A stretch of 64,000 nucleotides of DNA from Desulfobacula sp. (lineage in GTDB: Bacteria; Desulfobacterota; Desulfobacteria; Desulfobacterales; Desulfobacteraceae): the NCBI RefSeq assembly GCF_030145145.1, contig NZ_JAQYWD010000019.1, positions 1 through 64,000 on the forward strand, given 5' to 3'. This document shows, one piece after another, positions 1 through 64,000 of this stretch. The number at the start of each line of letters is the position of its first letter. The stretch's first letter is position 1. The notes below the pieces were generated by a model, which was given only the letters and a program-made list of their open reading frames with translations, made no database searches and had not been told where the DNA came from. Both the position numbers and the translations under genes were made by a program.

Positions 1-3000
1 CACTACATTGACCAGCAATGAAAGTCTGACTTGTAATCTGCTGATTTTATTATAATATTTTTTTGTGGTGCCATAAAATATGAGTAAAAATAGCAGTTTC
101 TGGCTATTTTTTCGAAAAGATGGGTTAGGTAATATTTCATTCTTTATAAAATCCTGATCCACCTTATCTAAACTTAGCAATTTCGATAAATATTTATCAG
201 CAATTCTTTCATTTTTTTTAATTCGCTGTTCTGTGTTTTCTTTTACAATAACAACTTGTTTCTCATCTGAATAGGTAACAAACAGATGATCAGCCTCATC
301 ATATGAGGAAATTGATTGGACTCCATTTGTGGATTCTAAACTTAATTCCTCAAATAACTTTATTCCATCTTCTGGAATAGTTGGCCAAGGCATCCTTGCA
401 ACATCACCCTCTTGAAATTGTGGATCAAGATCCATTCGTTCACGTCTTAAATACGTTAAATATTGTACTGTAGGGGTATTTATTGCCTGTAAAAGGGCTT
501 CATTACTTATAATTTTACCAAATATAGCTTTCCCCGCTACGCTGAAAAAACCTCCGGCGGGAAGTGAACAAGCTCTTAAGAAACTAGTTCGCTGACCAAA
601 CGTTAATCCTTGTTCAAAATAGCTATTTTCAGGATGTAAAATCCAACTCAGATTCCCTTTTAAATATTTATATTTATGATTTAATGCGGCCTTTATCTCA
701 ACCATATCATCTTTTGAGTTTAGCAATAGTTCTATATCTGAATAGTATGGTGAAAGTTCTCCTCCTTTTGCGTAGGGAACCCATTTTAAATTTTGGCCAA
801 CATCAACCAAATTTATTTCCCACCATAGTCTTGAAAAACGAAACTCATCTCTTGGAGCAAGCCCCATTTGCACATCTGCAATTTCATCTCCAAATGGCAC
901 CATTTTTTTTAAATTTTGAACAAACGAATTACTTACCCAATAGCAAAGTGGTTTATCTGAAAGTATTTCAAAATCACTAAGAAACCGAAAAAAAACGTTA
1001 TCTCCACAACCCACAAATTCTTTAATTGCAGTCTCTTTATTTACGATTCTATGGTACAAGCCAAATCGAGACAAATGCTTTTCTATTCTTCCTTTTTTAA
1101 CTATATATGCTGCTGTTTCGTTCATCGCGCCATCAAGAATACCTTGTCCAAGATCTATCCAGTAACAAAGGGTTGACTTCCCAAATCCCTCTACACATCT
1201 CCAATTGCTGAGAGAGTGTAAATAGTAAAATGTTCGTGACGAAATTGCTCCAAAAAAACCGTTTTCATTTAGAGCCTCAATGGCCCTTGAATAAAAACTT
1301 GCGCAGACTTCTGATGAGCCTGAGTTTTTATAGTGGATATCTAAATATTTTGCAGCCTTTTTAGAACCTAATCCAAACGGCGGATTCATCAACACCACGT
1401 CATACTGTTTTCTACAAATATCTATAAATGCAAAACCTTTGGCCGCATCCTGGGCAAAAAGTCTAAGTTTTCCTCCATCTGACTCTTCTGCATGTTCCGC
1501 ATATTCGTAAAGAGCTGTCAGAATTCTATCTTCGGCAGTCTCCCAAAACTGGGTTTTGCTGGGCAAATCGGCAAAATCAAATAAAGAAGGTTGTTTTTCT
1601 TTGGGCTCCATTCCAGGAAGATGACCGGTTTCTGTATTCCGCAGTAAAAGTTCCTTATTAAATGCTTCCCTGGCTTCTTCAAGGGTTGTTTCAATCTCTC
1701 GTTCAATCTTGAGTAATGATCCGGCTTCCCCTGCCAATTCCATTTTCTCAAAAATAATTTCAAGCAGTTGTCCTAAAACAGCAGGTTTTAAACCTTTTGA
1801 AAAGGATTTTAATAACGCTTTATCCCCGGGCATGGGCTCGGCACAGACAACATTGGATTTTACAATCCGTGATCGTTCTTCCGGTTTAATCGACTGCTCT
1901 TTCCATGACCTTTGTGCCCTGAGCCACAAAGACAAACCAGCTATTTGCACGGCCCTGGGGTCTATATCAATACCGTGGATATTGTTTTCAATGATCAGCT
2001 TTGGGATGTCCCGCAGCAACTCTTCTTTTGAAGGATAAAGATCTATCAACAACTCTCCGTTTTTATCCGTTGATCCCTCCCACTGATCTGATGACTGAAG
2101 GTCCCAGGTTTCCTGGTAAATATTTTCAAATAGATCAAATGCGTATAAACCAAAATGCATGGACCCGCAGGCAGGATCAAGCATGAGGATTTCTCTGGGG
2201 TCTTTAATGGGGCGATGTTCGATATAAACGACCTGGTTGAGCAGCTCTTCCTGACTGAGGTCTGTGGCTGACGTTTCTGGTTCCGGTGCTGTTTCTCCGT
2301 TTTTCAGGATTATTTCATGGGGGTGTTGTACAAGATACCGGCATTGGGTTTTGAGTTGTGTGTTGCCCTTTGTCATTTCATACCAGATCCGTCCCAGGGT
2401 ATTGTCTGTTAAAAATTCAACCACATACCGGGGGGTAAAAAACTGGTTTCTGACAGCCAATTCCCGGCTGTTTCTGGGTGCCTGGGATTCCGCCCGCATC
2501 TGACGTCTTTCTTCGATGGAATTGAAATACTGATAAATCCACCCGATGGTTTCATCTTCAGCCCACAGAGGTTCAAGGTCCTGTGCATTAATCTTGTCCA
2601 GAAGATTTAAAAGAACCGTTCCTTTGGGAAATAATCTTCCCATGTTCGAATATCGGTCAAACAAAACCGCTAAATCATAAGCAAACTCATCAAAAAGGCT
2701 GAACAGATATGTTTGATAGGTATCCCCGATATCGCCCAATGATATGCCTGCTATGTGTTTATAAAGCTGAAATCCTTCAGAATTATGGGCTTTGCCTATG
2801 GATTCCACCAGAATTCCACGGGTTTCAGCCATCCGAAGCGCACACAACCGGTTGAGGATGGTAAATGCCTGTTCCCTGACAATGCGATCCAGAATTTGTT
2901 TTCCATCTGAGGAGGGATTCGCAGCCTGATAGTGTTCTTTTGTGTCCCTTAACAATCGTGCGGTCTGGATCTGGGTATCGTTCAGATGGGTCAATTCCTC

Positions 3001-3138
3001 TATGGAACTGATCGTTCCGGTATTCGGGTCCATGCCGTAATCGTTCTGTAACTGCCGGGTAAATTCAATTACCAGCAGTGTTCGTGCATCGGTGACAAAA
3101 TTCTGGAGCCTGTTTCGTGTTGTCTGGTCAAATGCCAT
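1..3138 (-). CDS. pglX: BREX adenine-specific DNA methyltransferase PglX/BrxX, partial (C-terminus beyond window)
   Basis: Class I SAM-dependent N6-adenine methyltransferase that marks self DNA in BREX defence. The frame is open from ATG 3138 to the window edge (1046 codons). Family members are usually about 1150-1250 residues, so only the C-terminus is missing. I translated it by hand. It begins MAFDQTTRNRLQNFV; the SAM-binding motif I reads LMLDPACGSMHFG (around 2170-2195) and the catalytic motif IV reads VVLMNPPFGLGSKK (around 1370-1400). The DPACGS(M/G)HF form of motif I is characteristic of BREX methyltransferases. It is the seventh gene of a tightly packed minus-strand operon and follows the nuclease-like gene by 29 bp. 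A GAGG lies 11 bases before the ATG. Canonical BREX would continue to the left with pglZ, which is outside the window. Confidence 0.9.
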   Translation of the reverse strand, partial: MAFDQTTRNRLQNFVTDARTLLVIEFTRQLQNDYGMDPNTGTISSIEELTHLNDTQIQTARLLRDTKEHYQAANPSSDGKQILDRIVREQAFTILNRLCALRMAETRGILVESIGKAHNSEGFQLYKHIAGISLGDIGDTYQTYLFSLFDEFAYDLAVLFDRYSNMGRLFPKGTVLLNLLDKINAQDLEPLWAEDETIGWIYQYFNSIEERRQMRAESQAPRNSRELAVRNQFFTPRYVVEFLTDNTLGRIWYEMTKGNTQLKTQCRYLVQHPHEIILKNGETAPEPETSATDLSQEELLNQVVYIEHRPIKDPREILMLDPACGSMHFGLYAFDLFENIYQETWDLQSSDQWEGSTDKNGELLIDLYPSKEELLRDIPKLIIENNIHGIDIDPRAVQIAGLSLWLRAQRSWKEQSIKPEERSRIVKSNVVCAEPMPGDKALLKSFSKGLKPAVLGQLLEIIFEKMELAGEAGSLLKIEREIETTLEEAREAFNKELLLRNTETGHLPGMEPKEKQPSLFDFADLPSKTQFWETAEDRILTALYEYAEHAEESDGGKLRLFAQDAAKGFAFIDICRKQYDVVLMNPPFGLGSKKAAKYLDIHYKNSGSSEVCASFYSRAIEALNENGFFGAISSRTFYYLHSLSNWRCVEGFGKSTLCYWIDLGQGILDGAMNETAAYIVKKGRIEKHLSRFGLYHRIVNKETAIKEFVGCGDNVFFRFLSDFEILSDKPLCYWVSNSFVQNLKKMVPFGDEIADVQMGLAPRDEFRFSRLWWEINLVDVGQNLKWVPYAKGGELSPYYSDIELLLNSKDDMVEIKAALNHKYKYLKGNLSWILHPENSYFEQGLTFGQRTSFLRACSLPAGGFFSVAGKAIFGKIISNEALLQAINTPTVQYLTYLRRERMDLDPQFQEGDVARMPWPTIPEDGIKLFEELSLESTNGVQSISSYDEADHLFVTYSDEKQVVIVKENTEQRIKKNERIADKYLSKLLSLDKVDQDFIKNEILPNPSFRKNSQKLLFLLIFYGTTKKYYNKISRLQVRLSLLVNVV

Positions 3139-3167
3139 AATCTGTTCTGCCTCAAACTAAAGAAAGT

Positions 3168-3650
3168 TTATGACCGGTTGACGGGCCATTTTGGGAAATT
3201 GTGGTTCCACCGATCAATATTCACAACAACACTGCTTTGGGCTATCGCCTTCTCCCATCTGGAAATGGGTCTGCCCACCGGAAGCTGTTTTTTAATTTCT
3301 TTGTTCATACGAGATGTCAATGCATTATCCAGGGTTAACAGACAAAGATACCGAATCGGTTTGTTGATTTTGTTTTCAGCCCATCGGTATAAAAAAGTAT
3401 CCCTGTATTTTTGCTTTAATACCTCTCTTAAATGATTGAAATAATTTCCGTCAAAATAATCATCTGGTTCATTAAAGTCTTTCACCTCAATGAACAGATA
3501 ATCGTTTTCAAGTTCTACGATCAGATCGACGGCTTTCATGGCATGGGAGAGACCGTGGTAATTGGGTAGATTTTTATCTTTTTCATCAAAGACAAAGACA
3601 TCAATGGCATCTTCAAATTCAAAATCAAATCCGTCAACCGTCATTTTCAT
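3168..3650 (-). CDS. Small PD-(D/E)XK nuclease-like protein embedded in BREX operon
   Basis: A 160-residue protein I do not recognise as a named family. The visible motif is VDLIVELENDYLFIEVKDF: Asp42, then Glu55-Val-Lys57 at the end of a second hydrophobic strand, which is the arrangement of a PD-(D/E)XK endonuclease core. The rest is basic and mixed alpha/beta, with no signal peptide or membrane segment. The start ATG overlaps the stop of the preceding ATPase gene (ATGA), with GGGAGACC upstream, so the two proteins are almost certainly translationally coupled and made as a pair. The nuclease call rests on the motif and on context only. An ATPase partner plus nuclease inside a BREX operon suggests an effector arm triggered by phage infection, which is inference. 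Confidence 0.6.
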   Translation of the reverse strand: MKMTVDGFDFEFEDAIDVFVFDEKDKNLPNYHGLSHAMKAVDLIVELENDYLFIEVKDFNEPDDYFDGNYFNHLREVLKQKYRDTFLYRWAENKINKPIRYLCLLTLDNALTSRMNKEIKKQLPVGRPISRWEKAIAQSSVVVNIDRWNHNFPKWPVNRS

Positions 3651-4687
3651 TTGCCAAGGTCTCCCATGGAGTTTTCAATATCTTTATCGATCAGGTCTGC
3701 ATACGTATCGTCAATGGCATTGGGTTGGATACTTTGATAGTCCGAAGTAGAGTTAACCTTAATTTCTCCAGTTTGATCTTTAAACAATGAGTGAAAGAGA
3801 ACAGCGTCATTTTCATTTGCCAGCAGATCCAACCATTTTAGAATAATGTAATCGTGTGTGGCTAAAAATATCTGCTGGCCGTTTCTTGAAAGATCCAGCA
3901 AAATTTTTACCAATTGTTTCATAATTGAGGGGTTCAAATTGGACTCAGGTTCATCCCATAAGAGCGGTCCCGACACCCCGGGCAGCACATGCCCATTCTG
4001 TAACAATCGCTGTAACACACCTATTTTTCTAAACCCTTCTGCCGCCAATTCCACTTCAAGAAGACGCCCTTTATTCTGTTTGTAATAGAACTTCTTATTT
4101 TTCTGGAGTAAGAATTCACCATCGCATGTCCTTTTGATCATGGATAGGATTCGTTGGATATTCTCCCCCGGAAGATCTTTTAGAAGAGGCGTTTCAAGGG
4201 CCTGATTCAGGTCGAAATAGGTCTCATCAATAGTGATTTCCCTTTTTAAGTAAAGACTTGAAAATCCTTCAAATATACTTAAGACTTCTTTAGGCGGAAT
4301 GAACACCGGCGCCAAACTATACTTCTCATAGGACAAATTGTCTGTTACAACAATTTGATCCATATCACTGGCAATAGCAAACTCAATCCCTCTCTCCGGT
4401 TCCAAATCAACCCTGATAGTTGACTTGTCTGCATCATTCCTGCAAAGTCTTCCAACCTTGTTTTCCGGTTTAAATACGCCATTCAATTTATCAGTAATGC
4501 GTCGAGTTGGATCTCCACTAAAGCTTTGCTCCATCAGTTTATTCGCTGCTGTAACCGCGTATAAAAGCTTGAGAAGATGTGATTTGCCTGTGCTGTTTGC
4601 CCCGACGAAAACATTTATCCCTTTTGAAAAGGATAATTGTATATCCTGAAAAGCTGTAAATTTTTTTATAGAAACGGAATTTATCAT
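3647..4687 (-). CDS. AAA/ABC-type ATPase (AAA_15/AAA_21, OLD-like), BREX-embedded
   Basis: P-loop ATPase of the SMC/ABC-like group found in many defence systems. It has Walker A GANSTGKS near residue 30, a GFRKIG signature-like stretch near residue 220, Walker B LLWDEPESNLNP and a downstream switch histidine in ATHDYII. No TOPRIM domain follows, so it is not a complete OLD nuclease; the nuclease function is probably supplied by the downstream gene. An upstream in-frame ATG (4723) exists, but ATG 4687 is preferred: AAGGTGA sits 6 bases before it, it begins MINSVSIKKFTAFQDI as the family expects, and it leaves 13 bp after brxC instead of an overlap. That gives 346 residues. Likely role: sensor or energy-coupling subunit for the nuclease. 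What it senses is unknown. Confidence 0.75.
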   Translation of the reverse strand: MINSVSIKKFTAFQDIQLSFSKGINVFVGANSTGKSHLLKLLYAVTAANKLMEQSFSGDPTRRITDKLNGVFKPENKVGRLCRNDADKSTIRVDLEPERGIEFAIASDMDQIVVTDNLSYEKYSLAPVFIPPKEVLSIFEGFSSLYLKREITIDETYFDLNQALETPLLKDLPGENIQRILSMIKRTCDGEFLLQKNKKFYYKQNKGRLLEVELAAEGFRKIGVLQRLLQNGHVLPGVSGPLLWDEPESNLNPSIMKQLVKILLDLSRNGQQIFLATHDYIILKWLDLLANENDAVLFHSLFKDQTGEIKVNSTSDYQSIQPNAIDDTYADLIDKDIENSMGDLGK

Positions 4688-4700
4688 TTGCTTCACCTTT

Positions 4701-7700
4701 TTATCCGTTGGATGGCGGTTCAAAAATTATATTTATTTCAAATTTATCGTGTTTTATCGAATCGGCTCTTATCTGTTCTAATCTCTTTAACAAGTTATTC
4801 AAATCCTGTAGGGATTCTATGCGGTTCGGGATGGAAAGGGTTTTTAAAAATTTATTTTCTCCCTTGGCTTGTTCCCTGCGTTTTTCCTCTCTTTTTTGAG
4901 CCCGCTCTTTGCCCATGAAAACAATTCTTTTTCTCAACTCCTGTATGGTTGTATAGATATCAAATTCGTGGGATATCAGCTGTTTGAGTCCTAAAATCGT
5001 TTTATCTGCTTCAAAATCCAAATTTTCTAACTTGGAGATGACGCCTGATTGCTCTTCACTGGACAATTCAGACCATTCCGGAATATGACTGAATTCTTCT
5101 TTTGTCTCTTGAATCATTTTTTTCTGACCATCTTGCATTCTTTCAACAGCAAGTTTTACCTTTGATTTAATCTCGGTCAAAATCGAATTAAATTCAGTAA
5201 CCCGGGTATGGAAACTTTCATCAGAAAACAAGCTGTCCAATAAAGAGAGCTCATCGATCAGATCCTCTTGAAGCTGACCTGGGACACCTGATTCCGGCAT
5301 TTCCTTGATCTCTTTACGGTAAACCTGGAGTTCTTTGATGGTTTTTTCCAGGCCTTGCTTGAATATTTGAGCCACTTTACCGGCCCATTTCAAGCTCGCG
5401 TAAAGGTTTGATTCTTCTGCACCCAAGCGTTCCGGTGCGTCTGAAGCATCCGTAAACATTACATCTGCAATTTCTTTTCTTAAAGAACGCATTCGTTCTA
5501 CGCCGGGTAATCCCAAAGAATATAGTTTTTCGCCCAATGGAGCAACTTTTGTCTGGAGCCTTGGAAGGTGTTTAGCTGCTGTTTGACTGATTTTTTGCTC
5601 AAGAGGGAAAACCGCTTCTCCAATAAGGTCTGTCAACCGATCTGCCGCTCTAACTAAAATTTCATTTGACGGTCTGCTTTCTCTTAACGATACCCCCACG
5701 GCCCTGAATGCATTATTACTTTTCAGAGCATCAATCGCTAAGGGGCCATTGGCTTTTACTTCTCTACCGGAAACTTTTAATTTTATTTCTCCCGCCACTA
5801 AATAAGCGGCAATTAGATACCGCAGCGTATCAGGAGACCATCCGAAAGGCGCACCTGTAAAATATTCACCTAAACGCTTTCCATCTATAGTACCATTCCG
5901 GTCTATATAATCACGGATGCTTAATAATGCTTTGTGTTCTGTCTGGATGGATACTTTTCCCCCCTGTGTCTGCACCAGCCCCAAAGGATCTATTTTAGCG
6001 GTTATGGCAGTCAAATTTTCAGTTTTTAAAAATTTTTCTGCGAGTGTGGTTTCTGCCCTGTAAGGCGCCTCTGTATATCTATCAAAAACCTGGCCTGCCA
6101 CATCTGAAAGATTTTTTTTGCAGGCATCCACCACATTTTTATCAAGATTGTCTACTGCAGTGGCTTGACCTTTAAAAATCAAAACCCCTTTTGAAAGACA
6201 TCGCTTGATCGTATGCGCCAACTCACTATTCAATTTTACGGATCTATCCATTTGAGCTGAGCAATACTCTTTTACTTCTTGATCCGGTTCATTTCTGTAT
6301 CTATTGCAAATTTCCTTACATCGATAAATTTCTGCAATTTTCTCTTCTATTTCTGGTTCTTTTTTCCCAATTAAAAAAATTGTATAGCGATAGGTAGGAA
6401 GTCTTGATTCGCTCACATCATTTGTTTTGGTTGTCTCAAAATCTTTTGGTTCACATAGCTCGACAATGGTTTGAATTGTCTCCCGTTCTCCGGAAAGGTT
6501 GGTAATAAAATTACCATGCCTTGATTTCATGCCGGTCCTGACAGTCAGGTTCCCAGGTAAATGCGCAGAGGGTAATGGATTAAACGTTTCTTTTAAGACT
6601 TCATTGTAGATCCGGCGAATTTCAACAGTCCTCAATGGAATCTGAGCGCGTTCCTGCTCAATATCGTTCAATTTTTCACTAAAAAAACATAGATTCCCCT
6701 CTTGTTCTCCAAATGGAGCCAGAGAATTGTTAATCATCTCATTTACGGTCTTCTCGACCTCTTCTTTTAGAGATGCTGAAGTGATTTTCGGGTGCATGAG
6801 CCCAGCAACGTTTTGAACGGATACGGGTAAATTCCCTAAAATCTGGAGTACAGCAACTGTCTTACCAACGTTCTGATGCATACTCAATTCATGAAATTGT
6901 ATCAAGGTTTTTTCAAGGGACTGATAAATTGAAGGAAATGCCCTTCTGATGTCTTTTTCCAATGCGTCATATAGCGTAACCGTTGTTACTAACGCCCCTA
7001 TCTCCTGGTCGGAAACAGGCGACTGGTTATTCATTTTTTCGATAAGAATATCCTGGACAACTTTTATTGCGGACCGAAGCCCTATCCCACCCGTTGATTT
7101 GGCGAGTGCGCCCAACAAATGAAGAAGAATATCAAAATGAGCTGGTAAAAACGGATATAAATTTATAAATGTCTCTTGATTAAAATCAGAATCATAGAAC
7201 TTTGCATCCTGCAATTTTGTATTATATCGAAGTTTTTGACCGTTCTGTTCAAAAAGCAACTTCAACTGGCTGATCCCGTCTATGGATTTTCCCAATAACC
7301 TTTTATAGCAGATTTCTTTTATATCTCTCGATTCCAAGTCTATTTGGATTGGAAAACGATCTTTTAATTTATAAAGCAGCGGTGAATTTAGAGCCGCTCG
7401 CGGATCATCTTCCGTAAGGGTTTGCTGCGCTGTACTGATAATCCATACTTTACCATCACCAATCTGTTTTAAGTTCTTTGCCAGTCCATCAAGATTGAGA
7501 ATAAGATTTGATCGAGATCCGATATATTGCCCCACCTCATCAATAATAAAAATCACATACTCTTTTCCAGTGGCATCTCGGACGATTTGTAACATTTCTT
7601 TGACGCGTTCATTCTCAAAGGGGATAAAATCGCTTGTAGAGGTACTGAATGAATTAGGTGTTCTAAATATATCCGGATATATCTGATGGGCAATCTCCGG

Positions 7701-8336
7701 TATTATACTATCCACAACCAGCGGATCATTTTGAATTTCAGACCACTCAGTGCCTAAATTTTCTTTGATTTTTTCTTTAAACTCGTCATACCGCCCCTCT
7801 TTTTGGAGTTTCCGCTCAAGGGCTGCAACTTTCAAATTGCGTGAATAACCGGCAAACTGGAGCACTTTATAAAAAAGGACTGTGGAAACATCTTCCATTG
7901 TTGCGCCAGCAAGCATTTCACTTGCTAAATCCAGTAAAACGACTGCTGCGGGATACCTTTTTGTTATCGTTGAAAGAAGCGCTTTTGTCTGAGCTTTATG
8001 AAACCGATCCTGTAAATGATTCTTAAATGGGATGCCTTCAATCTGCACATGGTCATCAAAAGAAAGTCCCAAATATTTTGTAAATGAACTTTTCCCTGAT
8101 CCATAAAACCCGGAGACCCATACCCCCACCTCATTTTCACCGCCATGTTCCATAGCGGTTTGCATTCTGGAAAGTAATCTTTCAAATTGGTCTTCAATAC
8201 TATCAGTTGCTACGTATTCTGATATTTCGGCTTTGAGCCTCTGCTCCTGAGATCTATCATAGGTTATGACTTTTTCAATAGTCCGATGGATATCTTTGGC
8301 CGGATCAAATAGTTGTGCTATTTTATTCATTCTCAT
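4701..8336 (-). CDS. brxC: BREX system P-loop ATPase BrxC
   Basis: Large (about 1210 aa) core BREX ATPase. A Walker A (GFYGSGKSSF) lies near residue 77 in the context VGVWVSGFYGSGKSS, and a Walker B-like VIFIIDEVGQYIG follows near residue 265; both are typical of BrxC/PglY. The middle and C-terminal parts contain long charged helices, including a coiled coil near residues 1000-1180. BrxC is required for BREX restriction and modification and is thought to act with BrxB, PglX and PglZ. Two starts are possible: 8336, or ATG 8330 (MNKIAQLF), where AGGT lies 6 bases upstream. The gene is 20 bp after brxB. The full, uninterrupted length argues for a functional operon. Confidence 0.93.
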   Translation of the reverse strand: MRMNKIAQLFDPAKDIHRTIEKVITYDRSQEQRLKAEISEYVATDSIEDQFERLLSRMQTAMEHGGENEVGVWVSGFYGSGKSSFTKYLGLSFDDHVQIEGIPFKNHLQDRFHKAQTKALLSTITKRYPAAVVLLDLASEMLAGATMEDVSTVLFYKVLQFAGYSRNLKVAALERKLQKEGRYDEFKEKIKENLGTEWSEIQNDPLVVDSIIPEIAHQIYPDIFRTPNSFSTSTSDFIPFENERVKEMLQIVRDATGKEYVIFIIDEVGQYIGSRSNLILNLDGLAKNLKQIGDGKVWIISTAQQTLTEDDPRAALNSPLLYKLKDRFPIQIDLESRDIKEICYKRLLGKSIDGISQLKLLFEQNGQKLRYNTKLQDAKFYDSDFNQETFINLYPFLPAHFDILLHLLGALAKSTGGIGLRSAIKVVQDILIEKMNNQSPVSDQEIGALVTTVTLYDALEKDIRRAFPSIYQSLEKTLIQFHELSMHQNVGKTVAVLQILGNLPVSVQNVAGLMHPKITSASLKEEVEKTVNEMINNSLAPFGEQEGNLCFFSEKLNDIEQERAQIPLRTVEIRRIYNEVLKETFNPLPSAHLPGNLTVRTGMKSRHGNFITNLSGERETIQTIVELCEPKDFETTKTNDVSESRLPTYRYTIFLIGKKEPEIEEKIAEIYRCKEICNRYRNEPDQEVKEYCSAQMDRSVKLNSELAHTIKRCLSKGVLIFKGQATAVDNLDKNVVDACKKNLSDVAGQVFDRYTEAPYRAETTLAEKFLKTENLTAITAKIDPLGLVQTQGGKVSIQTEHKALLSIRDYIDRNGTIDGKRLGEYFTGAPFGWSPDTLRYLIAAYLVAGEIKLKVSGREVKANGPLAIDALKSNNAFRAVGVSLRESRPSNEILVRAADRLTDLIGEAVFPLEQKISQTAAKHLPRLQTKVAPLGEKLYSLGLPGVERMRSLRKEIADVMFTDASDAPERLGAEESNLYASLKWAGKVAQIFKQGLEKTIKELQVYRKEIKEMPESGVPGQLQEDLIDELSLLDSLFSDESFHTRVTEFNSILTEIKSKVKLAVERMQDGQKKMIQETKEEFSHIPEWSELSSEEQSGVISKLENLDFEADKTILGLKQLISHEFDIYTTIQELRKRIVFMGKERAQKREEKRREQAKGENKFLKTLSIPNRIESLQDLNNLLKRLEQIRADSIKHDKFEINIIFEPPSNG

Positions 8337-8356
8337 ACCTAATTTACGTTTATCAT

Positions 8357-8929
8357 TTATCCACCAACATGGACTGATCTATAATTACCATCATCTGGAT
8401 AAAACCCAAGAAATTTGAGGCGTGTTTTCCCCGTGCGTTCTCCCGGATAGAAAAAAACTGTAGGAGAATTGAATTTTCCCTGAAGATTCCGTTCAATTGC
8501 CCCGATTCTCATGTATGGGTGAAGCGCTTCTAAATCAGTCACCAGTAAGATAGCATTATTATGACTTTCCAGGTCACTCAGTGTTTGATCTAATCTATTT
8601 TGTAACGATCCATTGCTCAGAGCGTTTGCAAGAGACTGATTGGTTTTCTCCCAATTTGTTGGGTCTTTAGCATCCGCTGTTAACCAAATTTTCCTTAACG
8701 GCACCTTTCCTAAAATATCTATAATATTCTCTGCAATTGAAAAAGTGTGTACTTCCCACCCACTATTTTCGAGTCTTGCTGTCCAGGCAGGCATTTGGCG
8801 CTTCACCTCAAGAATTTTTGACGGATGAAAGATCAAATAAAAAATGGGTTCAAAGCTTGCGTGGCCCAGTTCACGGCCATGTTTTATCCGTTCAATCAGC
8901 TCTTTAAAATCAGCACTCAGGGATGACAT
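8357..8929 (-). CDS. brxB: BREX protein BrxB (DUF1788)
   Basis: A 190-residue core BREX protein of the DUF1788 family; its biochemical role is poorly known. The C-terminal pattern PTVFFYPGERTGKTRLKFLGFYP is diagnostic of the family. No membrane or signal segments are visible. It overlaps the end of brxA by 20 bp, so translation is coupled, and precedes brxC by 20 bp. In known BREX loci brxB always lies between brxA and brxC, as here. Confidence 0.9.
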   Translation of the reverse strand: MSSLSADFKELIERIKHGRELGHASFEPIFYLIFHPSKILEVKRQMPAWTARLENSGWEVHTFSIAENIIDILGKVPLRKIWLTADAKDPTNWEKTNQSLANALSNGSLQNRLDQTLSDLESHNNAILLVTDLEALHPYMRIGAIERNLQGKFNSPTVFFYPGERTGKTRLKFLGFYPDDGNYRSVHVGG

Positions 8930-9698
8930 TTATCAATTCCTCCCATGATTGATACTTCCATTCAATGCGCGTAACATCTCCTGCTGTTTGAATCATAAAA
9001 AAACCTTTTAAGGAAAGACGTTTCATTTCTTCACGCAGATCTTCTTTCTCAATTCCAAATAGCTCCCAGTCTGGATGGGAAATAACGGCATTATCACCCA
9101 AGCCGGAAAGGTGAAGATCATAGATCAAAAAAAGAATCACCATTTTTTCTATTCTAAACGATTTAATCTGTCTCTTCTGTTTCCGACCGGTTTCCAATAA
9201 ACCGAAATCCGCACAACATGATGTAAGATATCCTGAATTTCGGCTGATAGTACTTTCTGACCACTGCGTAACTGTTCTACCTTCCTGATTTGCGCGCGTA
9301 ATAAAATTATTCGCATCATCATTGCTGAGAGTGTCATGACCGGCGCAATATTTGGGCCAATAGACCATTTTCACAAAATCGGAAAGGATTAGATTTGCTC
9401 TTGCTGTGAAAAGAAAAAGCATCTGGTTAAATACATTTGAAGGAATACTATGAACCAATTGTTTCAATACAATCGCCGGGAAATCTTTATTTACAAGATA
9501 TCTTGGAGCATAGCACTCCATTATAAGATTTCTTAAGCGTCTTGCTGTAACATTGGTTATGGTCCCAGAATCTAATGCTTTTTGTAACAAGTCTGCTGTC
9601 TTCATCCCGGGCTGCCACAAATCAAGGAGCATTCGTGTTTCATCAATAACCGCAGACCCAGCAGCCAATTGTGTTGTATATAATCGTTTTTCTTTCAT
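8910..9698 (-). CDS. brxA: BREX protein BrxA (DUF1819)
   Basis: A 262-residue protein of the DUF1819 family, a DNA-binding core component of BREX. The N-terminal signature AGSAVIDETRMLLDLWQPGM matches the family's usual opening. The C-terminal half carries winged-helix-like stretches around residues 190-250. It is longer than the roughly 200-residue enterobacterial versions. The ATG overlaps the brxE stop codon (ATGA), and the gene itself overlaps brxB, so brxE-brxA-brxB are one translationally coupled unit. Confidence 0.85.
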   Translation of the reverse strand: MKEKRLYTTQLAAGSAVIDETRMLLDLWQPGMKTADLLQKALDSGTITNVTARRLRNLIMECYAPRYLVNKDFPAIVLKQLVHSIPSNVFNQMLFLFTARANLILSDFVKMVYWPKYCAGHDTLSNDDANNFITRANQEGRTVTQWSESTISRNSGYLTSCCADFGLLETGRKQKRQIKSFRIEKMVILFLIYDLHLSGLGDNAVISHPDWELFGIEKEDLREEMKRLSLKGFFMIQTAGDVTRIEWKYQSWEELINVIPEC

Positions 9699-10207
9699 TG
9701 TAATTTTGAAAAATAAGGGAATGCCTTATTTCCACTTTTAAATCCTTCAAAATAGTGACTTGCTATTGCTCTCCACGCAGTTTTTTCATGAATATCTTTC
9801 ACTCCCCCCAATCGAATTGGTCCGAAATCTTCTATAACTTTCTTGTTGTTATATTCTAAAAGGAAACTCTGAGCGGCATCTTCATGGCATGTCAGGTCTC
9901 TTAAGAAGCTTAATGCGTACTGATCTCCCAACAAACTGTGTATTTCCACCTCGTACCATTCAGGTAATCGAAATAAATGAAAGACATCCTTTCCAACCCC
10001 AATATGATCGTCATGGACAATAGTCGCTGCAGACTTGACACCATAATATTGAGCAGAGAATAAAGTTTTATTAAATACCGGTTTTAAAAATGCTTCACTG
10101 CTATTTGAAAAAAATGAACTTTGCCACCATGTATGATTTTCTTTTTCACCTAAATACCCAACACATACACGAATTGCAGCTATATCAGTGATCAAATCCT
10201 TATTCAT
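9695..10207 (-). CDS. brxE: BrxE family protein, first gene of the BREX operon
   Basis: A 170-residue protein matching the BrxE family. The N-terminal RVCVGYLGEKENHTWWQSSFF and the following AQYYGVKSAATIVHDDHIGVG are the conserved stretches as I recall them. BrxE occurs in type 5/6-like BREX loci upstream of brxA, and its function is unknown. GGAG is 7 bases before ATG 10207, which fixes the start. It is the promoter-proximal gene of a seven-gene minus-strand operon. With the order brxE-brxA-brxB-brxC-...-pglX this locus best fits a type 6-like BREX. Confirmation needs pglZ, brxD and brxHI to the left of the window. Confidence 0.78.
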   Translation of the reverse strand: MNKDLITDIAAIRVCVGYLGEKENHTWWQSSFFSNSSEAFLKPVFNKTLFSAQYYGVKSAATIVHDDHIGVGKDVFHLFRLPEWYEVEIHSLLGDQYALSFLRDLTCHEDAAQSFLLEYNNKKVIEDFGPIRLGGVKDIHEKTAWRAIASHYFEGFKSGNKAFPYFSKLQ

Positions 10208-11216
10208 TCAAATACTCCAAATTTACCAGATAACCCAAACATGTTTATTGATCATATAACAAAATTTAGTCATATCATACTTGTCTGCTATTACCAGTTA
10301 TTTCCTTGGCTAATTACAGATTTTTCCATTCCCTGCTTACAATATGCGTTATAATTTTAAAACATAAAATTTTAACTGTTTTAATAAACAAAAAGAAGAA
10401 AGTCTCAAAATGTCAGAAAATTTATATTACTACTCAGCGGCCACGAATTATTTTCAAGTACGAATACCGATTGACAGCTGACCAAAAAATCAAAAAAAAT
10501 AACTCGAATATTAATGCTTCAAACGTGAAACAACTTTGATTTTTATCAAAACATTTAACATTGAATACTGAGGACTTTGTCTCTGCCTTTTATCTCGGGA
10601 GGCTGTATATAAATGGGCGGACTATTATTAAAAGTCCGAGGTTTTTTAAACAGCAACCTGATACCGCATCTTGCGGTTGGTTGGAATTCCATCCATCAAT
10701 CTGACGGTCATCCTGATAATGTAAAAAATTGAGAGCTTGATCGCAGCTATGACGGATTATCCCTTTTGAATTGTCCAGGGCGATATCACGCAAGCCTTGA
10801 AAAAACAGTCCGGCACTATTTAATTTTTTTCGGTTTTTTGAACAGACAATCTATGCCAATCGATTTTCAATATGCTGAAAAAGTTGTGGTTTCTCCATTG
10901 ATATATATGTTTGTTGGCTTACATATCTACTTAACGGACTACAATAAACAGTAGAAAACACGGCAGCTAAAATCACACCTGATTAATGGGGGAATCGGTA
11001 ACGAACCCGAAAAAAGTTGCTCACCCCACATGACCTGACCCTGGGCAGATTTTTGTTGAAGTGGCATCATGACCTGAACTGGGTATGCGATGTTTTTTTC
11101 CGGATTACACACCGCAAGACCCTCCATTCCGTTAGAAAGACGGATTGACTCTAATTGATCAACAAAAGGGGACTTTTTATTTGATATTATCATGCAAATA
11201 GCCCAAGGGGGCCCAC
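10208..11216 (+). other. AT-rich stretch without a convincing gene (BREX operon promoter side)
   Basis: About 1 kb separating the BREX operon from the next genes. It must hold the BREX promoter near 10210-10320, but I could not pick -35/-10 boxes with confidence. Short ORFs on both strands (60-84 codons) lack good ribosome sites or recognisable domains. The most protein-like is 10939-11193 minus (AVCNPEKNIAYPVQVM in its middle), which may be a remnant of a decayed gene. A weak hairpin GGACT/AGTCC followed by GAGGTTTTTT lies at about 10619-10647. The composition and debris suggest the edge of the defence island. Confidence 0.5.
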
Positions 11217-11495
11217 ATGAGATTCCAACCGCATTTTACAAAATTGATTTTGTTGTCTGTATGCCTTTTATTCACCCTGGCAGCTTCAGAACCTTTAAAC
11301 CGGTTATATGCAGAAGAACTTGAAGGGGACACGATCAGGATTAGACATTCTATACCGTCTACCAAAGGTAATTCACCAATCCCAATTGGCCCGGTGGCGG
11401 TGCAGAAATACCAAGTTGCCTTTTACGTTCGAGGAGTCAAATGCCCGGTGTGCGGCGCGTCCGAGGAATCGTTCAAAACCGTTGGTTATGGGTGA
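11217..11495 (+). CDS. Small putative exported protein with CPVCG motif
   Basis: A 92-codon ORF with an AAGGGGGCCCAC ribosome site before the ATG and a plausible signal peptide: basic start MRFQPHFTK, hydrophobic LILLSVCLLFTLAAS, possible cleavage around residue 24-32. The mature part is about 60 residues and contains a single CPVCG (CxxC) near residue 76, suggestive of metal or redox binding. I do not recognise the family. It ends abruptly (GYG, stop), and the next 230 bp contain stops in all frames before the PilZ gene, so it may be a truncated remnant of a longer periplasmic protein. It lies in the same direction as the downstream operon. Confidence 0.35.
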   Translation: MRFQPHFTKLILLSVCLLFTLAASEPLNRLYAEELEGDTIRIRHSIPSTKGNSPIPIGPVAVQKYQVAFYVRGVKCPVCGASEESFKTVGYG

Positions 11496-11725
11496 TTCTC
11501 ATGATGCCAGTACCACAATATCCGCTTTCCAGATCAAGGTGTGCAGGATTTGCTCAATATCGTCTTTTGCTTTAAAAATCACATCTTACGACAATTATCT
11601 ATCTCAACTTCTTGACTTCCTAAATAGAGTTGAATACAAGAAGGGTGTTGACGGCATAAATGGGTAAAAATTTACCAGGTGTCAAAGGGATGGTACAACG
11701 ATTATAAACCTGAAGGTGTTACTGA

Positions 11726-14700
11726 ATGCGAAATGACAATAAACTACTGGCCGGGACTTGGATTGGTAAGGAAAAAGAACTCCGGAAATCCTATCGAAGA
11801 AAAACCATTGCACCTGTTTCATTTTTAGATCATTTTCCAGAGGGTTCAAAATTTTTACCCGACACAGAATCATACGCATTTGATCTGAGCCTTGACGGGG
11901 CCTTTATCAAGAACGGGAAAGTACCTCCGATAGGTTCCATTGTCAATTTGAAAATTTTTTTGCCTTCCGGAAAACGCAACGCTGCAAAAATAGGCGGCCG
12001 CGTTACCCGGACGCAAGGTTCAGGCTTTGGAATTGAATTTAATGAACTTCATTACCGGGATCGTTCCCGGATAAGAAATTATGTCGGGTTTGCAGAATTG
12101 GATGATACGGTTGTATCCATCCAAAATAATTTAAAAAATAGTTTGACCGGCAATATGCTGCCGGTAACAGATCCGGTGGTCATTCAAGAGCGATTGGATA
12201 CAGCGCGTACAAAGAAATTAAATTGCCTGATTCTTGATTCAAAAAATGGAAAGCCGTTTTCTGGGAAGATCGATTTTTCAGAGCAGGGAATTGTTCTGAA
12301 TGATTTGGAAAAAAAACTTCATCCAAAGACAAGGGTGATTTATGTCATCATCATTGATGGCCCCCTTCATGCCATTTTTGAAGGGTTGATTCATGACCCC
12401 GGGCATTGCCCGAAATTATTTTATCCGGAACGAATATATCTGAATGATCGACGGTGGAGTCGACGGGTTCTGTCTGAACAGGAACAGCTGGTGCTGGACG
12501 CCCCTCATTTGGCTTGTCCCCAACTCAAATTTTCCGTGGTGGAAAAAAGTGAGGGGGGGTGTTCTATTCTCGCTCCTAAAAATTGCCTCTACACAGTGGG
12601 GATGCGCTTTCCCGACTTTGAACTAAAAAGAGCAGACAGTTCCGATCATTTTGAGGGGGCAACCATCAGCAGAATAATGGATATTGATTCTAAACACTGG
12701 CTGCTGGGCCTTCATTATTTTGATAAAATACGGAATCGGGATACCTTTGATCTGGTGAGCAAAAAATCCTTACGCTCCAATGTTTTCACTTCTGTGAAAA
12801 GATTTTCCTCTCTGGCATTTCAAAAAATGAAAGGGGCTGTGGCTGGTAGGAAAATCCTTCATCAGGACCGCCCCTATGTGGTTCAGTATAAAAATACCAG
12901 AGGAGAAACTGTGGCTGCTTTATTAGACGCCACTTTTGATCTCCATGCGGATACACCTTCAGTGGATGTTGCCGTGGTGATCGCTCCTCCATTCCCCGTA
13001 CGTAAGGAGGTCTTTGGCCTTCTTGCCCGGACTCTGGTGAATAATTTCCGTCACTATGGAAAAACAGCAGTTGTCCTGAGATTTGACCTGACCCATTGTC
13101 TTGGGGAAAGTGAAGTGGACCCGGAGATGGCGGCCAAAGGACATCCATATCTAAAATGGAATTATTCAAATTTGGTTTCAGACATGTCGGGAACGCTTTC
13201 TTTTTTGGAAAAAAGATTTACCCCTGATAAGCGAGTGATGATTTCATATTCTCTTTCCGCCATACCAGCCCGCAGGGTGATTGCAGACCAGAATACGCCC
13301 ACGGTGGATTACTGGGTAGCCCCCTTTGGATGTTCGGATGGTCAGGATATGTTACAGAATCTTCTGGCTGGTGTTGATCTTTATGCCGCCTATCTTCGTG
13401 GAGAGAAAATAGAGCCCTTTCTCGCTTATGGTCGGTTGTTTGATCCGAGTGAGTCTATTCCTGATGCGATTAAAAATAAAATGGGATTTTTAGAAGATGC
13501 CCGGAATGACCTGTCAAAAATTAAAATCCCGATCACCTGGATTATCGGAACATATGATTATATGGTCACCCGAGGTCGAGTTAAAGAGATCATGAACGCT
13601 CCCGGAGGTGGAGAGCGAGAGATAATTGAACTGGCTACAGGTCACAATCCAAGAACAGGCGCCGAAGCCATAGAGCTTTTCAAATTGATTTATGAATCCA
13701 TATCAAAATATTTATTCAACATTTCCGTGCAGGCCATTGAACCGGACCTGGTCAGGTATGAAAGACAAAATCAAGCAGAATGGGCAAGAACCAGGAAAAA
13801 TAAAACCCGTGATATGAAAAAATTCTGGGAGGATCATCTGTTTGGAACCTCCAGTGAAAAAGAAGGGTATGATGTTCTTTTGTATGCCCCTGACTATAAT
13901 GAATTTATAGAGAAACAGGTTGAACTCCTCGACATTAAACCGGACTTAAGGGTTGCAGATGTTGGATGTGGAACCGGCAATCTTTCAGCAGTCATACTCA
14001 AAAAGCTCTCCAATCCCGGTAAAAAATTTGAATTGTCATGCCACGATCTGATTCCGGCCGCGGTTGAAAAAACACAGAAGAAACTGGAAAAGATCATTGA
14101 AAATTCTCCAATCATTAATTTTGAAACTGTTAAAATTAATTATCGAACCCTGGATCTTGAAACGGCCAGACTTCTATGCCTGAAAGAATTTTTAGAAGGA
14201 AAAGAGTACGGCATTAAGGCATTAAACGGCCGAATCGAAGGTTTAAATGCCTCTACATTAAGGAAACTTGCGAATACTTACAATGAAAAAATTCATGATG
14301 TCATTCATGGGGAAAAAGTAAGTGTTAAAAAAGTGATGGAATTGTCTCCAGAAATGGACGAAAGTGAAGCAGAAGAAATTTTGGAATTGTCAATGGCCAG
14401 CCGATTTCTTAAAGACAAAACACTGCCTGGGGATTTGATATCCAGCGGACATTGCAATACTGCTGCAGATCTTTGTTTCAGGTATTTGACCTTTGGCAAA
14501 GCCACCCGTAAGGCTCAAATCGACTGCCCTTCCGACTCCTTTGACAGAATCGGCGCTTCTCTTGTTATCCCTTATCTATTTGAGCCTGAATCCGTCATTA
14601 AAGAATTTTACCGTATTCTGGACAAGCAGGGCATATTGGTTCTTTCAAGTTTAAAGCCAAATGCCGAAAATTCGAAATTTTATTTCGATGAAGCAGAAGC

Positions 14701-14938
14701 GATTGCAAAGCGTGAGGATTTAAATGTAAAAGAGCGTGAACGACTCCTGGAAAGTCTAAGGGAATTTGCCGCATTTCTATCCAGGTTGGTCGAACTGGAA
14801 GACGAGGGCAGGTTTCATTTCTTTTCAGCTGATGAATTAATTAACTTAATTAAAAAAGCAGGGTTTTTAAAAATTCATTCCATTGAATCTCTTGGCCATC
14901 CTCCTTCGGCAGTCATTATTCGCGCAGAAAAACTATGA
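11726..14938 (+). CDS. PilZ - alpha/beta-hydrolase - SAM methyltransferase fusion protein
   Basis: A 1070-residue multidomain protein. Residues 18-110 form a PilZ domain: YRRK near 23 and DLSLDGAFI near 53 match the RxxxR and (D/N)xSxxG cyclic-di-GMP ligands. A second PilZ-like region around 235-330 has RRWSRR and SEGGCSIL. Residues about 390-665 form an alpha/beta hydrolase resembling LuxD/acyl-thioesterases, with VVIAPPFPVRKE, a nucleophile elbow SYSLS (Ser509), an acid-strand GTYDYM and the catalytic-His candidate GHNPRTG. Residues about 700-1068 form a class I methyltransferase with motif I VADVGCGTGN (743-752), split by a helical insertion of about 120 residues (about 810-925). AAGGTG lies 7 bases before the ATG. 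The stop overlaps the start of the next gene (ATGA), a kinase/HD-GYP protein. Inference: a cyclic-di-GMP-responsive enzyme acting on an acyl-linked substrate. I do not know this architecture. Confidence 0.75.
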   Translation: MRNDNKLLAGTWIGKEKELRKSYRRKTIAPVSFLDHFPEGSKFLPDTESYAFDLSLDGAFIKNGKVPPIGSIVNLKIFLPSGKRNAAKIGGRVTRTQGSGFGIEFNELHYRDRSRIRNYVGFAELDDTVVSIQNNLKNSLTGNMLPVTDPVVIQERLDTARTKKLNCLILDSKNGKPFSGKIDFSEQGIVLNDLEKKLHPKTRVIYVIIIDGPLHAIFEGLIHDPGHCPKLFYPERIYLNDRRWSRRVLSEQEQLVLDAPHLACPQLKFSVVEKSEGGCSILAPKNCLYTVGMRFPDFELKRADSSDHFEGATISRIMDIDSKHWLLGLHYFDKIRNRDTFDLVSKKSLRSNVFTSVKRFSSLAFQKMKGAVAGRKILHQDRPYVVQYKNTRGETVAALLDATFDLHADTPSVDVAVVIAPPFPVRKEVFGLLARTLVNNFRHYGKTAVVLRFDLTHCLGESEVDPEMAAKGHPYLKWNYSNLVSDMSGTLSFLEKRFTPDKRVMISYSLSAIPARRVIADQNTPTVDYWVAPFGCSDGQDMLQNLLAGVDLYAAYLRGEKIEPFLAYGRLFDPSESIPDAIKNKMGFLEDARNDLSKIKIPITWIIGTYDYMVTRGRVKEIMNAPGGGEREIIELATGHNPRTGAEAIELFKLIYESISKYLFNISVQAIEPDLVRYERQNQAEWARTRKNKTRDMKKFWEDHLFGTSSEKEGYDVLLYAPDYNEFIEKQVELLDIKPDLRVADVGCGTGNLSAVILKKLSNPGKKFELSCHDLIPAAVEKTQKKLEKIIENSPIINFETVKINYRTLDLETARLLCLKEFLEGKEYGIKALNGRIEGLNASTLRKLANTYNEKIHDVIHGEKVSVKKVMELSPEMDESEAEEILELSMASRFLKDKTLPGDLISSGHCNTAADLCFRYLTFGKATRKAQIDCPSDSFDRIGASLVIPYLFEPESVIKEFYRILDKQGILVLSSLKPNAENSKFYFDEAEAIAKREDLNVKERERLLESLREFAAFLSRLVELEDEGRFHFFSADELINLIKKAGFLKIHSIESLGHPPSAVIIRAEKL

Positions 14939-17451
14939 TACAGAAAGAAATCAATAAAGCTGAGTTATCTCCCCTCTTAAAAGTTCGTTTTGAGAAGGAA
15001 AACAGAGGCCTTTTGATTTACAGAACGTATTATTTGTTTATGGTAGCTACGATTCTTTATCCAAGCTTTTGGGGTCTTGACTGGTTAACCATTCCGGATG
15101 AGGCACTCTTTTTCCTTTATATTCGTCTTGCGGTCGGAGCTAACTTTTTCATTGGTGCGTTATTGATCAAACTTCCCATAGGAGAGAAAATAGTACTTCC
15201 GATTTCATTATGGTGCAGCTATGTCTCTGTTTTGGGTGTCGTCATTATGACGATTTATTTAGATGGTTTTTTTAGTCATTATTATATCGGGATTGTATTA
15301 TTAATTTTTATCCCTGGACTTTTTCTTCCATGGGATCTTATTTCCAGCCTAATATTCGGTTTTTTTTCCATTGCAACATACTTTACTCTCAATTTAATGA
15401 TAGGGTATCCACCTTCGGTGAATTTAATGGCTGCAGCGGCCCCATTTTTTTTCATGATGTGGAGTTTTTTCTTTATGGCCTTTGCCAATGTTGAAAAAAG
15501 AAAGACCCACCGTCAGGAATTTATGCTGAGAATCCAGATTGAAAAGGCCAACGCGGATCTAAAAGAACTGGATAAAACCAAAAAGGATTTTATTGCCAAT
15601 GTGACCCATGAATTGCGAACCCCGCTGACCCTGATCCGGGGATGGACTGATTTTATGCTGAACGGGGAATCCGGGGAAATACCGAAAAATCTGATGGAAA
15701 TCATCAACAAAGTCGGGATACAGACCCTGAGCCTCACGGAAAAAATTAACGAACTGCTGAAAGTATCCAAATTTGATGCGGGAATGTCAAAACTGGTTTT
15801 GACAAAAGAGGATATCAATGCCTACGTGGATCAAATCGTCACCAGTTTCAAAGGACTGACGGACCAAAGCGGCGTTGACCTGAACTTTTTCGGCAGCCCG
15901 GATATCGGCCATATTTTTATTGACAGGGAAAAATTAAAGGATATCTTGAACAACCTGATCCGGAATGCTTATAAATTCACGGAGACCGGTGAAATAAAGG
16001 TCATCCTGTCAAAGAAGGAAGACCGGATGATCTTAAAGGTCAAGGACACGGGTATCGGCATGCCCCCGGATGTCCAAAAAAAAATATTTCAACGCTTCCA
16101 GCAGGGAGACGGTTCCAGAACCCGGAATTACGAGGGCACGGGTCTTGGACTTGCCATTGTCAAAGATTCTGTGGAGATGATGTCCGGTAAGGTCAGTGTT
16201 GAAAGTGTCCCGGGCCAGGGAACCGTTTTTGCCATTTCACTGCCCCTTGGCCTTGAAGTCAATGAACCGCATGCGGTCATGGAAAGGCGGATGAAAGATC
16301 GCCGGGCAAGTACCCGGAAACTCATGCCCGGCGACAGGCGGCAGAAAGACCGGCGGTTAAACGATCTTGCCAAAATTGACACTGCGGATATTGTGAGAAT
16401 TATGGCGTCTGAAAATCCCTTGGCCGGCAAAACAGTCGTCAAAAAGATTGACCCCCAGAACTCCAGGGGTGTCATTGTCATTGCCGAGGACAACAGCGCA
16501 ATCCAGGATTTTTTAAGCACCGCCCTAAAGGGATATACCCTGTACATTGCCGGTAATGGCCAAGCCGCATGGCAGACCATTCAGGAGACCATGCCCGGCC
16601 TGGTCATATCAGACATCATGATGCCGATCATGGATGGATATTCCCTGCTTGAAAAAATCAGGTCCAATGAACAGACCACAACCCTTCCGGTTATTATCAT
16701 CACGTCCCTTACAGAACAGAATGACCGGATTAAAGCCCTTCAACTCGGTGCGGATGATTTTCTGACCAAACCCTTTCATCACCTTGAACTCCAGGCAAGG
16801 GTTAAAAATGTTCTCAGTGTTCACCGGCTGGAAAGGGAAAAGGCAAGGTCTGACCAACTCGAGGTGTTTCTCATGGTGCTGGCCTCTGTCATTGAATCAA
16901 AGGACAAATATACCGGGGGTCATGTTGAACGGGTTGCCGGATATGCCAGGGACCTTGCCCTGAAGGCCGGGCTGCCTGAGGGCCGTGTAACTGATATTTA
17001 CCTGGGGACCATTGTGCATGATGTGGGCAAAATCGGCGTCAGGGACGAAGTCCTCAACAAACCCGGCAAACTCACGGATGAAGAATTCGAGCATATAAAG
17101 GAGCATCCGGTTATCGGTAGAAATCTTCTGGCTAAACTGGAGATCGCTCCGGTTGCAGTGAACATCGCATATTCCCACCAGGAGAAATGGAATGGCACGG
17201 GCTACCCGGAAGGTCTCAGCAAAACCGGCATCCCCATCGAAGCCAGGATTGCCACTATTGCAGATTTCTGGGATGCCATCACCTCGGACCGGCCTTACCG
17301 GAAGGCCATGCCCCTTGAAAAAGCCATTGGTATCATGCATGAGGAGCGGGGAAAATCTTTTGATCCTGAGCTGTTTGATTTGTTTATGGATGATACCGAT
17401 AGATTGTATCAACAATACATCAGCCCGGACAGGCTGACGGCACTGGCCTGA
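14935..17451 (+). CDS. Membrane hybrid histidine kinase - receiver - HD-GYP phosphodiesterase
   Basis: An 838-residue signalling protein. Residues about 25-185 contain five or six hydrophobic helices. HisKA follows with the phospho-acceptor His225 in VTHELRTP, then an HATPase domain with NLIRNAYKFTETGEI (N box), DTGIGMP and GTGLGLAI. A receiver domain has Asp560 in VISDIMMPIMDG and the Lys of LTKPF. The C-terminal HD-GYP domain keeps His695-Asp696 (HDVGKIG) and GTGYP (754-758), so it should be an active cyclic-di-GMP hydrolase. The linker between kinase and receiver carries repeated RR motifs (ERRMKDRR, DRRQKDRR). It is translationally coupled to the upstream PilZ fusion, so ligand turnover and ligand sensing are made together. 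The AT content drops sharply where the membrane part joins HisKA (about 15550-15600), hinting at a chimeric origin. Confidence 0.92.
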   Translation: MIQKEINKAELSPLLKVRFEKENRGLLIYRTYYLFMVATILYPSFWGLDWLTIPDEALFFLYIRLAVGANFFIGALLIKLPIGEKIVLPISLWCSYVSVLGVVIMTIYLDGFFSHYYIGIVLLIFIPGLFLPWDLISSLIFGFFSIATYFTLNLMIGYPPSVNLMAAAAPFFFMMWSFFFMAFANVEKRKTHRQEFMLRIQIEKANADLKELDKTKKDFIANVTHELRTPLTLIRGWTDFMLNGESGEIPKNLMEIINKVGIQTLSLTEKINELLKVSKFDAGMSKLVLTKEDINAYVDQIVTSFKGLTDQSGVDLNFFGSPDIGHIFIDREKLKDILNNLIRNAYKFTETGEIKVILSKKEDRMILKVKDTGIGMPPDVQKKIFQRFQQGDGSRTRNYEGTGLGLAIVKDSVEMMSGKVSVESVPGQGTVFAISLPLGLEVNEPHAVMERRMKDRRASTRKLMPGDRRQKDRRLNDLAKIDTADIVRIMASENPLAGKTVVKKIDPQNSRGVIVIAEDNSAIQDFLSTALKGYTLYIAGNGQAAWQTIQETMPGLVISDIMMPIMDGYSLLEKIRSNEQTTTLPVIIITSLTEQNDRIKALQLGADDFLTKPFHHLELQARVKNVLSVHRLEREKARSDQLEVFLMVLASVIESKDKYTGGHVERVAGYARDLALKAGLPEGRVTDIYLGTIVHDVGKIGVRDEVLNKPGKLTDEEFEHIKEHPVIGRNLLAKLEIAPVAVNIAYSHQEKWNGTGYPEGLSKTGIPIEARIATIADFWDAITSDRPYRKAMPLEKAIGIMHEERGKSFDPELFDLFMDDTDRLYQQYISPDRLTALA

Positions 17452-17496
17452 TCCTGTCGGATAAAAACGATCGGTGCTGTTGCTCACCGCGTCTTG

Positions 17497-18837
17497 CTAG
17501 TCGGGCACTGGAATGCCAAGCCGGGTGATCTTGCGGCGCAGGGTGTTCTTGTCAATGCCAAGTTCCCGGGCCGTTACCATTTTCTTCCATTGATTCCGTT
17601 GAAGCGCCCGCTGAATGGAGTGTTTTTCTATTTCCCGGAGGGTCAATCCTGTTGAGACCAGTATGGCATCTGTTTTGGGTACAATGCGGTCGGGCAGGTT
17701 GTGCAGGTGGATGATGTCCTCCCGGCACATGACAAAAGCGTGTTCTATGGCATTTTCAAGTTCGCGAACATTTCCCGGCCACTCATACAGCATCAATGCG
17801 GCCAGGGCCTTTTGGGACAGCCCCATGATTTCTCTTCCGTTTAAATGGTTAAACCGGTCGATAAAGTGGTCCACCAGAATCGGAATATCTTCTTTCCTGT
17901 CCACCAGGGAGGGCAGGGATAATTTAATGATATTAATGCGAAAGTACAGGTCTTCCCTGAAGTTGCCCTGTTCAACCAGTGTTTCAAGGTTTTGATGCGT
18001 TGCCGCAATTACCCTGGCATTTGTTTTGATCGTTTTGGTGGACCCCAGGGGTTCATAGGCCTTGTTCTCCAGAACACGGAGAAGTCTAATCTGTACGGCT
18101 TTTGAGATATCTCCGATTTCATCCAGGAAAATGGTGCCGTTCTGGGCCAGGGCAAATCGACCGGATTTGTCTTTTTTAGCATCGGTAAAGGCACCGGCCT
18201 TGTATCCGAACAATTCTGCTTCACAAAGGGTGTCGGGTAAGGCGCCGCAATTGATGGCGATAAACGGACCTTTTTTTTTCAGGCTGTTATTATGGATGGC
18301 CCGGGCAAAAAGTTCTTTTCCCGTACCACTTGCCCCGGTAATCAAGACCGTGCTGTTGCTTTCAGCGATTTGCGGCAGCATTGAAAAAAGATCCAGCATC
18401 TTCCCGCTCTTGCTCACGATATCATCAAAAGAGTGCTGCCTGCGAAGCGCTTTCCTGAGGTTATCGACGACGGTCAGGTCCCTGAAGGTTTCCACGCCGC
18501 CGATAATGTTGCCTTTTGCATCTTTCAGCAGCGCGGTTGTGACACTGATGGGAATCCGCTTGTTGTCCGGGCGAAGGATATAGACCGGCATGTTGACGAT
18601 GGGTCTTTTTTCCCGGATGGTCTGCCGGATGAGGCATTTTGTTTCACACATACTGGCTTTTAAAATTTCAAAGCAGGGTCTTCCGATGGCTGCTTCCCTC
18701 GGGATTCCGGTGATCTTTTCCGATCCCTTGTTGAACGAGGTAATGCACAAATCCAGGTTAACCGTAAAGACCCCGTCTGCAATGCTGTCTAAAATAATCT
18801 GATAATGTTCCTGAAGTTGTTCTTTTACTAACGGCAT
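17497..18837 (-). CDS. PAS-domain sigma-54-dependent transcriptional activator
   Basis: A 446-residue enhancer-binding protein. The N-terminal PAS domain (about 10-130) carries three clustered cysteines (Cys55, Cys64, Cys68), which could bind metal, an Fe-S cluster or redox signals. The AAA+ domain has Walker A GASGTGKE, Walker B GTIFLDEIGD and the sigma-54 contact loop as GAFTDA instead of GAFTGA. The C-terminal Fis-type helix-turn-helix ends ELGIDKNTLRRKI. It diverges from the cytochrome/rhodanese genes. A -24/-12 promoter and an upstream dyad lie between them, so it most likely activates those genes in response to a redox or sulfur-type signal (inference). Its 3' end converges on the HD-GYP gene with 45 bp between stops. 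Confidence 0.92.
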   Translation of the reverse strand: MPLVKEQLQEHYQIILDSIADGVFTVNLDLCITSFNKGSEKITGIPREAAIGRPCFEILKASMCETKCLIRQTIREKRPIVNMPVYILRPDNKRIPISVTTALLKDAKGNIIGGVETFRDLTVVDNLRKALRRQHSFDDIVSKSGKMLDLFSMLPQIAESNSTVLITGASGTGKELFARAIHNNSLKKKGPFIAINCGALPDTLCEAELFGYKAGAFTDAKKDKSGRFALAQNGTIFLDEIGDISKAVQIRLLRVLENKAYEPLGSTKTIKTNARVIAATHQNLETLVEQGNFREDLYFRINIIKLSLPSLVDRKEDIPILVDHFIDRFNHLNGREIMGLSQKALAALMLYEWPGNVRELENAIEHAFVMCREDIIHLHNLPDRIVPKTDAILVSTGLTLREIEKHSIQRALQRNQWKKMVTARELGIDKNTLRRKITRLGIPVPD

Positions 18838-18971
18838 ATAAATATCTCCTTACTCGGTATAAGGAAAAAGATCTGTCATACGTATGTTTTTTACCAATAA
18901 TCGGGGGGGAATGTCAATTTATCCTGGGGATTTTGTGAATTATTGCATCCGGGATCGGCGCGTTTGTGTGA

Positions 18972-18996
18972 TAAAGGGAACATATTGTTCCCTTTA
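18972..18996. promoter_or_regulatory. Perfect 11-bp inverted repeat, probable enhancer site of the sigma-54 activator
   Basis: TAAAGGGAACA, 3-base spacer TAT, TGTTCCCTTTA: a perfect dyad. It lies 118 bp upstream of the -24 element of the cytochrome promoter and about 135 bp upstream of the activator's own ATG, the usual distance for an upstream activating sequence. No gene ends nearby, so a terminator role is unlikely. Confidence 0.65.
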
Positions 18997-19112
18997 TTTT
19001 TCGTAAATGGGTGCAGAATGTTTCTTAACTGTCTGGCTTAAATCGATCTTTAATTAAGATTATTTGATATTATTTCAGTCGGTTATATTTTAGTTGGCGT
19101 TAAATGTCGTTT

Positions 19113-19128
19113 TGGTACGACTATTGCT
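19113..19128 (+). promoter_or_regulatory. Sigma-54 (-24/-12) promoter of the multiheme cytochrome operon
   Basis: TGGTAC-N5-TTGCT matches the RpoN consensus TGGCAC-N5-TTGCA/T with a single C-to-T change. The invariant GG (19114-19115) and GC (19126-19127) are spaced correctly. Transcription would start near 19139, giving a leader of about 130 bases before the cytochrome ATG. Confidence 0.8.
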
Positions 19129-19269
19129 GATTGTATGGTTAAGCAGGTCTTTTTATTTTAATCTGCGGTTACGAATCATCATCAATGGAATGCGTGGCTG
19201 TGATAAAGAGCTGAAACGGATGATCTTCATGCAAAGAAAAATGGATTTACAACATTTTGGAGGGTTCTC

Positions 19270-20613
19270 ATGAGCGCCATTAAAATTAAAACGTGTTTGG
19301 GCGTAATTTTGGCTGGGGTTCTTTTTTTGCCGTATAACAGTCCCGGGGTCCACGCCTCAGACACACAAAATTTTTGTTTTACCTGCCATACAAATGCACG
19401 AAAGTTGATAAAAATCACACGGGAGATTTCCCGGATAAACAAAGGGAAACCCGGTGGTTCCATTGAAACATCCGGTGAGGGCTGAGGCGGCGAAGTGGAG
19501 CCGTTGGCTGCGCATGAAAAAATTTTTATTGATGGTGAGATTGCCGAGGATGAAAATCATGGTGAACTTGGTTGTGAGGAATGTCATGGCGGCGACCCGG
19601 GTGAACCGGATTGGCAAAAGGCCCATATTGGTGTGGTTAAAGATCCGTCTTATCCTGATCCTTCCAGTGCCTGCGGCGTATGTCATGAGGCGGTTGCAGA
19701 GAATTATACCACCAGCCTTCACGTGAGCCTGATGCCGATGAAAACCGCCATCGACATCCGGGCGGATTCGGAACCGGCCGTGCATCAAAAAGTAGATGCC
19801 GCCAGGGAAGGCCATTGCAATTCCTGCCACAGCAGTTGTGGGCAATGCCATATCAGTCGTCCGGAATCCGTGGGCGGGGGATTGCTGGAAGGGCACCTGT
19901 TTCAAAAAAGACCCCCCATGCAGCAGGTCTGTACGGCCTGTCACGGGAGTCGAATTGGAAAAGAGTATCTCGGTAAAAATAAGGGGCTCAAACCAGACAT
20001 CCATAAAGAAAAATACTTTAAATGTAACAAGTGCCATACCGGCGAAGAGATGCACGGGACCAGCAAGGTGCCTGGGAACCGCTATGAAGTGGAAAATGGA
20101 CCCAAGTGTCTGGATTGCCATACAAAGATCTATGATGCATCATCTGAAAATGTTAAAAATCACTGGATTCATAAAGACCAGGTGAGTTGTCAGGTCTGTC
20201 ATTCCCAGGCGTATAAAACCTGTTATGGCTGCCATTTTGGAAAAGATAAGCAGGGCTTTAAGTTCTATAAGACCACAAAATCCGACATGCAGTTTAAGAT
20301 CGGTCTGAACCCCTTGAAATCCAAAGAAAGGCCTGAAACCTTTGTGACGGTTCGGCACGTTCCAGTGGATATGGATTCTTTTAAATTTTATGTGGACAAT
20401 GGCCTTAAAAATTTTGATCGGCTCCCCACCTGGAAGTTTGCAACCCCGCACAATATCAGGCGGCAAACGCCTCAGAACAAAACCTGTAATGCCTGTCATG
20501 GAAATACAGCATTGTTTCTCCAGAACACGGATGTTGAAGAAAAATATGTAAGGGCCAACAATCCCGTCATCGTTCCAATGGATCGAATCCCCAGAACGAG
20601 ACGTAATAAATAG
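19270..20613 (+). CDS. Eleven-heme c-type cytochrome with one in-frame TGA (selenoprotein or interrupted gene)
   Basis: Read through codon 72 (TGA, 19483-19485) this is one 447-residue exported cytochrome. It has a Sec-type signal peptide (KIKTCLGVILAGVLFLP, cleavage near VHA-SD), then 11 CxxCH heme sites: CFTCH, CEECH, CGVCH, CNSCH, CGQCH, CTACH, CNKCH, CLDCH, CQVCH, CYGCH, CNACH. The first heme site is before the TGA and the other ten are after it, in the same frame with no shift. Without read-through, the downstream part would start at GTG 19495 and lack any export signal, so heme attachment could not occur. Either TGA encodes selenocysteine (context GEG-U-GGEVEPL) or the gene carries a recent nonsense mutation. 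The hairpin after the TGA (GGCGGC/GCCGTT, 8-base loop) is closer to the codon than a standard bacterial SECIS. A rhodanese gene follows; expression is probably sigma-54 dependent. Confidence 0.8.
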
Positions 20614-20648
20614 GCGGAGGATACCGCCACTACCCGTAATGCTTATGG

Positions 20649-20674
20649 CTGCCGGTATGAGTATCTGCCGGCAG
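20649..20674 (+). other. Intercistronic hairpin between cytochrome and rhodanese
   Basis: CTGCCGG and CCGGCAG form a 7-bp stem with a 12-base loop, not followed by a T run. This is more likely an RNA processing or stability element in a shared transcript than a terminator. A smaller stem GGCGG/CCGCC precedes it at about 20614-20630. Confidence 0.4.
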
Positions 20675-20705
20675 TTAAACCGCTTCATCAAAAGGAGGAA
20701 ATGGT

Positions 20706-21140
20706 ATGAAAAAATGTAAGTTGTATGCAATTGTGATGGCCTTTTTCTCAGCCATGATTTTGACCGCTCAGGCCAGCATGGCCGCTGACTTGACATCCCA
20801 GGATATGGTGGCCGAGGCAAAAAAGACGATTTGTGAGGTATCTGTATCCGAAGCAAAGACGTTATTTGATCAGGGAGGCCCCCTGTTTGTAGACTGCCGG
20901 ACCAGCAAGGAATTTAAAATGGGTCATATTCCCGGGGCAATGAATATCCCAAGGGGATTGCTGGAGTTCAAGGTGAGTGGAAAAATTCCCGACAAAAACA
21001 CTGACATTGTTATGTACTGCAAGAAAGGGGGGAGGGGATGCCTGGCCACCTGCACCCTTTGCCGGATGGGGTATAAAAATGCAACCAACATGAACGGTGG
21101 TTGGATGGCCTGGGAAAAGGCCGGGTATCCCGTCGAATAA
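20706..21140 (+). CDS. Exported rhodanese-like sulfurtransferase
   Basis: A 144-residue protein with a signal peptide (residues 1-27, ending ASMAA) and a single rhodanese domain: LFVDCRTSKEFKMGHIPGAMNIP, then the active-site loop CKKGGRG with the nucleophilic Cys, and a C-terminal MNGGWMAWEKAGYP. It should act in the periplasm and transfer sulfane sulfur or bind an equivalent chalcogen species. AGGAGGAAATGGT before the ATG is a very strong ribosome site. Pairing with a multiheme cytochrome suggests a periplasmic sulfur- or selenium-linked electron transfer function, which is inference. Confidence 0.88.
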   Translation: MKKCKLYAIVMAFFSAMILTAQASMAADLTSQDMVAEAKKTICEVSVSEAKTLFDQGGPLFVDCRTSKEFKMGHIPGAMNIPRGLLEFKVSGKIPDKNTDIVMYCKKGGRGCLATCTLCRMGYKNATNMNGGWMAWEKAGYPVE

Positions 21141-21194
21141 CCGGCGGATGATGCCAGTGTTGAATTTGATCGGAAATCTTTTGAGCCTGTTTGA

Positions 21195-22397
21195 TTAGTG
21201 AATCAGTTTCAGCATCAAGGGTACAGCTGTCCAGGTGCCGATGGCGGATCCCAGGTTGGTGAAAATAACCACCAGCAAAATCCGGGTCACATTATTGTGC
21301 CAGAAGCCTTTTATCGACACAATATCTTTTGGAATGTCTTCAAGATCTTTTACCTTGGGCTTTCTTGAAAACGCTTCCACCAGTCCTGCCACCCAGCCGG
21401 CAGCAATCATGGGGTTTAAAGAGGTTAACGGGGCGGCAATAATTGATGAAATAATGGTCAGGGGATGCGCCAGTGCTATCATGGCGCCAATGCCGGCAAA
21501 AATGCCGTTGGCCGCGATCCAGATCCAGATCATGTCGGCGCCTGCGTTTTTTCCTTCCATCAAAAAACCGGCGGCAAACAGGAATAAAATGGCCGCCGGA
21601 ATCGCCCATTTTAAAATTTTCCCGGTATTGCCCGCCGGGGGAACGGTATTGAGGGCATCAAGGTCGATCCGTTCGCTGCCTGCCAGATATCGTTTGATTC
21701 CGGGTGCATGGGCCGCACCAACAACAGCCACAATTTTTTCGCCCGGCGCAGACCTGATTTTTTCTGCCAGGAACTGGTCCCTTTCATCGATCAGGGATCT
21801 TTCAATGATGGGGTGCGCTTTTTTGACATCCGCCAAAAGTGTTTGCAGGATATCTTCCTGTTTCATTTGTTCGATATCTTCTTCCTTGATATCTTCCGAA
21901 GCCCCAAAAGAGAATATTAGAGAAACCATGAGTTTCATCTTTTCCCACATCCCCATTCCCCGCCATACCCTTGAAAGGGTAATCTGGATTTCACGGTCCG
22001 CCGGAACGACTAAGGCATTGGTTTTTTCTGCTGCTGTGATGGCATTGATCATTTCTTGACCGGGCTTGATATTGAATTTGTCGGCCATCTTTTTCTGGAA
22101 AGAGGCCAAAAGGAGGTTGATGAACAACAGCAGGGCTTTTTTTTGTTTAATCACCTTTACAATGTCCATGTTTCGCCATCGGTCCGCATCCTTGAGAGAG
22201 GCAAGCCGTGTCTGACAGAGTTCAACGCAGACCGTATCCGGCAGTTGCTCATGGATGGTGTCTTCCACAAGCCGGGCACTCTGTCGTGATACATGGGCGG
22301 TGCCGATTAAAATGATGGTTTTACCGTTGCAGGAGATATGGGATACCATTCTGTCTTGTTGTTTCAATTTATCCGGTGGGTCCAGGGATGTTTCCAT
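21195..22397 (-). CDS. TraB family membrane protein
   Basis: A 400-residue TraB/PrgY-type protein. The N-terminal domain has IGTAHVSRQSARLVE near residue 31 and VCVELCQTR, the conserved GTAH and E motifs of the putative metalloprotease-like TraB fold. GAAHAPGIKRYL follows near residue 225. The C-terminal third contains about four hydrophobic segments (AAILFLFAAGFL, IWIAANGIFAGIGAMIAL, ILLVVIFTNLGSAIG). Its cellular role is unclear; relatives inhibit pheromone activity in enterococci. It converges on the rhodanese gene with a 54-bp gap. It is monocistronic as far as can be seen. Confidence 0.8.
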   Translation of the reverse strand: METSLDPPDKLKQQDRMVSHISCNGKTIILIGTAHVSRQSARLVEDTIHEQLPDTVCVELCQTRLASLKDADRWRNMDIVKVIKQKKALLLFINLLLASFQKKMADKFNIKPGQEMINAITAAEKTNALVVPADREIQITLSRVWRGMGMWEKMKLMVSLIFSFGASEDIKEEDIEQMKQEDILQTLLADVKKAHPIIERSLIDERDQFLAEKIRSAPGEKIVAVVGAAHAPGIKRYLAGSERIDLDALNTVPPAGNTGKILKWAIPAAILFLFAAGFLMEGKNAGADMIWIWIAANGIFAGIGAMIALAHPLTIISSIIAAPLTSLNPMIAAGWVAGLVEAFSRKPKVKDLEDIPKDIVSIKGFWHNNVTRILLVVIFTNLGSAIGTWTAVPLMLKLIH

Positions 22398-22489
22398 GAA
22401 TTTTATTTAACCTTTCAACGCAATTAAAATAGACCCGTATTATAACCATTATATTTTTCATAGCAATACAAAATCATCCAAATTCTTGA

Positions 22490-22514
22490 CCTTGATCACG
22501 AGGTTTGATATTTA
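22490..22514 (+). promoter_or_regulatory. Candidate sigma-70 promoter for the 22522-25340 gene group
   Basis: TTGACC (approximately 22486-22491) and TATTTA (22509-22514) are separated by 17 bases, directly ahead of ATG 22522. The close spacing implies a leaderless or nearly leaderless first gene. This is a motif match only. Confidence 0.35.
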
Positions 22515-22521
22515 GAATAGT

Positions 22522-22704
22522 ATGAAATCAATAGATGAACAGATATTAAGAACAACAAAAGAGATTATCGTTAAATTCATTGAGATGGGGCGACTTTCTC
22601 CGTCAAATATCCATGAATCGTTTAAAGATATTTATACCACTGTGGATGAAACGGTTAAGAAAAATGTGATCAAGCCAGCCCCTTCCAATGACAAACAAGA
22701 CTAA
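22522..22704 (+). CDS. Small conserved-looking hypothetical protein
   Basis: A 60-residue acidic/helical protein (EQILRTTKEIIVKFIEMGRL) I cannot assign. It resembles short N-terminal helical modules seen on deltaproteobacterial regulators, but lacks a zinc ribbon or DNA-binding part. It overlaps the next gene by 17 bp, supporting translation. No clear ribosome site precedes the ATG. A TTGACC-N17-TATTTA promoter ends only 7 bases before it, so the message could be leaderless. Confidence 0.45.
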   Translation: MKSIDEQILRTTKEIIVKFIEMGRLSPSNIHESFKDIYTTVDETVKKNVIKPAPSNDKQD

Positions 22705-23674
22705 AGATATCTTGCCAAAAATAAAATCCGGAACACGACGGGGCCTGATAAAAGGGTGGAAAGGGCTTGTCTGGCTGCTGAAGATCATCCTCCCCATCTC
22801 TTTTGCAACCGCATTATTGGTGCATTACGGCATTATCTACAAACTCGATTTTTTGATGACGCCGGTAATGACCTGGCTGTCTTTGCCGGCCTCGGCTGCC
22901 CTGGTTTTGGTCATTGGTCTTTTTACCGGTATTTACGGGACCGTGGCCGCCCTGTCCGTCATGCCCTTTGCCATGGCACATATGACCCTGATCGCCGTTT
23001 TTACGTTGATATCCCATAATCTGATCCAGGAAAGTATGGTCCAGGGAAATTCCGGGTTTAATCCTTTCTTTGCGGCTTTTTTCAGGGTGTTGATGGCCTT
23101 TGTCGTGACCTTTTTTTGTGCCCGGGTGTTGGGGGTCACGCCGGAAACAGGCGGGGCCATTGTCCCGGGAACCTATGGGGGAGAACCAACATCCTTTATG
23201 GTGATGCTCGAACAATGGGGCTGGGGAACCTTTAAACTGGTCGGCCAGATTTTTTGCATTATCATGCCGCTGATGGTGATTCTCGAACTGGCGAAAGCAT
23301 TTCATATTATCAATTTTATCACCAGAATGGTATCTCCGGTTCTCTGTGTTATGGGGCTGAACCGTTCAACAGGGATGCTGTGGCTGACGGCATCCGTTTT
23401 CGGGTTGGCTTATGGGTCTGCTGTTATTGTCGAAGAGACACAATCCAATGATTTTGAACGCGAGGACCTTACCCGGCTCCATCTTTCCATTGGAATCAAC
23501 CATGCCATGATTGAAGATCCAGCCCTGTTCCTGCCCTTGGGGCTGCCGGCCGTCTGGTTATGGATCCCCCGATTGGCTGCTGCCATCATTGCCACCTGGC
23601 TGTATTCACTTTTTTTATCTGCAAGGAGGCTTTATGTTAAGCGCGCTGACCATAAAAAACTTTGCGATCATTGA
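22688..23674 (+). CDS. Nucleoside-recognition (Gate) domain membrane protein
   Basis: A 328-residue protein with about eight hydrophobic segments. It has the Gate-domain style found in nucleoside-recognition and spore-maturation-type proteins (for example VLVIGLFTGIYGTVAALSV, FGLAYGSAVIVEE, INHAMIEDPALFLPLG). The substrate is unknown. It overlaps the small upstream gene by 17 bp and recN by 41 bp. Overlap with recN occurs in the C-terminal transmembrane helix and tail, so the two reading frames share sequence. Confidence 0.75.
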   Translation: MTNKTKDILPKIKSGTRRGLIKGWKGLVWLLKIILPISFATALLVHYGIIYKLDFLMTPVMTWLSLPASAALVLVIGLFTGIYGTVAALSVMPFAMAHMTLIAVFTLISHNLIQESMVQGNSGFNPFFAAFFRVLMAFVVTFFCARVLGVTPETGGAIVPGTYGGEPTSFMVMLEQWGWGTFKLVGQIFCIIMPLMVILELAKAFHIINFITRMVSPVLCVMGLNRSTGMLWLTASVFGLAYGSAVIVEETQSNDFEREDLTRLHLSIGINHAMIEDPALFLPLGLPAVWLWIPRLAAAIIATWLYSLFLSARRLYVKRADHKKLCDH

Positions 23675-25340
23675 TGATGTCCAGATTTCATTTGAGGAGG
23701 GATTCTCCGTATTGACCGGGGAAACCGGTGCTGGAAAGTCCATTATCATTGAGGCGGTCAACCTGCTGCTGGGCTCCCGGGCATCAGCGGAACTGGTGAG
23801 AGCCGGCTGTGACAGTGCAGAACTGGAAGCGTTCTTTGACATTGATGCAGGGTCAACGGCGGCCATTATTTTAAAAGAGCAGGGGATGGATGGCTCGGAC
23901 GGCTTGATTGTTCGCCGGGTAATTTCATCTTCCGGCAAAAGCCGTGTCTTTATCAACTCAAGACAGTCCACCCTGGATCTCTTAAAACAGGTTACCCGGG
24001 ACCTTGCCGGCATCTCCAGCCAGCATGCCCATCAGGGGTTGTTAAAAGAAGAGAACCACCTGGATATCCTGGATGAATTTGCCGGGACCATCCACTTGAA
24101 AAAGGAAGTCAGATCCCTTCATCAATCCCTTCTTCCGCTGAAGCGAGAGATCAGGGAACTGACCCAGCGTCTGGCGGCAAAAAGAAAGGAACAGGACTTT
24201 TTAGAGTTCCAGATCAATGAGATTCAAGATGCCCACATTCTTCCCAACGAAGATGATGACCTTGAAAAAAAACGGGAGACCCTTTTAAATGCATCAAAAG
24301 TATTTGAAGCGGTCAATCGCTCTATTCATGAAATCCATGACCGGGAAGGATCTTTCATCGAGAGATTGTCTTTTTTAAGAAATGCCATGGAAAAAGTAAG
24401 CGCAGCGGATGACTCCCTTGAAAAAATACTAGAGCAATTATCCAGTACTGTTTTTGATTTACAGGATATCGCCGATGAATTAAGACAGTTTTCGTCTACT
24501 ATTGACCTTGATCCTGCCTCCCTTGAAATGACGGATCAAAGACTGGATCTGATTTCCAGGTTGAAAAGAAAATATGGCCCCAGTCTTGACGCGCTGTTTG
24601 AAACCTATGATGTCCTTCAGCAGCAGCTTTCTCAAGCCACTGATATGGAAGCCCGAATACAATCGCTTGAAAAGGAGAGTCAAACGATTGTGATACAGAT
24701 CAGCCGAAAAGCCAGGGAGCTATCGGCGTTGAGAAAAACAGCCGCTAAAAAATTGTCCCGGCTTGCCGGACTGGAACTGGCTGCCCTTGAAATGGGAAAA
24801 GCAAAGTTTGAGGTGTCCTTTGACCACGCCATGGCAACGGGCCCCGACGACATTGCCACTGCTGACCGGGAAAAAATAGGGCCGGACGGGATGGATAAAG
24901 TCCGTTTTCTTCTCAGTCCGAATCCGGGTGAAGCATTAAAGCCATTGGTCAGGATTGCTTCAGGCGGTGAGCTGTCAAGAATTGTGCTGGCATTAAAAGC
25001 GGTTCTATCCAAGACCCAGTCTCTGGAGACATTGATCTTTGACGAAGTGGATGCCGGCATCGGCGGGGCCATATCTGAAAAAGTCGGCCTTAAATTAACC
25101 CAATTGTCAAAAAAGCATCAGGTCATCTGCATTACCCACCTGGCCCAGATTGCCAAATATGCCCAAAGCCAGTTCAGGATTACCAAGAATGTAGTGGATG
25201 GCCGTACCTTTACCACCATTGTCCCCCTGGCCAGGGGAATGGCAAGAATCGAAGAAATCGCCAGGATGATCGGCGGAACAAACATTACAGATGCCACCCT
25301 GACCCATGCAAGGGAACTTCTTGAACAGGCATCATCTTGA
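23634..25340 (+). CDS. recN: DNA repair ATPase RecN
   Basis: A 568-residue SMC-like protein for recombinational repair of double-strand breaks. Walker A GETGAGKSIIIEA lies near residue 30; coiled-coil arms occupy about 150-380; the ABC signature is SGGELSRIVLALKA near residue 445; Walker B is LIFDEVDAGIGG; and the switch His lies in CITHLAQIAKYA. A longer upstream frame exists, but AAGGAGG 6 bases before ATG 23634 and the family's usual opening MLSALTIKNFAIIDD fix the start. Length is normal for RecN. Confidence 0.96.
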   Translation: MLSALTIKNFAIIDDVQISFEEGFSVLTGETGAGKSIIIEAVNLLLGSRASAELVRAGCDSAELEAFFDIDAGSTAAIILKEQGMDGSDGLIVRRVISSSGKSRVFINSRQSTLDLLKQVTRDLAGISSQHAHQGLLKEENHLDILDEFAGTIHLKKEVRSLHQSLLPLKREIRELTQRLAAKRKEQDFLEFQINEIQDAHILPNEDDDLEKKRETLLNASKVFEAVNRSIHEIHDREGSFIERLSFLRNAMEKVSAADDSLEKILEQLSSTVFDLQDIADELRQFSSTIDLDPASLEMTDQRLDLISRLKRKYGPSLDALFETYDVLQQQLSQATDMEARIQSLEKESQTIVIQISRKARELSALRKTAAKKLSRLAGLELAALEMGKAKFEVSFDHAMATGPDDIATADREKIGPDGMDKVRFLLSPNPGEALKPLVRIASGGELSRIVLALKAVLSKTQSLETLIFDEVDAGIGGAISEKVGLKLTQLSKKHQVICITHLAQIAKYAQSQFRITKNVVDGRTFTTIVPLARGMARIEEIARMIGGTNITDATLTHARELLEQASS

Positions 25341-25399
25341 CAAATAGCCACATCTGGTTAAATTATAGAATTATTGAAAATCTCGAAAAAGGAGCGATT

Positions 25400-25648
25400 A
25401 TGCCAATATATGAATTTAAATGTTCCAAATGTGAAGAATTTTTTGAAGTCATTGTAATGGGTTCAAATGATGATGATACGGTGGCGTGTCCCAAATGTCA
25501 GTCCACTGAATTTGAAAGAATTCTTTCCAAAACCAATTTTGCCATGGGAAGTTCATCTGCCGGACACACCACCGGGGTTCAAACCCAGGAACGAGAATGT
25601 TCCACTGGATCCTGCAAGACCTATACGGTTCCGGGTGAGACAAGATAG
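25400..25648 (+). CDS. FmdB family zinc-ribbon protein
   Basis: An 82-residue FmdB-type regulator or accessory protein. It has the classic opening MPIYEFKCSKC and a second CPKC near residue 35, together forming one zinc ribbon, followed by a low-complexity Ser/Thr/Gly tail with two more cysteines. AAGGAG is 7 bases upstream of ATG 25400, so the longer in-frame start at 25337 is not used. It follows recN by about 60 bp in the same direction. The molecular role is not established for the family. Confidence 0.85.
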   Translation: MPIYEFKCSKCEEFFEVIVMGSNDDDTVACPKCQSTEFERILSKTNFAMGSSSAGHTTGVQTQERECSTGSCKTYTVPGETR

Positions 25649-25730
25649 CCAGTGCAGGATAGGGGTATATCGTATTAGGGGTATGTTTTCAATTGGATGT
25701 ACCTTATCTGCTTAAGGTAAAGGAGGGTTG

Positions 25731-27014
25731 ATGAGAGAAGTTGTCAAACTTGTGATTGACGGAAAAGAGGTGATACTTCCGGTAATTATAGGGACAGAAG
25801 GTGAGAAGGGCATTGATATCAGAAGCCTGCGGCAGGAAACCGGATACATTACGTTTGATCCTGGATTTGGAAATACGGGAACCTGTAGAAGTGCCATTAC
25901 CTATATGGATGGAGAAAAGGGGATTTTAAGACACCGGGGGTACCCCATTGAGCAGCTGGCGGAACATTCCACGTTTGTAGAAACGGCATATCTATTGATT
26001 ACAGGGCAACTTCCCACCCTGGAGGAATTGACCCGGACCAGCGTGTATTTGAATGATTTTTCTCCTCTGCATGAGAACATGAAGGCGTTTTACCAGAATT
26101 ATCCGTCAAAGGCACACCCCATGGGCATTCTTTCTGCCATGATCAATGCAATGAGAAGTTTTTACCCTGAACTTCTTGATATTGAAGAGGAGATGAATAA
26201 AACCTATCTCCGCCTGATTTCAAAAATAAGGACAATGGCGGCAATGGCCTATCGGATTTCATTGGGGGAACGGGTGGTATATCCCCGGCCGGACCTGTGT
26301 TATTGTGCCAATTTTTTAAACATGATGTTTGACAATGTCGTTGTGCCATATCAATTAGATGACGATCTGATCCGGGCCTTGAATGTGTTCTGGATTCTTC
26401 ATGCCGATCATGAACAAAACTGCTCCACTACGGCTGTCAGGGTGGTGGGAAGTGGTAAAGTCAATATTTACTCGACGATTTCAGCGGGAATTTCAGCCCT
26501 TTGGGGGCCGTTACACGGGGGGGCAAACCAGGCCGTGATCCAAATGCTGGAAGTCATTCATCGGAACGGGTTGACGATCAATGAGTGTCTTTTAAAGGCT
26601 AAAGACAGGACTGATCCTTTCCGGCTCATGGGATTCGGGCACCGGGTTTACAAGACCTATGATCCAAGGGCCAAGATCATGAAAAAGATGGGGGATATCC
26701 TCCTCTCAAAGCTGAAAAGAACAGATCCGCTGCTGGAAATTGCCCAGAGATTAGAGGAAGCCGCATTAAAGGATCCTTACTTTAAAGAAAAAAATCTGTA
26801 TCCCAATGTAGATTTTTATTCCGGCATTGTATTGCGGGCCATGGGGATTCCCACCAAGATGTTTACTGTGATGTTTGCCATCGGCAGGTTGCCGGGATGG
26901 ATTGCCCAGTGGAAAGAGGATGTGTCTGATCCGGAGATGAAAATATCCCGGCCCCGTCAGATCTATGAGGGCAGTCTGGAACGGGATTATATTCCCATTG
27001 ATAATCGGGCTTAG
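25731..27014 (+). CDS. gltA: Citrate synthase (type II, hexameric-like)
   Basis: A 427-residue citrate synthase joining acetyl-CoA and oxaloacetate. It resembles the gram-negative long form: an N-terminal extension with DPGFGNTGTCRSAITYMDGEKGIL, a catalytic His in LHADHEQNCSTT, a second His in LWGPLHGGANQAV and a catalytic Asp region in MGFGHRVYKTYDPRAK. AAAGGAGGGTTG precedes ATG 25731; a TTG three bases earlier is less likely. In a complete-oxidising anaerobe it would feed the TCA cycle. The downstream phosphodiesterase starts 11 bp later and is probably co-transcribed. Confidence 0.95.
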   Translation: MREVVKLVIDGKEVILPVIIGTEGEKGIDIRSLRQETGYITFDPGFGNTGTCRSAITYMDGEKGILRHRGYPIEQLAEHSTFVETAYLLITGQLPTLEELTRTSVYLNDFSPLHENMKAFYQNYPSKAHPMGILSAMINAMRSFYPELLDIEEEMNKTYLRLISKIRTMAAMAYRISLGERVVYPRPDLCYCANFLNMMFDNVVVPYQLDDDLIRALNVFWILHADHEQNCSTTAVRVVGSGKVNIYSTISAGISALWGPLHGGANQAVIQMLEVIHRNGLTINECLLKAKDRTDPFRLMGFGHRVYKTYDPRAKIMKKMGDILLSKLKRTDPLLEIAQRLEEAALKDPYFKEKNLYPNVDFYSGIVLRAMGIPTKMFTVMFAIGRLPGWIAQWKEDVSDPEMKISRPRQIYEGSLERDYIPIDNRA

Positions 27015-27025
27015 GACAGGGAACC

Positions 27026-27829
27026 ATGGTACAGGTGATCGCCCACCGGGGGGCCAGAAGTATTGCCCCGGAAAACACCTTGACGGCTGCGAAAACGGCA
27101 TATGAATCCGGTGCGGATCTCTGGGAAACAGATGTCAGCGTCACGCGGGATAATCAACTGGTTCTTTTCCATGATGAAACGCTGTTAAGGTGCACCAATG
27201 CGGCGTCAAGATTCCCGTCAAGATCGTCTTATCGTGTCCGGGATTTTTGCCTGGCAGATATCCAGTCCCTGGATGCCGGGTCTTATTTTATGAACACGGA
27301 CCCTTTTTTGCAGGTCGCACAGGGGAAGATTCCCCGGGACACACTGGCCGCCTTTAAAAATGAGACCGTTCCCACCCTTGAGCAGGGGGTGTTGTTTACA
27401 CGGGAAAACAAGTGGCGTGTCAATCTTGAGCTGAAGCAGTTTTTTTCCGAACCCTTTGATACCGCTTTGCCTGACCGGACACTTGACACTATCTACCGCA
27501 CCGACATTCCACTGGATCAGGTGATTATTTCCTCTTTCCACCATGACTGGCTTTTCAGAATTATGGATAAAGAACCAAAGATCGAAGTCCAGGCACTTGT
27601 GGGAAAAAATAGGATGGACTCCCTTGATTTTGGCGCTTGGGAGTTTTCAACTTATAATGTCCATGCCGGCCTGATAGATCCGGATCAGATTCGTGAACTG
27701 AAAGCCAGGGGTAAAAAGATCAACCTGTTTACCGTCAACGACCCAAAGGATTTTTTGCGATTTGTCGACCTGGGGGTTGACGGTATTATTACAGATTTCC
27801 CCCAATTGTTTGCCCGGCCATTTATATGA
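27026..27829 (+). CDS. Glycerophosphodiester phosphodiesterase
   Basis: A 267-residue GDPD-family enzyme that hydrolyses glycerophosphodiesters to glycerol-3-phosphate and an alcohol. The signature HRGARSIAPENTLTA at residue 7, ETDVSVTRDNQLVLFHDETL and a later NLELK supply the metal-binding Glu/Asp and the catalytic histidines. A C-terminal NLFTVNDPKDFLRFVDLGVDG is also typical of the family. There is no signal peptide, so it is cytoplasmic. It is spaced 11 bp from the citrate synthase gene. Confidence 0.92.
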   Translation: MVQVIAHRGARSIAPENTLTAAKTAYESGADLWETDVSVTRDNQLVLFHDETLLRCTNAASRFPSRSSYRVRDFCLADIQSLDAGSYFMNTDPFLQVAQGKIPRDTLAAFKNETVPTLEQGVLFTRENKWRVNLELKQFFSEPFDTALPDRTLDTIYRTDIPLDQVIISSFHHDWLFRIMDKEPKIEVQALVGKNRMDSLDFGAWEFSTYNVHAGLIDPDQIRELKARGKKINLFTVNDPKDFLRFVDLGVDGIITDFPQLFARPFI

Positions 27830-27838
27830 AAGTCGTGC

Positions 27839-27925
27839 GTTATGAGTTTTGAGCAGTGAGAAGTTATGCCACCCTCAATACTCATCCCTCACCTCTCATA
27901 ACTTTCATGTTTTGTTGTGCCGTCG
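27839..27925. repeat. Intergenic palindromic repeat, copy A
   Basis: GTTATGAG (27839-27846) and CTCATAAC (27895-27902) are an inverted pair. The right arm continues into TTTCATGTTTTGTTGTGCCG (27903-27922), which recurs with two changes at 63236-63257 beside a similar dyad. It lies in the 277-bp gap between the phosphodiesterase and the CULT-protein gene, where no gene is visible. Confidence 0.55.
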
Positions 27926-28106
27926 GGGGCGGCATAATACCATTTTCGTTATTCGTTGTGTCGGCAGGCCGACATGTGGGTTATATAAAAAATGAGTGTG
28001 CAGGGTTTGTTAACGGTAAGTTTTTTCGACTATTCCGCTGGGCCTGTTTTTGTGATATGAACACTTAAGATTCATTGAATAACCAACCCATATTTAAGGA
28101 CAAACC

Positions 28107-28544
28107 ATGACTTCTGATCAAATGGAATGGGGAAAATCGGATCATCTGACATATCTGGAAATTCGAGGGGAGGCCTTTAACGAGAAAGATGCCACAAAAT
28201 TATCGAAAATAGAGCTGGTGTGTGCCGACTGCGGTCACCCTGTCACAACCGTGTCTCAAAGAATTGAAATCTGGGGCAGTCACGATTATACTTTTGGTAA
28301 CCTGGGGTATCCGGTCCGACTGGGGTGTTTCCTGGAAGCGCCGGGGTGTATCGGTGTGGAGCAGATTTCCCATGGATATTCATGGTTCAAAGGATATGCA
28401 TGGCAGATTCAGTTGTGCCAAAACTGCTATTTCCAGTTGGGCTGGAAATATATTTCTCCAGACAGCAGTTTTTTTGGCTTGATCTTTGGTGCGCTAAAAG
28501 AACAGGGCCCTTCCACAGATTCACTTATCAAAAAAACGCTCTAA
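28107..28544 (+). CDS. Bacterial cereblon-like CULT domain protein
   Basis: A 145-residue single-domain protein. Zinc ligands are CADCG near residue 39 and CQNC near 114. Between them comes the aromatic cage region: GCFLEAPGCIGVE, SWFKGYAWQIQLC and LGWKYIS. The three tryptophans of SWF, YAW and LGW are those that form the cyclic-imide (thalidomide-type) pocket in cereblon and in the bacterial CULT protein of Magnetospirillum. The natural bacterial function is unknown; cyclic imides or C-terminally cyclised peptides are the expected ligands. The 3' end overlaps the convergent threonine aldolase gene by 17 bp. Confidence 0.8.
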   Translation: MTSDQMEWGKSDHLTYLEIRGEAFNEKDATKLSKIELVCADCGHPVTTVSQRIEIWGSHDYTFGNLGYPVRLGCFLEAPGCIGVEQISHGYSWFKGYAWQIQLCQNCYFQLGWKYISPDSSFFGLIFGALKEQGPSTDSLIKKTL

Positions 28545-29535
28545 AGGCCTCAATGGTCTCTTCTATATCCTGCCTTGAAATATCCAGGTGGGTGACCAGT
28601 CTTAGATGATTGCTGTTATCGATACGGATTCCCTTTTCATTTAAAAACTGACCGAGGGATGCCATATCTGCTGTGATATCGGCAAAAAGGATATTGGTCT
28701 GAACACTGTCAACATCGATATGGATATCGTCAATGTCTGCCAGCCCTTTGGCCAGGGCTCGGGCAGTGTCATGGTCTTGTTCCAGACGTTGAATATTGTT
28801 TGAAAGGGCATAAATGCCCGCAGCAGCAAGGATGCCGGCCTGGCGCATGCCGCCCCCCAGAACCTTGCGCCATCGTCTGGCCTTATTAACCTGGTCCTTT
28901 GAACCACAGAGGACAGACCCCACCGGCGCCCCCAGACCTTTTGACAGGCAGCAGGAAATCGTGTCGAAATATTGGGTGATCTCTTTGACATCAACCTTGA
29001 GTTTTACGGCAGCATTAAAGACCCTTGCCCCATCAAGATGCAGCATCAGGCCATGGTCATCGGCAAATCGTCGGGCCGCTTTCAGGTAGTCCAGGGGCAA
29101 TACTTTGCCATCATGGGTATTTTCAAGGCAGAAAAGTCTGGTCCGGGCAAAATGGAAATTATCGGGTTTAATAAATTTGGATACTGTTTCAAGGTCCAGG
29201 GTGCCGTCTGCCTCAAAATTCAGGGGCTGGGGCTGAATACTGCCGAGGACTGCCGCACCACCGCCTTCATAGCAATAGGTATGGGCGTGCTGGCCCACAA
29301 TATACTCATCTCCCCTTTCACAATGGGTCAGCAGGGCCAGGAGATTGCTCTGGGTACCGCTGGTGCAGAAAATGGATCGTTGCGTTCCCAGCAATTTTGC
29401 GGCAAGGGTTTCCAGTTCATTGACGGTGGGATCTTCTCCATAAACATCGTCTCCCACAGGTGCCGCCAGCATGATGTCCCGCATGGCAGCCGAAGGCTGG
29501 GTCACGGTATCGCTTCTTAAATCAATGGGTTTCAT
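28528..29535 (-). CDS. ltaE: Low-specificity L-threonine aldolase
   Basis: A 335-residue PLP enzyme of the beta-eliminating lyase family, cleaving L-threonine or L-allo-threonine to glycine and acetaldehyde. The opening IDLRSDTVTQPSAAM, DDVYGEDPTVNELE and the PLP-lysine region CCLSKGLGAPVGSVLCG are diagnostic. Length is normal. The 93 bp to the following gene contain nothing notable. It is probably a single-gene unit. Confidence 0.93.
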   Translation of the reverse strand: MKPIDLRSDTVTQPSAAMRDIMLAAPVGDDVYGEDPTVNELETLAAKLLGTQRSIFCTSGTQSNLLALLTHCERGDEYIVGQHAHTYCYEGGGAAVLGSIQPQPLNFEADGTLDLETVSKFIKPDNFHFARTRLFCLENTHDGKVLPLDYLKAARRFADDHGLMLHLDGARVFNAAVKLKVDVKEITQYFDTISCCLSKGLGAPVGSVLCGSKDQVNKARRWRKVLGGGMRQAGILAAAGIYALSNNIQRLEQDHDTARALAKGLADIDDIHIDVDSVQTNILFADITADMASLGQFLNEKGIRIDNSNHLRLVTHLDISRQDIEETIEAFRAFF

Positions 29536-29628
29536 TCTTGGTTCAACTTTCTATAAATTCGGTTAAGGTTTATAGAGTTACCATGATTTGGCCATGATTT
29601 CAATACCTGCTGAGGACCGAAAGTTGCG

Positions 29629-30489
29629 TTATGCAGATATCAACGGGGCAATCCGGATATTGAAGTCATGGGTTAGCACAAGGGTTTTGCCCACGGATAT
29701 GAGGGCGCCTTTTATGAGTCCCATTTTTATATAGTGTTCGGCTTTGGTTAATGCCGTGGTCATGGCCTGGGTGATAGTGCTTGTTTTTAAATGACCCACT
29801 TTCACTGTAACCGGAATCCCTGAGATGTCGGTATAGGGGTCAATGGTTTGGGCCATGGCCTGGACAATGGCCTCATCCCTGGCAAAACAGGCATTGGCAA
29901 TGGCGGTTGCCGTGGCATCGGACAGGGCCGAGGTTTTCGCAAACGCTGTGACAGCAGAGGCAATTCCCCGGGTCAGGCTTCTGCCCCCCAACCCACTGGT
30001 ATTCACTCCCCAGGAAGGGTGCCGGGATGACAATTCCACAATATGGGAGATAGACGATTGTTGAATATGGGTCCTGATACCGACCCTGGCTGTTTCGTTT
30101 TCTGCCAGTCGTATGGCAATATCCCCTCCATTATTCACAATAACACGGCTCATTCCCCGGTTAAACAGCCAGTCAGCCACTGCATCGGAGATGCTGCCGG
30201 CAACGGCGGCCATGGGGGTCAGGTCTTTTTCTCCTGTGGCCATGACACTTTCCACCATAACCCGGGGGATGGGTGGTAACTCATCCGGCAGGTGACAGTG
30301 AACCTGCTTGAGAATGTCATGGTGGGCTGCCACCTGTTCCAGGCAGGCAAAAGCAAATTCAGCTGCCTTGAACGCCAGACGGGCCTGGGGTTGTTTGTGA
30401 TCCCATGCCTGAATAATGATCCGCATGGGACCGTTTTCAGCCATCACACCCGTTTGGTCTTCCAGCGTTACAATGAGTTGATCTGTCAT
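29629..30489 (-). CDS. UPF0280 family protein
   Basis: A 286-residue protein of the uncharacterised UPF0280 family, related in fold to ApbE-like flavinylation proteins. SVMATGEKDLTPMAAVAGSI near residue 80 and VNNGGDIAIRL near 140 are the conserved stretches. The ATG overlaps the stop of the 6-hydroxynicotinate reductase gene by 4 bp, so the two are coupled. Its location at the end of a nicotinate degradation operon suggests a helper for the reductase, perhaps in flavin or cofactor attachment. This is inference. Confidence 0.8.
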   Translation of the reverse strand: MTDQLIVTLEDQTGVMAENGPMRIIIQAWDHKQPQARLAFKAAEFAFACLEQVAAHHDILKQVHCHLPDELPPIPRVMVESVMATGEKDLTPMAAVAGSISDAVADWLFNRGMSRVIVNNGGDIAIRLAENETARVGIRTHIQQSSISHIVELSSRHPSWGVNTSGLGGRSLTRGIASAVTAFAKTSALSDATATAIANACFARDEAIVQAMAQTIDPYTDISGIPVTVKVGHLKTSTITQAMTTALTKAEHYIKMGLIKGALISVGKTLVLTHDFNIRIAPLISA

Positions 30490-32009
30490 GGGGAAGACAG
30501 GTTGTCCGGTTCTTGTGCCGTAAAGGGTTTCATGGCCTCAATATGTCCGCCAATGGCCTCATAGTCCGTTGTCGTCATGGTATATTCCACCGGACATATG
30601 GTCGCAGGTGTCGGTGTCCAATAGAACGCGCCTGATTTTACCCGGTTCACATCCACGATAAAAGAGATACCGCCGCCGGGCATGACAAACGTCTGGGCGC
30701 CCCCGATGGTGAGGTTGGCCCGGCAATCCTGCACTGCCCGGGTCAGTTTAATGGGAAATTTCGTTACACCGGCCCTGGCACTGCCACCGGTCCCGGCCGT
30801 GTACATGGCCGACACCAGGGAGGGTTCACAAGAATCTCCAATGGTTTTAAGGGCAAATTTGGCCTTGTCCGTCAGGGGAATGCTATCAAGTCCGCCCTGG
30901 TGGTCGACCTTGAACATGGCCATGTTCTGGCCGGTTGTTTCTGTAATGAGCAGGGTCAACCCTTCCCTGGCAATGGAAAGATCAATGGATTTGACAATAT
31001 CCTCGGGATGTTGGATAGAGGTGGATCCCCATCCGGTACCATGATCTCCAAAATATCGACCCGGCGTACTTTTCTGAAATTTAATCGAGATACCGGAAGG
31101 CTTGACACCGGCATAACTGCCTGCCACATGTTCACTCATAAGCCCTGTGACATGGGAATCCAGGACAATAACCTCATCTGCCACACTGCTGAGCAACGGG
31201 GTAAAAATTCCCAGCATGGCGCTGCCGCATCCCACCCTCATTTTCCCGGCGGATTTGCCATTGATCATTGGCGGTTTTCCCACCTGGAGTTTGAGCCGGC
31301 TCCCGTTTTCAATTTTCAGTTTCACTTCTTTTTTGTTGGCAATATCCGTGATGGTTCTGGCCACCACAAATCCATTTTCCCCGGTGAGCCGGTTTACCCC
31401 CCCGATGTGGAGCATCTTGGACCCGTATTGTTCGGTTTCAACCATTCCCACAACTCTTTTTCCCACAAGAATAGCAGCACCTTCTGCACCGATGTTCACG
31501 TCTGTATCCACTTTAACCAGGACAGAGCTGTAACTCAACGGGACCTCGGTGACAACGGTGACCACATCAACGTCATTTCGTCGTTCACTCACAATATAGG
31601 GTGCCGGTTTGCAGCAGGGGTAGGTGGTGCCCGATCCAATAGCCGTGATAACCGGGTGCCGTATGGCTTCTAAAGGTTCCGGTCCCACTTGGTCTTTGAC
31701 ATCATCAAAGGTGTGAACCGGTGTTGTCCTTACCAGCACCCCGTTTTCATTGATATATCGCTGGCACGCCCCCAGAGCATCGGCAGGCACCCGGCATTTG
31801 ATGGGGCAGGCATCACAGGCAATACTTCCCTGGGGGGCATCATCGGTGGCAATGACGGCATTTTCAGGACATACCCGGAAACAGACATTACAATGGGTAC
31901 ACCTTACCGTATCAATTTTTGCTTTTTTCTTGACAATGGTTACGGCTTCAACCGGGCAGTCCCTCACGCAGAAACCGCATCCGCTACATAATTCCGGGTT
32001 GATTTGCAC
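30486..32009 (-). CDS. hnr: 6-Hydroxynicotinate reductase-like ferredoxin-domain protein
   Basis: A 507-residue protein beginning with two [4Fe-4S] ferredoxin motifs, CSGCGFCVRDCP (residues 8-19) and CTHCNVCFRVCP (residues 37-48), followed by a long domain of the type seen in 6-hydroxynicotinate reductase of Eubacterium barkeri. That enzyme uses reduced ferredoxin to convert 6-hydroxynicotinate to 1,4,5,6-tetrahydro-6-oxonicotinate. The assignment rests on family resemblance plus the adjacent enamidase and nicotinate dehydrogenase genes, which supply the next and previous steps. Confidence 0.8.
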   Translation of the reverse strand: MQINPELCSGCGFCVRDCPVEAVTIVKKKAKIDTVRCTHCNVCFRVCPENAVIATDDAPQGSIACDACPIKCRVPADALGACQRYINENGVLVRTTPVHTFDDVKDQVGPEPLEAIRHPVITAIGSGTTYPCCKPAPYIVSERRNDVDVVTVVTEVPLSYSSVLVKVDTDVNIGAEGAAILVGKRVVGMVETEQYGSKMLHIGGVNRLTGENGFVVARTITDIANKKEVKLKIENGSRLKLQVGKPPMINGKSAGKMRVGCGSAMLGIFTPLLSSVADEVIVLDSHVTGLMSEHVAGSYAGVKPSGISIKFQKSTPGRYFGDHGTGWGSTSIQHPEDIVKSIDLSIAREGLTLLITETTGQNMAMFKVDHQGGLDSIPLTDKAKFALKTIGDSCEPSLVSAMYTAGTGGSARAGVTKFPIKLTRAVQDCRANLTIGGAQTFVMPGGGISFIVDVNRVKSGAFYWTPTPATICPVEYTMTTTDYEAIGGHIEAMKPFTAQEPDNLSSP

Positions 32010-32048
32010 AACACTTCTCCTGAAGGTCCATGAGTATCATGGCCAATG

Positions 32049-33209
32049 CTATAGGATAATGGGTTTACGGGTCGCCGGGGGCGTGTTCCGGCTGGTGTTC
32101 ACCACAATTTTACCATCGACCAGGACCATGGCCACACCCGGTACATCACCCGCCTTAATGGCTGACAAAGCGTCTTTCCCCACGGATCCCATGGGGCTGT
32201 CCATGATCACAAGATCGGCTTCTTTGCCCGCTTCAATCACCCCCCGGTGGAGCTTATGGATCCGGGCGGTGTTACCGGTGGCCATGCAAATGGCCTGTTC
32301 CGGCGTAATGGACGTCAAGCTTGCCAGGTGGTTAATCACCCGGAGAACACCCAGGGGAACGACCCCGGTGCCCGAAGGTGCATCATTTCCAATGATCACC
32401 CGGTCCAGGACATCTTTTTCCGCAAAGAGTTTTCCGGCTTTAACGGCGATGAGGGGATTGCCGCAATGGACAATTTCCAGTGCCATATCACTGTTTTCCA
32501 CCAGTTTTTCGATTTCTTCAAAGGAAACAGCCGTGGGGCCCCCATTGACATGGGAGGCAATATCCGGATTCGTCTGCATCACCATTTCAGCCGTGACGGT
32601 GCTGCTGCCCGGGATAGAGGTTCCGCCGGTATGCATCATGATGGTCATGTTGCATTCCCTGGCCCATTTGACCATGGGTGATGCATCTTCCGGGGTTTTA
32701 ACCGATCCCAGTCCTATTTCACCGACAATGTGAACCCCTTCTTTGGCCATTTCCATAAAATCTTCCCGGACCAGCCCTTTTTCCAAGATAACGGCACCGC
32801 CTTCAACTTTGGCACCCCCGGGTCTGAAATTGGCAAAGGATTTAGACGCAAGGATTGCCAGGGCTTTCACACCGGCAGGGTCTTTGGGACGTCCCTTCAG
32901 ATGGACTTCTCCTGCGGAAATCATGGTGGTGACACCGCCATGAAGCTCACTTTCGATGAATCCGGACTGATTCTGGCGGGAGGTATAATCCCCCAGGATC
33001 GTGTGACAGTGGGAATCAATCAGACCCGGGGTGACAGTGGTGCCATTGCAGTCAATGGTTGTTTCGGCAGTCACCTGCCCAAAATCCTCTAATTTCCCTA
33101 CCTTTGCTATTTTCCCGTCTTGAATCAGGATGGCATTCCCTTCAAGAATCGGATGCTGAATATCACCACTCACAATGGTACCAATATTATTAATCAGAAC
33201 GCTAGACAT
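32049..33209 (-). CDS. ena: Enamidase (amidohydrolase family)
   Basis: A 386-residue metal-dependent amidohydrolase, the same length as Eubacterium barkeri enamidase. It converts tetrahydro-6-oxonicotinate to 2-formylglutarate and ammonium. Metal-binding HCH lies in GLIDSHCHTILGDY near residue 65; MHTGGTS and EIVHCGNPL give further histidines, and IGNDAPSGTG supplies the catalytic Asp. The start was set at ATG 33209 (MSSVLINNIG) after AAGGAGAAAAACGATC; an upstream in-frame ATG adds 15 unlikely residues. It sits directly between the reductase and the nicotinamidase. Confidence 0.85.
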   Translation of the reverse strand: MSSVLINNIGTIVSGDIQHPILEGNAILIQDGKIAKVGKLEDFGQVTAETTIDCNGTTVTPGLIDSHCHTILGDYTSRQNQSGFIESELHGGVTTMISAGEVHLKGRPKDPAGVKALAILASKSFANFRPGGAKVEGGAVILEKGLVREDFMEMAKEGVHIVGEIGLGSVKTPEDASPMVKWARECNMTIMMHTGGTSIPGSSTVTAEMVMQTNPDIASHVNGGPTAVSFEEIEKLVENSDMALEIVHCGNPLIAVKAGKLFAEKDVLDRVIIGNDAPSGTGVVPLGVLRVINHLASLTSITPEQAICMATGNTARIHKLHRGVIEAGKEADLVIMDSPMGSVGKDALSAIKAGDVPGVAMVLVDGKIVVNTSRNTPPATRKPIIL

Positions 33210-33313
33210 GATCGTTTTTCTCCTTATTCCTTGTTTACAGGGGCCCCAGGACAAGCATGGAGATGGCTTTTCCCCTTAAACCGTCTGAAACCCCTTACAT
33301 CCCGGCAGGTGCC

Positions 33314-34018
33314 TTACAACGGCAGTGCCTTTACCAGGGTGATCCCTTTATCCTTCATTTCCTGTAATGCTTTTACGGATGTGTCCGGGGCGACCCCCTT
33401 ACACAATTCTTCTATGACGGTAACATCGTATCCGGCCTGGACAGCATCTATCGCCGTTGCCTTCACGCAATAGTCTGTGGCGATACCGTAAACAATGAGC
33501 TTTTGCACCCCATTTCTTTTCAGGATTGAATCCATCTCTGTTTTTGCCCCGCCGTCATCTTGGAAACCCGAGTAGCTGTCATATTTAGGATCTTTTCCCT
33601 TTTTTACGACAGCCATGAAGCGGTTGTTGTCCACCAGTACCCTGGCATTTTCCGTTCCCTGCACACAATGGGGCGGCCACAAGACCTGGGTTCTTCCATC
33701 GACCTGGATGACTTCAAAGGGTTTTTTGCCCGGATGGTTGGAAAAAAATGACATATGATCTGCCGGATGCCAGTCCTGGGTAGCAAAGATGAGGTATCCT
33801 TTTTCGCTGAGGGCCCGGGTTGCTGCCTTTACTTTATCCACAAAGGCCTTATCAGACCCATTAACGGCCAGGGAGCCGTTTTTCCATGTGGTAAAATCAC
33901 CCTGCATATCCACCACAATAACCCCTGTGGTTTCACCGGCAACGGATGGGGTTGCGTGAAAGGCCAGAAATCCTCCGCCAAAAAACACTGCTGCGATAAT
34001 TAAAATGATGTGTTTCAT
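33314..34018 (-). CDS. Exported nicotinamidase/pyrazinamidase (PncA-like)
   Basis: A 234-residue isochorismatase-fold amidase that hydrolyses nicotinamide to nicotinate. Catalytic Asp is in VVDMQGDF, metal ligands in TQDWHPADHMSF, and the catalytic Cys in GIATDYCVKATA. Unlike usual PncA it has an N-terminal signal peptide (KHIILIIAAVFFGGGFLAF, cleavage near VAG), so it should work in the periplasm. AAAGGAGATTTGGTT precedes ATG 34018; the ATG at 34051 is less likely. Its place in the nicotinate operon indicates extracellular nicotinamide use rather than NAD salvage. Confidence 0.88.
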   Translation of the reverse strand: MKHIILIIAAVFFGGGFLAFHATPSVAGETTGVIVVDMQGDFTTWKNGSLAVNGSDKAFVDKVKAATRALSEKGYLIFATQDWHPADHMSFFSNHPGKKPFEVIQVDGRTQVLWPPHCVQGTENARVLVDNNRFMAVVKKGKDPKYDSYSGFQDDGGAKTEMDSILKRNGVQKLIVYGIATDYCVKATAIDAVQAGYDVTVIEELCKGVAPDTSVKALQEMKDKGITLVKALPL

Positions 34019-34060
34019 AACCAAATCTCCTTTTTTTACGGTTAAGGTCAACGGAATACG

Positions 34061-36343
34061 TTACATTTTTTCCTCTGGACCAAAATGACCCGAGTCGATG
34101 CTTGCCTGTAACACACTTTCCAGGTCTGCCGGCAGGCTGTATAGCCGCTTGCCCAGGGCATGGCTCACTGCATTCAGGATGGCGGGTGCCGTGGGGATCA
34201 ATGCGGGTTCCCCCACTCCTTTGGCGCCAAAAGGCCCTGTGGGTTCAACAGATTCGACGATAATGGGAATCACTTCCGGCATATCTGCACAGGTGGGGAT
34301 ATGATAATCTTTCATGGAAAGGGTTTTGCCGAATTCAAACGCTTCCATCAGGGCAAACCCGACCCCCATGGCAACCCCCCCGCAAATCTGACCGATCACA
34401 TTTTCAGGATGAATGGCCCGGCCCACATCGTGGGCTGCCACGATCTTTTTGACACTCACCTGCCCTGTAAGGACATCCACTTCCACCAGGGCCAGGTGAC
34501 AGGCAAAGGCATAGGTGGCATAGGGTGATCCCTGGCCGGTTTCAAGATCCAATGGTATGGTTTCAGGATCAAAGTATCCCTGCCAGGACAGGGAGACCCC
34601 TTTTTCGTGTATCCTTTTGGCAAGCCAGTCAAAGGCCACGGATCGTTCAGGGTGGCCGGCAATCTGCAGACTGTGATCTCCAAACGACAAAGCCGTTTTG
34701 GACACTTTAAGCTTGTTGGCCCCTTCCGTCAAAAGAACCCGGGCCAGCTGTTCTGCGGCATCCTTCACCGCGTTTCCGGAAATATAGGTCTGGCGGCTGG
34801 CGGACGTGGCACCGGCATTGGTGGTGAATTTAGTGTCGCCCACCACCAGTTGAATGGCTTCCGGGGCAATCCCCAGTACTTCCCCGGCCACCTGGGTCAA
34901 GATAGTGGAAGACCCCTGACCGATGTCGGCACACCCGGTATACAGGATCACCCTGCCGTTTTGATCCAGTTCAATCCGGGCGGTGGATGGATTTTGAACC
35001 CCTGTATTACCAATACCGTACCACATGCCGCCAATTCCAATGCCCCGTTTTGTAAAGGGGGTTGTTTTTTCAGTTACCCAGTTCGTTAATGCCTCTTCAT
35101 AATAGGGCATTATTTTTTCCAGGCACTCTGGGTAGCCCACGCTGTCTATCAGCTGCTGGCCGGTACCGTTGATTGATCCTTTTTTAAACCCATTGAGCAT
35201 TCGGATCTCCATGGGATCCATTCCCAGTTTTTTCGCCAGGAGATCCATTTGGCTTTCATGGGCAAAGGCCATCTGGGGCGCACCAAACCCCCTCATTGCC
35301 CCACAGAAGGGTTGATTGGTGTAAATACAGGCGCATTCAATATCCACATGGTCAATTTCGTAGGGCCCCGTACCGTGGACAGCTGACCGGCTGGCCACGG
35401 CAATGCCGTAGGATCCATAAGCGCCTGTATTACAATATGCCCGTATGTGAATGGCCTTGAGTTTCCCGTTTTTATCCGCTCCGGTTTTCATATGAATGGT
35501 AAACGGATGACGTTTGGCCGTGGCCAGATAGGATTCTTCCCGGGTGTAAACATAGCGGACCGGCTGTTTCAGGTGATAAAGGGCAAGGCCGATAAAGCCC
35601 TGGACATTCAGATCCAGTTTGGAGCCGAATCCACCGCCGGTGGCGGCCTGGATAATCCTGACCTGATCATCTTTCAGGCCCAGGAATCCCTGGACCTCCT
35701 TGTGGTCATAGTGGGGATTCTGGGTGGAGGCATAGATCACCAGGGTTCCATCTTCATCCACATATCCGGCTCCGGCATCCGGCTCGATATAATTGTGCTC
35801 AACCGCATGGGTCATATATTTTTTTTCAATGATGGTATGACACGTCTCAAATGCTGTCCCGGCATCCCCTTTCTTTATCCTGCGCGTAAAAAGCGTGTTG
35901 CCTTTTTTATGTATTTTTGGCGCCCCCGGGGCCAGGGCCGCCTCAATGTCAAAGATTGGTTCAAGATCCGTGTAGGTGACATTGATCACCTTTATTGCTT
36001 GCCGTGCTATCTCATCGGTCTGTGCCGCCACAAGGGCCACGGGGTCTGCCAACGAACGGACTTTGTCATGGGCCAGCAGGGGTTGATCCTTGTTAATGAT
36101 GCCCATCAGATTTTTACCCGGGATATCAGCGGCAGTAAAAACATTAACCACACCCGGGATTTTCAGCGCATCCGAGACATCTATCTTATCGATCACGGCG
36201 TGGTGACGGCTGCTTCTCAACACTTTGAGGCTTAAGGCATCTTTCAGGGCGATATCGGCACAGAAGTTAGCCTGCCCCGTTAGTTTTTCCACGATATCCC
36301 GGCGTTGAATATTTTTACCTATTGAGTTGTATTCTGATTTCAT
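34061..36343 (-). CDS. Nicotinate dehydrogenase-type molybdopterin subunit (xanthine dehydrogenase family)
   Basis: A 760-residue large subunit of a molybdenum hydroxylase. Motifs visible: GGGFGSKLDLNVQGF (Mo-pterin binding), CGAMRGFGAPQMAFAHE (active-site Arg region), GQGSSTILTQVAGEVLG, and the catalytic Glu in GAKGVGEPALIP near the C-terminus. In nicotinate degraders such an enzyme hydroxylates nicotinate at C6. The E. barkeri enzyme splits this subunit in two (NdhL/NdhM) and carries labile selenium; here it is a single chain. The substrate is inferred from neighbours. It overlaps the FAD subunit gene by 4 bp. Confidence 0.85.
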   Translation of the reverse strand: MKSEYNSIGKNIQRRDIVEKLTGQANFCADIALKDALSLKVLRSSRHHAVIDKIDVSDALKIPGVVNVFTAADIPGKNLMGIINKDQPLLAHDKVRSLADPVALVAAQTDEIARQAIKVINVTYTDLEPIFDIEAALAPGAPKIHKKGNTLFTRRIKKGDAGTAFETCHTIIEKKYMTHAVEHNYIEPDAGAGYVDEDGTLVIYASTQNPHYDHKEVQGFLGLKDDQVRIIQAATGGGFGSKLDLNVQGFIGLALYHLKQPVRYVYTREESYLATAKRHPFTIHMKTGADKNGKLKAIHIRAYCNTGAYGSYGIAVASRSAVHGTGPYEIDHVDIECACIYTNQPFCGAMRGFGAPQMAFAHESQMDLLAKKLGMDPMEIRMLNGFKKGSINGTGQQLIDSVGYPECLEKIMPYYEEALTNWVTEKTTPFTKRGIGIGGMWYGIGNTGVQNPSTARIELDQNGRVILYTGCADIGQGSSTILTQVAGEVLGIAPEAIQLVVGDTKFTTNAGATSASRQTYISGNAVKDAAEQLARVLLTEGANKLKVSKTALSFGDHSLQIAGHPERSVAFDWLAKRIHEKGVSLSWQGYFDPETIPLDLETGQGSPYATYAFACHLALVEVDVLTGQVSVKKIVAAHDVGRAIHPENVIGQICGGVAMGVGFALMEAFEFGKTLSMKDYHIPTCADMPEVIPIIVESVEPTGPFGAKGVGEPALIPTAPAILNAVSHALGKRLYSLPADLESVLQASIDSGHFGPEEKM

Positions 36344-37194
36344 GATCCCACCATCGGAAATAAGATTCGCATGAAAAGGCCTTGCACGGCAGGCTTTTTA
36401 TAGATCGTTGAAGACCGGTTTCCTGTAATTTCAATCATCCGTTCAGCCAGAAGTCCGCCGGCTTCCCATAACAGTTCCCGGGTCGGGACTTTCCCTGTCA
36501 AAAAGGCTTCCACCGCTCCCATACTGCAGGGAACCGGTGTGCAGGCACCCAGGGCCAGTTTAAGAAAGGATATCCTGCCGGTGCTGTCTTTTTTTACAAA
36601 CGCGGCCATACTCATCCTGGAGATGGCCAGTTCCTTTCTTCTGCCGATTTTCTGAAAATCAGCATACCCGTCCTGATAGGGGGTAAGAATGAATTTAACG
36701 ATGATCTGTTGGGGCGTTAGAGAAGACATATAAGCGCTTGTGGCCATCTGTTCCATTGGGATATGTTGGATCCCTTTTTTATCTGCCACAAGCGCAATGG
36801 CGTCATGGAGAAGCAACGAAGGGACAGTATCGCCGCAGGGGGAAGAATGGGCCACGTTGCCGCCAATGGTTGCGATATTTCGAATCTGCCTGGCGGCAAA
36901 GTTTACAGCGGATTTTTGAAGTGCCAGGGCATTTGATGCCAGGAGGGCTGAGGTATATATTTCAGAAAGGGTAACGCCGGAACCCACACAAAGGTCTCGA
37001 CCATTGAGTTCAATCCCCTTTAATTCATCCAGCCGACTGATATCGAGCAGATATTTTTTATCCAGTTTCCCGGATTTTACATCAATCATGACGTCAGTCC
37101 CCCCGGCAATGATCGCTGTGTCTTGTCCATTGTCCCATAAAAAATCGAGGGCCTCTGGCAGATTATCGGGTCGTATGTATTTAAAATCAGCCAT
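36340..37194 (-). CDS. FAD-binding subunit of molybdenum hydroxylase
   Basis: A 284-residue medium subunit, CoxM/NdhF type. FAD-binding motifs AIIAGGTDVMIDVKSGKL near residue 30 and IATIGGNVAHSSPCGDTVPSLL near residue 110 are intact, and the C-terminal CO dehydrogenase flavoprotein domain is present. It relays electrons from the Fe-S subunit to the physiological acceptor. It overlaps both neighbours (8 bp with the Fe-S gene, 4 bp with the Mo gene), as expected for a coupled three-subunit enzyme. Confidence 0.92.
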   Translation of the reverse strand: MADFKYIRPDNLPEALDFLWDNGQDTAIIAGGTDVMIDVKSGKLDKKYLLDISRLDELKGIELNGRDLCVGSGVTLSEIYTSALLASNALALQKSAVNFAARQIRNIATIGGNVAHSSPCGDTVPSLLLHDAIALVADKKGIQHIPMEQMATSAYMSSLTPQQIIVKFILTPYQDGYADFQKIGRRKELAISRMSMAAFVKKDSTGRISFLKLALGACTPVPCSMGAVEAFLTGKVPTRELLWEAGGLLAERMIEITGNRSSTIYKKPAVQGLFMRILFPMVGS

Positions 37195-37693
37195 TTTTTC
37201 CCCCTGTTATCCTGTCGTCCCGTGAAGCCGTTGCAGCAGCCTTTACTGAAGCAAAAATCTGCTGGTATCCTGTGCACCTGCAAAGATTACCGGCAAGGGC
37301 TTTGGAAATTTCTTCAGTGTCAGGATCAGGATTTTCCTCCAGCAGAGCATGGGTACTCATCAGTATGCCGGGGGTGCAAAAGCCGCATTGAACCCCATGG
37401 TTTTTCATAAATTGCTCCTGAAGGGGAGCCAGGCTCGCCTCGGTGGCAAGCCCTTCCACGGTCAATACCTTTGTGCCGTCCAATTGGGCACCCAGCATGA
37501 GACAGGAATTAACAGACTTGCCGTCAACAACAATGGTACATGCCCCACACTCGCCGATACCACACCCTTCCTTGGTTCCCGTTAATCCCAGCAGGGACCG
37601 GATCACCTCAAGGGCTGTTATATCAGCAGGGATGTCCAGGGTATGTTCCTGCCCGTTTATCTCAAATGTCATGTGAACCCTGTGGATATTCAT
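37187..37693 (-). CDS. 2 x [2Fe-2S] subunit of molybdenum hydroxylase
   Basis: A 168-residue small subunit. The N-terminal plant-type cluster motif CGIGECGACTIVVDGKSVNSC lies near residues 43-63; the C-terminal cluster motif is CGFCTPG near residue 100 and CRCTGY near residue 138. It carries electrons from the molybdenum centre to FAD. The start overlaps the preceding stop as TAATG. Length and motif order are standard. Confidence 0.94.
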   Translation of the reverse strand: MNIHRVHMTFEINGQEHTLDIPADITALEVIRSLLGLTGTKEGCGIGECGACTIVVDGKSVNSCLMLGAQLDGTKVLTVEGLATEASLAPLQEQFMKNHGVQCGFCTPGILMSTHALLEENPDPDTEEISKALAGNLCRCTGYQQIFASVKAAATASRDDRITGGKNG

Positions 37694-38286
37694 TATCTCA
37701 ATCCATCTTCGCCCTTGATTTCATCCACAGTCAGTCCCCCCACCCGTGGTGCCGGGCGGCCGGAATCCGTAACGCCCACAATGAGGACCAGCTCATCGTC
37801 CATGGGAGCATCGGGGATCCTTACTTCCATGGCATCAAAATGAGACCGGACAAAGGCGGCATCTTTATGGCCCAGGGGAAGATCAATGGCAGTCCCGGGG
37901 GCCCCCAGTTTTTTTGCCGAGGGCAGGAGTGCTTTTCCACCGCCGACATTGGCCCGGATGGGTTTGCCCAGTGCCGGATGCATGAGGGCGGCACAATGCT
38001 CCCGTTCACCTGCCATGCCTGAAATAGCGGCTTTGCCATAGCTCTGGACCGCTTCCGGTGCAATACCCAGGGCGGCCACCGCCTTTTTTGTCAATAGATC
38101 GCCCAGTTCGCCACTCCAGTCATACAGCAATGACAAATCTTCCTGGTACTGACCGGCATAGGGATTTTTAAAAACAACGGCGCAGGCGGCTTTCCGGGTC
38201 GGTTTTTCCAATGTTTTTACCCCATCAATGCAGGTTTCTTCAACGATGGTATAAATGGTTCGAATTTGCGGTTTGGTGTCAGTCAT
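37693..38286 (-). CDS. Amino acid synthesis (AA_synth/DUF1185) family protein
   Basis: A 197-residue protein of the AA_synth family, whose function is not established. Recognised by RTIYTIVEETCIDGVK at the start, the central HCAALMHPALGKPIR and GHKDAAFVRSHFDAMEVRIPDAP. It is cytoplasmic with no membrane segment. The stop shares a base with the ATG of the Fe-S subunit gene (TAATG), so it is the first gene of the tightly coupled nicotinate enzyme operon. This suggests a role with the heterocycle or its ring-opened product, which is inference. Confidence 0.78.
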   Translation of the reverse strand: MTDTKPQIRTIYTIVEETCIDGVKTLEKPTRKAACAVVFKNPYAGQYQEDLSLLYDWSGELGDLLTKKAVAALGIAPEAVQSYGKAAISGMAGEREHCAALMHPALGKPIRANVGGGKALLPSAKKLGAPGTAIDLPLGHKDAAFVRSHFDAMEVRIPDAPMDDELVLIVGVTDSGRPAPRVGGLTVDEIKGEDGLR

Positions 38287-38353
38287 TTTATGTAACTCCT
38301 TTATGGTTAAAATAAATGATAACTGCTGTTAAGCTATAAGACGATAAAATATT

Positions 38354-39655
38354 TCATCCCATTATTCCCGGTAAAAACAGTGCGATCTGGGGAAAAATAA
38401 TCACCAGAACCACCACGACAAAGATGGCAAACAGAAAAAAGATGGCCCCTTTGAAAACGGTTCCCATGGGAACCTCTGCCACACCGGAAATAACAAATAT
38501 ATTCAACCCAAGGGGTGGCGTAATCAAGCCTGCCTCCATCATTAAGACAGAAATAACGCCAAACCATATGGGATTAAATCCAAGTGATAAAATTGTTGGA
38601 AAGATAACGGGAAGGGTTAATACCATCATGGATGTCGCGTCCAGAAAACAGCCAAGGATAAGGTAGCCGATAAGGATGATCGCTAATATGGCATACTTGG
38701 AGAACGCCAGCCCGGAAATGTACACGGAAAGGTTCATGGGGATCATGGTTAATGCCATGAAATAGGTGAAGACATAGGCACCGGCCAGTATCATGAAGAT
38801 CATCACCGAAATCCGGGTGGTGCTTGTCATGGCTTCCAGTAAAGATGGCCAGGTCAGTTTTTTCCTCATTATGGTGACAACAAACAGGAAAAAAGCACCC
38901 ACTGCCCCGGCTTCCGTGGGAGTGAAAAATCCAAGATATATCCCGCCCATGACCAGTAAAAAAACAACAATCAGTTCCCACACGGATTTAAGAGACAGAA
39001 CCTTTTCCAAAAAAGGAACCGCTTCCGGATTTGAAGGGGCGGACTGGGGACGGATCATCACCCAGGCAACAATGATCAGGACATAGGCAAACGCCAGTAA
39101 AAACCCCGGTAGGAACCCGGACATCAATAATTTGCCAATGGATTGTTCAGTGAGTATGCCATATACCACAAACCCAATGCTGGGGGGAATTAAAAATCCC
39201 AGGGTGCCGCCTGCTGCGACACTTCCCGTGGAAAGGCGGACATCATAGTCATATTTTTCCATTTCCGGTAACGCCACCCTTCCCAGGGTGGCAGCCGTTG
39301 CCACAGATGAACCGCAGATGGCTGCAAAACCGGCACAGGCGCCGATGGTGGCAATACCCAGACCACCGGGAAGTCTTCGAAGCCATTTGTCGGCCACCGT
39401 ATAAATCCCCTGGCTCAATCCGGACACCGACGCCAGTTCCCCCATGATCACAAACAAAGGAATGACCGTAAACGAATAGGTGGTAAAGGTGCCGTAAAAC
39501 GATCTCAGCAACGTGGGCAGGGCAACGGAGATATCCGTGATAAAGCTGATTCCCCAAAATCCTACAAAGGCAAGGGAAAACCCAATGGGCATGCCAATGA
39601 TCAAAAGTAAAAATAATATTCCGATGGCAACAATTCCAATGGTCTGCGGATCCAT
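38354..39655 (-). CDS. dctM: TRAP transporter large permease (DctM)
   Basis: A 433-residue membrane protein with about 12 hydrophobic segments and the DctM-family stretches FVIMGELASVSGLSQGIY, GACAGFAAICGSSVATAATLG and FFTPTEAGAVGAFF. It works with DctQ and DctP to import a carboxylate using a sodium gradient. It lies 88 bp after dctQ. The flanking nicotinate enzymes make nicotinate or another carboxylated heterocycle the best substrate guess. Confidence 0.92.
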   Translation of the reverse strand: MDPQTIGIVAIGILFLLLIIGMPIGFSLAFVGFWGISFITDISVALPTLLRSFYGTFTTYSFTVIPLFVIMGELASVSGLSQGIYTVADKWLRRLPGGLGIATIGACAGFAAICGSSVATAATLGRVALPEMEKYDYDVRLSTGSVAAGGTLGFLIPPSIGFVVYGILTEQSIGKLLMSGFLPGFLLAFAYVLIIVAWVMIRPQSAPSNPEAVPFLEKVLSLKSVWELIVVFLLVMGGIYLGFFTPTEAGAVGAFFLFVVTIMRKKLTWPSLLEAMTSTTRISVMIFMILAGAYVFTYFMALTMIPMNLSVYISGLAFSKYAILAIILIGYLILGCFLDATSMMVLTLPVIFPTILSLGFNPIWFGVISVLMMEAGLITPPLGLNIFVISGVAEVPMGTVFKGAIFFLFAIFVVVVLVIIFPQIALFLPGIMG

Positions 39656-39743
39656 ATCAAAGTCCTTTAAATATCAACATAACTGTATTTTAGCGATTTA
39701 TAATCGTTACTTTTTTCCTGTAAAAACCGTTTCAGCCGTGTTT

Positions 39744-40280
39744 TCATGATGCCTGATCCGGTTCCACAACCTGGGTGCCAAAGAATCCTTGAATGGTTTC
39801 AATGATATTCATGAGCATTTCCAGGCATAATAGTCCTGCCCCGATACAAAGAAGAAAATAAAGGGGGTAAAGGGGGATTCCCAAGGTATCGGTGGTGGTA
39901 CCGGCATGGAACTCTTCAATCCCCGAGATAACCCCATACCATGCCAGCATGGCCACAATCTGGAAACTGAGGAGGGAGGTGATGACTTCCAAAAGTCTTT
40001 CCATCGCTGGTGGAAGGGCATCGGTTAACATTGTTACTTTGATATTGGCCCCGGCTTTATGGGTATAGGCCATGCCGAGCATTCCAAAAATGGCCAACGT
40101 GAATTCACTCATTTCAATGGCCCCGGGTATGGGTTTGGATAAAAAATATCGTCCTGCCACATCAAAGGTGGTGAGAAGCATCATGACCATGACCCAGCCC
40201 ATACCAACGGCCAGAGAAAGGTTCACGAGACGTTCGGTTCCTTTTTTGCATTTGAAGAAAAAATTCTGGGAACTGCTCAT
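39744..40280 (-). CDS. dctQ: TRAP transporter small permease (DctQ)
   Basis: A 178-residue protein with four hydrophobic segments and the family's FTLAIFGMLGMAYTHKAGANIKV. It pairs with DctM. The ribosome site AAGGA is about 10 bases before the ATG and lies at the degenerate edge of a MITE-like element that fills the whole dctP-dctQ gap. Confidence 0.88.
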   Translation of the reverse strand: MSSSQNFFFKCKKGTERLVNLSLAVGMGWVMVMMLLTTFDVAGRYFLSKPIPGAIEMSEFTLAIFGMLGMAYTHKAGANIKVTMLTDALPPAMERLLEVITSLLSFQIVAMLAWYGVISGIEEFHAGTTTDTLGIPLYPLYFLLCIGAGLLCLEMLMNIIETIQGFFGTQVVEPDQAS

Positions 40281-40303
40281 AATAAACGTATCCTTGGGTC
40301 CAT

Positions 40304-40424
40304 TTTTACATGGGGTCAGGCGTTCCTTATGGCTTTTTTTACCCGTATGGTTATGAAATAGTGATAAAAAGTACCATAAAAAAGCCTGACCCCGTCGATT
40401 AAGGTTAAAGTCCGAAAGTTGGGG
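40304..40424 (-). mobile_element. MITE-like palindromic element, copy 1 (no transposase)
   Basis: About 120 bp, near-identical over its core to the reverse complement of the element at 54345-54487. Internal inverted repeats are GGGGTCAGGC (40312-40321) and GCCTGACCCC (40384-40393). The right outer end CCGAAAGTTG (40412-40421) is preserved and the left outer end is degenerate. It sits wholly between dctP and dctQ and will form a strong hairpin in the transcript, which could lower permease relative to binding-protein expression. Confidence 0.7.
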
Positions 40425-40426
40425 TA

Positions 40427-41485
40427 TTAATTAACAGGGCAGGCATTAAAGCTGACCCCCACTTTATCCAGTTCCTGTTTGAACAGGGACAGGGCTTTTT
40501 TGGCCATCAGGCCTTTTGCTTCAAGGTCCTCTGCCCATTTGACCAGCATCTCATTGAACCGTTTATCCCAGCGCGCCTGCTCTTCAGCAGACAGATTTTC
40601 AATGTCTATGGTGTCTTTAAACCCGGTCATGGTTTGTTCATACCAGTGTTCATCGAACATACCGGCAATTTTATATGCATTTCTGCCGACGTCTTCAATA
40701 ATGGGTTTGAGGTCATCGGGCACCTTTTTCCAGAATCGTTGATTCACAAAAAGACCTTCGGAAACACACCCAAAGGAGGTGGGAACACCAAATTTTGCCA
40801 CTTCGTAAAGTTTAAATGCTTTAACCAGTGCAGGGCAGGTGACAACACCCTCAATAACACCGGTTTCCATGGAAAGGTAGACATCGCCCAGGGGCATGAA
40901 TACGGGGGTTGCACCCAGGGCTTCGATGGCCTTTGTCTGAAGTCCACCCGGGCTTCTGATTTTCATCCCCTTCAAGTCTTCAATGGTTTTAACCTTTTTT
41001 GTGGTCCACAAATGGGCCATGACACAATTGTTGATATGGAGGACTTTAATATCTGTGAACTCGGTGTTTAATAACTGATCGTGCATGGCCATTCCCGCCT
41101 CTGCCCCTTTCCATTTGGCAGGACAGGCAATGGGGGAAGACAGGACATCGGTAAGGGGGAATCTGCCGGGGGTCCAGCTCAATGTGGCATAGCCCATATC
41201 CGAAAGACCGGTTTTTACAATATCATAATGCTCCGGGCCCTTACCAAGGGCGCCACCCGCATACATATTGTAGGTAATGCGACCGTTGCTTCTTTTCTTC
41301 ATCTCTTCCAGCATGGGGATCCATAGCTTTTTCACATCGGCTCCTGCAGGGGGATGCCAGGTACTGAAGCGAATATTAATTTTTTCCCCTTCCGCAAAGG
41401 ATTGGGGGGCAAAAAACAGGCTGTAAAAAAGCACTACCGCCATAACAATAAAAGCAAATTTGATTGTTTTAACTGCATTGGACAT
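40427..41485 (-). CDS. dctP: TRAP transporter substrate-binding protein (DctP family)
   Basis: A 352-residue periplasmic binding protein. The signal peptide includes FAFIVMAVVLFYSLFFAP with cleavage near SFA-EG. The mature part opens INIRFSTWHPPAG and contains LKGMKIRSPGGLQTKAIEALGATPVFMP, the arginine-containing carboxylate-binding region of the family. AAGGAGTTG precedes the ATG. It is the first gene of the dctPQM set and is separated from TctA by 170 bp that show only short TTACACCTTA-like repeats. Confidence 0.92.
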   Translation of the reverse strand: MSNAVKTIKFAFIVMAVVLFYSLFFAPQSFAEGEKINIRFSTWHPPAGADVKKLWIPMLEEMKKRSNGRITYNMYAGGALGKGPEHYDIVKTGLSDMGYATLSWTPGRFPLTDVLSSPIACPAKWKGAEAGMAMHDQLLNTEFTDIKVLHINNCVMAHLWTTKKVKTIEDLKGMKIRSPGGLQTKAIEALGATPVFMPLGDVYLSMETGVIEGVVTCPALVKAFKLYEVAKFGVPTSFGCVSEGLFVNQRFWKKVPDDLKPIIEDVGRNAYKIAGMFDEHWYEQTMTGFKDTIDIENLSAEEQARWDKRFNEMLVKWAEDLEAKGLMAKKALSLFKQELDKVGVSFNACPVN

Positions 41486-41655
41486 TTTTCAACTCCTTAC
41501 TTTTGTTAAACGTTAACTACTTTACACCTTACCATTATTACACCTTACTATTGCCATGTTCAAGACACAGACACAGCTGATCTTGTTTAACTCAATTTTT
41601 GGTCATATGTCATTAAAAATTTCTACCTTAATTGCCTGAAGAAAGTAACGTGCCA

Positions 41656-43152
41656 TCACAATGAACCCCGGGCCTTTTGTTTAAAAAATTTAAACAAAAA
41701 CGGTCCGACAAGAATGAAAAGATTGATCAGCAGCAGGGCAAGGCTGACGGGCCGGAGCAAAAATGTCATCCAATCCCCATTGGACATGATCAGGGACCGC
41801 CGGAAATTGTCCTCCAGTATGGGACCTAAAACAAAGCCCAATATAATCGGTGCCGGCATGATACCGACTTTTTGAAGCAGATAGCCCAGGGCACCGCAGG
41901 CCAGAAGCACCCAGATGTCAAAGACGGTATTTCGAATCGCAAAGGACCCGACAATGCAGAAAAGCATGATGGCGGGCAGGATATAGTGTTTTGGCATCTT
42001 GATGAGCAGAGCGAAGTACCTGGCGCCCAGCAGCCCCACAATGGTAAAGACGATTATCGCCAGAATGTTCCCCAGGTAGATGGTGGAGATGAGATCAGGA
42101 CGGGTTGCAAACAACATGGGACCGGGTGCCAGACCGTTGATCATTAATGCCCCGATCAGAATCGCCGTCTGGGGATCACCGGGAATACCCAGGGACAGCA
42201 TTGGCACCAGAGCACCGCCCACTGCAGCGTTGTTAGACGCTTCCGCCGCAACAACCCCCTCGGAAATACCGGTACCGTACTCTTTGGATCGTTTTGAAAA
42301 ACGTTTTTGAATCCCATAGGCCACCATGGAGGCGATGGCCCCGCCAGCTGCAGGTACGGCCCCCACGAAGGTCCCGATGAGGGAGGAGAGCGCCATCATC
42401 GGTGACATCCGAACAAGCTTAGACAGCCTGGGCATAACATTTCGTATCTTGGGAACCTCTATTTTTATTGCCACCACTTGTTCGAGTTTGACCAACACTT
42501 CGGTTACGCCAAAAAACCCCACCATCACTGGAATCATCTGCAGGCCCGCCTGCAAATCTTTTGATCCGAAAACAAACCTGGGATAGGCGCTGATCACATC
42601 CTGACCGACGGTGGCCAGGAGGAGGCCGATAATGGCACCGATAAGGCCTTTTATGGTGGAGCCGAAAGAGATGTAACTGACAATGCTGATCCCGAGAAGG
42701 GCTACCCCTGTATATTCCTGGGCACTGAATTCCAATGCCAGCCCGGCCAGGATCGGTGCTGCAAACATGAGAACAAACACCCCGAATATGCCACCCAATG
42801 CAGATGCGACAGTTGAATATCCAATGGCCCGGCCGGCCTCACCTTTCTGGGTCATGGGATACCCGTCAAACCCCGTGGCAATGGAAGAGGGTGTTCCGGG
42901 AATGTTGACCAGGATGGAAGACAGTGACCCGGCATAGCAGGCCCCCACATAAATGCCTACCAGAAACAACATGCCGTTTATATCGCTCATGCTAAAGGTC
43001 ATGGGCAGGAAAATGGCCATCCCCATTGTAGCGGTGAGGCCCGGAATGGCCCCGAAGATAATACCCAGGACCGACCCTGCCACAACGAGAAAGACCGAAT
43101 AAGGGTTTCCAAATGTGGGTAGACCGGCTGTTAGAAGACTGAAAATTTCCAT
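41656..43152 (-). CDS. tctA: Tripartite tricarboxylate transporter large permease (TctA)
   Basis: A 498-residue membrane protein with about 12 hydrophobic segments. TctA-family stretches: FGAIPGLTATMGMAIFLP, FDGYPMTQKGEAGRAIG and GVVAAEASNNAAVGGALVPMLSLGIPGDP. It acts with TctB and TctC in carboxylate uptake. Spacing to tctB is 12 bp. The presence of both TRAP and TTT importers in one catabolic block suggests uptake of two related carboxylates or uptake at different affinities. Confidence 0.92.
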   Translation of the reverse strand: MEIFSLLTAGLPTFGNPYSVFLVVAGSVLGIIFGAIPGLTATMGMAIFLPMTFSMSDINGMLFLVGIYVGACYAGSLSSILVNIPGTPSSIATGFDGYPMTQKGEAGRAIGYSTVASALGGIFGVFVLMFAAPILAGLALEFSAQEYTGVALLGISIVSYISFGSTIKGLIGAIIGLLLATVGQDVISAYPRFVFGSKDLQAGLQMIPVMVGFFGVTEVLVKLEQVVAIKIEVPKIRNVMPRLSKLVRMSPMMALSSLIGTFVGAVPAAGGAIASMVAYGIQKRFSKRSKEYGTGISEGVVAAEASNNAAVGGALVPMLSLGIPGDPQTAILIGALMINGLAPGPMLFATRPDLISTIYLGNILAIIVFTIVGLLGARYFALLIKMPKHYILPAIMLFCIVGSFAIRNTVFDIWVLLACGALGYLLQKVGIMPAPIILGFVLGPILEDNFRRSLIMSNGDWMTFLLRPVSLALLLINLFILVGPFLFKFFKQKARGSL

Positions 43153-43164
43153 AATGAAGATACC

Positions 43165-43653
43165 TTAATTCAAAAAAATTGAGTTTGGCAGCTCAATACC
43201 GACAAAGAGTTCAAACACCAGGTAGATCAAAACAATCATACCTATACTGAACATCAGATCCTGCCCCATGAGCTTCATATTTGCCGGTCGCCTGATCAAA
43301 AAAACGGTCAGGATAGTTAAAAGAAAACCGCTCACAAAAAATCCGAGGTACTTCATCAGGAAGATCAATACAATCGACAGGATATTCAAAAGAACCACGG
43401 GCAGGTATCTTACACTGGGTTTTGCCAGGCCCTGGTCCAATAAGTCAGTCCCTCTGGGTATCCATTCTTTAGCGAGAATTAATGCACCGAGGAAGATCAA
43501 TATCCCGGCCAGTAATTGGGGATAAAATCCGGGCCCTTGTCCAAATCCCTGCCCCTGGACTTCGGGGTAGTGAAGGGTATCAAATACAATGAGTCCGCCT
43601 AATAGGAGACAAAAGATAGCGGTTGTCCATGAATCTCGTCTAAGTTCAGACAT
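43165..43653 (-). CDS. tctB: Tripartite tricarboxylate transporter small permease (TctB)
   Basis: A 162-residue protein with four hydrophobic segments (AIFCLLLGGLIVFDTL, FYPQLLAGILIFLGALIL, LLNILSIVLIFLMKYLGF, FSIGMIVLIYLVFELF) and the TctB hallmark GPGFYPQLLA. Start chosen at ATG 43653 because AAGGTGA lies 8 bases upstream; a longer start at 43665 adds four residues. It sits between tctA and tctC. Confidence 0.85.
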   Translation of the reverse strand: MSELRRDSWTTAIFCLLLGGLIVFDTLHYPEVQGQGFGQGPGFYPQLLAGILIFLGALILAKEWIPRGTDLLDQGLAKPSVRYLPVVLLNILSIVLIFLMKYLGFFVSGFLLTILTVFLIRRPANMKLMGQDLMFSIGMIVLIYLVFELFVGIELPNSIFLN

Positions 43654-43720
43654 TTTTTTCATCACCTTTGAGTTGGCCGGTCTTCTTGCTTAAAGAAAAA
43701 GACCGGCTGAAATGGTATCC

Positions 43721-44707
43721 TTAATTCTGCTTCAAGCCTAATGATTCAACAATGTTTTTCACGGTGGCATCGGATGACCTTCTCAGAGATGCAATTCCGG
43801 CTGTGTCCAGATAGGAGACGTCCAGGCCGGAATCCTTGATTTTCTTTTTTGTGGCAGGGTCAGCAAAGGCCTTTCCAATGGCCCTGTCAAGGATAGCCAC
43901 GACGGTGTCAGGGGTTTCAGCCGGCACCACAATGGATTCCCAGAAGGGCATGGTGATATCCACACCGCCTTCCTTCATGGTGGGAATGTCAGGATAGGAA
44001 GGATGTCTTTTCTCTGCGGCAATGGCCACAGGGCGGATTTTGCCGGCAGCGATCATGGATTTGGCCGGTCCGACAGCCACGAACATGGAATCAATATGAC
44101 CGCCTGCCAGGGCCGCAAGTGACGGTCCCCATCCCTTATAAGGGACCTGGGTAAATTGAACTTTGGCCACCTTGGCGAATTCAGAGGAATACAGGTGGTC
44201 AATAACGCCGGCCCCGGCATTTCCATTTTTTATCTTGCCGGGATTTGCCTTGGCAAATGCAACAAATTCCTGCAGGGTTTTCCATGGCGTTTTGGTGCTG
44301 GTCAATAAAAACAGGGATGGGTTGATAACACCGGATACGGCTTTGTAGGTGTTCATCATCACAGGGGATACGGAAGTATACTGCGCGATGGCAGCACTGA
44401 TACCGAGAAACCCAAGTGTATATCCGTCCGGCTTGGCATCGGCAAGCGCTGTCGCACCCACCATGGATCCGGCACCGGGCATATTTTTTACAACAACGGA
44501 CTCACCCAGATCTTTTTCCATTTGTGCCGCCAGGATACGGCAGGTCATATCTCCGGAACCACCCGGCGACCAGGGAACGATCAACGTTATGGTTTTTTGG
44601 GGAAATTCCGCGCAAGCCGGCGCCTCTGACAAAACGATAACGGTTGTCAATGTAAACAGGCCCACAATGATCGAACAAAATAATCTGGTTAAACTTCTGG
44701 CTTTCAT
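43721..44707 (-). CDS. tctC: Tripartite tricarboxylate transporter substrate-binding protein (TctC)
   Basis: A 328-residue periplasmic binding protein of the Bug/TctC family. The signal peptide ends near APACA-EF. The mature part has TLIVPWSPGGSGDMTCR, a typical ligand loop, and YKGWGPSLAALAGGHIDSMF. AAAGGAGAAAAAAGT precedes ATG 44707, ruling out the upstream in-frame ATG at 44752. It is promoter-proximal within tctCBA. Confidence 0.93.
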   Translation of the reverse strand: MKARSLTRLFCSIIVGLFTLTTVIVLSEAPACAEFPQKTITLIVPWSPGGSGDMTCRILAAQMEKDLGESVVVKNMPGAGSMVGATALADAKPDGYTLGFLGISAAIAQYTSVSPVMMNTYKAVSGVINPSLFLLTSTKTPWKTLQEFVAFAKANPGKIKNGNAGAGVIDHLYSSEFAKVAKVQFTQVPYKGWGPSLAALAGGHIDSMFVAVGPAKSMIAAGKIRPVAIAAEKRHPSYPDIPTMKEGGVDITMPFWESIVVPAETPDTVVAILDRAIGKAFADPATKKKIKDSGLDVSYLDTAGIASLRRSSDATVKNIVESLGLKQN

Positions 44708-44782
44708 ACTTTTTTCTCCTTTTTTTCCATTAAATAATGAATGAACACACACAACAATCCTTGATTTAAGATACCCGTATCT

Positions 44783-46267
44783 CTATACCCATCGTGCCGT
44801 TACTGTTTTTTGATCCAGGAAAAGCCGCATGGAATCAATTCTGGTTTTCGCTGTTCCCTGGGCAGATTCATTTTTGGATCCCAGGGGAAAGAAGGCATAG
44901 GGTTGGGGAACAGGGACATTGATACCCACATTTCCCACATCCGCCTCTTTTGTGAATTTACGGGCCATCTTGCCACTCTGGGTAAACAGACAGGCGGAAT
45001 GGCCGTAGTCGTCTTTGTTGTTGATCAGGTCCAGGGCTTCATCCAGATCACTGACCCTGATGAGGTTGGCAATCGGACCAAATGATTCCTGCCGGGCAAT
45101 GAACATATCCGGGTCAACATTCTCAAATATGGTGGGACCGACAAAAAAACCGCCTTCACAGCCTTTAACCTGCACATTCCTGCCGTCCAGAATGAGTTTA
45201 GCCCCCTCCTGAATTCCTTTGTCGATGAAATCAAGGACTTTTTGCCGGCCGGTTTGAGACACCAGAGGGCCGAGCTCAGTGCTATCGTCAAGGCCATATC
45301 CCATTTTCATGGCTGCTGCTGCTGTAACCAGGGCTTGTTTGAGTTCGTCATAAATTCCATCCATCACCAGCAGGTTGTCCACACCCAGACATCGTTGTCC
45401 GGCCATACCGAAACACCCTCGCAAAAGTCCGTTTACGGCAGCCTTCATGTCCACATCGTCCATCAGCACCACATGGTTTTTACCATTCCCGTTGATGGAT
45501 GCCTCTTTGCCAAGTTCTCCGGCCCGGGCAAACAATTGCCGTCCCACCCCGGTTGACCCAATGAATCCCACACCCTTTACATGGGGGTGACTTAAAATTT
45601 TATCGTTGATATTGCGGCCGCCATATACAAGGTTTACCAGACCGGGAGGAAAGCCGGCCACTTCCTGGGTGACTTCAAATATTGCCTGGGCAGCAATGGG
45701 ATCATCCTTACTGGGGCTTACAATTACAGGGCACCCGCTGGCAATGGCATAAGGAACATAGGACGACCATGCATGCATGGGGATATTATTGGGAGTGATG
45801 ATGAGAAATGCCCCCCGGGGTTCCCAGAAAAGGGTCTGGTCCAGTCCCCGGGCAAGATCATTGACATATTCTCCCTTGGTCAACAGGAGAAGGGCTGAAC
45901 AGGCAGATTCAATATTTTCTATGCATCGGCTAACGGTTCCCCTTGCTTCACCAATGGTGCGGCCATGATCCTGGACAAGAACTCTGGCAAGCCAGTCCGC
46001 CTTTTCCACAAATTTCTGTCTCAAATCAAACAGATACTTTACCTTATCCCTGACCGGAACAGCGCCCCATGTTTTCATGGCAGCATGGGCAGACTCTATG
46101 GCCAGATTTACTTCATCATCTGTTGCCGACGGAAAGGTTGCAATAACCTCTCCCGTGGCAGGGTTCACACTCTCATAAATCTGAGTTGATTTGGACTCAA
46201 CCCATTCACCATTAATGTACAACTTTAAGTTGCCGTAGTGTTGTTGTACTTCGTTTAAAACCGTCAT
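44783..46267 (-). CDS. mmsA: CoA-acylating methylmalonate-semialdehyde dehydrogenase-like protein
   Basis: A 494-residue aldehyde dehydrogenase closest in pattern to MmsA. It has the SVNPATGEVIATFPSAT opening, PNNIPMHAWSSYVPYAIASG, GSTGVGRQLFARAGELGK, and the catalytic Cys in GMAGQRCLGVDN, with the MmsA-style C-terminus FFPLGSKNESAQG. MmsA enzymes oxidise 2-formyl acids with loss of the carboxylate, forming an acyl-CoA. 2-Formylglutarate, the enamidase product, is a 2-formyl acid, so glutaryl-CoA is a chemically plausible product here. The symbol denotes the family only; the substrate is inferred. Confidence 0.82.
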   Translation of the reverse strand: MTVLNEVQQHYGNLKLYINGEWVESKSTQIYESVNPATGEVIATFPSATDDEVNLAIESAHAAMKTWGAVPVRDKVKYLFDLRQKFVEKADWLARVLVQDHGRTIGEARGTVSRCIENIESACSALLLLTKGEYVNDLARGLDQTLFWEPRGAFLIITPNNIPMHAWSSYVPYAIASGCPVIVSPSKDDPIAAQAIFEVTQEVAGFPPGLVNLVYGGRNINDKILSHPHVKGVGFIGSTGVGRQLFARAGELGKEASINGNGKNHVVLMDDVDMKAAVNGLLRGCFGMAGQRCLGVDNLLVMDGIYDELKQALVTAAAAMKMGYGLDDSTELGPLVSQTGRQKVLDFIDKGIQEGAKLILDGRNVQVKGCEGGFFVGPTIFENVDPDMFIARQESFGPIANLIRVSDLDEALDLINNKDDYGHSACLFTQSGKMARKFTKEADVGNVGINVPVPQPYAFFPLGSKNESAQGTAKTRIDSMRLFLDQKTVTARWV

Positions 46268-46337
46268 TTGAAAAATCCTTTTTATTATGTGTCACTATCT
46301 TCATTGTTTGTAAAAAACTGTCACTATTTCAATGGGG

Positions 46338-47009
46338 CTACTTTCTTGTAACGCCCTGATCAAACAGTGACGACAGACTGATTAAAAAATTCATGGCATC
46401 AAGCACATGTTCTTTCATGATGTTGCAGGCATTTTCTTTGTCCTTTTCATCCATTCGCTCAACAATTTCTTTGTGGTATTTCACAGATTTTGTCAGGTGG
46501 GCCTGATAGTGTAATGTCTGGTAACTGAATCGTTGAATTTGTTTGTGCAGATTGGAAGCCACGATCTTAAGGCGCCGGTTTCCGGCAATATCCATGATGC
46601 GGATATGGAATTTGCGATGGAATTTCTGGTAGTTAAGAATATCCGGTATATCTTCATGTATGCACGCTTCCATTTTTTCAACCAGACCATCCAGTTCTTC
46701 CAGCTGATTTTCTGTAATGTTTTCCAGGGCGAGTTCGGTGGCCATGGCATACAGGTTGGCTTTGAGCATATACACTTCAATGACATCTGCTTTGTCCATT
46801 TTTACCACAAAAACGCCCTTCCTCGGCTTTCTTATGGCAAGACCTTCACTCTCAAGGGCTTTAAAGGCTTCTCGAACCGGAGGACGGCTGATTCCCAGGC
46901 GGGTGGCCACCTCATCTTCCTTTATCTGCTGGCCGGGCTTTAAATAATCCGTAAATATCCATTTTTCCAATTGCCGTTTGGCCATATCCGTCAATGACTC
47001 AACCTTCAT
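46338..47009 (-). CDS. GntR family (FCD/FadR subfamily) transcriptional regulator
   Basis: A 223-residue regulator. The winged helix near residues 10-75 contains EDEVATRLGISRPPVREAFKALESEGL, and an all-helical FCD effector domain fills the rest, with likely metal-binding Asp/His residues. It is co-oriented with and 70 bp ahead of the mmsA-like gene, and heads the whole nicotinate/transport block. A palindrome TATTGTATACAATA sits 62 bp upstream of its ATG, suggesting autoregulation and control of the block. The ligand is unknown. Confidence 0.88.
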   Translation of the reverse strand: MKVESLTDMAKRQLEKWIFTDYLKPGQQIKEDEVATRLGISRPPVREAFKALESEGLAIRKPRKGVFVVKMDKADVIEVYMLKANLYAMATELALENITENQLEELDGLVEKMEACIHEDIPDILNYQKFHRKFHIRIMDIAGNRRLKIVASNLHKQIQRFSYQTLHYQAHLTKSVKYHKEIVERMDEKDKENACNIMKEHVLDAMNFLISLSSLFDQGVTRK

Positions 47010-47070
47010 ATCTTTCTTACCCTTTTATTAAGTTCTCTTGGGTCAGGGAATGCAATTATTGTCTATTGTC

Positions 47071-47084
47071 TATTGTATACAATA
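47071..47084. promoter_or_regulatory. Candidate operator of the 46338-47009 GntR regulator
   Basis: TATTGTATACAATA is a perfect 14-bp palindrome. Its TTGTATACAA core resembles operators of FCD-type GntR proteins. It lies 62 bp upstream of the regulator's start codon and is preceded by two TATTGTC half-like repeats (GTCTATTGTCTATTGT). Confidence 0.6.
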
Positions 47085-47088
47085 ATTT

Positions 47089-47140
47089 TTTTTTTAATGT
47101 CAACCATAAAATTTTATTTTTATGGTTGACATTAAAAAAA
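47089..47140. repeat. Perfect 23-bp inverted repeat with 6-base spacer
   Basis: Arms 47089-47111 and 47118-47140 are exact reverse complements; their core is AATGTCAACCATAAAA and its complement, flanked by T and A runs. It lies between the end of the 47164-48886 genes and the GntR promoter. Because the T run precedes and the A run follows the stem on both strands, it is not a textbook intrinsic terminator, although it may still stop transcription. Confidence 0.6.
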
Positions 47141-47163
47141 TTCAGGTGTTGAAAATGACTTTG

Positions 47164-47502
47164 CTAAGCGAGTTCCGACTCTATTTCATCAAAGATATCT
47201 TCAATTCTGTACAGAAGTTTGTCGGCCTGGTCGAGATGCCGGTTGGCGATATGGTCTTGAATCTGTTTGTAGGTGTCTTGAAGGGCCTTTTTGTGCAGGA
47301 GAAGCACTTCTCTGATGGGCGTTCCATCAAAACGATACAGTAACAGATCCAATTGTCCCACCAATTCGTAGAGCGAGGGGTTCTGGTCGGCAAAGCTTGA
47401 ATCCTGATGGCTTAAATATCGCACCAGTTTAGGGTAAGTCCCTTCCAGGTCTTTCTCATAATAAGGGCGTACGATAACCGTCAGCTGCATGTGTTTGCTC
47501 AT
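47164..47502 (-). CDS. Hypothetical helical protein
   Basis: A 112-residue, highly charged protein predicted to be mostly helical (LLLYRFDGTPIREVLLLHKKALQDTYKQI, then LDQADKLLYRIEDIFDEIESELA). I do not recognise the family. It has no signal, membrane segment or cysteines. AGGAGATCAACT precedes the ATG. It is the last gene of the aminotransferase/aldehyde ferredoxin oxidoreductase cluster, 43 bp after the aminotransferase, so it may be a cluster-specific accessory protein. Confidence 0.6.
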   Translation of the reverse strand: MSKHMQLTVIVRPYYEKDLEGTYPKLVRYLSHQDSSFADQNPSLYELVGQLDLLLYRFDGTPIREVLLLHKKALQDTYKQIQDHIANRHLDQADKLLYRIEDIFDEIESELA

Positions 47503-47545
47503 AGTTGATCTCCTATTTTATGCGTCTGGTTTCCTTTGGTGTTAT

Positions 47546-48886
47546 TTACATATGGATGATTTTAAACTCACTGTCTTTGGGATGGTCTTCTTTAAAGGTC
47601 TTCAGCCGGTTTTCAAGATCGTCAAACCTGTCTGGTCCTGTCTGGGATACACAGGCCCGCAGGCCTTCGTGCTTATCACTTCCTGTGGTGGTGAGGGAAA
47701 TGGCGCTGATGCCATAATAGAGAAGTTCCTCTACCAGTTCAACACCACTGAACCCGGGATATGAAATAGTGAAATAGAACCCATCTGCAATTTTTTCATC
47801 CTCATCCATGTCATAGACGATCTGAAAGCCATTATCCGTAAACAGTTTTTTCATGACCTTTGCCCGGTCTCCATACACTTTTACACTGTCCACAAAATTA
47901 TAGCCGCCATCATTGACGGCTTTTAAAAGACCGGCCAGTCCCCATTGATTGGAATGGGAAACACCGGAACTCAAGGCATACATGGCACCGAAGATATAGG
48001 CATAACCAAATTTGTTGCTGCCAAAATAGGGTTCAAGGTTGTTTCCTTCCGAGTTGAACAATCGCTCAGGTATGGCTGTCATGCCGATTCTCTGGCCTGC
48101 AAGGGAGAAGGACTTTGAACTTGAGATCAGAAGGATGTAATTATCGGTATATTTGGCAACAGAAGGGATATAGGGTTCCTGCCCCGGTACGGAATAATCT
48201 TTCCTGAAATCCATGCCAAAGTACGCGAGATCTTCCATAACAATGCAGTCATATTCTGTGGCCAACTCACCGATGGTCTGAAGTTCCTGATCGGTAAAGC
48301 AGAACCAGGCCGGATTGTTGGGATTGGAATACATCACAGAGGCAATATCGCCTTTTTCAAGATAGGATTCAAGCTTTGCACGGAGCTTGTCTCCCCTATA
48401 GTCATACACGTCAAAGTGATCATAGGGCACACCGATGACACTGGCTTGGCGTTTGTTGACGGGAAAACCCGGATCCAGAAAGAGGATCTTGTTTTTGCCG
48501 TTTAAACGGCGGGTGGTGCACATCATGGCCATATAGCATCCCTGCATGGAGCCGACCGTGGGGAAACAGGATTCAGGGCCAATGGCCACATCAATAAAAT
48601 TTTTAACAAACCTGGAGATCTCAAACTTTAATTCCGGGATGCCGTCAAAGGGTGGATACTTGGAACCCACTCCTTTTTTCAATGCATCAATTTCAGCATC
48701 AATGGCTATCCGGGGGGGATCCAGCCCCGGCACCCCCATCTCCATACGGATGTATGTTTCATTGGCCGCCGCTTCAATATTGTTCACCAAACGGTTGAGC
48801 TCCCGGATGGAGGCAAGGCCAACGGACGTTAACCCCATTTTTTCTATTTCCCGTTTAATAATAATTGAATCAATAGGTGTGGTCAT
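47546..48886 (-). CDS. PLP-dependent aminotransferase, class I/II
   Basis: A 446-residue fold-type I aminotransferase. The PLP-binding Lys is in LISSSKSFSLAGQRIGM (near residue 260). NPNNPAWF holds the cofactor-contacting Asn, MEDLAYFGMDF the cofactor Asp/Tyr, and the C-terminal carboxylate-binding Arg lies near GLRACVSQTG. It converts an amino acid to its 2-oxo acid. With a ferredoxin-dependent 2-oxoacid oxidoreductase and an aldehyde oxidoreductase in the same run of genes, it probably starts an oxidative amino-acid pathway. The substrate is not visible; GGAG is near the ATG. Confidence 0.88.
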   Translation of the reverse strand: MTTPIDSIIIKREIEKMGLTSVGLASIRELNRLVNNIEAAANETYIRMEMGVPGLDPPRIAIDAEIDALKKGVGSKYPPFDGIPELKFEISRFVKNFIDVAIGPESCFPTVGSMQGCYMAMMCTTRRLNGKNKILFLDPGFPVNKRQASVIGVPYDHFDVYDYRGDKLRAKLESYLEKGDIASVMYSNPNNPAWFCFTDQELQTIGELATEYDCIVMEDLAYFGMDFRKDYSVPGQEPYIPSVAKYTDNYILLISSSKSFSLAGQRIGMTAIPERLFNSEGNNLEPYFGSNKFGYAYIFGAMYALSSGVSHSNQWGLAGLLKAVNDGGYNFVDSVKVYGDRAKVMKKLFTDNGFQIVYDMDEDEKIADGFYFTISYPGFSGVELVEELLYYGISAISLTTTGSDKHEGLRACVSQTGPDRFDDLENRLKTFKEDHPKDSEFKIIHM

Positions 48887-48945
48887 GTGTTTCTCCTAAA
48901 TAATCATTAAAAATAATCAATACTATTAAACCCGGCATTCTTTTT

Positions 48946-49176
48946 TTACCCTCCGGATATCTCTGGGAACAATACCAGTGTATCTCCCTCATTAAAACAA
49001 GATGTTTTGTCAATGCGCCGCCCATTGACTAAAAATACATACCCTTTTTCTGGTATGGAGAATAACCTGAGGATATCTTTAAGAGACGCTCCTGACTCAA
49101 TAATCAACTCGAATTGAGTCGTATCGCCAGGAGCATACTTTTTCATAGCCCCATATAATTTTATATTGATATGCAT
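48946..49176 (-). CDS. MoaD/ThiS-like sulfur carrier protein
   Basis: A 76-residue beta-grasp protein ending in Gly-Gly (FPEISGG), the C-terminus that is adenylated and thiocarboxylated for sulfur transfer. LYGAMKKYAPGD near the start and FLVNGRRIDKTSCFNEGDTLVLFP are typical. It starts 15 bp after the aldehyde ferredoxin oxidoreductase gene, a common pairing, and probably supplies sulfur for the dithiolene of that enzyme's tungstopterin. Confidence 0.87.
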   Translation of the reverse strand: MHINIKLYGAMKKYAPGDTTQFELIIESGASLKDILRLFSIPEKGYVFLVNGRRIDKTSCFNEGDTLVLFPEISGG

Positions 49177-49190
49177 GGTGGATTTTATAG

Positions 49191-51020
49191 TTACAGCAGC
49201 CCAAGTTGATCAAGCAGAGCGTTCCTGGGAACCCCATTCTGGGTCCATCCCCGGACCTGATAATAGTCATCAAGCATATTGTCCAGATGGCATACACAGC
49301 CTTTGGCAGGGCCTGTTGGTGCAGGTGTTTGTGTTAATCGATCGGGCAGGCTGTCGTCCTTTCGTGTGAAGCCCGCTTTTGTCAGAAAAAGACGTTCGGC
49401 ATTGATAATCCGTTCACCGGCCTGCATCAGTTCTTCCAGCGTGTAGTCGGCTCCGGTGGCGGCATTCAGGTACTCTAATATGCCCGTTGGCGCCACCCCA
49501 AGGTCTTTGGCTGCCAGATTCCGGACGGCAAAGAAAATGCACAGTCCTGCTGAATCAATGATGGCGGACAGATCCTGGAACGCCTTGGTGACCTTTGCCT
49601 TTCCTTCCCACTGGTGGGGGTCCATGGGCTTGGGCACGCTGAACAGCTCAAAATAGGCTGGATCGCCGCGCATGTGGGAGCCGCCAATGGGCGAGGTGGC
49701 ATAGGCCAGTCCCATGGCCTGGGATCCGCGGGGTTCATATCCGGGGAATTCCTGTTTTTTGGAAACCGGTGCCAGTTCCGGATGACCGTATCGGTCGGCG
49801 AGCCGATAGCTGCCTTCGGCCAGTTGATCACCAAACCCTTCCCGGTTGCCGGTCATTCTTGTCAACTCCACCAAAGCCTCGGCATCGCCCCAGTTGAGCG
49901 AACGGCCCACCTGGTCTTCCGGCAGATAGCCGCGCTCCACCAATTCCATGGCACAGGCAATGGTGGCGCCCATGGTGATGGTGTCCATTCCCAGTTCATT
50001 GCAGATGTAGTTGGCCTTGGTAATGGCGGCCAGATCATCGATCATGCAGTTGGATCCCATGGCATAAACGGTTTCGTACTCCGGTCCTTCGCCCTCTCCG
50101 GCAAAGCGGGGATCGTCTACTTTGGTCAGGCGGCCGCAGCCGATGGGGCACCCGTAACAGGCCGAGTTTTTCTTCAAAAACCGTTTGGTTAACTGCCCGC
50201 CATCAATTTTTTCCCAGCCGTCAAAGGTTCCCTGCTGCCAGTTTTTAGTCGGCAATACGCCAAAGTTCTGGGTGGCTGTGACCACACCGGCAGTCCCGTT
50301 AACCGTCAGGCCCAGGGGAGTGTCCCTGGTGTCGTCCTTGAAAGTATCCAGGATTTTTTTGTTGAACGCCTTGAACCGGTCACTGTCCGCCAGGGGAATC
50401 CGGCCTTTGCCTCTGACAACAACCGCCTTCAGGTTCTTGCTGCCCATCACTGCCCCCACACCGGACCTTCCGGCTGCCCGGTGTTTGTCATTCATGATGG
50501 AGGCAAACAATACCTGTTTTTCTCCTGCAGGGCCGATGCAGGCCACTTTTGCTTTTGAGTGGGTCTCAGTTAAAAGCAAATCAGTTGTCTGATGGGTGTC
50601 TTTGCCCCACAAATGGTCTGCGGGACGAAGCTCAGCCTTTCCCTGATCAATCCACAAATAGACAGGGCTTTTGGATGCGCCCTTAAACATAATGGCATCA
50701 AAGCCCGTTCGTTTGAACTCAGTGGGGAACATTCCCCCGGAATTAGAGCAGGTAACCGCACCGGTCAACGGTGATTTGGTCATGACCATATAACGGGCCC
50801 CAGTGGGCGCTCCAGTTCCGGTGAGGGGACCGGTGGCCATTATCATCGGATTTTCCGGAGAAAAAGCATCCCCATTTGGATCCATCTCCTGGTTTAATAA
50901 ATGGATCCCCAATCCGCGACCGCCGATATAATCTTTGGCCACAGAGGGATCCAGGGCGCACTCAATACATGCTCCGGTTGTTAGATCAACGCGAAGTATT
51001 TTTCCCATCCATCCATACAT
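49191..51020 (-). CDS. aor: Aldehyde:ferredoxin oxidoreductase (tungsten family)
   Basis: A 609-residue AOR-family enzyme that oxidises aldehydes to carboxylates with ferredoxin (or reduces acids in reverse). It opens GKILRVDLTTGA and has the N-terminal GGRGLGIHLL pterin region. Cluster ligands CYGCPIGCG lie near residue 300, with the distal Cys in DSAGLCIFFAV near residue 520. It is cytoplasmic, with no signal. TAGGAGTTTTGCT precedes the ATG. Neighbours (2-oxoacid oxidoreductase upstream, MoaD-like protein and aminotransferase downstream) fit detoxification or oxidation of amino-acid-derived aldehydes. Confidence 0.93.
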   Translation of the reverse strand: MYGWMGKILRVDLTTGACIECALDPSVAKDYIGGRGLGIHLLNQEMDPNGDAFSPENPMIMATGPLTGTGAPTGARYMVMTKSPLTGAVTCSNSGGMFPTEFKRTGFDAIMFKGASKSPVYLWIDQGKAELRPADHLWGKDTHQTTDLLLTETHSKAKVACIGPAGEKQVLFASIMNDKHRAAGRSGVGAVMGSKNLKAVVVRGKGRIPLADSDRFKAFNKKILDTFKDDTRDTPLGLTVNGTAGVVTATQNFGVLPTKNWQQGTFDGWEKIDGGQLTKRFLKKNSACYGCPIGCGRLTKVDDPRFAGEGEGPEYETVYAMGSNCMIDDLAAITKANYICNELGMDTITMGATIACAMELVERGYLPEDQVGRSLNWGDAEALVELTRMTGNREGFGDQLAEGSYRLADRYGHPELAPVSKKQEFPGYEPRGSQAMGLAYATSPIGGSHMRGDPAYFELFSVPKPMDPHQWEGKAKVTKAFQDLSAIIDSAGLCIFFAVRNLAAKDLGVAPTGILEYLNAATGADYTLEELMQAGERIINAERLFLTKAGFTRKDDSLPDRLTQTPAPTGPAKGCVCHLDNMLDDYYQVRGWTQNGVPRNALLDQLGLL

Positions 51021-51096
51021 AGCAAAACTCCTATTTTTGACAATTCTTTTTTATCGATCTTCAAAAGGACATTATAAATCAAGCGATAAGACATCC

Positions 51097-52392
51097 TTAA
51101 TACTGTAAGACCTTGCTGACGGTTTCCATGGCAAGGGTGAAAACTTTTTCATTGAACCGGGAATTGAGGGCAAAGGTCAGCATTTCTTTGTTAATGGCAA
51201 TCTCTTTTTTGGCCAAAACACCCAGGGAGGCCAGGGCCCAGTCCTGTTTTTTGATCTTAAACGCCTTGAAATCAATCTCCTCTACCCAGGCCTGGGTTTC
51301 GGGAATGGCCACGCTTTTTTCCTTGAGCACAAAGGTTGTGGGAGAAAGGGTGCCAAATATTTTTTTTCTGCGGGCCACGCCTTCATCACTTAAGGCCAAA
51401 ACCACTGTGGGGGATTCAATCCCGGGGTAGCCGATTTTCTCGGGAGAGAGAAGGATCTCGGATACGGACTGTCCCCTGAGCACGGTGATATTATAATCAT
51501 TTTTAATGGAGACGTTCATGCCGGCGGATATGCCGGCAGAGCAGACCATTTCCCCTGCAGTGACGATGCGCATGCCGGCAGATCCCAGGATCACGATCTC
51601 CTGGCGCTGGGGATGGGGCAGGTCAAACAGTTTTTCTACCACCAGGGGTTCCGGGAAACGGGTCTTTTCCCGGGCCAGTTTCCGGTACAACTCCCCGTAT
51701 TCCGGCCGCTGGTTTTCTTCAATGACACCACCGGATACCCCTTGTTTTTCGATCATCTGGTCAATGACCGCGGGGGTGAGCTTGTTTCGCTTGGTATAGC
51801 GTCCCGTGCACATGCCAAGGGTTTCCACAACGGAAAACCCTTTGTGTTGAATCGCCTTTACCAGTTCCCCGGCCAGGGCCTTGTCAAGACCGGAACATTT
51901 GGATACATAGGTGGCGCCGGCACTTTTAGCCACGGAACAGATATCAATAGGAATCTCTGCCTGGTTTAAAAATTCCGATCCCACAACAGCATTGCTGGGT
52001 GTGGTGGCAGAGAATTGCCCGCCGGTCATGCCGAAATTAAAATTGTTGAGAATCACCAGGGTGATATCCAGGTTCTTGCGGCAGGCCGCCAGAACGTGTG
52101 CCCCGCCAATGCCAAGCCCGCCATCTCCCATGGTGACAATGACATTCAAGGAGGGGTCGGCCATCTTCAGGCCTGTGGCATAGGTGAGGGCCCGGCCGTG
52201 AACACCGTGGAAGGCATGGACATTGAAAAAGGTGTCAAACAGACCGGAACAGCCGATGTCAGTGACAATAGCAATTTTATCTGCAGCAAGCCCCATGTCC
52301 ATGAAGGCGTTATCAAGGCCGCTGGTGATACGTTCATGGGTACACCCGGGACAGAAAACAGGGGGACGGTTTTTATTTAAGAAACTAGGCAT
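51097..52392 (-). CDS. 2-Oxoacid:ferredoxin oxidoreductase, fused beta (ThDP) and gamma subunits
   Basis: A 431-residue fusion. Residues 1-250 are the ThDP beta subunit: FCPGCTHERI, DIGCSGLFDTFF, and the GDGGLGIGGAHVLAACRKNLDITLVILNN ThDP/Mg signature. Residues about 265-430 are the gamma domain, beginning QEIVILGSAGMRIVTAGEMV. No ferredoxin-like delta motif is present, so an external ferredoxin or another polypeptide must carry electrons. ATG 52392 is preferred over TTG 52398 because GGAGG is 9 bases upstream. It overlaps the alpha gene by 8 bp. Confidence 0.88.
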   Translation of the reverse strand: MPSFLNKNRPPVFCPGCTHERITSGLDNAFMDMGLAADKIAIVTDIGCSGLFDTFFNVHAFHGVHGRALTYATGLKMADPSLNVIVTMGDGGLGIGGAHVLAACRKNLDITLVILNNFNFGMTGGQFSATTPSNAVVGSEFLNQAEIPIDICSVAKSAGATYVSKCSGLDKALAGELVKAIQHKGFSVVETLGMCTGRYTKRNKLTPAVIDQMIEKQGVSGGVIEENQRPEYGELYRKLAREKTRFPEPLVVEKLFDLPHPQRQEIVILGSAGMRIVTAGEMVCSAGISAGMNVSIKNDYNITVLRGQSVSEILLSPEKIGYPGIESPTVVLALSDEGVARRKKIFGTLSPTTFVLKEKSVAIPETQAWVEEIDFKAFKIKKQDWALASLGVLAKKEIAINKEMLTFALNSRFNEKVFTLAMETVSKVLQY

Positions 52393-53500
52393 TGTCAATA
52401 ACCTCCATTATCTTGGCCGGCGAAATCAACACGCCATTCATCTGGCCGTAAAAATCAATCTGTTTGCCGGCAAGGACCCGGCGGATTTCGTTCACATACT
52501 GGCCCAGGTTCATTTCTATGACCACAATGCGCTTGAAATTTTTGGCCTTATCAATGAGCACCTGTTCAGACACCGGCCACAGGGTTTTTAATGACAGATG
52601 GGAAACCGGTTTCCCTTCCTGTCCCAGGATGTTTGCCGCGTCCTCAACCGCCCTGGACGTGATACCGTAGCTGATCACCAGAGTATCGGTATTGGGAATG
52701 ATCTTCTCCTCGTAGAGGCTGATCCGTTCCCTTGCAGCATGGAGTTTGGTTCTCAGGCGCTGTTGGTTGGCGGCAATGACGTCCGGGTCAATGGTGATGT
52801 ATCCGTCAGGGCCGTGGGTGGAGGAGGTCTGCCTGACCAACGTTTTACCGCCAATGGGCAGAAAGTCCGGGGCCTTGTCCGGGGCGGCTTCAAAGGGAAT
52901 ATAATTGTCGCCCGAGTAAAGGTTTCTTTCAACCAGGGGGGGCAGGTCAAGGTCATCCATATCAAAGCTCTCCTTGGTCATTCCGATTTCCTTGTTGGAG
53001 GCAATAAAGACCGGGCACCTGAATTCCTCTGCATAATTGAAGGCATGGACCGTGAGTTCATAGCAGTCCTGGGCATCCTTGGGCGCCAGGACAATCACGG
53101 GTACGCCGCTGGTGCTGCCCCATCGCAGAAATTGAATATCCGAGTCCGCGCCCCGGGTGGCAGATCCCGTGGACGGCCCCAGGCGCTGGACATCTGCAAT
53201 GACCAGGGGAATTTCACTTCCGATGGCAAAGGACACCTGCTCGCTGTAAAGGCTGATTCCGGGTCCGGATGTGGCGGTTAATGCTTTTTTGCCGGCCATG
53301 GATGCGCCCAGGCAATACCCCATGGAGGCGATTTCATCCTCCCCCTGGAGGCAGATGCCGTCCTTTGGGGGCAGCATCTTGAGCATGTTGTTGAATATGG
53401 TGGTGGCCGGTGTGATGGGGTAGCCTGCAAAAAAATTGCAGCCTGCGGCTATGGCACCCCTGGCAACGGCTTCATTGCCTTCCATAAATACTAACGTCAT
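52385..53500 (-). CDS. 2-Oxoacid:ferredoxin oxidoreductase alpha subunit (KorA-like)
   Basis: A 371-residue alpha subunit. FMEGNEAVARGAIAAGCNFFAGYPITPAT at the start is the KorA/PorA signature, followed by GEDEIASMGYCLGASMAGKKALTATSGPG. With the beta-gamma protein it decarboxylates a 2-oxo acid to an acyl-CoA, reducing ferredoxin. Start placed at ATG 53500, eight bases after AAGGA; the ATG at 53509 abuts the same ribosome site. It is the first gene of the oxidoreductase pair. Substrate is unknown; 2-oxoglutarate or a branched or aryl 2-oxo acid is possible. Confidence 0.88.
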   Translation of the reverse strand: MTLVFMEGNEAVARGAIAAGCNFFAGYPITPATTIFNNMLKMLPPKDGICLQGEDEIASMGYCLGASMAGKKALTATSGPGISLYSEQVSFAIGSEIPLVIADVQRLGPSTGSATRGADSDIQFLRWGSTSGVPVIVLAPKDAQDCYELTVHAFNYAEEFRCPVFIASNKEIGMTKESFDMDDLDLPPLVERNLYSGDNYIPFEAAPDKAPDFLPIGGKTLVRQTSSTHGPDGYITIDPDVIAANQQRLRTKLHAARERISLYEEKIIPNTDTLVISYGITSRAVEDAANILGQEGKPVSHLSLKTLWPVSEQVLIDKAKNFKRIVVIEMNLGQYVNEIRRVLAGKQIDFYGQMNGVLISPAKIMEVIDNA

Positions 53501-53604
53501 TTTATTCATCCTTTATTCATATGATTATCATGTATTTTCTCGTGTGATCACTCATCAAATGTTCCCGATGAGTTATGGTTTCACCATTTTCAACCCCTTA
53601 ACCG

Positions 53605-54312
53605 TTATGTATATATTAATGTTGAATGTGCCGTATTGATCATCGTGATCACATCAAATATCGGTACTCCCCCCGTTGCAGCATGAATAATTTTGGCATA
53701 GGGCGGCATATTGGTGCATTCTAACACAATCGCTCCGATATCAGGATGTGAAGTTATTAGCTTGAGGGCGGTCGTCCTCATCTCCTGTTGGCACTTTTCA
53801 CGGTCTAGTGTCGGCTTGCCTTTGATAAAAACAGACGAAAATTCCTCTGCTGTTTCCATGCCGATAATCGCCAAAGGGTAGTGCTCAATCCCGACGGCGG
53901 CAAGGTGTTGTTGCGTCAGTGACGTTTTTCGGGCCGTGATGATGCCGACCTTCTGATCTTTTTTGATAATGGATTGGGCCAGATGAACCTGGAGCAGGCT
54001 GGATGAAAAAACGGGAACATTCAATGCCTGGGTCAGTTCTTTGTGAAACAGGGCCATAAATCCGCAGGAGGTGGCAAGGGCGTAAGCACCCTCCCTGATC
54101 AGGGACCGGCCGGCCTCGATAAATGGCTGGATCAGGGTTTTGTCTGCCTGGATGACCAACCGTTCCGGAGATGCCCCGTTGACAACCTTGTACCGCACCG
54201 GAAAGCGAAATGTGGCCGGGTTGCCAATATCCCCCTTGATGCGGGGGAAGATGGTGTCGAGCATGATGATGCCCATAAACGGGGTGGTGGGTCGGTTGTT
54301 TAGCAAATCCAT
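53605..54312 (-). CDS. Aspartate/glutamate racemase superfamily protein
   Basis: A 235-residue protein of the Asp/Glu/hydantoin racemase superfamily. Two candidate catalytic cysteines are visible, ALATSCGFMALF near residue 81 and VLECTNMPP near residue 196, in the expected positions for a two-base mechanism. It could racemise an amino acid or act on a maleate- or arylmalonate-like acid. AAAGGGTG lies about 8 bases before the ATG. A MITE-like element lies just upstream (54345-54487), between this gene and the FAD oxidoreductase. Confidence 0.8.
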   Translation of the reverse strand: MDLLNNRPTTPFMGIIMLDTIFPRIKGDIGNPATFRFPVRYKVVNGASPERLVIQADKTLIQPFIEAGRSLIREGAYALATSCGFMALFHKELTQALNVPVFSSSLLQVHLAQSIIKKDQKVGIITARKTSLTQQHLAAVGIEHYPLAIIGMETAEEFSSVFIKGKPTLDREKCQQEMRTTALKLITSHPDIGAIVLECTNMPPYAKIIHAATGGVPIFDVITMINTAHSTLIYT

Positions 54313-54344
54313 TATATATACACCCTTTCAATATGTGTTATGAC

Positions 54345-54487
54345 CTCAACTTTCGGACTTTAGCTTTAATCGACGGGGTCAGGCTTTTTTTATTGTGCTT
54401 TTTATCACTATTTCATAACCAGATGGGTAAAAAGTGCCATAAAGAAAGCCTGACCCCATGTAAAAGTGGTCAACCCCGAAAGTTGAG
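54345..54487 (+). mobile_element. MITE-like element, copy 2, with 7-bp target-site duplication
   Basis: 143 bp bounded by 12-bp terminal inverted repeats CTCAACTTTCGG (54345-54356) and CCGAAAGTTGAG (54476-54487). Both ends are flanked directly by TTATGAC (54338-54344 and 54488-54494), a perfect 7-bp duplication. Internal inverted repeats are GGGGTCAGGC (54375-54384) and GCCTGACCCC (54448-54457). No ORF of transposase size is present. The right duplication contains the stop codon of the FAD oxidoreductase gene, so insertion occurred exactly at the gene's 3' end. Confidence 0.82.
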
Positions 54488-55915
54488 TTATGACGTTAAA
54501 AAGGCCTTGATATCCACCGTTTTCACCGGTACCCGGGACAAAGAACAACCCACGTGCCCCGGACTTTTTTGTGTCAATGCCGTAATAATATCAAAAATCA
54601 CAGGTCCGCAGATCCGTCCCTGGCACCGACCCATACCGCACCGGGTCGCCTTTTTCAAACTACCCACTGTAGCAAATCCCTGTTGAATGCTCTTTTTAAT
54701 GGTTCCCATGGTGATCTCTTCACACCGACAGATCATGGTGTCATCCGGGATGGCGGCATAGGCGGATGACGGGACCTGGCACAGTTGATTTAAAAAAGAC
54801 GCATACGCTTTCTGCTGACGGTCAAGAGAAACGAGGGTGTGAATGTCTTTTTGAAATTTTATTTTCCGATTTCCAGGAGTTGTTTTACCCAATCTTTTCA
54901 GGATGGTCATGGCAGCTAGTTTTCCCTGGATAAAGGATTTTTTAGCCCCGGCAATGCCCGTAATTTCACCGGCCGCATACACGGACCGGCAAGAAGATTC
55001 AAGTGTTTCATCCACCTTTACCATCCAGCCACCCCTATCTTTCTGGTACTCAAGATCACATCCTGCCTGGACCGGCAACTCGATATTGGGGACAAATCCA
55101 TACCCAATTGTTAAGGCGCCGGCCAGATAATCGGTTTCTGTGCCCGGGATCACCTTCCCTTCGGGAGTGGTTTTTGCAACAATCGCGGATTCAAATCCAT
55201 CCCTGCCCCTGGCTTCGATCATCCTGACGCTTTGACGCATGGGAACACGGTTCAGGGCCATCCGGGCGGTGTAAATGGCACCTTCCATCAGCTTGGGCCA
55301 GTGATGGCTGATAAGGGGAAGAAACCTCAATTTTTTAATCATTGGGTTTTCATCCAGGAGCGCTGTGACCTTACCCTGGTTGCCAAGAATTTCTGATGCC
55401 AGGACCATCATAAGGGGACTTGTCCCCGCAATCAGGGTATGACGAGCCGGCAGAACACCATGACTTTTCATCAGGATCTGGGCAGATCCCAGGGACATGA
55501 CACCCGGCAGGGTCCAGCCTTTAAACGGCAGGTATCTTTCCCGGGCCCCCGTGGCAAGGATGAGGTGCTCGGCCCGGACCTCAAGAAATTCAGCCGATCC
55601 TTTTTCCCCTTTTTCAATATGGACCCAAAGCCGTCTGTCTTTGAAAATACCCAAAACTTGTGCCTGAAAAAGCCAGTCGATGCTCTGGATTTTATTTATT
55701 TTTCGAACCAGATTAAACCCCTTTGACTTCATGCGATCAGGATCGAATTTTGGAAAACAAGCGGATGTTGGCCGCGTCTTCCTAAGCAGCTGTCCTCCGG
55801 TATGGACATTCTCATCAATGATCAATATATCAAGGCCTTGATTGGCAAGGGTCTCGGCTGCTGAAAGTCCGGCAACGCCTGACCCTACAATGATAACATG
55901 GTATTGGGCCTTCAT
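54488..55915 (-). CDS. FAD/NAD(P)-dependent oxidoreductase, HcnB/opine-oxidase-A-like
   Basis: A 475-residue flavoprotein. N-terminal FAD motif VIIVGSGVAGLSAAETLANQG, second dinucleotide region around residue 165-200 (HTLIAGTSPLMMVLASEILG), and VYAAGEITGIAGA near residue 320. The C-terminus carries a BFD-type [2Fe-2S] domain: CRCEEI near residue 400 and CGMGRCQGRIC near 435. It belongs with the next two genes as the A/B/C subunits of an amine- or imine-oxidising complex (opine oxidase, hydroxyproline dehydrogenase or HCN-synthase type). It overlaps the small Fe-S gene by 4 bp. Confidence 0.88.
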   Translation of the reverse strand: MKAQYHVIIVGSGVAGLSAAETLANQGLDILIIDENVHTGGQLLRKTRPTSACFPKFDPDRMKSKGFNLVRKINKIQSIDWLFQAQVLGIFKDRRLWVHIEKGEKGSAEFLEVRAEHLILATGARERYLPFKGWTLPGVMSLGSAQILMKSHGVLPARHTLIAGTSPLMMVLASEILGNQGKVTALLDENPMIKKLRFLPLISHHWPKLMEGAIYTARMALNRVPMRQSVRMIEARGRDGFESAIVAKTTPEGKVIPGTETDYLAGALTIGYGFVPNIELPVQAGCDLEYQKDRGGWMVKVDETLESSCRSVYAAGEITGIAGAKKSFIQGKLAAMTILKRLGKTTPGNRKIKFQKDIHTLVSLDRQQKAYASFLNQLCQVPSSAYAAIPDDTMICRCEEITMGTIKKSIQQGFATVGSLKKATRCGMGRCQGRICGPVIFDIITALTQKSPGHVGCSLSRVPVKTVDIKAFLTS

Positions 55916-56259
55916 CTGTCTTCTCCCATATTATTTGCTTCCCGCTTTTGACAGAGTGCTGATCCGGTGATAATTTCCATTCGATCTTTTACCATGGTCA
56001 TACAGGCCCGCTGGTCCGGGATATTGTTAATGGTGACCAGACACTCGTAACAGATGCCCATACCGCAGAAAATACCCCGGGGGCTGCCTGCTTTTGAGAC
56101 GCGGAAATTTCGGATGCCTGCAGCTGTCAGCGCGGCATGGACGGTTTCGCCTTCATAGGCCTTAACAGGACTGCCATTGATCATGAGGGTTATCCTTTGG
56201 CCCCTTTGAACAGACGCAATCCTCAAATCCTGACGGATAGTTGATGGACATTTAATCAT
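55912..56259 (-). CDS. Small [2Fe-2S] subunit, HcnA-like
   Basis: A 115-residue ferredoxin-like protein. The cluster motif CGMGICYECLVTINN with a later C in RACMT follows the HcnA/opine oxidase small-subunit pattern. Start set at ATG 56259 (MIKCPST) with GGAGG 8 bases upstream; the frame is open further upstream but that part overlaps the oxidase gene. It overlaps the FAD oxidase gene by 8 bp and the next gene by 4 bp. Confidence 0.85.
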   Translation of the reverse strand: MIKCPSTIRQDLRIASVQRGQRITLMINGSPVKAYEGETVHAALTAAGIRNFRVSKAGSPRGIFCGMGICYECLVTINNIPDQRACMTMVKDRMEIITGSALCQKREANNMGEDR

Positions 56260-57424
56260 GGTGTTTGCCTCCATTGCTACCAAACCGGTCCGGGGAAAAT
56301 GCATCCAAAGGGATATGGATTTTCTGCCCTAACAGCATGCGGGCCATAAGATCGCCTGTGATGGGTGACAAGGCGATGCCATCCCCTTCGTGGCCGGCAG
56401 CCATGAAAAAACCGTCCAGGGACCTGACCGGACCCAGAATCGGCAAACCATCCGGGGTATAGGGCCTGAGTCCTGCAAAACTTCTGATCACCTGGAAGTT
56501 TTCCAGCACCGGCAGGATGGCAGCGGTCTGCCGGATGATTTTCTTTATGCCGGACAGGGTGTTTTCCCTGTTAAACCCCACAAACTCCCGGGTGGAACCC
56601 AACAGCAGGTTCCCATTATCTGCCTGTTCCATGGAGATGCCCTGACCAGACTTGTCTGCCAACGAAGGATCATATTTGGCGGCAATATATTTGGCGGAAA
56701 TCAGGCATCGGGTGAGCACGGGTTTTCCGGCATGGGTTACCACGATCTGGCCCCGCCGGGGTTGCACCGGCATGGACATTTCCACCATGTCAGACACCCG
56801 CCCTGCCATTGATCCGGCTGCATTCACAACCATATCGGCATCAAAATTTCCTTGGGTTGTGGCAACCCCTGTCACACGGTTGTTTTTTGTGTGAATGCCC
56901 AGCACCTTAGCATGGGTAATGACCCTGGCATGATTTTTTTTTGCTGCCAGGGCAAGCCCGAGGGTCAGGCTGATGGGATTGACCTGGGCATCCAGGGGCG
57001 AAAAAGTTGACCCCATGATGCTGGGTGATAAAAAGGGTTCTTTTTCAAGGGCCTGGGACTGATCCAGCAACCGGACATCCAGGCCGATGGCCTGTTGTTC
57101 TCTTGTGAATTTTTCCATGGCACGATACTCGGCATCGGTCTCGATGATCACCATACCACCGGTTTTTTTGAATTCAATGTCAATGGGCAGTTCCCGTTGC
57201 AGAGACTCGAACCGATTGAGGCTTTCCATGGCAAGGGAAAGGTGGACACCCGGTTTTTTGGATTGCATGAAAACCAGGCCGTCACAGGCACCTGAACTGC
57301 CGGAAGCCAGATCATTTTTTTCGATCAGGGTCACACAGGCATCCTGCTTAGCAAGGTGATACGCAATGGAAGTGCCGATGACCCCGCCGCCAATGATGAC
57401 AATTTGTGGTGAATTTTGTTTCAA
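56252..57424 (-). CDS. FAD-dependent amine/amino-acid oxidase, HcnC-like (DAO family)
   Basis: A 390-residue DAO-superfamily enzyme. The N-terminal IVIIGGGVIGTSIAYHLAKQ binds FAD, and the C-terminal GLRPYTPDGLPILGPV and AAGHEGDGIALSPITGDLMA are typical of D-amino-acid, sarcosine and hydroxyproline oxidising subunits. The start codon is TTG, with GGAAA about 10 bases upstream; no ATG or GTG is available at a suitable place. It is the probable catalytic subunit of the three-protein complex, giving an imine or 2-oxo acid from its amine substrate. Confidence 0.88.
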   Translation of the reverse strand: MKQNSPQIVIIGGGVIGTSIAYHLAKQDACVTLIEKNDLASGSSGACDGLVFMQSKKPGVHLSLAMESLNRFESLQRELPIDIEFKKTGGMVIIETDAEYRAMEKFTREQQAIGLDVRLLDQSQALEKEPFLSPSIMGSTFSPLDAQVNPISLTLGLALAAKKNHARVITHAKVLGIHTKNNRVTGVATTQGNFDADMVVNAAGSMAGRVSDMVEMSMPVQPRRGQIVVTHAGKPVLTRCLISAKYIAAKYDPSLADKSGQGISMEQADNGNLLLGSTREFVGFNRENTLSGIKKIIRQTAAILPVLENFQVIRSFAGLRPYTPDGLPILGPVRSLDGFFMAAGHEGDGIALSPITGDLMARMLLGQKIHIPLDAFSPDRFGSNGGKHHD

Positions 57425-57478
57425 ACAATAGTTTCCTTTATCTCTAATACGTCTACTACTGATGCTTCATGCACAGTT

Positions 57479-59392
57479 TCAGGCGTTTGGTTCATGGGTT
57501 ATCTTATGGGGCGCCCTGAACTTTAACCACAACGGCCGTAACAAAATTCCTGCCATGACCAGAATACCCAGTATCCGGATCATGGGTGAATTGAGCAGAT
57601 CAGGCTTGGCGCATAAAAAGGTGGTAAGACCTGCCAGGACAAAGAGGCTGCTCTGCAAAACCAGGTTCAGAGGCTTGAAAAAATAGCCGCTCAGTGCTCC
57701 TGCAAAAAAGATAATCGCTATCAAAATCATGAGGGTGACCGTGATAATTTCAAGGGGGGTACCTTGCATCAGCAATGCCGGGTTGAATACAAAAACATAG
57801 GGGATCACAAATCCTGCCAAAGCGAGTTTAAACGCTTCAAAACCCGTCTGGAGTGGCTTGGACCCGGCAATAGAGGCGGCACAAAAGGCAGGCACACACA
57901 CCGGCGGGGTCACCCCGGCCAGAACGGCAAAATAATAAACAAACAGATGGGCCGGCAGCATATCGACCCCCATGGCCAGCAGGGCAGGTCCGCCGATGGT
58001 TATGGCAATAATGTAAGCGGGTGTACAGGGCAGTCCCATACCCATCACCAGGGAGGTGAACATGACAAGGAACATGGCCGGCAATAGCTGGCCCCCAGAC
58101 CAGTTTGTGATGACCGTGGCAATCCCCAGGGCAAGACCGGTATGGGTGACAATGGCAACCACCATGCCTGCACCGGCACAGGCAAGGGCAATCATGATCA
58201 TATTCTGACCGGCGAGGCGGAGGGTTTCAAAGATTCTGGCGGGTGTCATCCGGGTCTCTTTTTTTATGAAACTGACCAAAAAAACTATGGCAATGGCAGC
58301 GGTGGCCGCCATAAAAGGTGAATACCCCTTCAGGAGCATCGCCACAAGAAAAACCATGGGAATGAGGAGATAGGAATCTTTGAGAATTTGCTTATAAGAG
58401 ACGATATTTGCTTCTTCCACGCCTCTAAGTTTTTGCTTCTGGGCAGTATAATGGACCCGTACCACCATGCTGATGTAAAGCAGCAATGATCCCAGCATGG
58501 CAGCAATGACGATGTTGATATAGGATATGCCGGTGATCTCTGCCATGACAAAGGCCCCCGCCCCCATGACCGGCGGCATGAGCATCCCTCCGGTGGAGGC
58601 AGCGGCTTCCACTGCTCCGGCAAATCTGCGCTTGTACCCAAGTTTTTTCATTAATGGAATGGTGAAGACACCTGTTGAATAAACATTGGCGGCTGCCACA
58701 CCAGAAATAGAGCCAAAAAGCCCTGAGGAAATGACGGCAATCTTTGCTGGCCCACCATTACTCTTGCCGGCGATCCTGCAGGCAAGATCGGTAAAAAATT
58801 GACCCGTTTTGGTGACCTCCATAAACGCCCCGAAAATGACAAATACGGCCACAAAGGTAGCAGAAACACCGGTAATGGATCCGAAAATACCGGCATCGGT
58901 TATAAGATATTGCATTTCAACAACTTCGGCAAAAATAACGGGTTTGGCATAAAATACCCCGGGAAGATATGGTGCGGCATAAAGATAGACAAAAAAACCG
59001 GCAATGAGAGCTGCCATGGCTGGGACCACGGCCCGCCGGACAGCTTCCAGGAGCAAGACAATCATCAGCGTGCCCAAAACCAGTTCAATGGTCAGAACAT
59101 CATCCACAAACTCCAGCCGTTCGGTGAGCCGTTCATAGAAATATATAATATAAAGGGGCGGTAACATGGAAAGGCCGGCAAGAATCCAATTGACGATCCC
59201 CACGTTTCGATGGCTGTTCTTTTTGAATGCCGGAAACAGGACAAAGGCTGCCGGCAATAGGAACAACAGATGGATCCCCCTCTGGATGCGGGGCTGAAAA
59301 ATTCCCATAGTGGCAGTATAGAGTTGAAAAATGGAAAGGATAACAAGCCAGACACCAATTGCTTTGCTCTGCCAGGTATTAAGATTTTTCAT
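57479..59392 (-). CDS. TRAP transporter fused permease (DctQ-DctM, TAXI type)
   Basis: A 637-residue protein with about 16-18 hydrophobic segments. The N-terminal four-helix DctQ-like part (residues 10-130) is fused to a DctM part. Family stretches: DAGIFGSITGVSATFVAVFVIFGAF, GLFGSISGVAAANVYSTGVFTIPLM, ASTGGMLMPPVMGAGAFVMAEITG. It pairs with the TAXI binding protein 83 bp upstream. The substrate is unknown; the flanking enzymes suggest an amino acid derivative. Confidence 0.92.
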   Translation of the reverse strand: MKNLNTWQSKAIGVWLVILSIFQLYTATMGIFQPRIQRGIHLLFLLPAAFVLFPAFKKNSHRNVGIVNWILAGLSMLPPLYIIYFYERLTERLEFVDDVLTIELVLGTLMIVLLLEAVRRAVVPAMAALIAGFFVYLYAAPYLPGVFYAKPVIFAEVVEMQYLITDAGIFGSITGVSATFVAVFVIFGAFMEVTKTGQFFTDLACRIAGKSNGGPAKIAVISSGLFGSISGVAAANVYSTGVFTIPLMKKLGYKRRFAGAVEAAASTGGMLMPPVMGAGAFVMAEITGISYINIVIAAMLGSLLLYISMVVRVHYTAQKQKLRGVEEANIVSYKQILKDSYLLIPMVFLVAMLLKGYSPFMAATAAIAIVFLVSFIKKETRMTPARIFETLRLAGQNMIMIALACAGAGMVVAIVTHTGLALGIATVITNWSGGQLLPAMFLVMFTSLVMGMGLPCTPAYIIAITIGGPALLAMGVDMLPAHLFVYYFAVLAGVTPPVCVPAFCAASIAGSKPLQTGFEAFKLALAGFVIPYVFVFNPALLMQGTPLEIITVTLMILIAIIFFAGALSGYFFKPLNLVLQSSLFVLAGLTTFLCAKPDLLNSPMIRILGILVMAGILLRPLWLKFRAPHKITHEPNA

Positions 59393-59475
59393 GAATAACC
59401 CTCCGGATTTGGAGGCAGGGCTAAAAAAAATGCCCTGCCGTGTTAAGGTGCAAGACCTGGGTCAAGCAGCCGCCT

Positions 59476-60501
59476 TTACTTCATGTGACCCGCATCTTTA
59501 TAATATTTTTCGGCACCGGGATGGAGGGGAAGGGCCACATTTTTCCATCCGGTTTCAGGCTTGAAATTCTTGTTCGCCGGATTGATCGTATACAGTTCGT
59601 CCGTATTTTCACAGATGATTTTAATGATGGTATAGGCAATGTTATCAGGTACATCCTTGTTAATGATCAGTTCTCCCGCAGATACAACCGTGGGGACATC
59701 CGCTTCCTGGCCTTTGTAGGTCCCTTTGGGAATAATGCTTCTGCCTGAATCCCGGGACAGCGTCCCAAGCGCTTTGTTGAGATGATCAATACAGGCATCA
59801 GACAGAGACACAAGGGAAGAATCCCGACTCACGGTCATCTCGGTAATTGCAGCACCGGGAAGACCCAGATGGGTGAATACAAAGTCAACATGTTTGTCTT
59901 TGTACAGGTTGACCATGTCTGAATAAACCGCATGGAAAACCTTACCACCGGCTTTTTTTATATCTTCCAGAGAAATGCCGTAAAAATCCAGAATGGTATT
60001 CATTAACGGCAGGTCAGATGTGCCTTTCATGGGAGCCGCCAAATGGATTTTCTTGCCTGCCTTGACCATTTCTGCCAACTGGTCCATGGAGGTGATCCCT
60101 TTGTCTTTTGCCCCCAGGACATGGATGTGATAAATACCGAAAATTCCCCCCAGGGAACGGACATCTGGATTGGCTTTTTTATAGACAGGTGCCAGCCCTT
60201 TAAAAGCCATTTTGTCCACAAACGTAATGCCCCAGCCAAGGTCGTCCTTGTGTCTGGAGACCCGGACCGGATTGACCACGCCACCGCCGGGAACCACTTT
60301 CAGGATCAGGTTGGGCTCTTTTTCTGCGATCATCCTTGCAATACCGCCGGCCTGGACATACCAGCCACCGCCAACGCCGCCGGCCACCCAGGTCATGGTT
60401 GTGGATTTTGTCACCTTGTTTGCATCGGCCATGGTTACTGCAGGCAATGATAGAAAAGCTGCCATTAAAAGGGTTAACAAACAGATAATTGCTTTTTTCA
60501 T
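59476..60501 (-). CDS. TRAP transporter TAXI-family solute-binding protein
   Basis: A 341-residue periplasmic protein. The signal peptide covers residues 1-25 (IICLLTLLMAAFLSLPAV, cleavage near TMA-DA). The mature N-terminus TMTWVAGGVGGGWYVQAGGIARMIAE is the TAXI-family ligand loop. AAGGAG lies upstream of the ATG. It delivers substrate to the fused permease encoded just downstream. Confidence 0.92.
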   Translation of the reverse strand: MKKAIICLLTLLMAAFLSLPAVTMADANKVTKSTTMTWVAGGVGGGWYVQAGGIARMIAEKEPNLILKVVPGGGVVNPVRVSRHKDDLGWGITFVDKMAFKGLAPVYKKANPDVRSLGGIFGIYHIHVLGAKDKGITSMDQLAEMVKAGKKIHLAAPMKGTSDLPLMNTILDFYGISLEDIKKAGGKVFHAVYSDMVNLYKDKHVDFVFTHLGLPGAAITEMTVSRDSSLVSLSDACIDHLNKALGTLSRDSGRSIIPKGTYKGQEADVPTVVSAGELIINKDVPDNIAYTIIKIICENTDELYTINPANKNFKPETGWKNVALPLHPGAEKYYKDAGHMK

Positions 60502-60545
60502 TTTCTTTCTCCTTTTTTGATTGTTGATATAGTTACACCCTACAT

Positions 60546-62261
60546 CTATTTATTGTCATGCTTTTTTTGACGCTGCATCCAGGAATAAACAGGCGGGATT
60601 TCATCTGATTCAGGTTCACTTTTCACATCCAGGAAAATAGGGTCTTTGGATTTGAATGCGATATCCAGGCCTTGAACCAGTTCTTCAGCCGTTTCAATGG
60701 ACAGTGCCTTTAGACCGAATCCTTGTGCCACCTTTGCCGGGTCATTGGCATTAAAATCCACGGAAAAATACTTTTCATTGCAATGGAGTTTCTGCAAGGC
60801 CTTGATCCAGCCAAATGAGCTGTTATTGAAATGAATGAGCACGGCTGGAATATTGAGCCTGGAAATTGTTTCAAGTTCTCCGGCTGACATACCCAGGGAT
60901 CCGTCCCCGAAAAGCCCAACCAGTTTTGCGTCAGGCCGTGCAAAGTGGGCACCGACCACCGCCGGGATGGCATAGCCCAGTCCACCATAAGCCCGGGGAA
61001 TGATAAATCTGGAATCTTTGGCCGCAAGTTTCAGATATCGGGTAATATAGGGTGTCGGTGTACCGGCATCAGAGATCACGATGGTGGATTCATTCAAGTG
61101 ACGGTTGAGTTCGGCAATAATTCGTTGCGGTTTCAGGGGTGTTGAATCAACCTGAAACGCTTGTTCAGCTTCCTTCCAGAACGTCTGTCGCTGGCTGTTC
61201 AATTTGTTTGTCCATTCTGATGTTTCTTTTTGAGTTGTCTTGCCTTTTAAAAGTGTGACAAGGTCTTCCACTACAAGTTTTGCATCTCCTGCCACACTCA
61301 ATGTATTTTGAAAATTATTACCCAGCATTTCAGGGTTCAGATCAATTTGGAGAATTTTCCGACCCGGCTTCTCAGATGGCATGGACCAGTTGATAGTGGA
61401 AACAGACCCCATTTTGCATCCGATATACAAGAGGACATCTGCTTCTTCCATTGCCCGGTGGGCATGAGGGTGAAAACCGTTATCGCCGATAACACCTAAT
61501 GCCATGGGGTGGTCATCGGGCATAATCCCCTGGCCTGAAATGGTTGAAACAACTGGTGCTGCCATCCATTCTGCCATGGACCGAATGGATTCACCTGCCT
61601 GGGAATGGTTAGCACCGCCCCCCACAATAATGACCAATTTTTTTGCCCCTGCCATAAGCTCTACCATGGCTTCCAACTCAACCCGGGCCCCCCGTGTGCG
61701 AAAAGCCGGGTAGGTGCAGCAGTTTTCATCAGCGTACAATTCTGTTGTTTCTTTTGAAAACTCATCATACAGCGTTTCCTTGGGAAACGCCAGGTGAATC
61801 GCCCCGGGCCGACCGGTTGTGGCAATCCGGAAAGCCCGCCGCATCACCTCTGGAATCTTGTGAACACTTTTAACCACGGAAGCCCATTTTGTGATGGACT
61901 CATACAGCTTTTGTGTATCCAGTTCGGTTATGGTCTGTTTGCCCTCACCCGAAAGGGGGATATCCGATGTGATGACAATGAGAGGGATGGAAGAGGCATT
62001 GGCTTCGGCGACTCCGGGAACGGTATAAAGCGAACCGGCACCGCTGGGGCATTCACAGATGCCGGGCTTATGGCTCAGGCGGGCATAGGCATCTGCCATA
62101 AAAGATGCAGAGCGTTCGTCCCTGGCCATGATGTGGCGGATACAGGATTGGTTATCGTAAAGCGCTTCATAGAGTTTGATGCTGGTATCACCTGGGACAC
62201 CAAAAATATAGTCGACATGATATTTTTCCAACATTTTGACAATCGCCTGGGCACCAATCAT
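60546..62261 (-). CDS. ThDP-dependent enzyme of the acetolactate synthase/decarboxylase superfamily
   Basis: A 571-residue three-domain ThDP enzyme. The ThDP-activating Glu is in ARDERSASFMADAYAR near residue 48; the middle domain has PVVSTISGQGIMPDDHP; and the cofactor motif GDGSLGMSAGELETISRLNIPAVLIHFNN lies near residue 450. It acts on 2-oxo acids, either by decarboxylation or by carboligation. The exact reaction is not readable. It heads the minus-strand operon with the TAXI transporter and the HcnABC-like genes, so its substrate may be the 2-oxo acid formed by that oxidase. Confidence 0.85.
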   Translation of the reverse strand: MIGAQAIVKMLEKYHVDYIFGVPGDTSIKLYEALYDNQSCIRHIMARDERSASFMADAYARLSHKPGICECPSGAGSLYTVPGVAEANASSIPLIVITSDIPLSGEGKQTITELDTQKLYESITKWASVVKSVHKIPEVMRRAFRIATTGRPGAIHLAFPKETLYDEFSKETTELYADENCCTYPAFRTRGARVELEAMVELMAGAKKLVIIVGGGANHSQAGESIRSMAEWMAAPVVSTISGQGIMPDDHPMALGVIGDNGFHPHAHRAMEEADVLLYIGCKMGSVSTINWSMPSEKPGRKILQIDLNPEMLGNNFQNTLSVAGDAKLVVEDLVTLLKGKTTQKETSEWTNKLNSQRQTFWKEAEQAFQVDSTPLKPQRIIAELNRHLNESTIVISDAGTPTPYITRYLKLAAKDSRFIIPRAYGGLGYAIPAVVGAHFARPDAKLVGLFGDGSLGMSAGELETISRLNIPAVLIHFNNSSFGWIKALQKLHCNEKYFSVDFNANDPAKVAQGFGLKALSIETAEELVQGLDIAFKSKDPIFLDVKSEPESDEIPPVYSWMQRQKKHDNK

Positions 62262-62283
62262 TTCGATGTTCCTTTCAAGATTT

Positions 62284-62311
62284 AATTAATTATTTAATTA
62301 AATAATTAATT
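62284..62311. promoter_or_regulatory. 28-bp perfect palindrome in the divergent promoter region, candidate GntR operator
   Basis: The 28-bp site is centred on TTTAATTAAA (62293-62302) and is perfectly self-complementary. It lies 22 bp before the ThDP gene start and 152 bp before the divergent gntR gene. A degenerate second copy (TATTTAATTAA ... TTAATAAATTA) is at about 62406-62432, nearer gntR. The arrangement fits a regulator controlling both itself and the catabolic operon. Confidence 0.55.
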
Positions 62312-62463
62312 GCAAAAAAAAAGTTTTGTGTCAAGTTAATAAAAAAATATTTATTGGAACAAATGATAGGGGATTTAAAAAATGGGATGGATGAATTCAA
62401 CTTGCTATTTAATTAATTTTTTAATAAATTATAATATAATGTTAAAATCAGAAAAGGATAATA

Positions 62464-63177
62464 ATGCCTCAAAAACAAACAAACAAGCAGACTGAAAAAT
62501 CAGATTTGACTTATAAAGCGTATTCTGCCATTCGCCAGATGCTTTTTCTCAATAAGATCCTGCCAGGGCAAAAAATCAAATATAAAGACCTTGCCAACCT
62601 TATAGGGGTTAGCATGACCCCTGTGATCCAAGCTATCAAATGGCTGGAATTCAGGAATATTGTTCGGCACGAACCCAACAAAGGATATTATATTAATGAG
62701 GTCAGTCTCAAAGAAATTGCAGAAGTTTATGATACCCGGCTACTGATAGAAGTATCCCTGGTCTCTGATACGATAAAGAAGCTGACTCCCGGAAAAATTG
62801 AAAAATTGAAAACTGCCCTGGAAAACTATAAAAGTGCCGTGGTTGAAGACAACTATTACAAGCGTATTATCACTGATATGGAGTATCACATGTGTTTGGC
62901 TTCGTTGGCGGATTGTAAAATTCAGTTGAACATGCTTCAGGAATTATTTGATGTTCTATTGTTAAGGTACAGCAGAAACCTTTACTTTTCAAGTGTCATG
63001 GATACGTCCTTGAAGGAACATTTCGACGTGTTTGATCGCCTTGAGCAAGCAGATGAAAAGGGCGTCTGCAATGCCCTTACCTATCATATTACCACAGTAA
63101 GGGATCATATTGTCAAAGGGATGGCCCGTCTCGTTGTTGATGCAAAAGAATCCTTTGCCGATACCTATATATTTTAA
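62464..63177 (+). CDS. GntR family (FCD-like) transcriptional regulator
   Basis: A 237-residue regulator. The winged helix at residues 15-80 contains KYKDLANLIGVSMTPVIQAIKWLEFRNIV, with an FCD-type helical ligand domain after it (ITDMEYHMCLASLADC, LKEHFDVFDRLEQADEKG; acidic and His residues for a metal). AAAGGATAATA precedes the ATG. It is divergent from the ThDP/TAXI/HcnABC-like operon across a 202-bp region with palindromes, so it is its probable regulator. Confidence 0.88.
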   Translation: MPQKQTNKQTEKSDLTYKAYSAIRQMLFLNKILPGQKIKYKDLANLIGVSMTPVIQAIKWLEFRNIVRHEPNKGYYINEVSLKEIAEVYDTRLLIEVSLVSDTIKKLTPGKIEKLKTALENYKSAVVEDNYYKRIITDMEYHMCLASLADCKIQLNMLQELFDVLLLRYSRNLYFSSVMDTSLKEHFDVFDRLEQADEKGVCNALTYHITTVRDHIVKGMARLVVDAKESFADTYIF

Positions 63178-63190
63178 TGAGGGTTACGTC

Positions 63191-63260
63191 ATGAGAAGTT
63201 AGGGACTCGGAAATAAATAAGTATTCACTTCTCATAACATTCATATTTTGTTGTGCCGCC
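63191..63260. repeat. Intergenic palindromic repeat, copy B
   Basis: ATGAGAAGT (63191-63199) and ACTTCTCAT (63227-63235) are an inverted pair. They are followed by AACATTCATATTTTGTTGTG and then CCGCC, the same block as in copy A at 27898-27922 apart from a few changes. It lies in the short gap between the gntR stop and the glutamate dehydrogenase stop, so it may also serve as a terminator between these convergent genes. Confidence 0.5.
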
Positions 63261-63272
63261 AGGGCATGGGCG

Positions 63273-64000
63273 TTAGTCAAACAGGGCATTCATGACGCCT
63301 GAAAAATTTGTTCCCGTCTTTTCCACATACGCGTCCCAGTCCAGGCCATTCTGATAAAATGCCATGGCAGCCAGCTTTTTGGTGATAATGGCATTGCGAT
63401 AGGGAGACAATTCTTCAGAATTCATGATCTGCAAAATGGCCTCCCGGCCTAGATTTTTTATCAGGATTCCGGGGATATAGGCTTCCAGTATATGCCACAA
63501 CAGGGTGTCATCCTTCAGCACGGTCTCAAGATGGTCCGCCACAATCTTTTGGAACGTAAAGATCTGTTCGCTTGTTTTTTCAGACAAGACGAACAAGGGA
63601 ACACTGGGATCTTTTTCATGAATTTTGATCAGCATATCGGTTTCAGCAACGGCATAGGTCTTGACCAGGGTCAGGATATCCCGGATCAGGGCCCATCGGG
63701 TTGCCTTGTCTTCCAGAAGGCGTTTCTCATAGTCATTCCCAAATAAAAAAGCGGTGAGCACCTCGGCCACGGCAGAAGAAAAGACGCCACCCTTGTTGGC
63801 AGTGGTATCCTTGATCTGGCGGATATCCGTGGATGTGGCAATATACCGTCGGGAGGCATCATCAAAAAAGACATTGGCCCCTTCCACAATAAACCGCAGC
63901 TCTTTGAACAGGGAGACAAATTGCCTTACATTGCCGTGATTGATGGTATCCTTGAATCCGCCACAGGGAATAAAGGCCTTGATGTTGGCCTTTTCAATAT
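63273..64000 (-). CDS. NAD-dependent glutamate dehydrogenase, C-terminal fragment (continues past window edge)
   Basis: The frame is open from the right window edge to the stop at 63273, giving 242 visible codons. The visible part contains IKAFIPCGGFKDTINHGN, then FIVEGANVFF, then KDTTANKGGVFSSAVAEVL. These are conserved NAD-binding and C-terminal stretches of large NAD-specific glutamate dehydrogenases, which deaminate glutamate to 2-oxoglutarate. A GTG within VEGAN could be mistaken for a start, but homology continues upstream of it. It would regenerate the amino acceptor for the aminotransferase in this region. Confidence 0.85.
   Translation of the reverse strand, partial: IEKANIKAFIPCGGFKDTINHGNVRQFVSLFKELRFIVEGANVFFDDASRRYIATSTDIRQIKDTTANKGGVFSSAVAEVLTAFLFGNDYEKRLLEDKATRWALIRDILTLVKTYAVAETDMLIKIHEKDPSVPLFVLSEKTSEQIFTFQKIVADHLETVLKDDTLLWHILEAYIPGILIKNLGREAILQIMNSEELSPYRNAIITKKLAAMAFYQNGLDWDAYVEKTGTNFSGVMNALFD

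Follow-up and report, generated by a model that had tools for sequence, protein, structure and literature searches.

A widespread family of multiheme cytochromes, most likely selenium-containing, encoded beside a sulfur-transfer enzyme

Is a cytochrome gene that carries a stop codon in its frame dead, or is the stop translated, and as which amino acid? The question is raised by a stretch of 64,000 nucleotides of Desulfobacula sp. (the window; assembly GCF_030145145.1, contig NZ_JAQYWD010000019.1, positions 1 to 64,000), in which a forward-strand reading frame at 19270-20613 contains a single in-frame TGA and, if read through, yields a product of 447 residues. A first-pass annotation, made from the sequence of the window, had read this TGA as a possible selenocysteine (Sec) codon, had named a recent nonsense mutation as the alternative, and had proposed to align homologues at codon 72 and to search the genome for selA, selB, selC and selD. 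The gene is laid out as follows.

19270-20613, forward strand: undecaheme (11 CxxCH) c-type cytochrome gene, predicted to encode a secreted selenoprotein of 447 residues including Sec72
19259-19264, forward strand: probable ribosome binding site GGAGGG, from the sequence
19270-19359, forward strand: signal peptide, residues ~1-30, recognized in the sequence by eye
19375-19389, forward strand: heme site 1, CFTCH, residues 36-40, the sole heme site before Sec, from the sequence
19483-19485, forward strand: TGA codon 72, almost certainly read as selenocysteine, from the homologue comparison
19573-20499, forward strand: heme sites 2-11, residues 102-410, from the sequence

This architecture agrees with the earlier description, in which a signal peptide (again by eye) and heme site 1 precede the TGA, ten CxxCH sites follow it, and the part downstream of the TGA has no export signal of its own. 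The product belongs to the multiheme c-type cytochromes, as the Pfam models Cytochrome_C7, Cytochrom_c3_2 and Cytochrome_C554 all scored above their cut-offs in a profile scan, and its export signal is visible by eye. The only match to the cytochrome in its own genome at E <= 0.001 is the gene itself, and a plasmid search with the cytochrome gave no match.

Comparison of homologues indicates how the TGA is read. A scan of GTDB genome contigs recovered 20 relatives with 62-76% identity to the window protein, named Desulfobacula, Desulfobacteraceae, Desulfobacterales, Candidatus Desulfaltia or Deltaproteobacteria MAGs, and all 20 carry TGA at the aligned codon 72. Broader searches found matches in 78 of 389 genomes at the order level (E <= 1e-10), where most of the weakest rows, limited to about residues 145-326, probably represent other cytochromes, and in 48 of 395 genomes at the phylum level (E <= 1e-25). 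The first 67 distinct homologues aligned across the site comprise 59 with TGA and 8 with Cys, and no third residue; the phylum search added 26 homologues covering the site (25 TGA, 1 Tyr), and the remaining rows of the order and phylum searches that reach it added 24 more, all TGA. Of the 117 homologues covering the site, 108 therefore have TGA at codon 72, 8 have Cys and 1 has Tyr, a count that excludes rows ending short of residue 72 (e.g., G007, G389 and the fragments of G700). The 60 homologues compared directly share 31-77% identity with the window protein. Alignment A1 holds 20 of 21 sequences (L012 left out), and alignment A3 holds 61 of 67, with L012, L014, L015, L019, L061 and L065 dropped as truncated or near-duplicates. 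Two of the TGA homologues (L186 and L187) have a frameshift elsewhere in their assembly. The loop that surrounds Sec, between hemes 1 and 2, mostly reads G-x-G-Sec-[G/A]-[G/V].

An in-frame TGA kept among homologues and replaced by Cys in some is the pattern by which bacterial selenoproteins are recognized. Counted against Sec coding is the Tyr homologue (L129, G714:C82:1098-2369), the sole one of the 117 with neither Sec nor Cys, which reads GKGYMVRQ at the site, is fused to a rhodanese and sits on a very long branch (2.2). The competing explanation, a nonsense mutation or a sequencing error that leaves the gene dead or truncated, draws on the interruption of the frame and on the lack of an export signal downstream; since the TGA is kept at codon 72 in 108 of 117 homologues, nonsense mutation, pseudogene and sequencing error were all rejected. 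With the hairpin covariation and the fixed Pro-Leu codons described below also against it, we regard a dead gene as barely conceivable, and the recent nonsense mutation named in the first-pass annotation is excluded by the conservation of the TGA.

The genome is equipped to translate such a codon. Matches to selA (603 bits), selB (347), selD (366) and tRNA-Sec (76.5 bits, gathering score 47) are all above their curated cut-offs, so that the four genes selA, selB, selC and selD are present, as a selenoprotein-making cell needs. The selD gene of this genome (L039, G000:C74:71040-71963) contains one in-frame TGA, and SelD itself is therefore probably a selenoprotein. A selA match was found in 35 of 35 further family genomes, above the cut-off in 34, and eight of these genomes carry Cys forms of the cytochrome.

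The eight Cys homologues form one clade (support 100/100) with a Sec branch as sister (96/95), in a tree that is rooted at the midpoint only and in which the Cys clade and its sister are both long branches, possibly joined falsely according to a warning of the program. The tree holds 92 rows; the partial sequences L126 and L131, the repeats L113, L115 and L117, and the 24 latest genes were left out, and these 24 also lie outside the rhodanese, hairpin and codon counts. A loss of the Sec machinery as the cause of the Cys clade is unsupported, because all eight Cys genomes match selA, one of them with a fragment. Seven members of the clade (L073-L078 and L082) look like lipoproteins by eye, with a lipobox-like Cys near the N-terminus, unlike most Sec forms.

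Decoding of TGA as Sec would also leave a mark on the RNA. The bacterial SECIS element is a hairpin directly 3' of the TGA with a small loop containing G, and hairpins of this description follow codon 72 in the groups of the family designated A, B, B+ and C. In the window the element is the following.

19495-19513, forward strand: SECIS-like hairpin with 8-nt arms GUGGAGCC / GGCUGCGC, a GUU loop and one 1x1 mismatch, recognized by covariation

Its loop begins 17 nt past the TGA. For groups A, B, B+ and C every gene was included, giving 72 stem-loops of which 36 are distinct (alignment A4); all have 8-nt arms, with the loop GUU in 70 and GGU in 2, starting 17 nt after the TGA in 67/72 and 20 nt after it in 5/72. 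Within group A (21 sequences), 93.5% of 168 cells are paired and one base pair is altered on both sides in six sequences. Over the 36 distinct stem-loops 87.5% of 288 cells are paired, vs. 32-51% when the partner strand is slid as a control; 20 cells show double changes against a shuffle mean of 5.8, a value that none of 500 shuffles reached, and four stem pairs are altered in both arms, a number that 11 of the 500 shuffles reached (mean 2.0). Pairing is weak at the two outermost positions of the stem, where it fails in 16 and 11 of the 36 distinct sequences. The stem is mostly GGAGCC-GUU-GGCUCC in group A, encoding E-P-L-A, and mostly GGCUCC-GUU-GGAGCC in groups B and C, encoding A-P-L-E; the stem is thus kept while the protein letters swap. 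The loop codons are fixed as well: among 57 genes, those having the residue use CCG for Pro+7 (56/56) and TTG for Leu+8 (56/56), and these are the sole columns devoid of synonymous change among 49 conserved columns of four- or sixfold degeneracy.

The eight Cys genes have no such hairpin and no codon fixation, and their mean folding z against letter shuffles is +0.32 vs. -1.87 in group A. Group B stems reach a mean z of only -0.58, and the window's own stem, which contains a G-G mismatch, is no more stable than its shuffles at three lengths (z of -0.47, +0.05 and -0.33). Covariation was analyzed in groups A, B, B+ and C, and different hairpins occur in D, D+ and F. A different stem, GGCGGC/GCCGTT, had been pointed out beside the TGA in the first-pass annotation. 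This stem is possible and appears in the ViennaRNA fold of a 60-nt stretch, and 82.5% of its cells are paired across 21 relatives; as a SECIS it was discarded, because it does not covary and 12/21 relatives break one particular pair of its six. The expectation of a SECIS near the TGA held, for a bacterial-type hairpin with compensatory changes is there, at 19495-19513 and not at the stem that had been named. Together, the Sec/Cys split and the hairpin offer a clean natural example of RNA constraint within a coding region. The TGA/Cys pattern, the sel genes and the covarying hairpin all support the earlier suggestion of a selenoprotein, and codon 72 is almost certainly translated as selenocysteine, as far as sequence evidence can tell.

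What might Sec do in such a protein? The eleven heme sites are kept across the family, although in the Cys clade the last one resembles CxxxCH, and three members (L133, L138 and L170) have ten exact CxxCH. All 61 rows of alignment A3 share heme site 1 unchanged. Nine distal His (97, 119, 151, 209, 245, 262, 298, 301 and 394) are kept in at least 66 of 67 homologues, two short of the number of hemes, which would leave room for Sec as an axial heme ligand or a structural residue in an electron-transfer protein, with no catalytic part. In groups A-C, however, H182 (57/57) and H363 (53/57) raise the distal His to 11, and therefore all hemes could be bis-His in these groups and Sec would not be needed as a ligand; H82 is present in all of group A. 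Sec is seldom retained for structure, and the coupling to a rhodanese described below suggests chemistry, so that a purely structural or ligating Sec appears very unlikely.

The fold was approached through an AlphaFold model built from 61 sequences, which is confident overall (pLDDT 86.1, pTM 0.81), with low confidence for residues 21-31 in the signal peptide region. Foldseek of the model against the PDB returned no match below E 1, and a sequence search of the PDB none below E 0.03. Structural re-alignment with 252 chains retrieved five multiheme proteins at weak Z scores of 2.1-3.9: two HAO-type proteins, 4qo5, OmhA and MccA. With 3.9 as the best Z, the model is only suggestive of an HAO/MccA-like multiheme fold.

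The gene that follows the cytochrome, and the regulatory features upstream of it, bear on its function.

20706-21140, forward strand: single-domain rhodanese with a signal peptide (by eye) and active-site loop YCKKGGRG, PF00581 at 81 bits
17497-18837, reverse strand: divergent PAS / AAA / Fis sigma-54 activator, probable regulator, PF00158 at 222 bits
19113-19128, forward strand: sigma-54-type promoter TGGTACGACTATTGCT, GG-N10-GC, from the sequence pattern

The downstream product is a rhodanese by its PF00581 score, above the gathering score, and by its active-site Cys loop. With a profile grown from it, a rhodanese reading frame was found at 85 of 94 family loci, either fused to the cytochrome or beside it and then in most cases no more than about 0.5 kb away, a stronger link than the single adjacency that had drawn attention to it. 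By group, the counts are 28/30 in A, 15/20 in B, 13/15 in B+, 7/7 in C, 2/2 in C+, 2/2 in D (upstream), 5/5 in D+, 8/8 in the Cys clade and 5/5 in F. No rhodanese was found at nine loci (L019, L066, L071, L072, L099, L102, L103, L118 and L138), of which L103 and L118 offered fewer than 300 bases downstream and the other seven at least 1.5 kb. Groups C and C+ are true cytochrome-rhodanese fusions; in group C (L083-L089), a Sec cytochrome and a tandem rhodanese share one frame of 717-744 aa, and L083 is similar in its C-terminal part to 3-mercaptopyruvate sulfurtransferase (104 bits, under the 250-bit cut-off). In groups D+ and F the rhodanese frames abut or overlap the cytochrome, L134 being ambiguous. 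Many family rhodaneses have Cys-containing active-site loops such as YCKKGGRG, according to a rough pattern that missed some.

At 12 of the 20 loci L002-L021 a divergent gene encodes a relative of this activator (64-86% identity), and L016 has a 47% match on the same strand. The PAS domain of the window's activator contains, by eye, a C-x3-C motif (SMCETKC). A similar-looking regulator (by eye) lies beside another homologue, at 8682-10043 of L164. The sigma-54 promoter had been called conserved: the site exists at 19113-19128, but it is only partly conserved, being found in 5/29 group A loci by a strict pattern and in 8/29 by a scored one, the window's included. The strict pattern also occurs in 1/19 of group B, 1/13 of B+ and 2/7 of the Cys clade, and in none of C, C+, D, D+ and F.

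Sec coding, eleven hemes, export signals (by eye) and rhodanese coupling, all established at the level of sequence, are the properties that a function has to accommodate. We infer that the protein most likely carries out redox chemistry on sulfane sulfur in the periplasm, and that Sec is its reactive group. The secreted 11-heme Sec cytochrome would work in the periplasm with the neighboring, in one branch fused, rhodanese, whose active-site Cys would collect the sulfane sulfur of thiosulfate, polysulfide or a related compound and hand it to the selenolate of Sec72. The heme chain would then exchange electrons with the selenium-bound sulfur, which would most likely be reduced to sulfide with electrons from a periplasmic c3-type pool. 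The substrate, the Se-S intermediate and the catalytic role of Sec are proposals, and the direction of electron flow is suggested only by analogy. Speaking against a sulfur reductase are the nine of 94 loci at which no rhodanese was found and the weak fold comparison. Taken as a whole, a TGA translated as Sec together with a periplasmic sulfane-sulfur reductase and its rhodanese partner seems to us reasonably probable. A more ambitious proposal, which we put forward only tentatively, is that of a new enzyme class in which Sec wired to an 11-heme chain would take up the sulfane sulfur of rhodanese as Se-S, constituting a molybdenum-free, selenium-dependent periplasmic thiosulfate/polysulfide reductase found phylum-wide. 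No description of such a selenium-dependent sulfur reductase was found in the literature searched.

The same pair of proteins could operate in the oxidative direction, the cytochrome oxidizing sulfide or persulfide while the rhodanese removes the sulfur and the electrons leave to extracellular acceptors or syntrophic partners. Rhodaneses can run in either direction, and among the named carriers is Eth-SRB1, a syntrophic partner of ethane-oxidizing archaea. The nearest carriers, however, are by name (Desulfobacula, Desulfobacteraceae) sulfate reducers and thus makers of sulfide, and we consider oxidation distinctly unlikely.

Alternatively, the rhodanese may handle selenium and not sulfur, and the pair may reduce selenium or tellurium oxyanions. 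The model for such a role is the ext cluster of Geobacter, described in passages of PMC5877670, which combines the rhodanese ExtH with the Sec cytochrome ExtKL, a parallel to the pair in the window, and in which loss of ExtI lowers selenite and tellurite reduction; weak partial matches to the ExtM, ExtN and ExtO profiles point the same way. Against it, the ExtKL profile is unmatched and the architecture differs, no ext-like gene set was seen by eye in the gene surroundings of the window or in five larger neighborhoods, and selenite would be in short supply as the substrate of a family this widespread. Oxyanion reduction is therefore unlikely, if still to be reckoned with. Among the larger neighborhoods, L155 includes a candidate outer-membrane protein, and L158 and L164 include additional multiheme reading frames.

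For sulfane-sulfur reduction, which we prefer, a parallel comes from Dethiobacter alkaliphilus. Excerpts of PMC10376724 and PMC5609068 report that this organism has neither dsr nor psr nor sulfur-respiratory molybdopterin oxidoreductases, and describe a multiheme cytochrome adjoining a rhodanese that is up on thiosulfate; the likeness to the pair in the window is one of description only. The rhodanese tie makes a molybdenum-free periplasmic sulfur redox route testable. Annotation pipelines likely split or truncate such genes at the TGA, and a family found in 48 of 395 sampled phylum genomes may therefore be largely invisible. What sequence comparison has brought to light is most likely a widespread family of selenium-containing multiheme cytochromes with genes beside that of a sulfur-transfer enzyme.

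How does this family relate to known systems? In the Sud/Psr polysulfide respiration of Wolinella, a periplasmic rhodanese-type sulfur carrier feeds a reductase, much as is envisaged for the cytochrome-rhodanese pair; Psr differs in being a molybdenum enzyme, not a cytochrome, and in having no Sec. Four of the five structures with Z of at least 2 are HAO, MccA or OmhA proteins, the fifth (4qo5) being another multiheme protein. The window protein passed no NCBIfam cut-off, and neither did any of ten relatives scanned with the same models. Its top score was to ExtM (NF040943) of the ext cluster, a partial match along heme-rich stretches which, at 26.7 vs. 800 bits required, discards that identity.

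ExtKL of Geobacter (NF040886) is closer in kind, as a multiheme c-type cytochrome with one Sec from the same phylum, and its cluster also contains a rhodanese (ExtH; PMC5877670, as excerpted). It differs in having 5 hemes and its Sec at residues 275-309, in a PDGU motif (eight genes, L145-L152). The ExtKL profile matched neither the window protein (E up to 10), nor any of 61 family members (0.001), nor anything in the own genome (1e-10), and with heme count, Sec position and Sec context all different, the family was not assigned to ExtKL. In two genomes, a reading frame with 10 CxxCH (L143, L144) adjoins ExtKL-type genes. The octaheme tetrathionate reductase family (TIGR04315) is likewise one of multiheme cytochromes with a Sec form listed in the consulted part of PMC13188914, and is octaheme by name. 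It does not match the window protein (E up to 10); matches at E <= 0.001 were obtained for 17 of 61 family members (best 5e-8), and the relatives L142 and L083 score 20-22 bits, so that the 375-bit cut-off is not reached and this assignment was also set aside.

In Geobacter, the earliest candidate for a Sec cytochrome was put forward in 2007 (PMC1914089, in part). The cytochromes listed in the consulted portion of a 2026 review of selenoproteins in prokaryotes are ExtKL, the GSU2204 family and an octaheme Sec cytochrome from GenBank annotation, all different from the family described here (PMC13188914), and in a word search "cytochrome" is absent from the deep-Sep paper (PMC12013277). No description of the window cytochrome family was found in the literature searched, which covered few subscription papers, and we therefore call it a new selenoprotein family, as it appears from sequence to be, among the Sec multiheme cytochromes. 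To those already known, it adds one that escapes the ExtKL profile and is tied to a sulfurtransferase in 85 of 94 loci.
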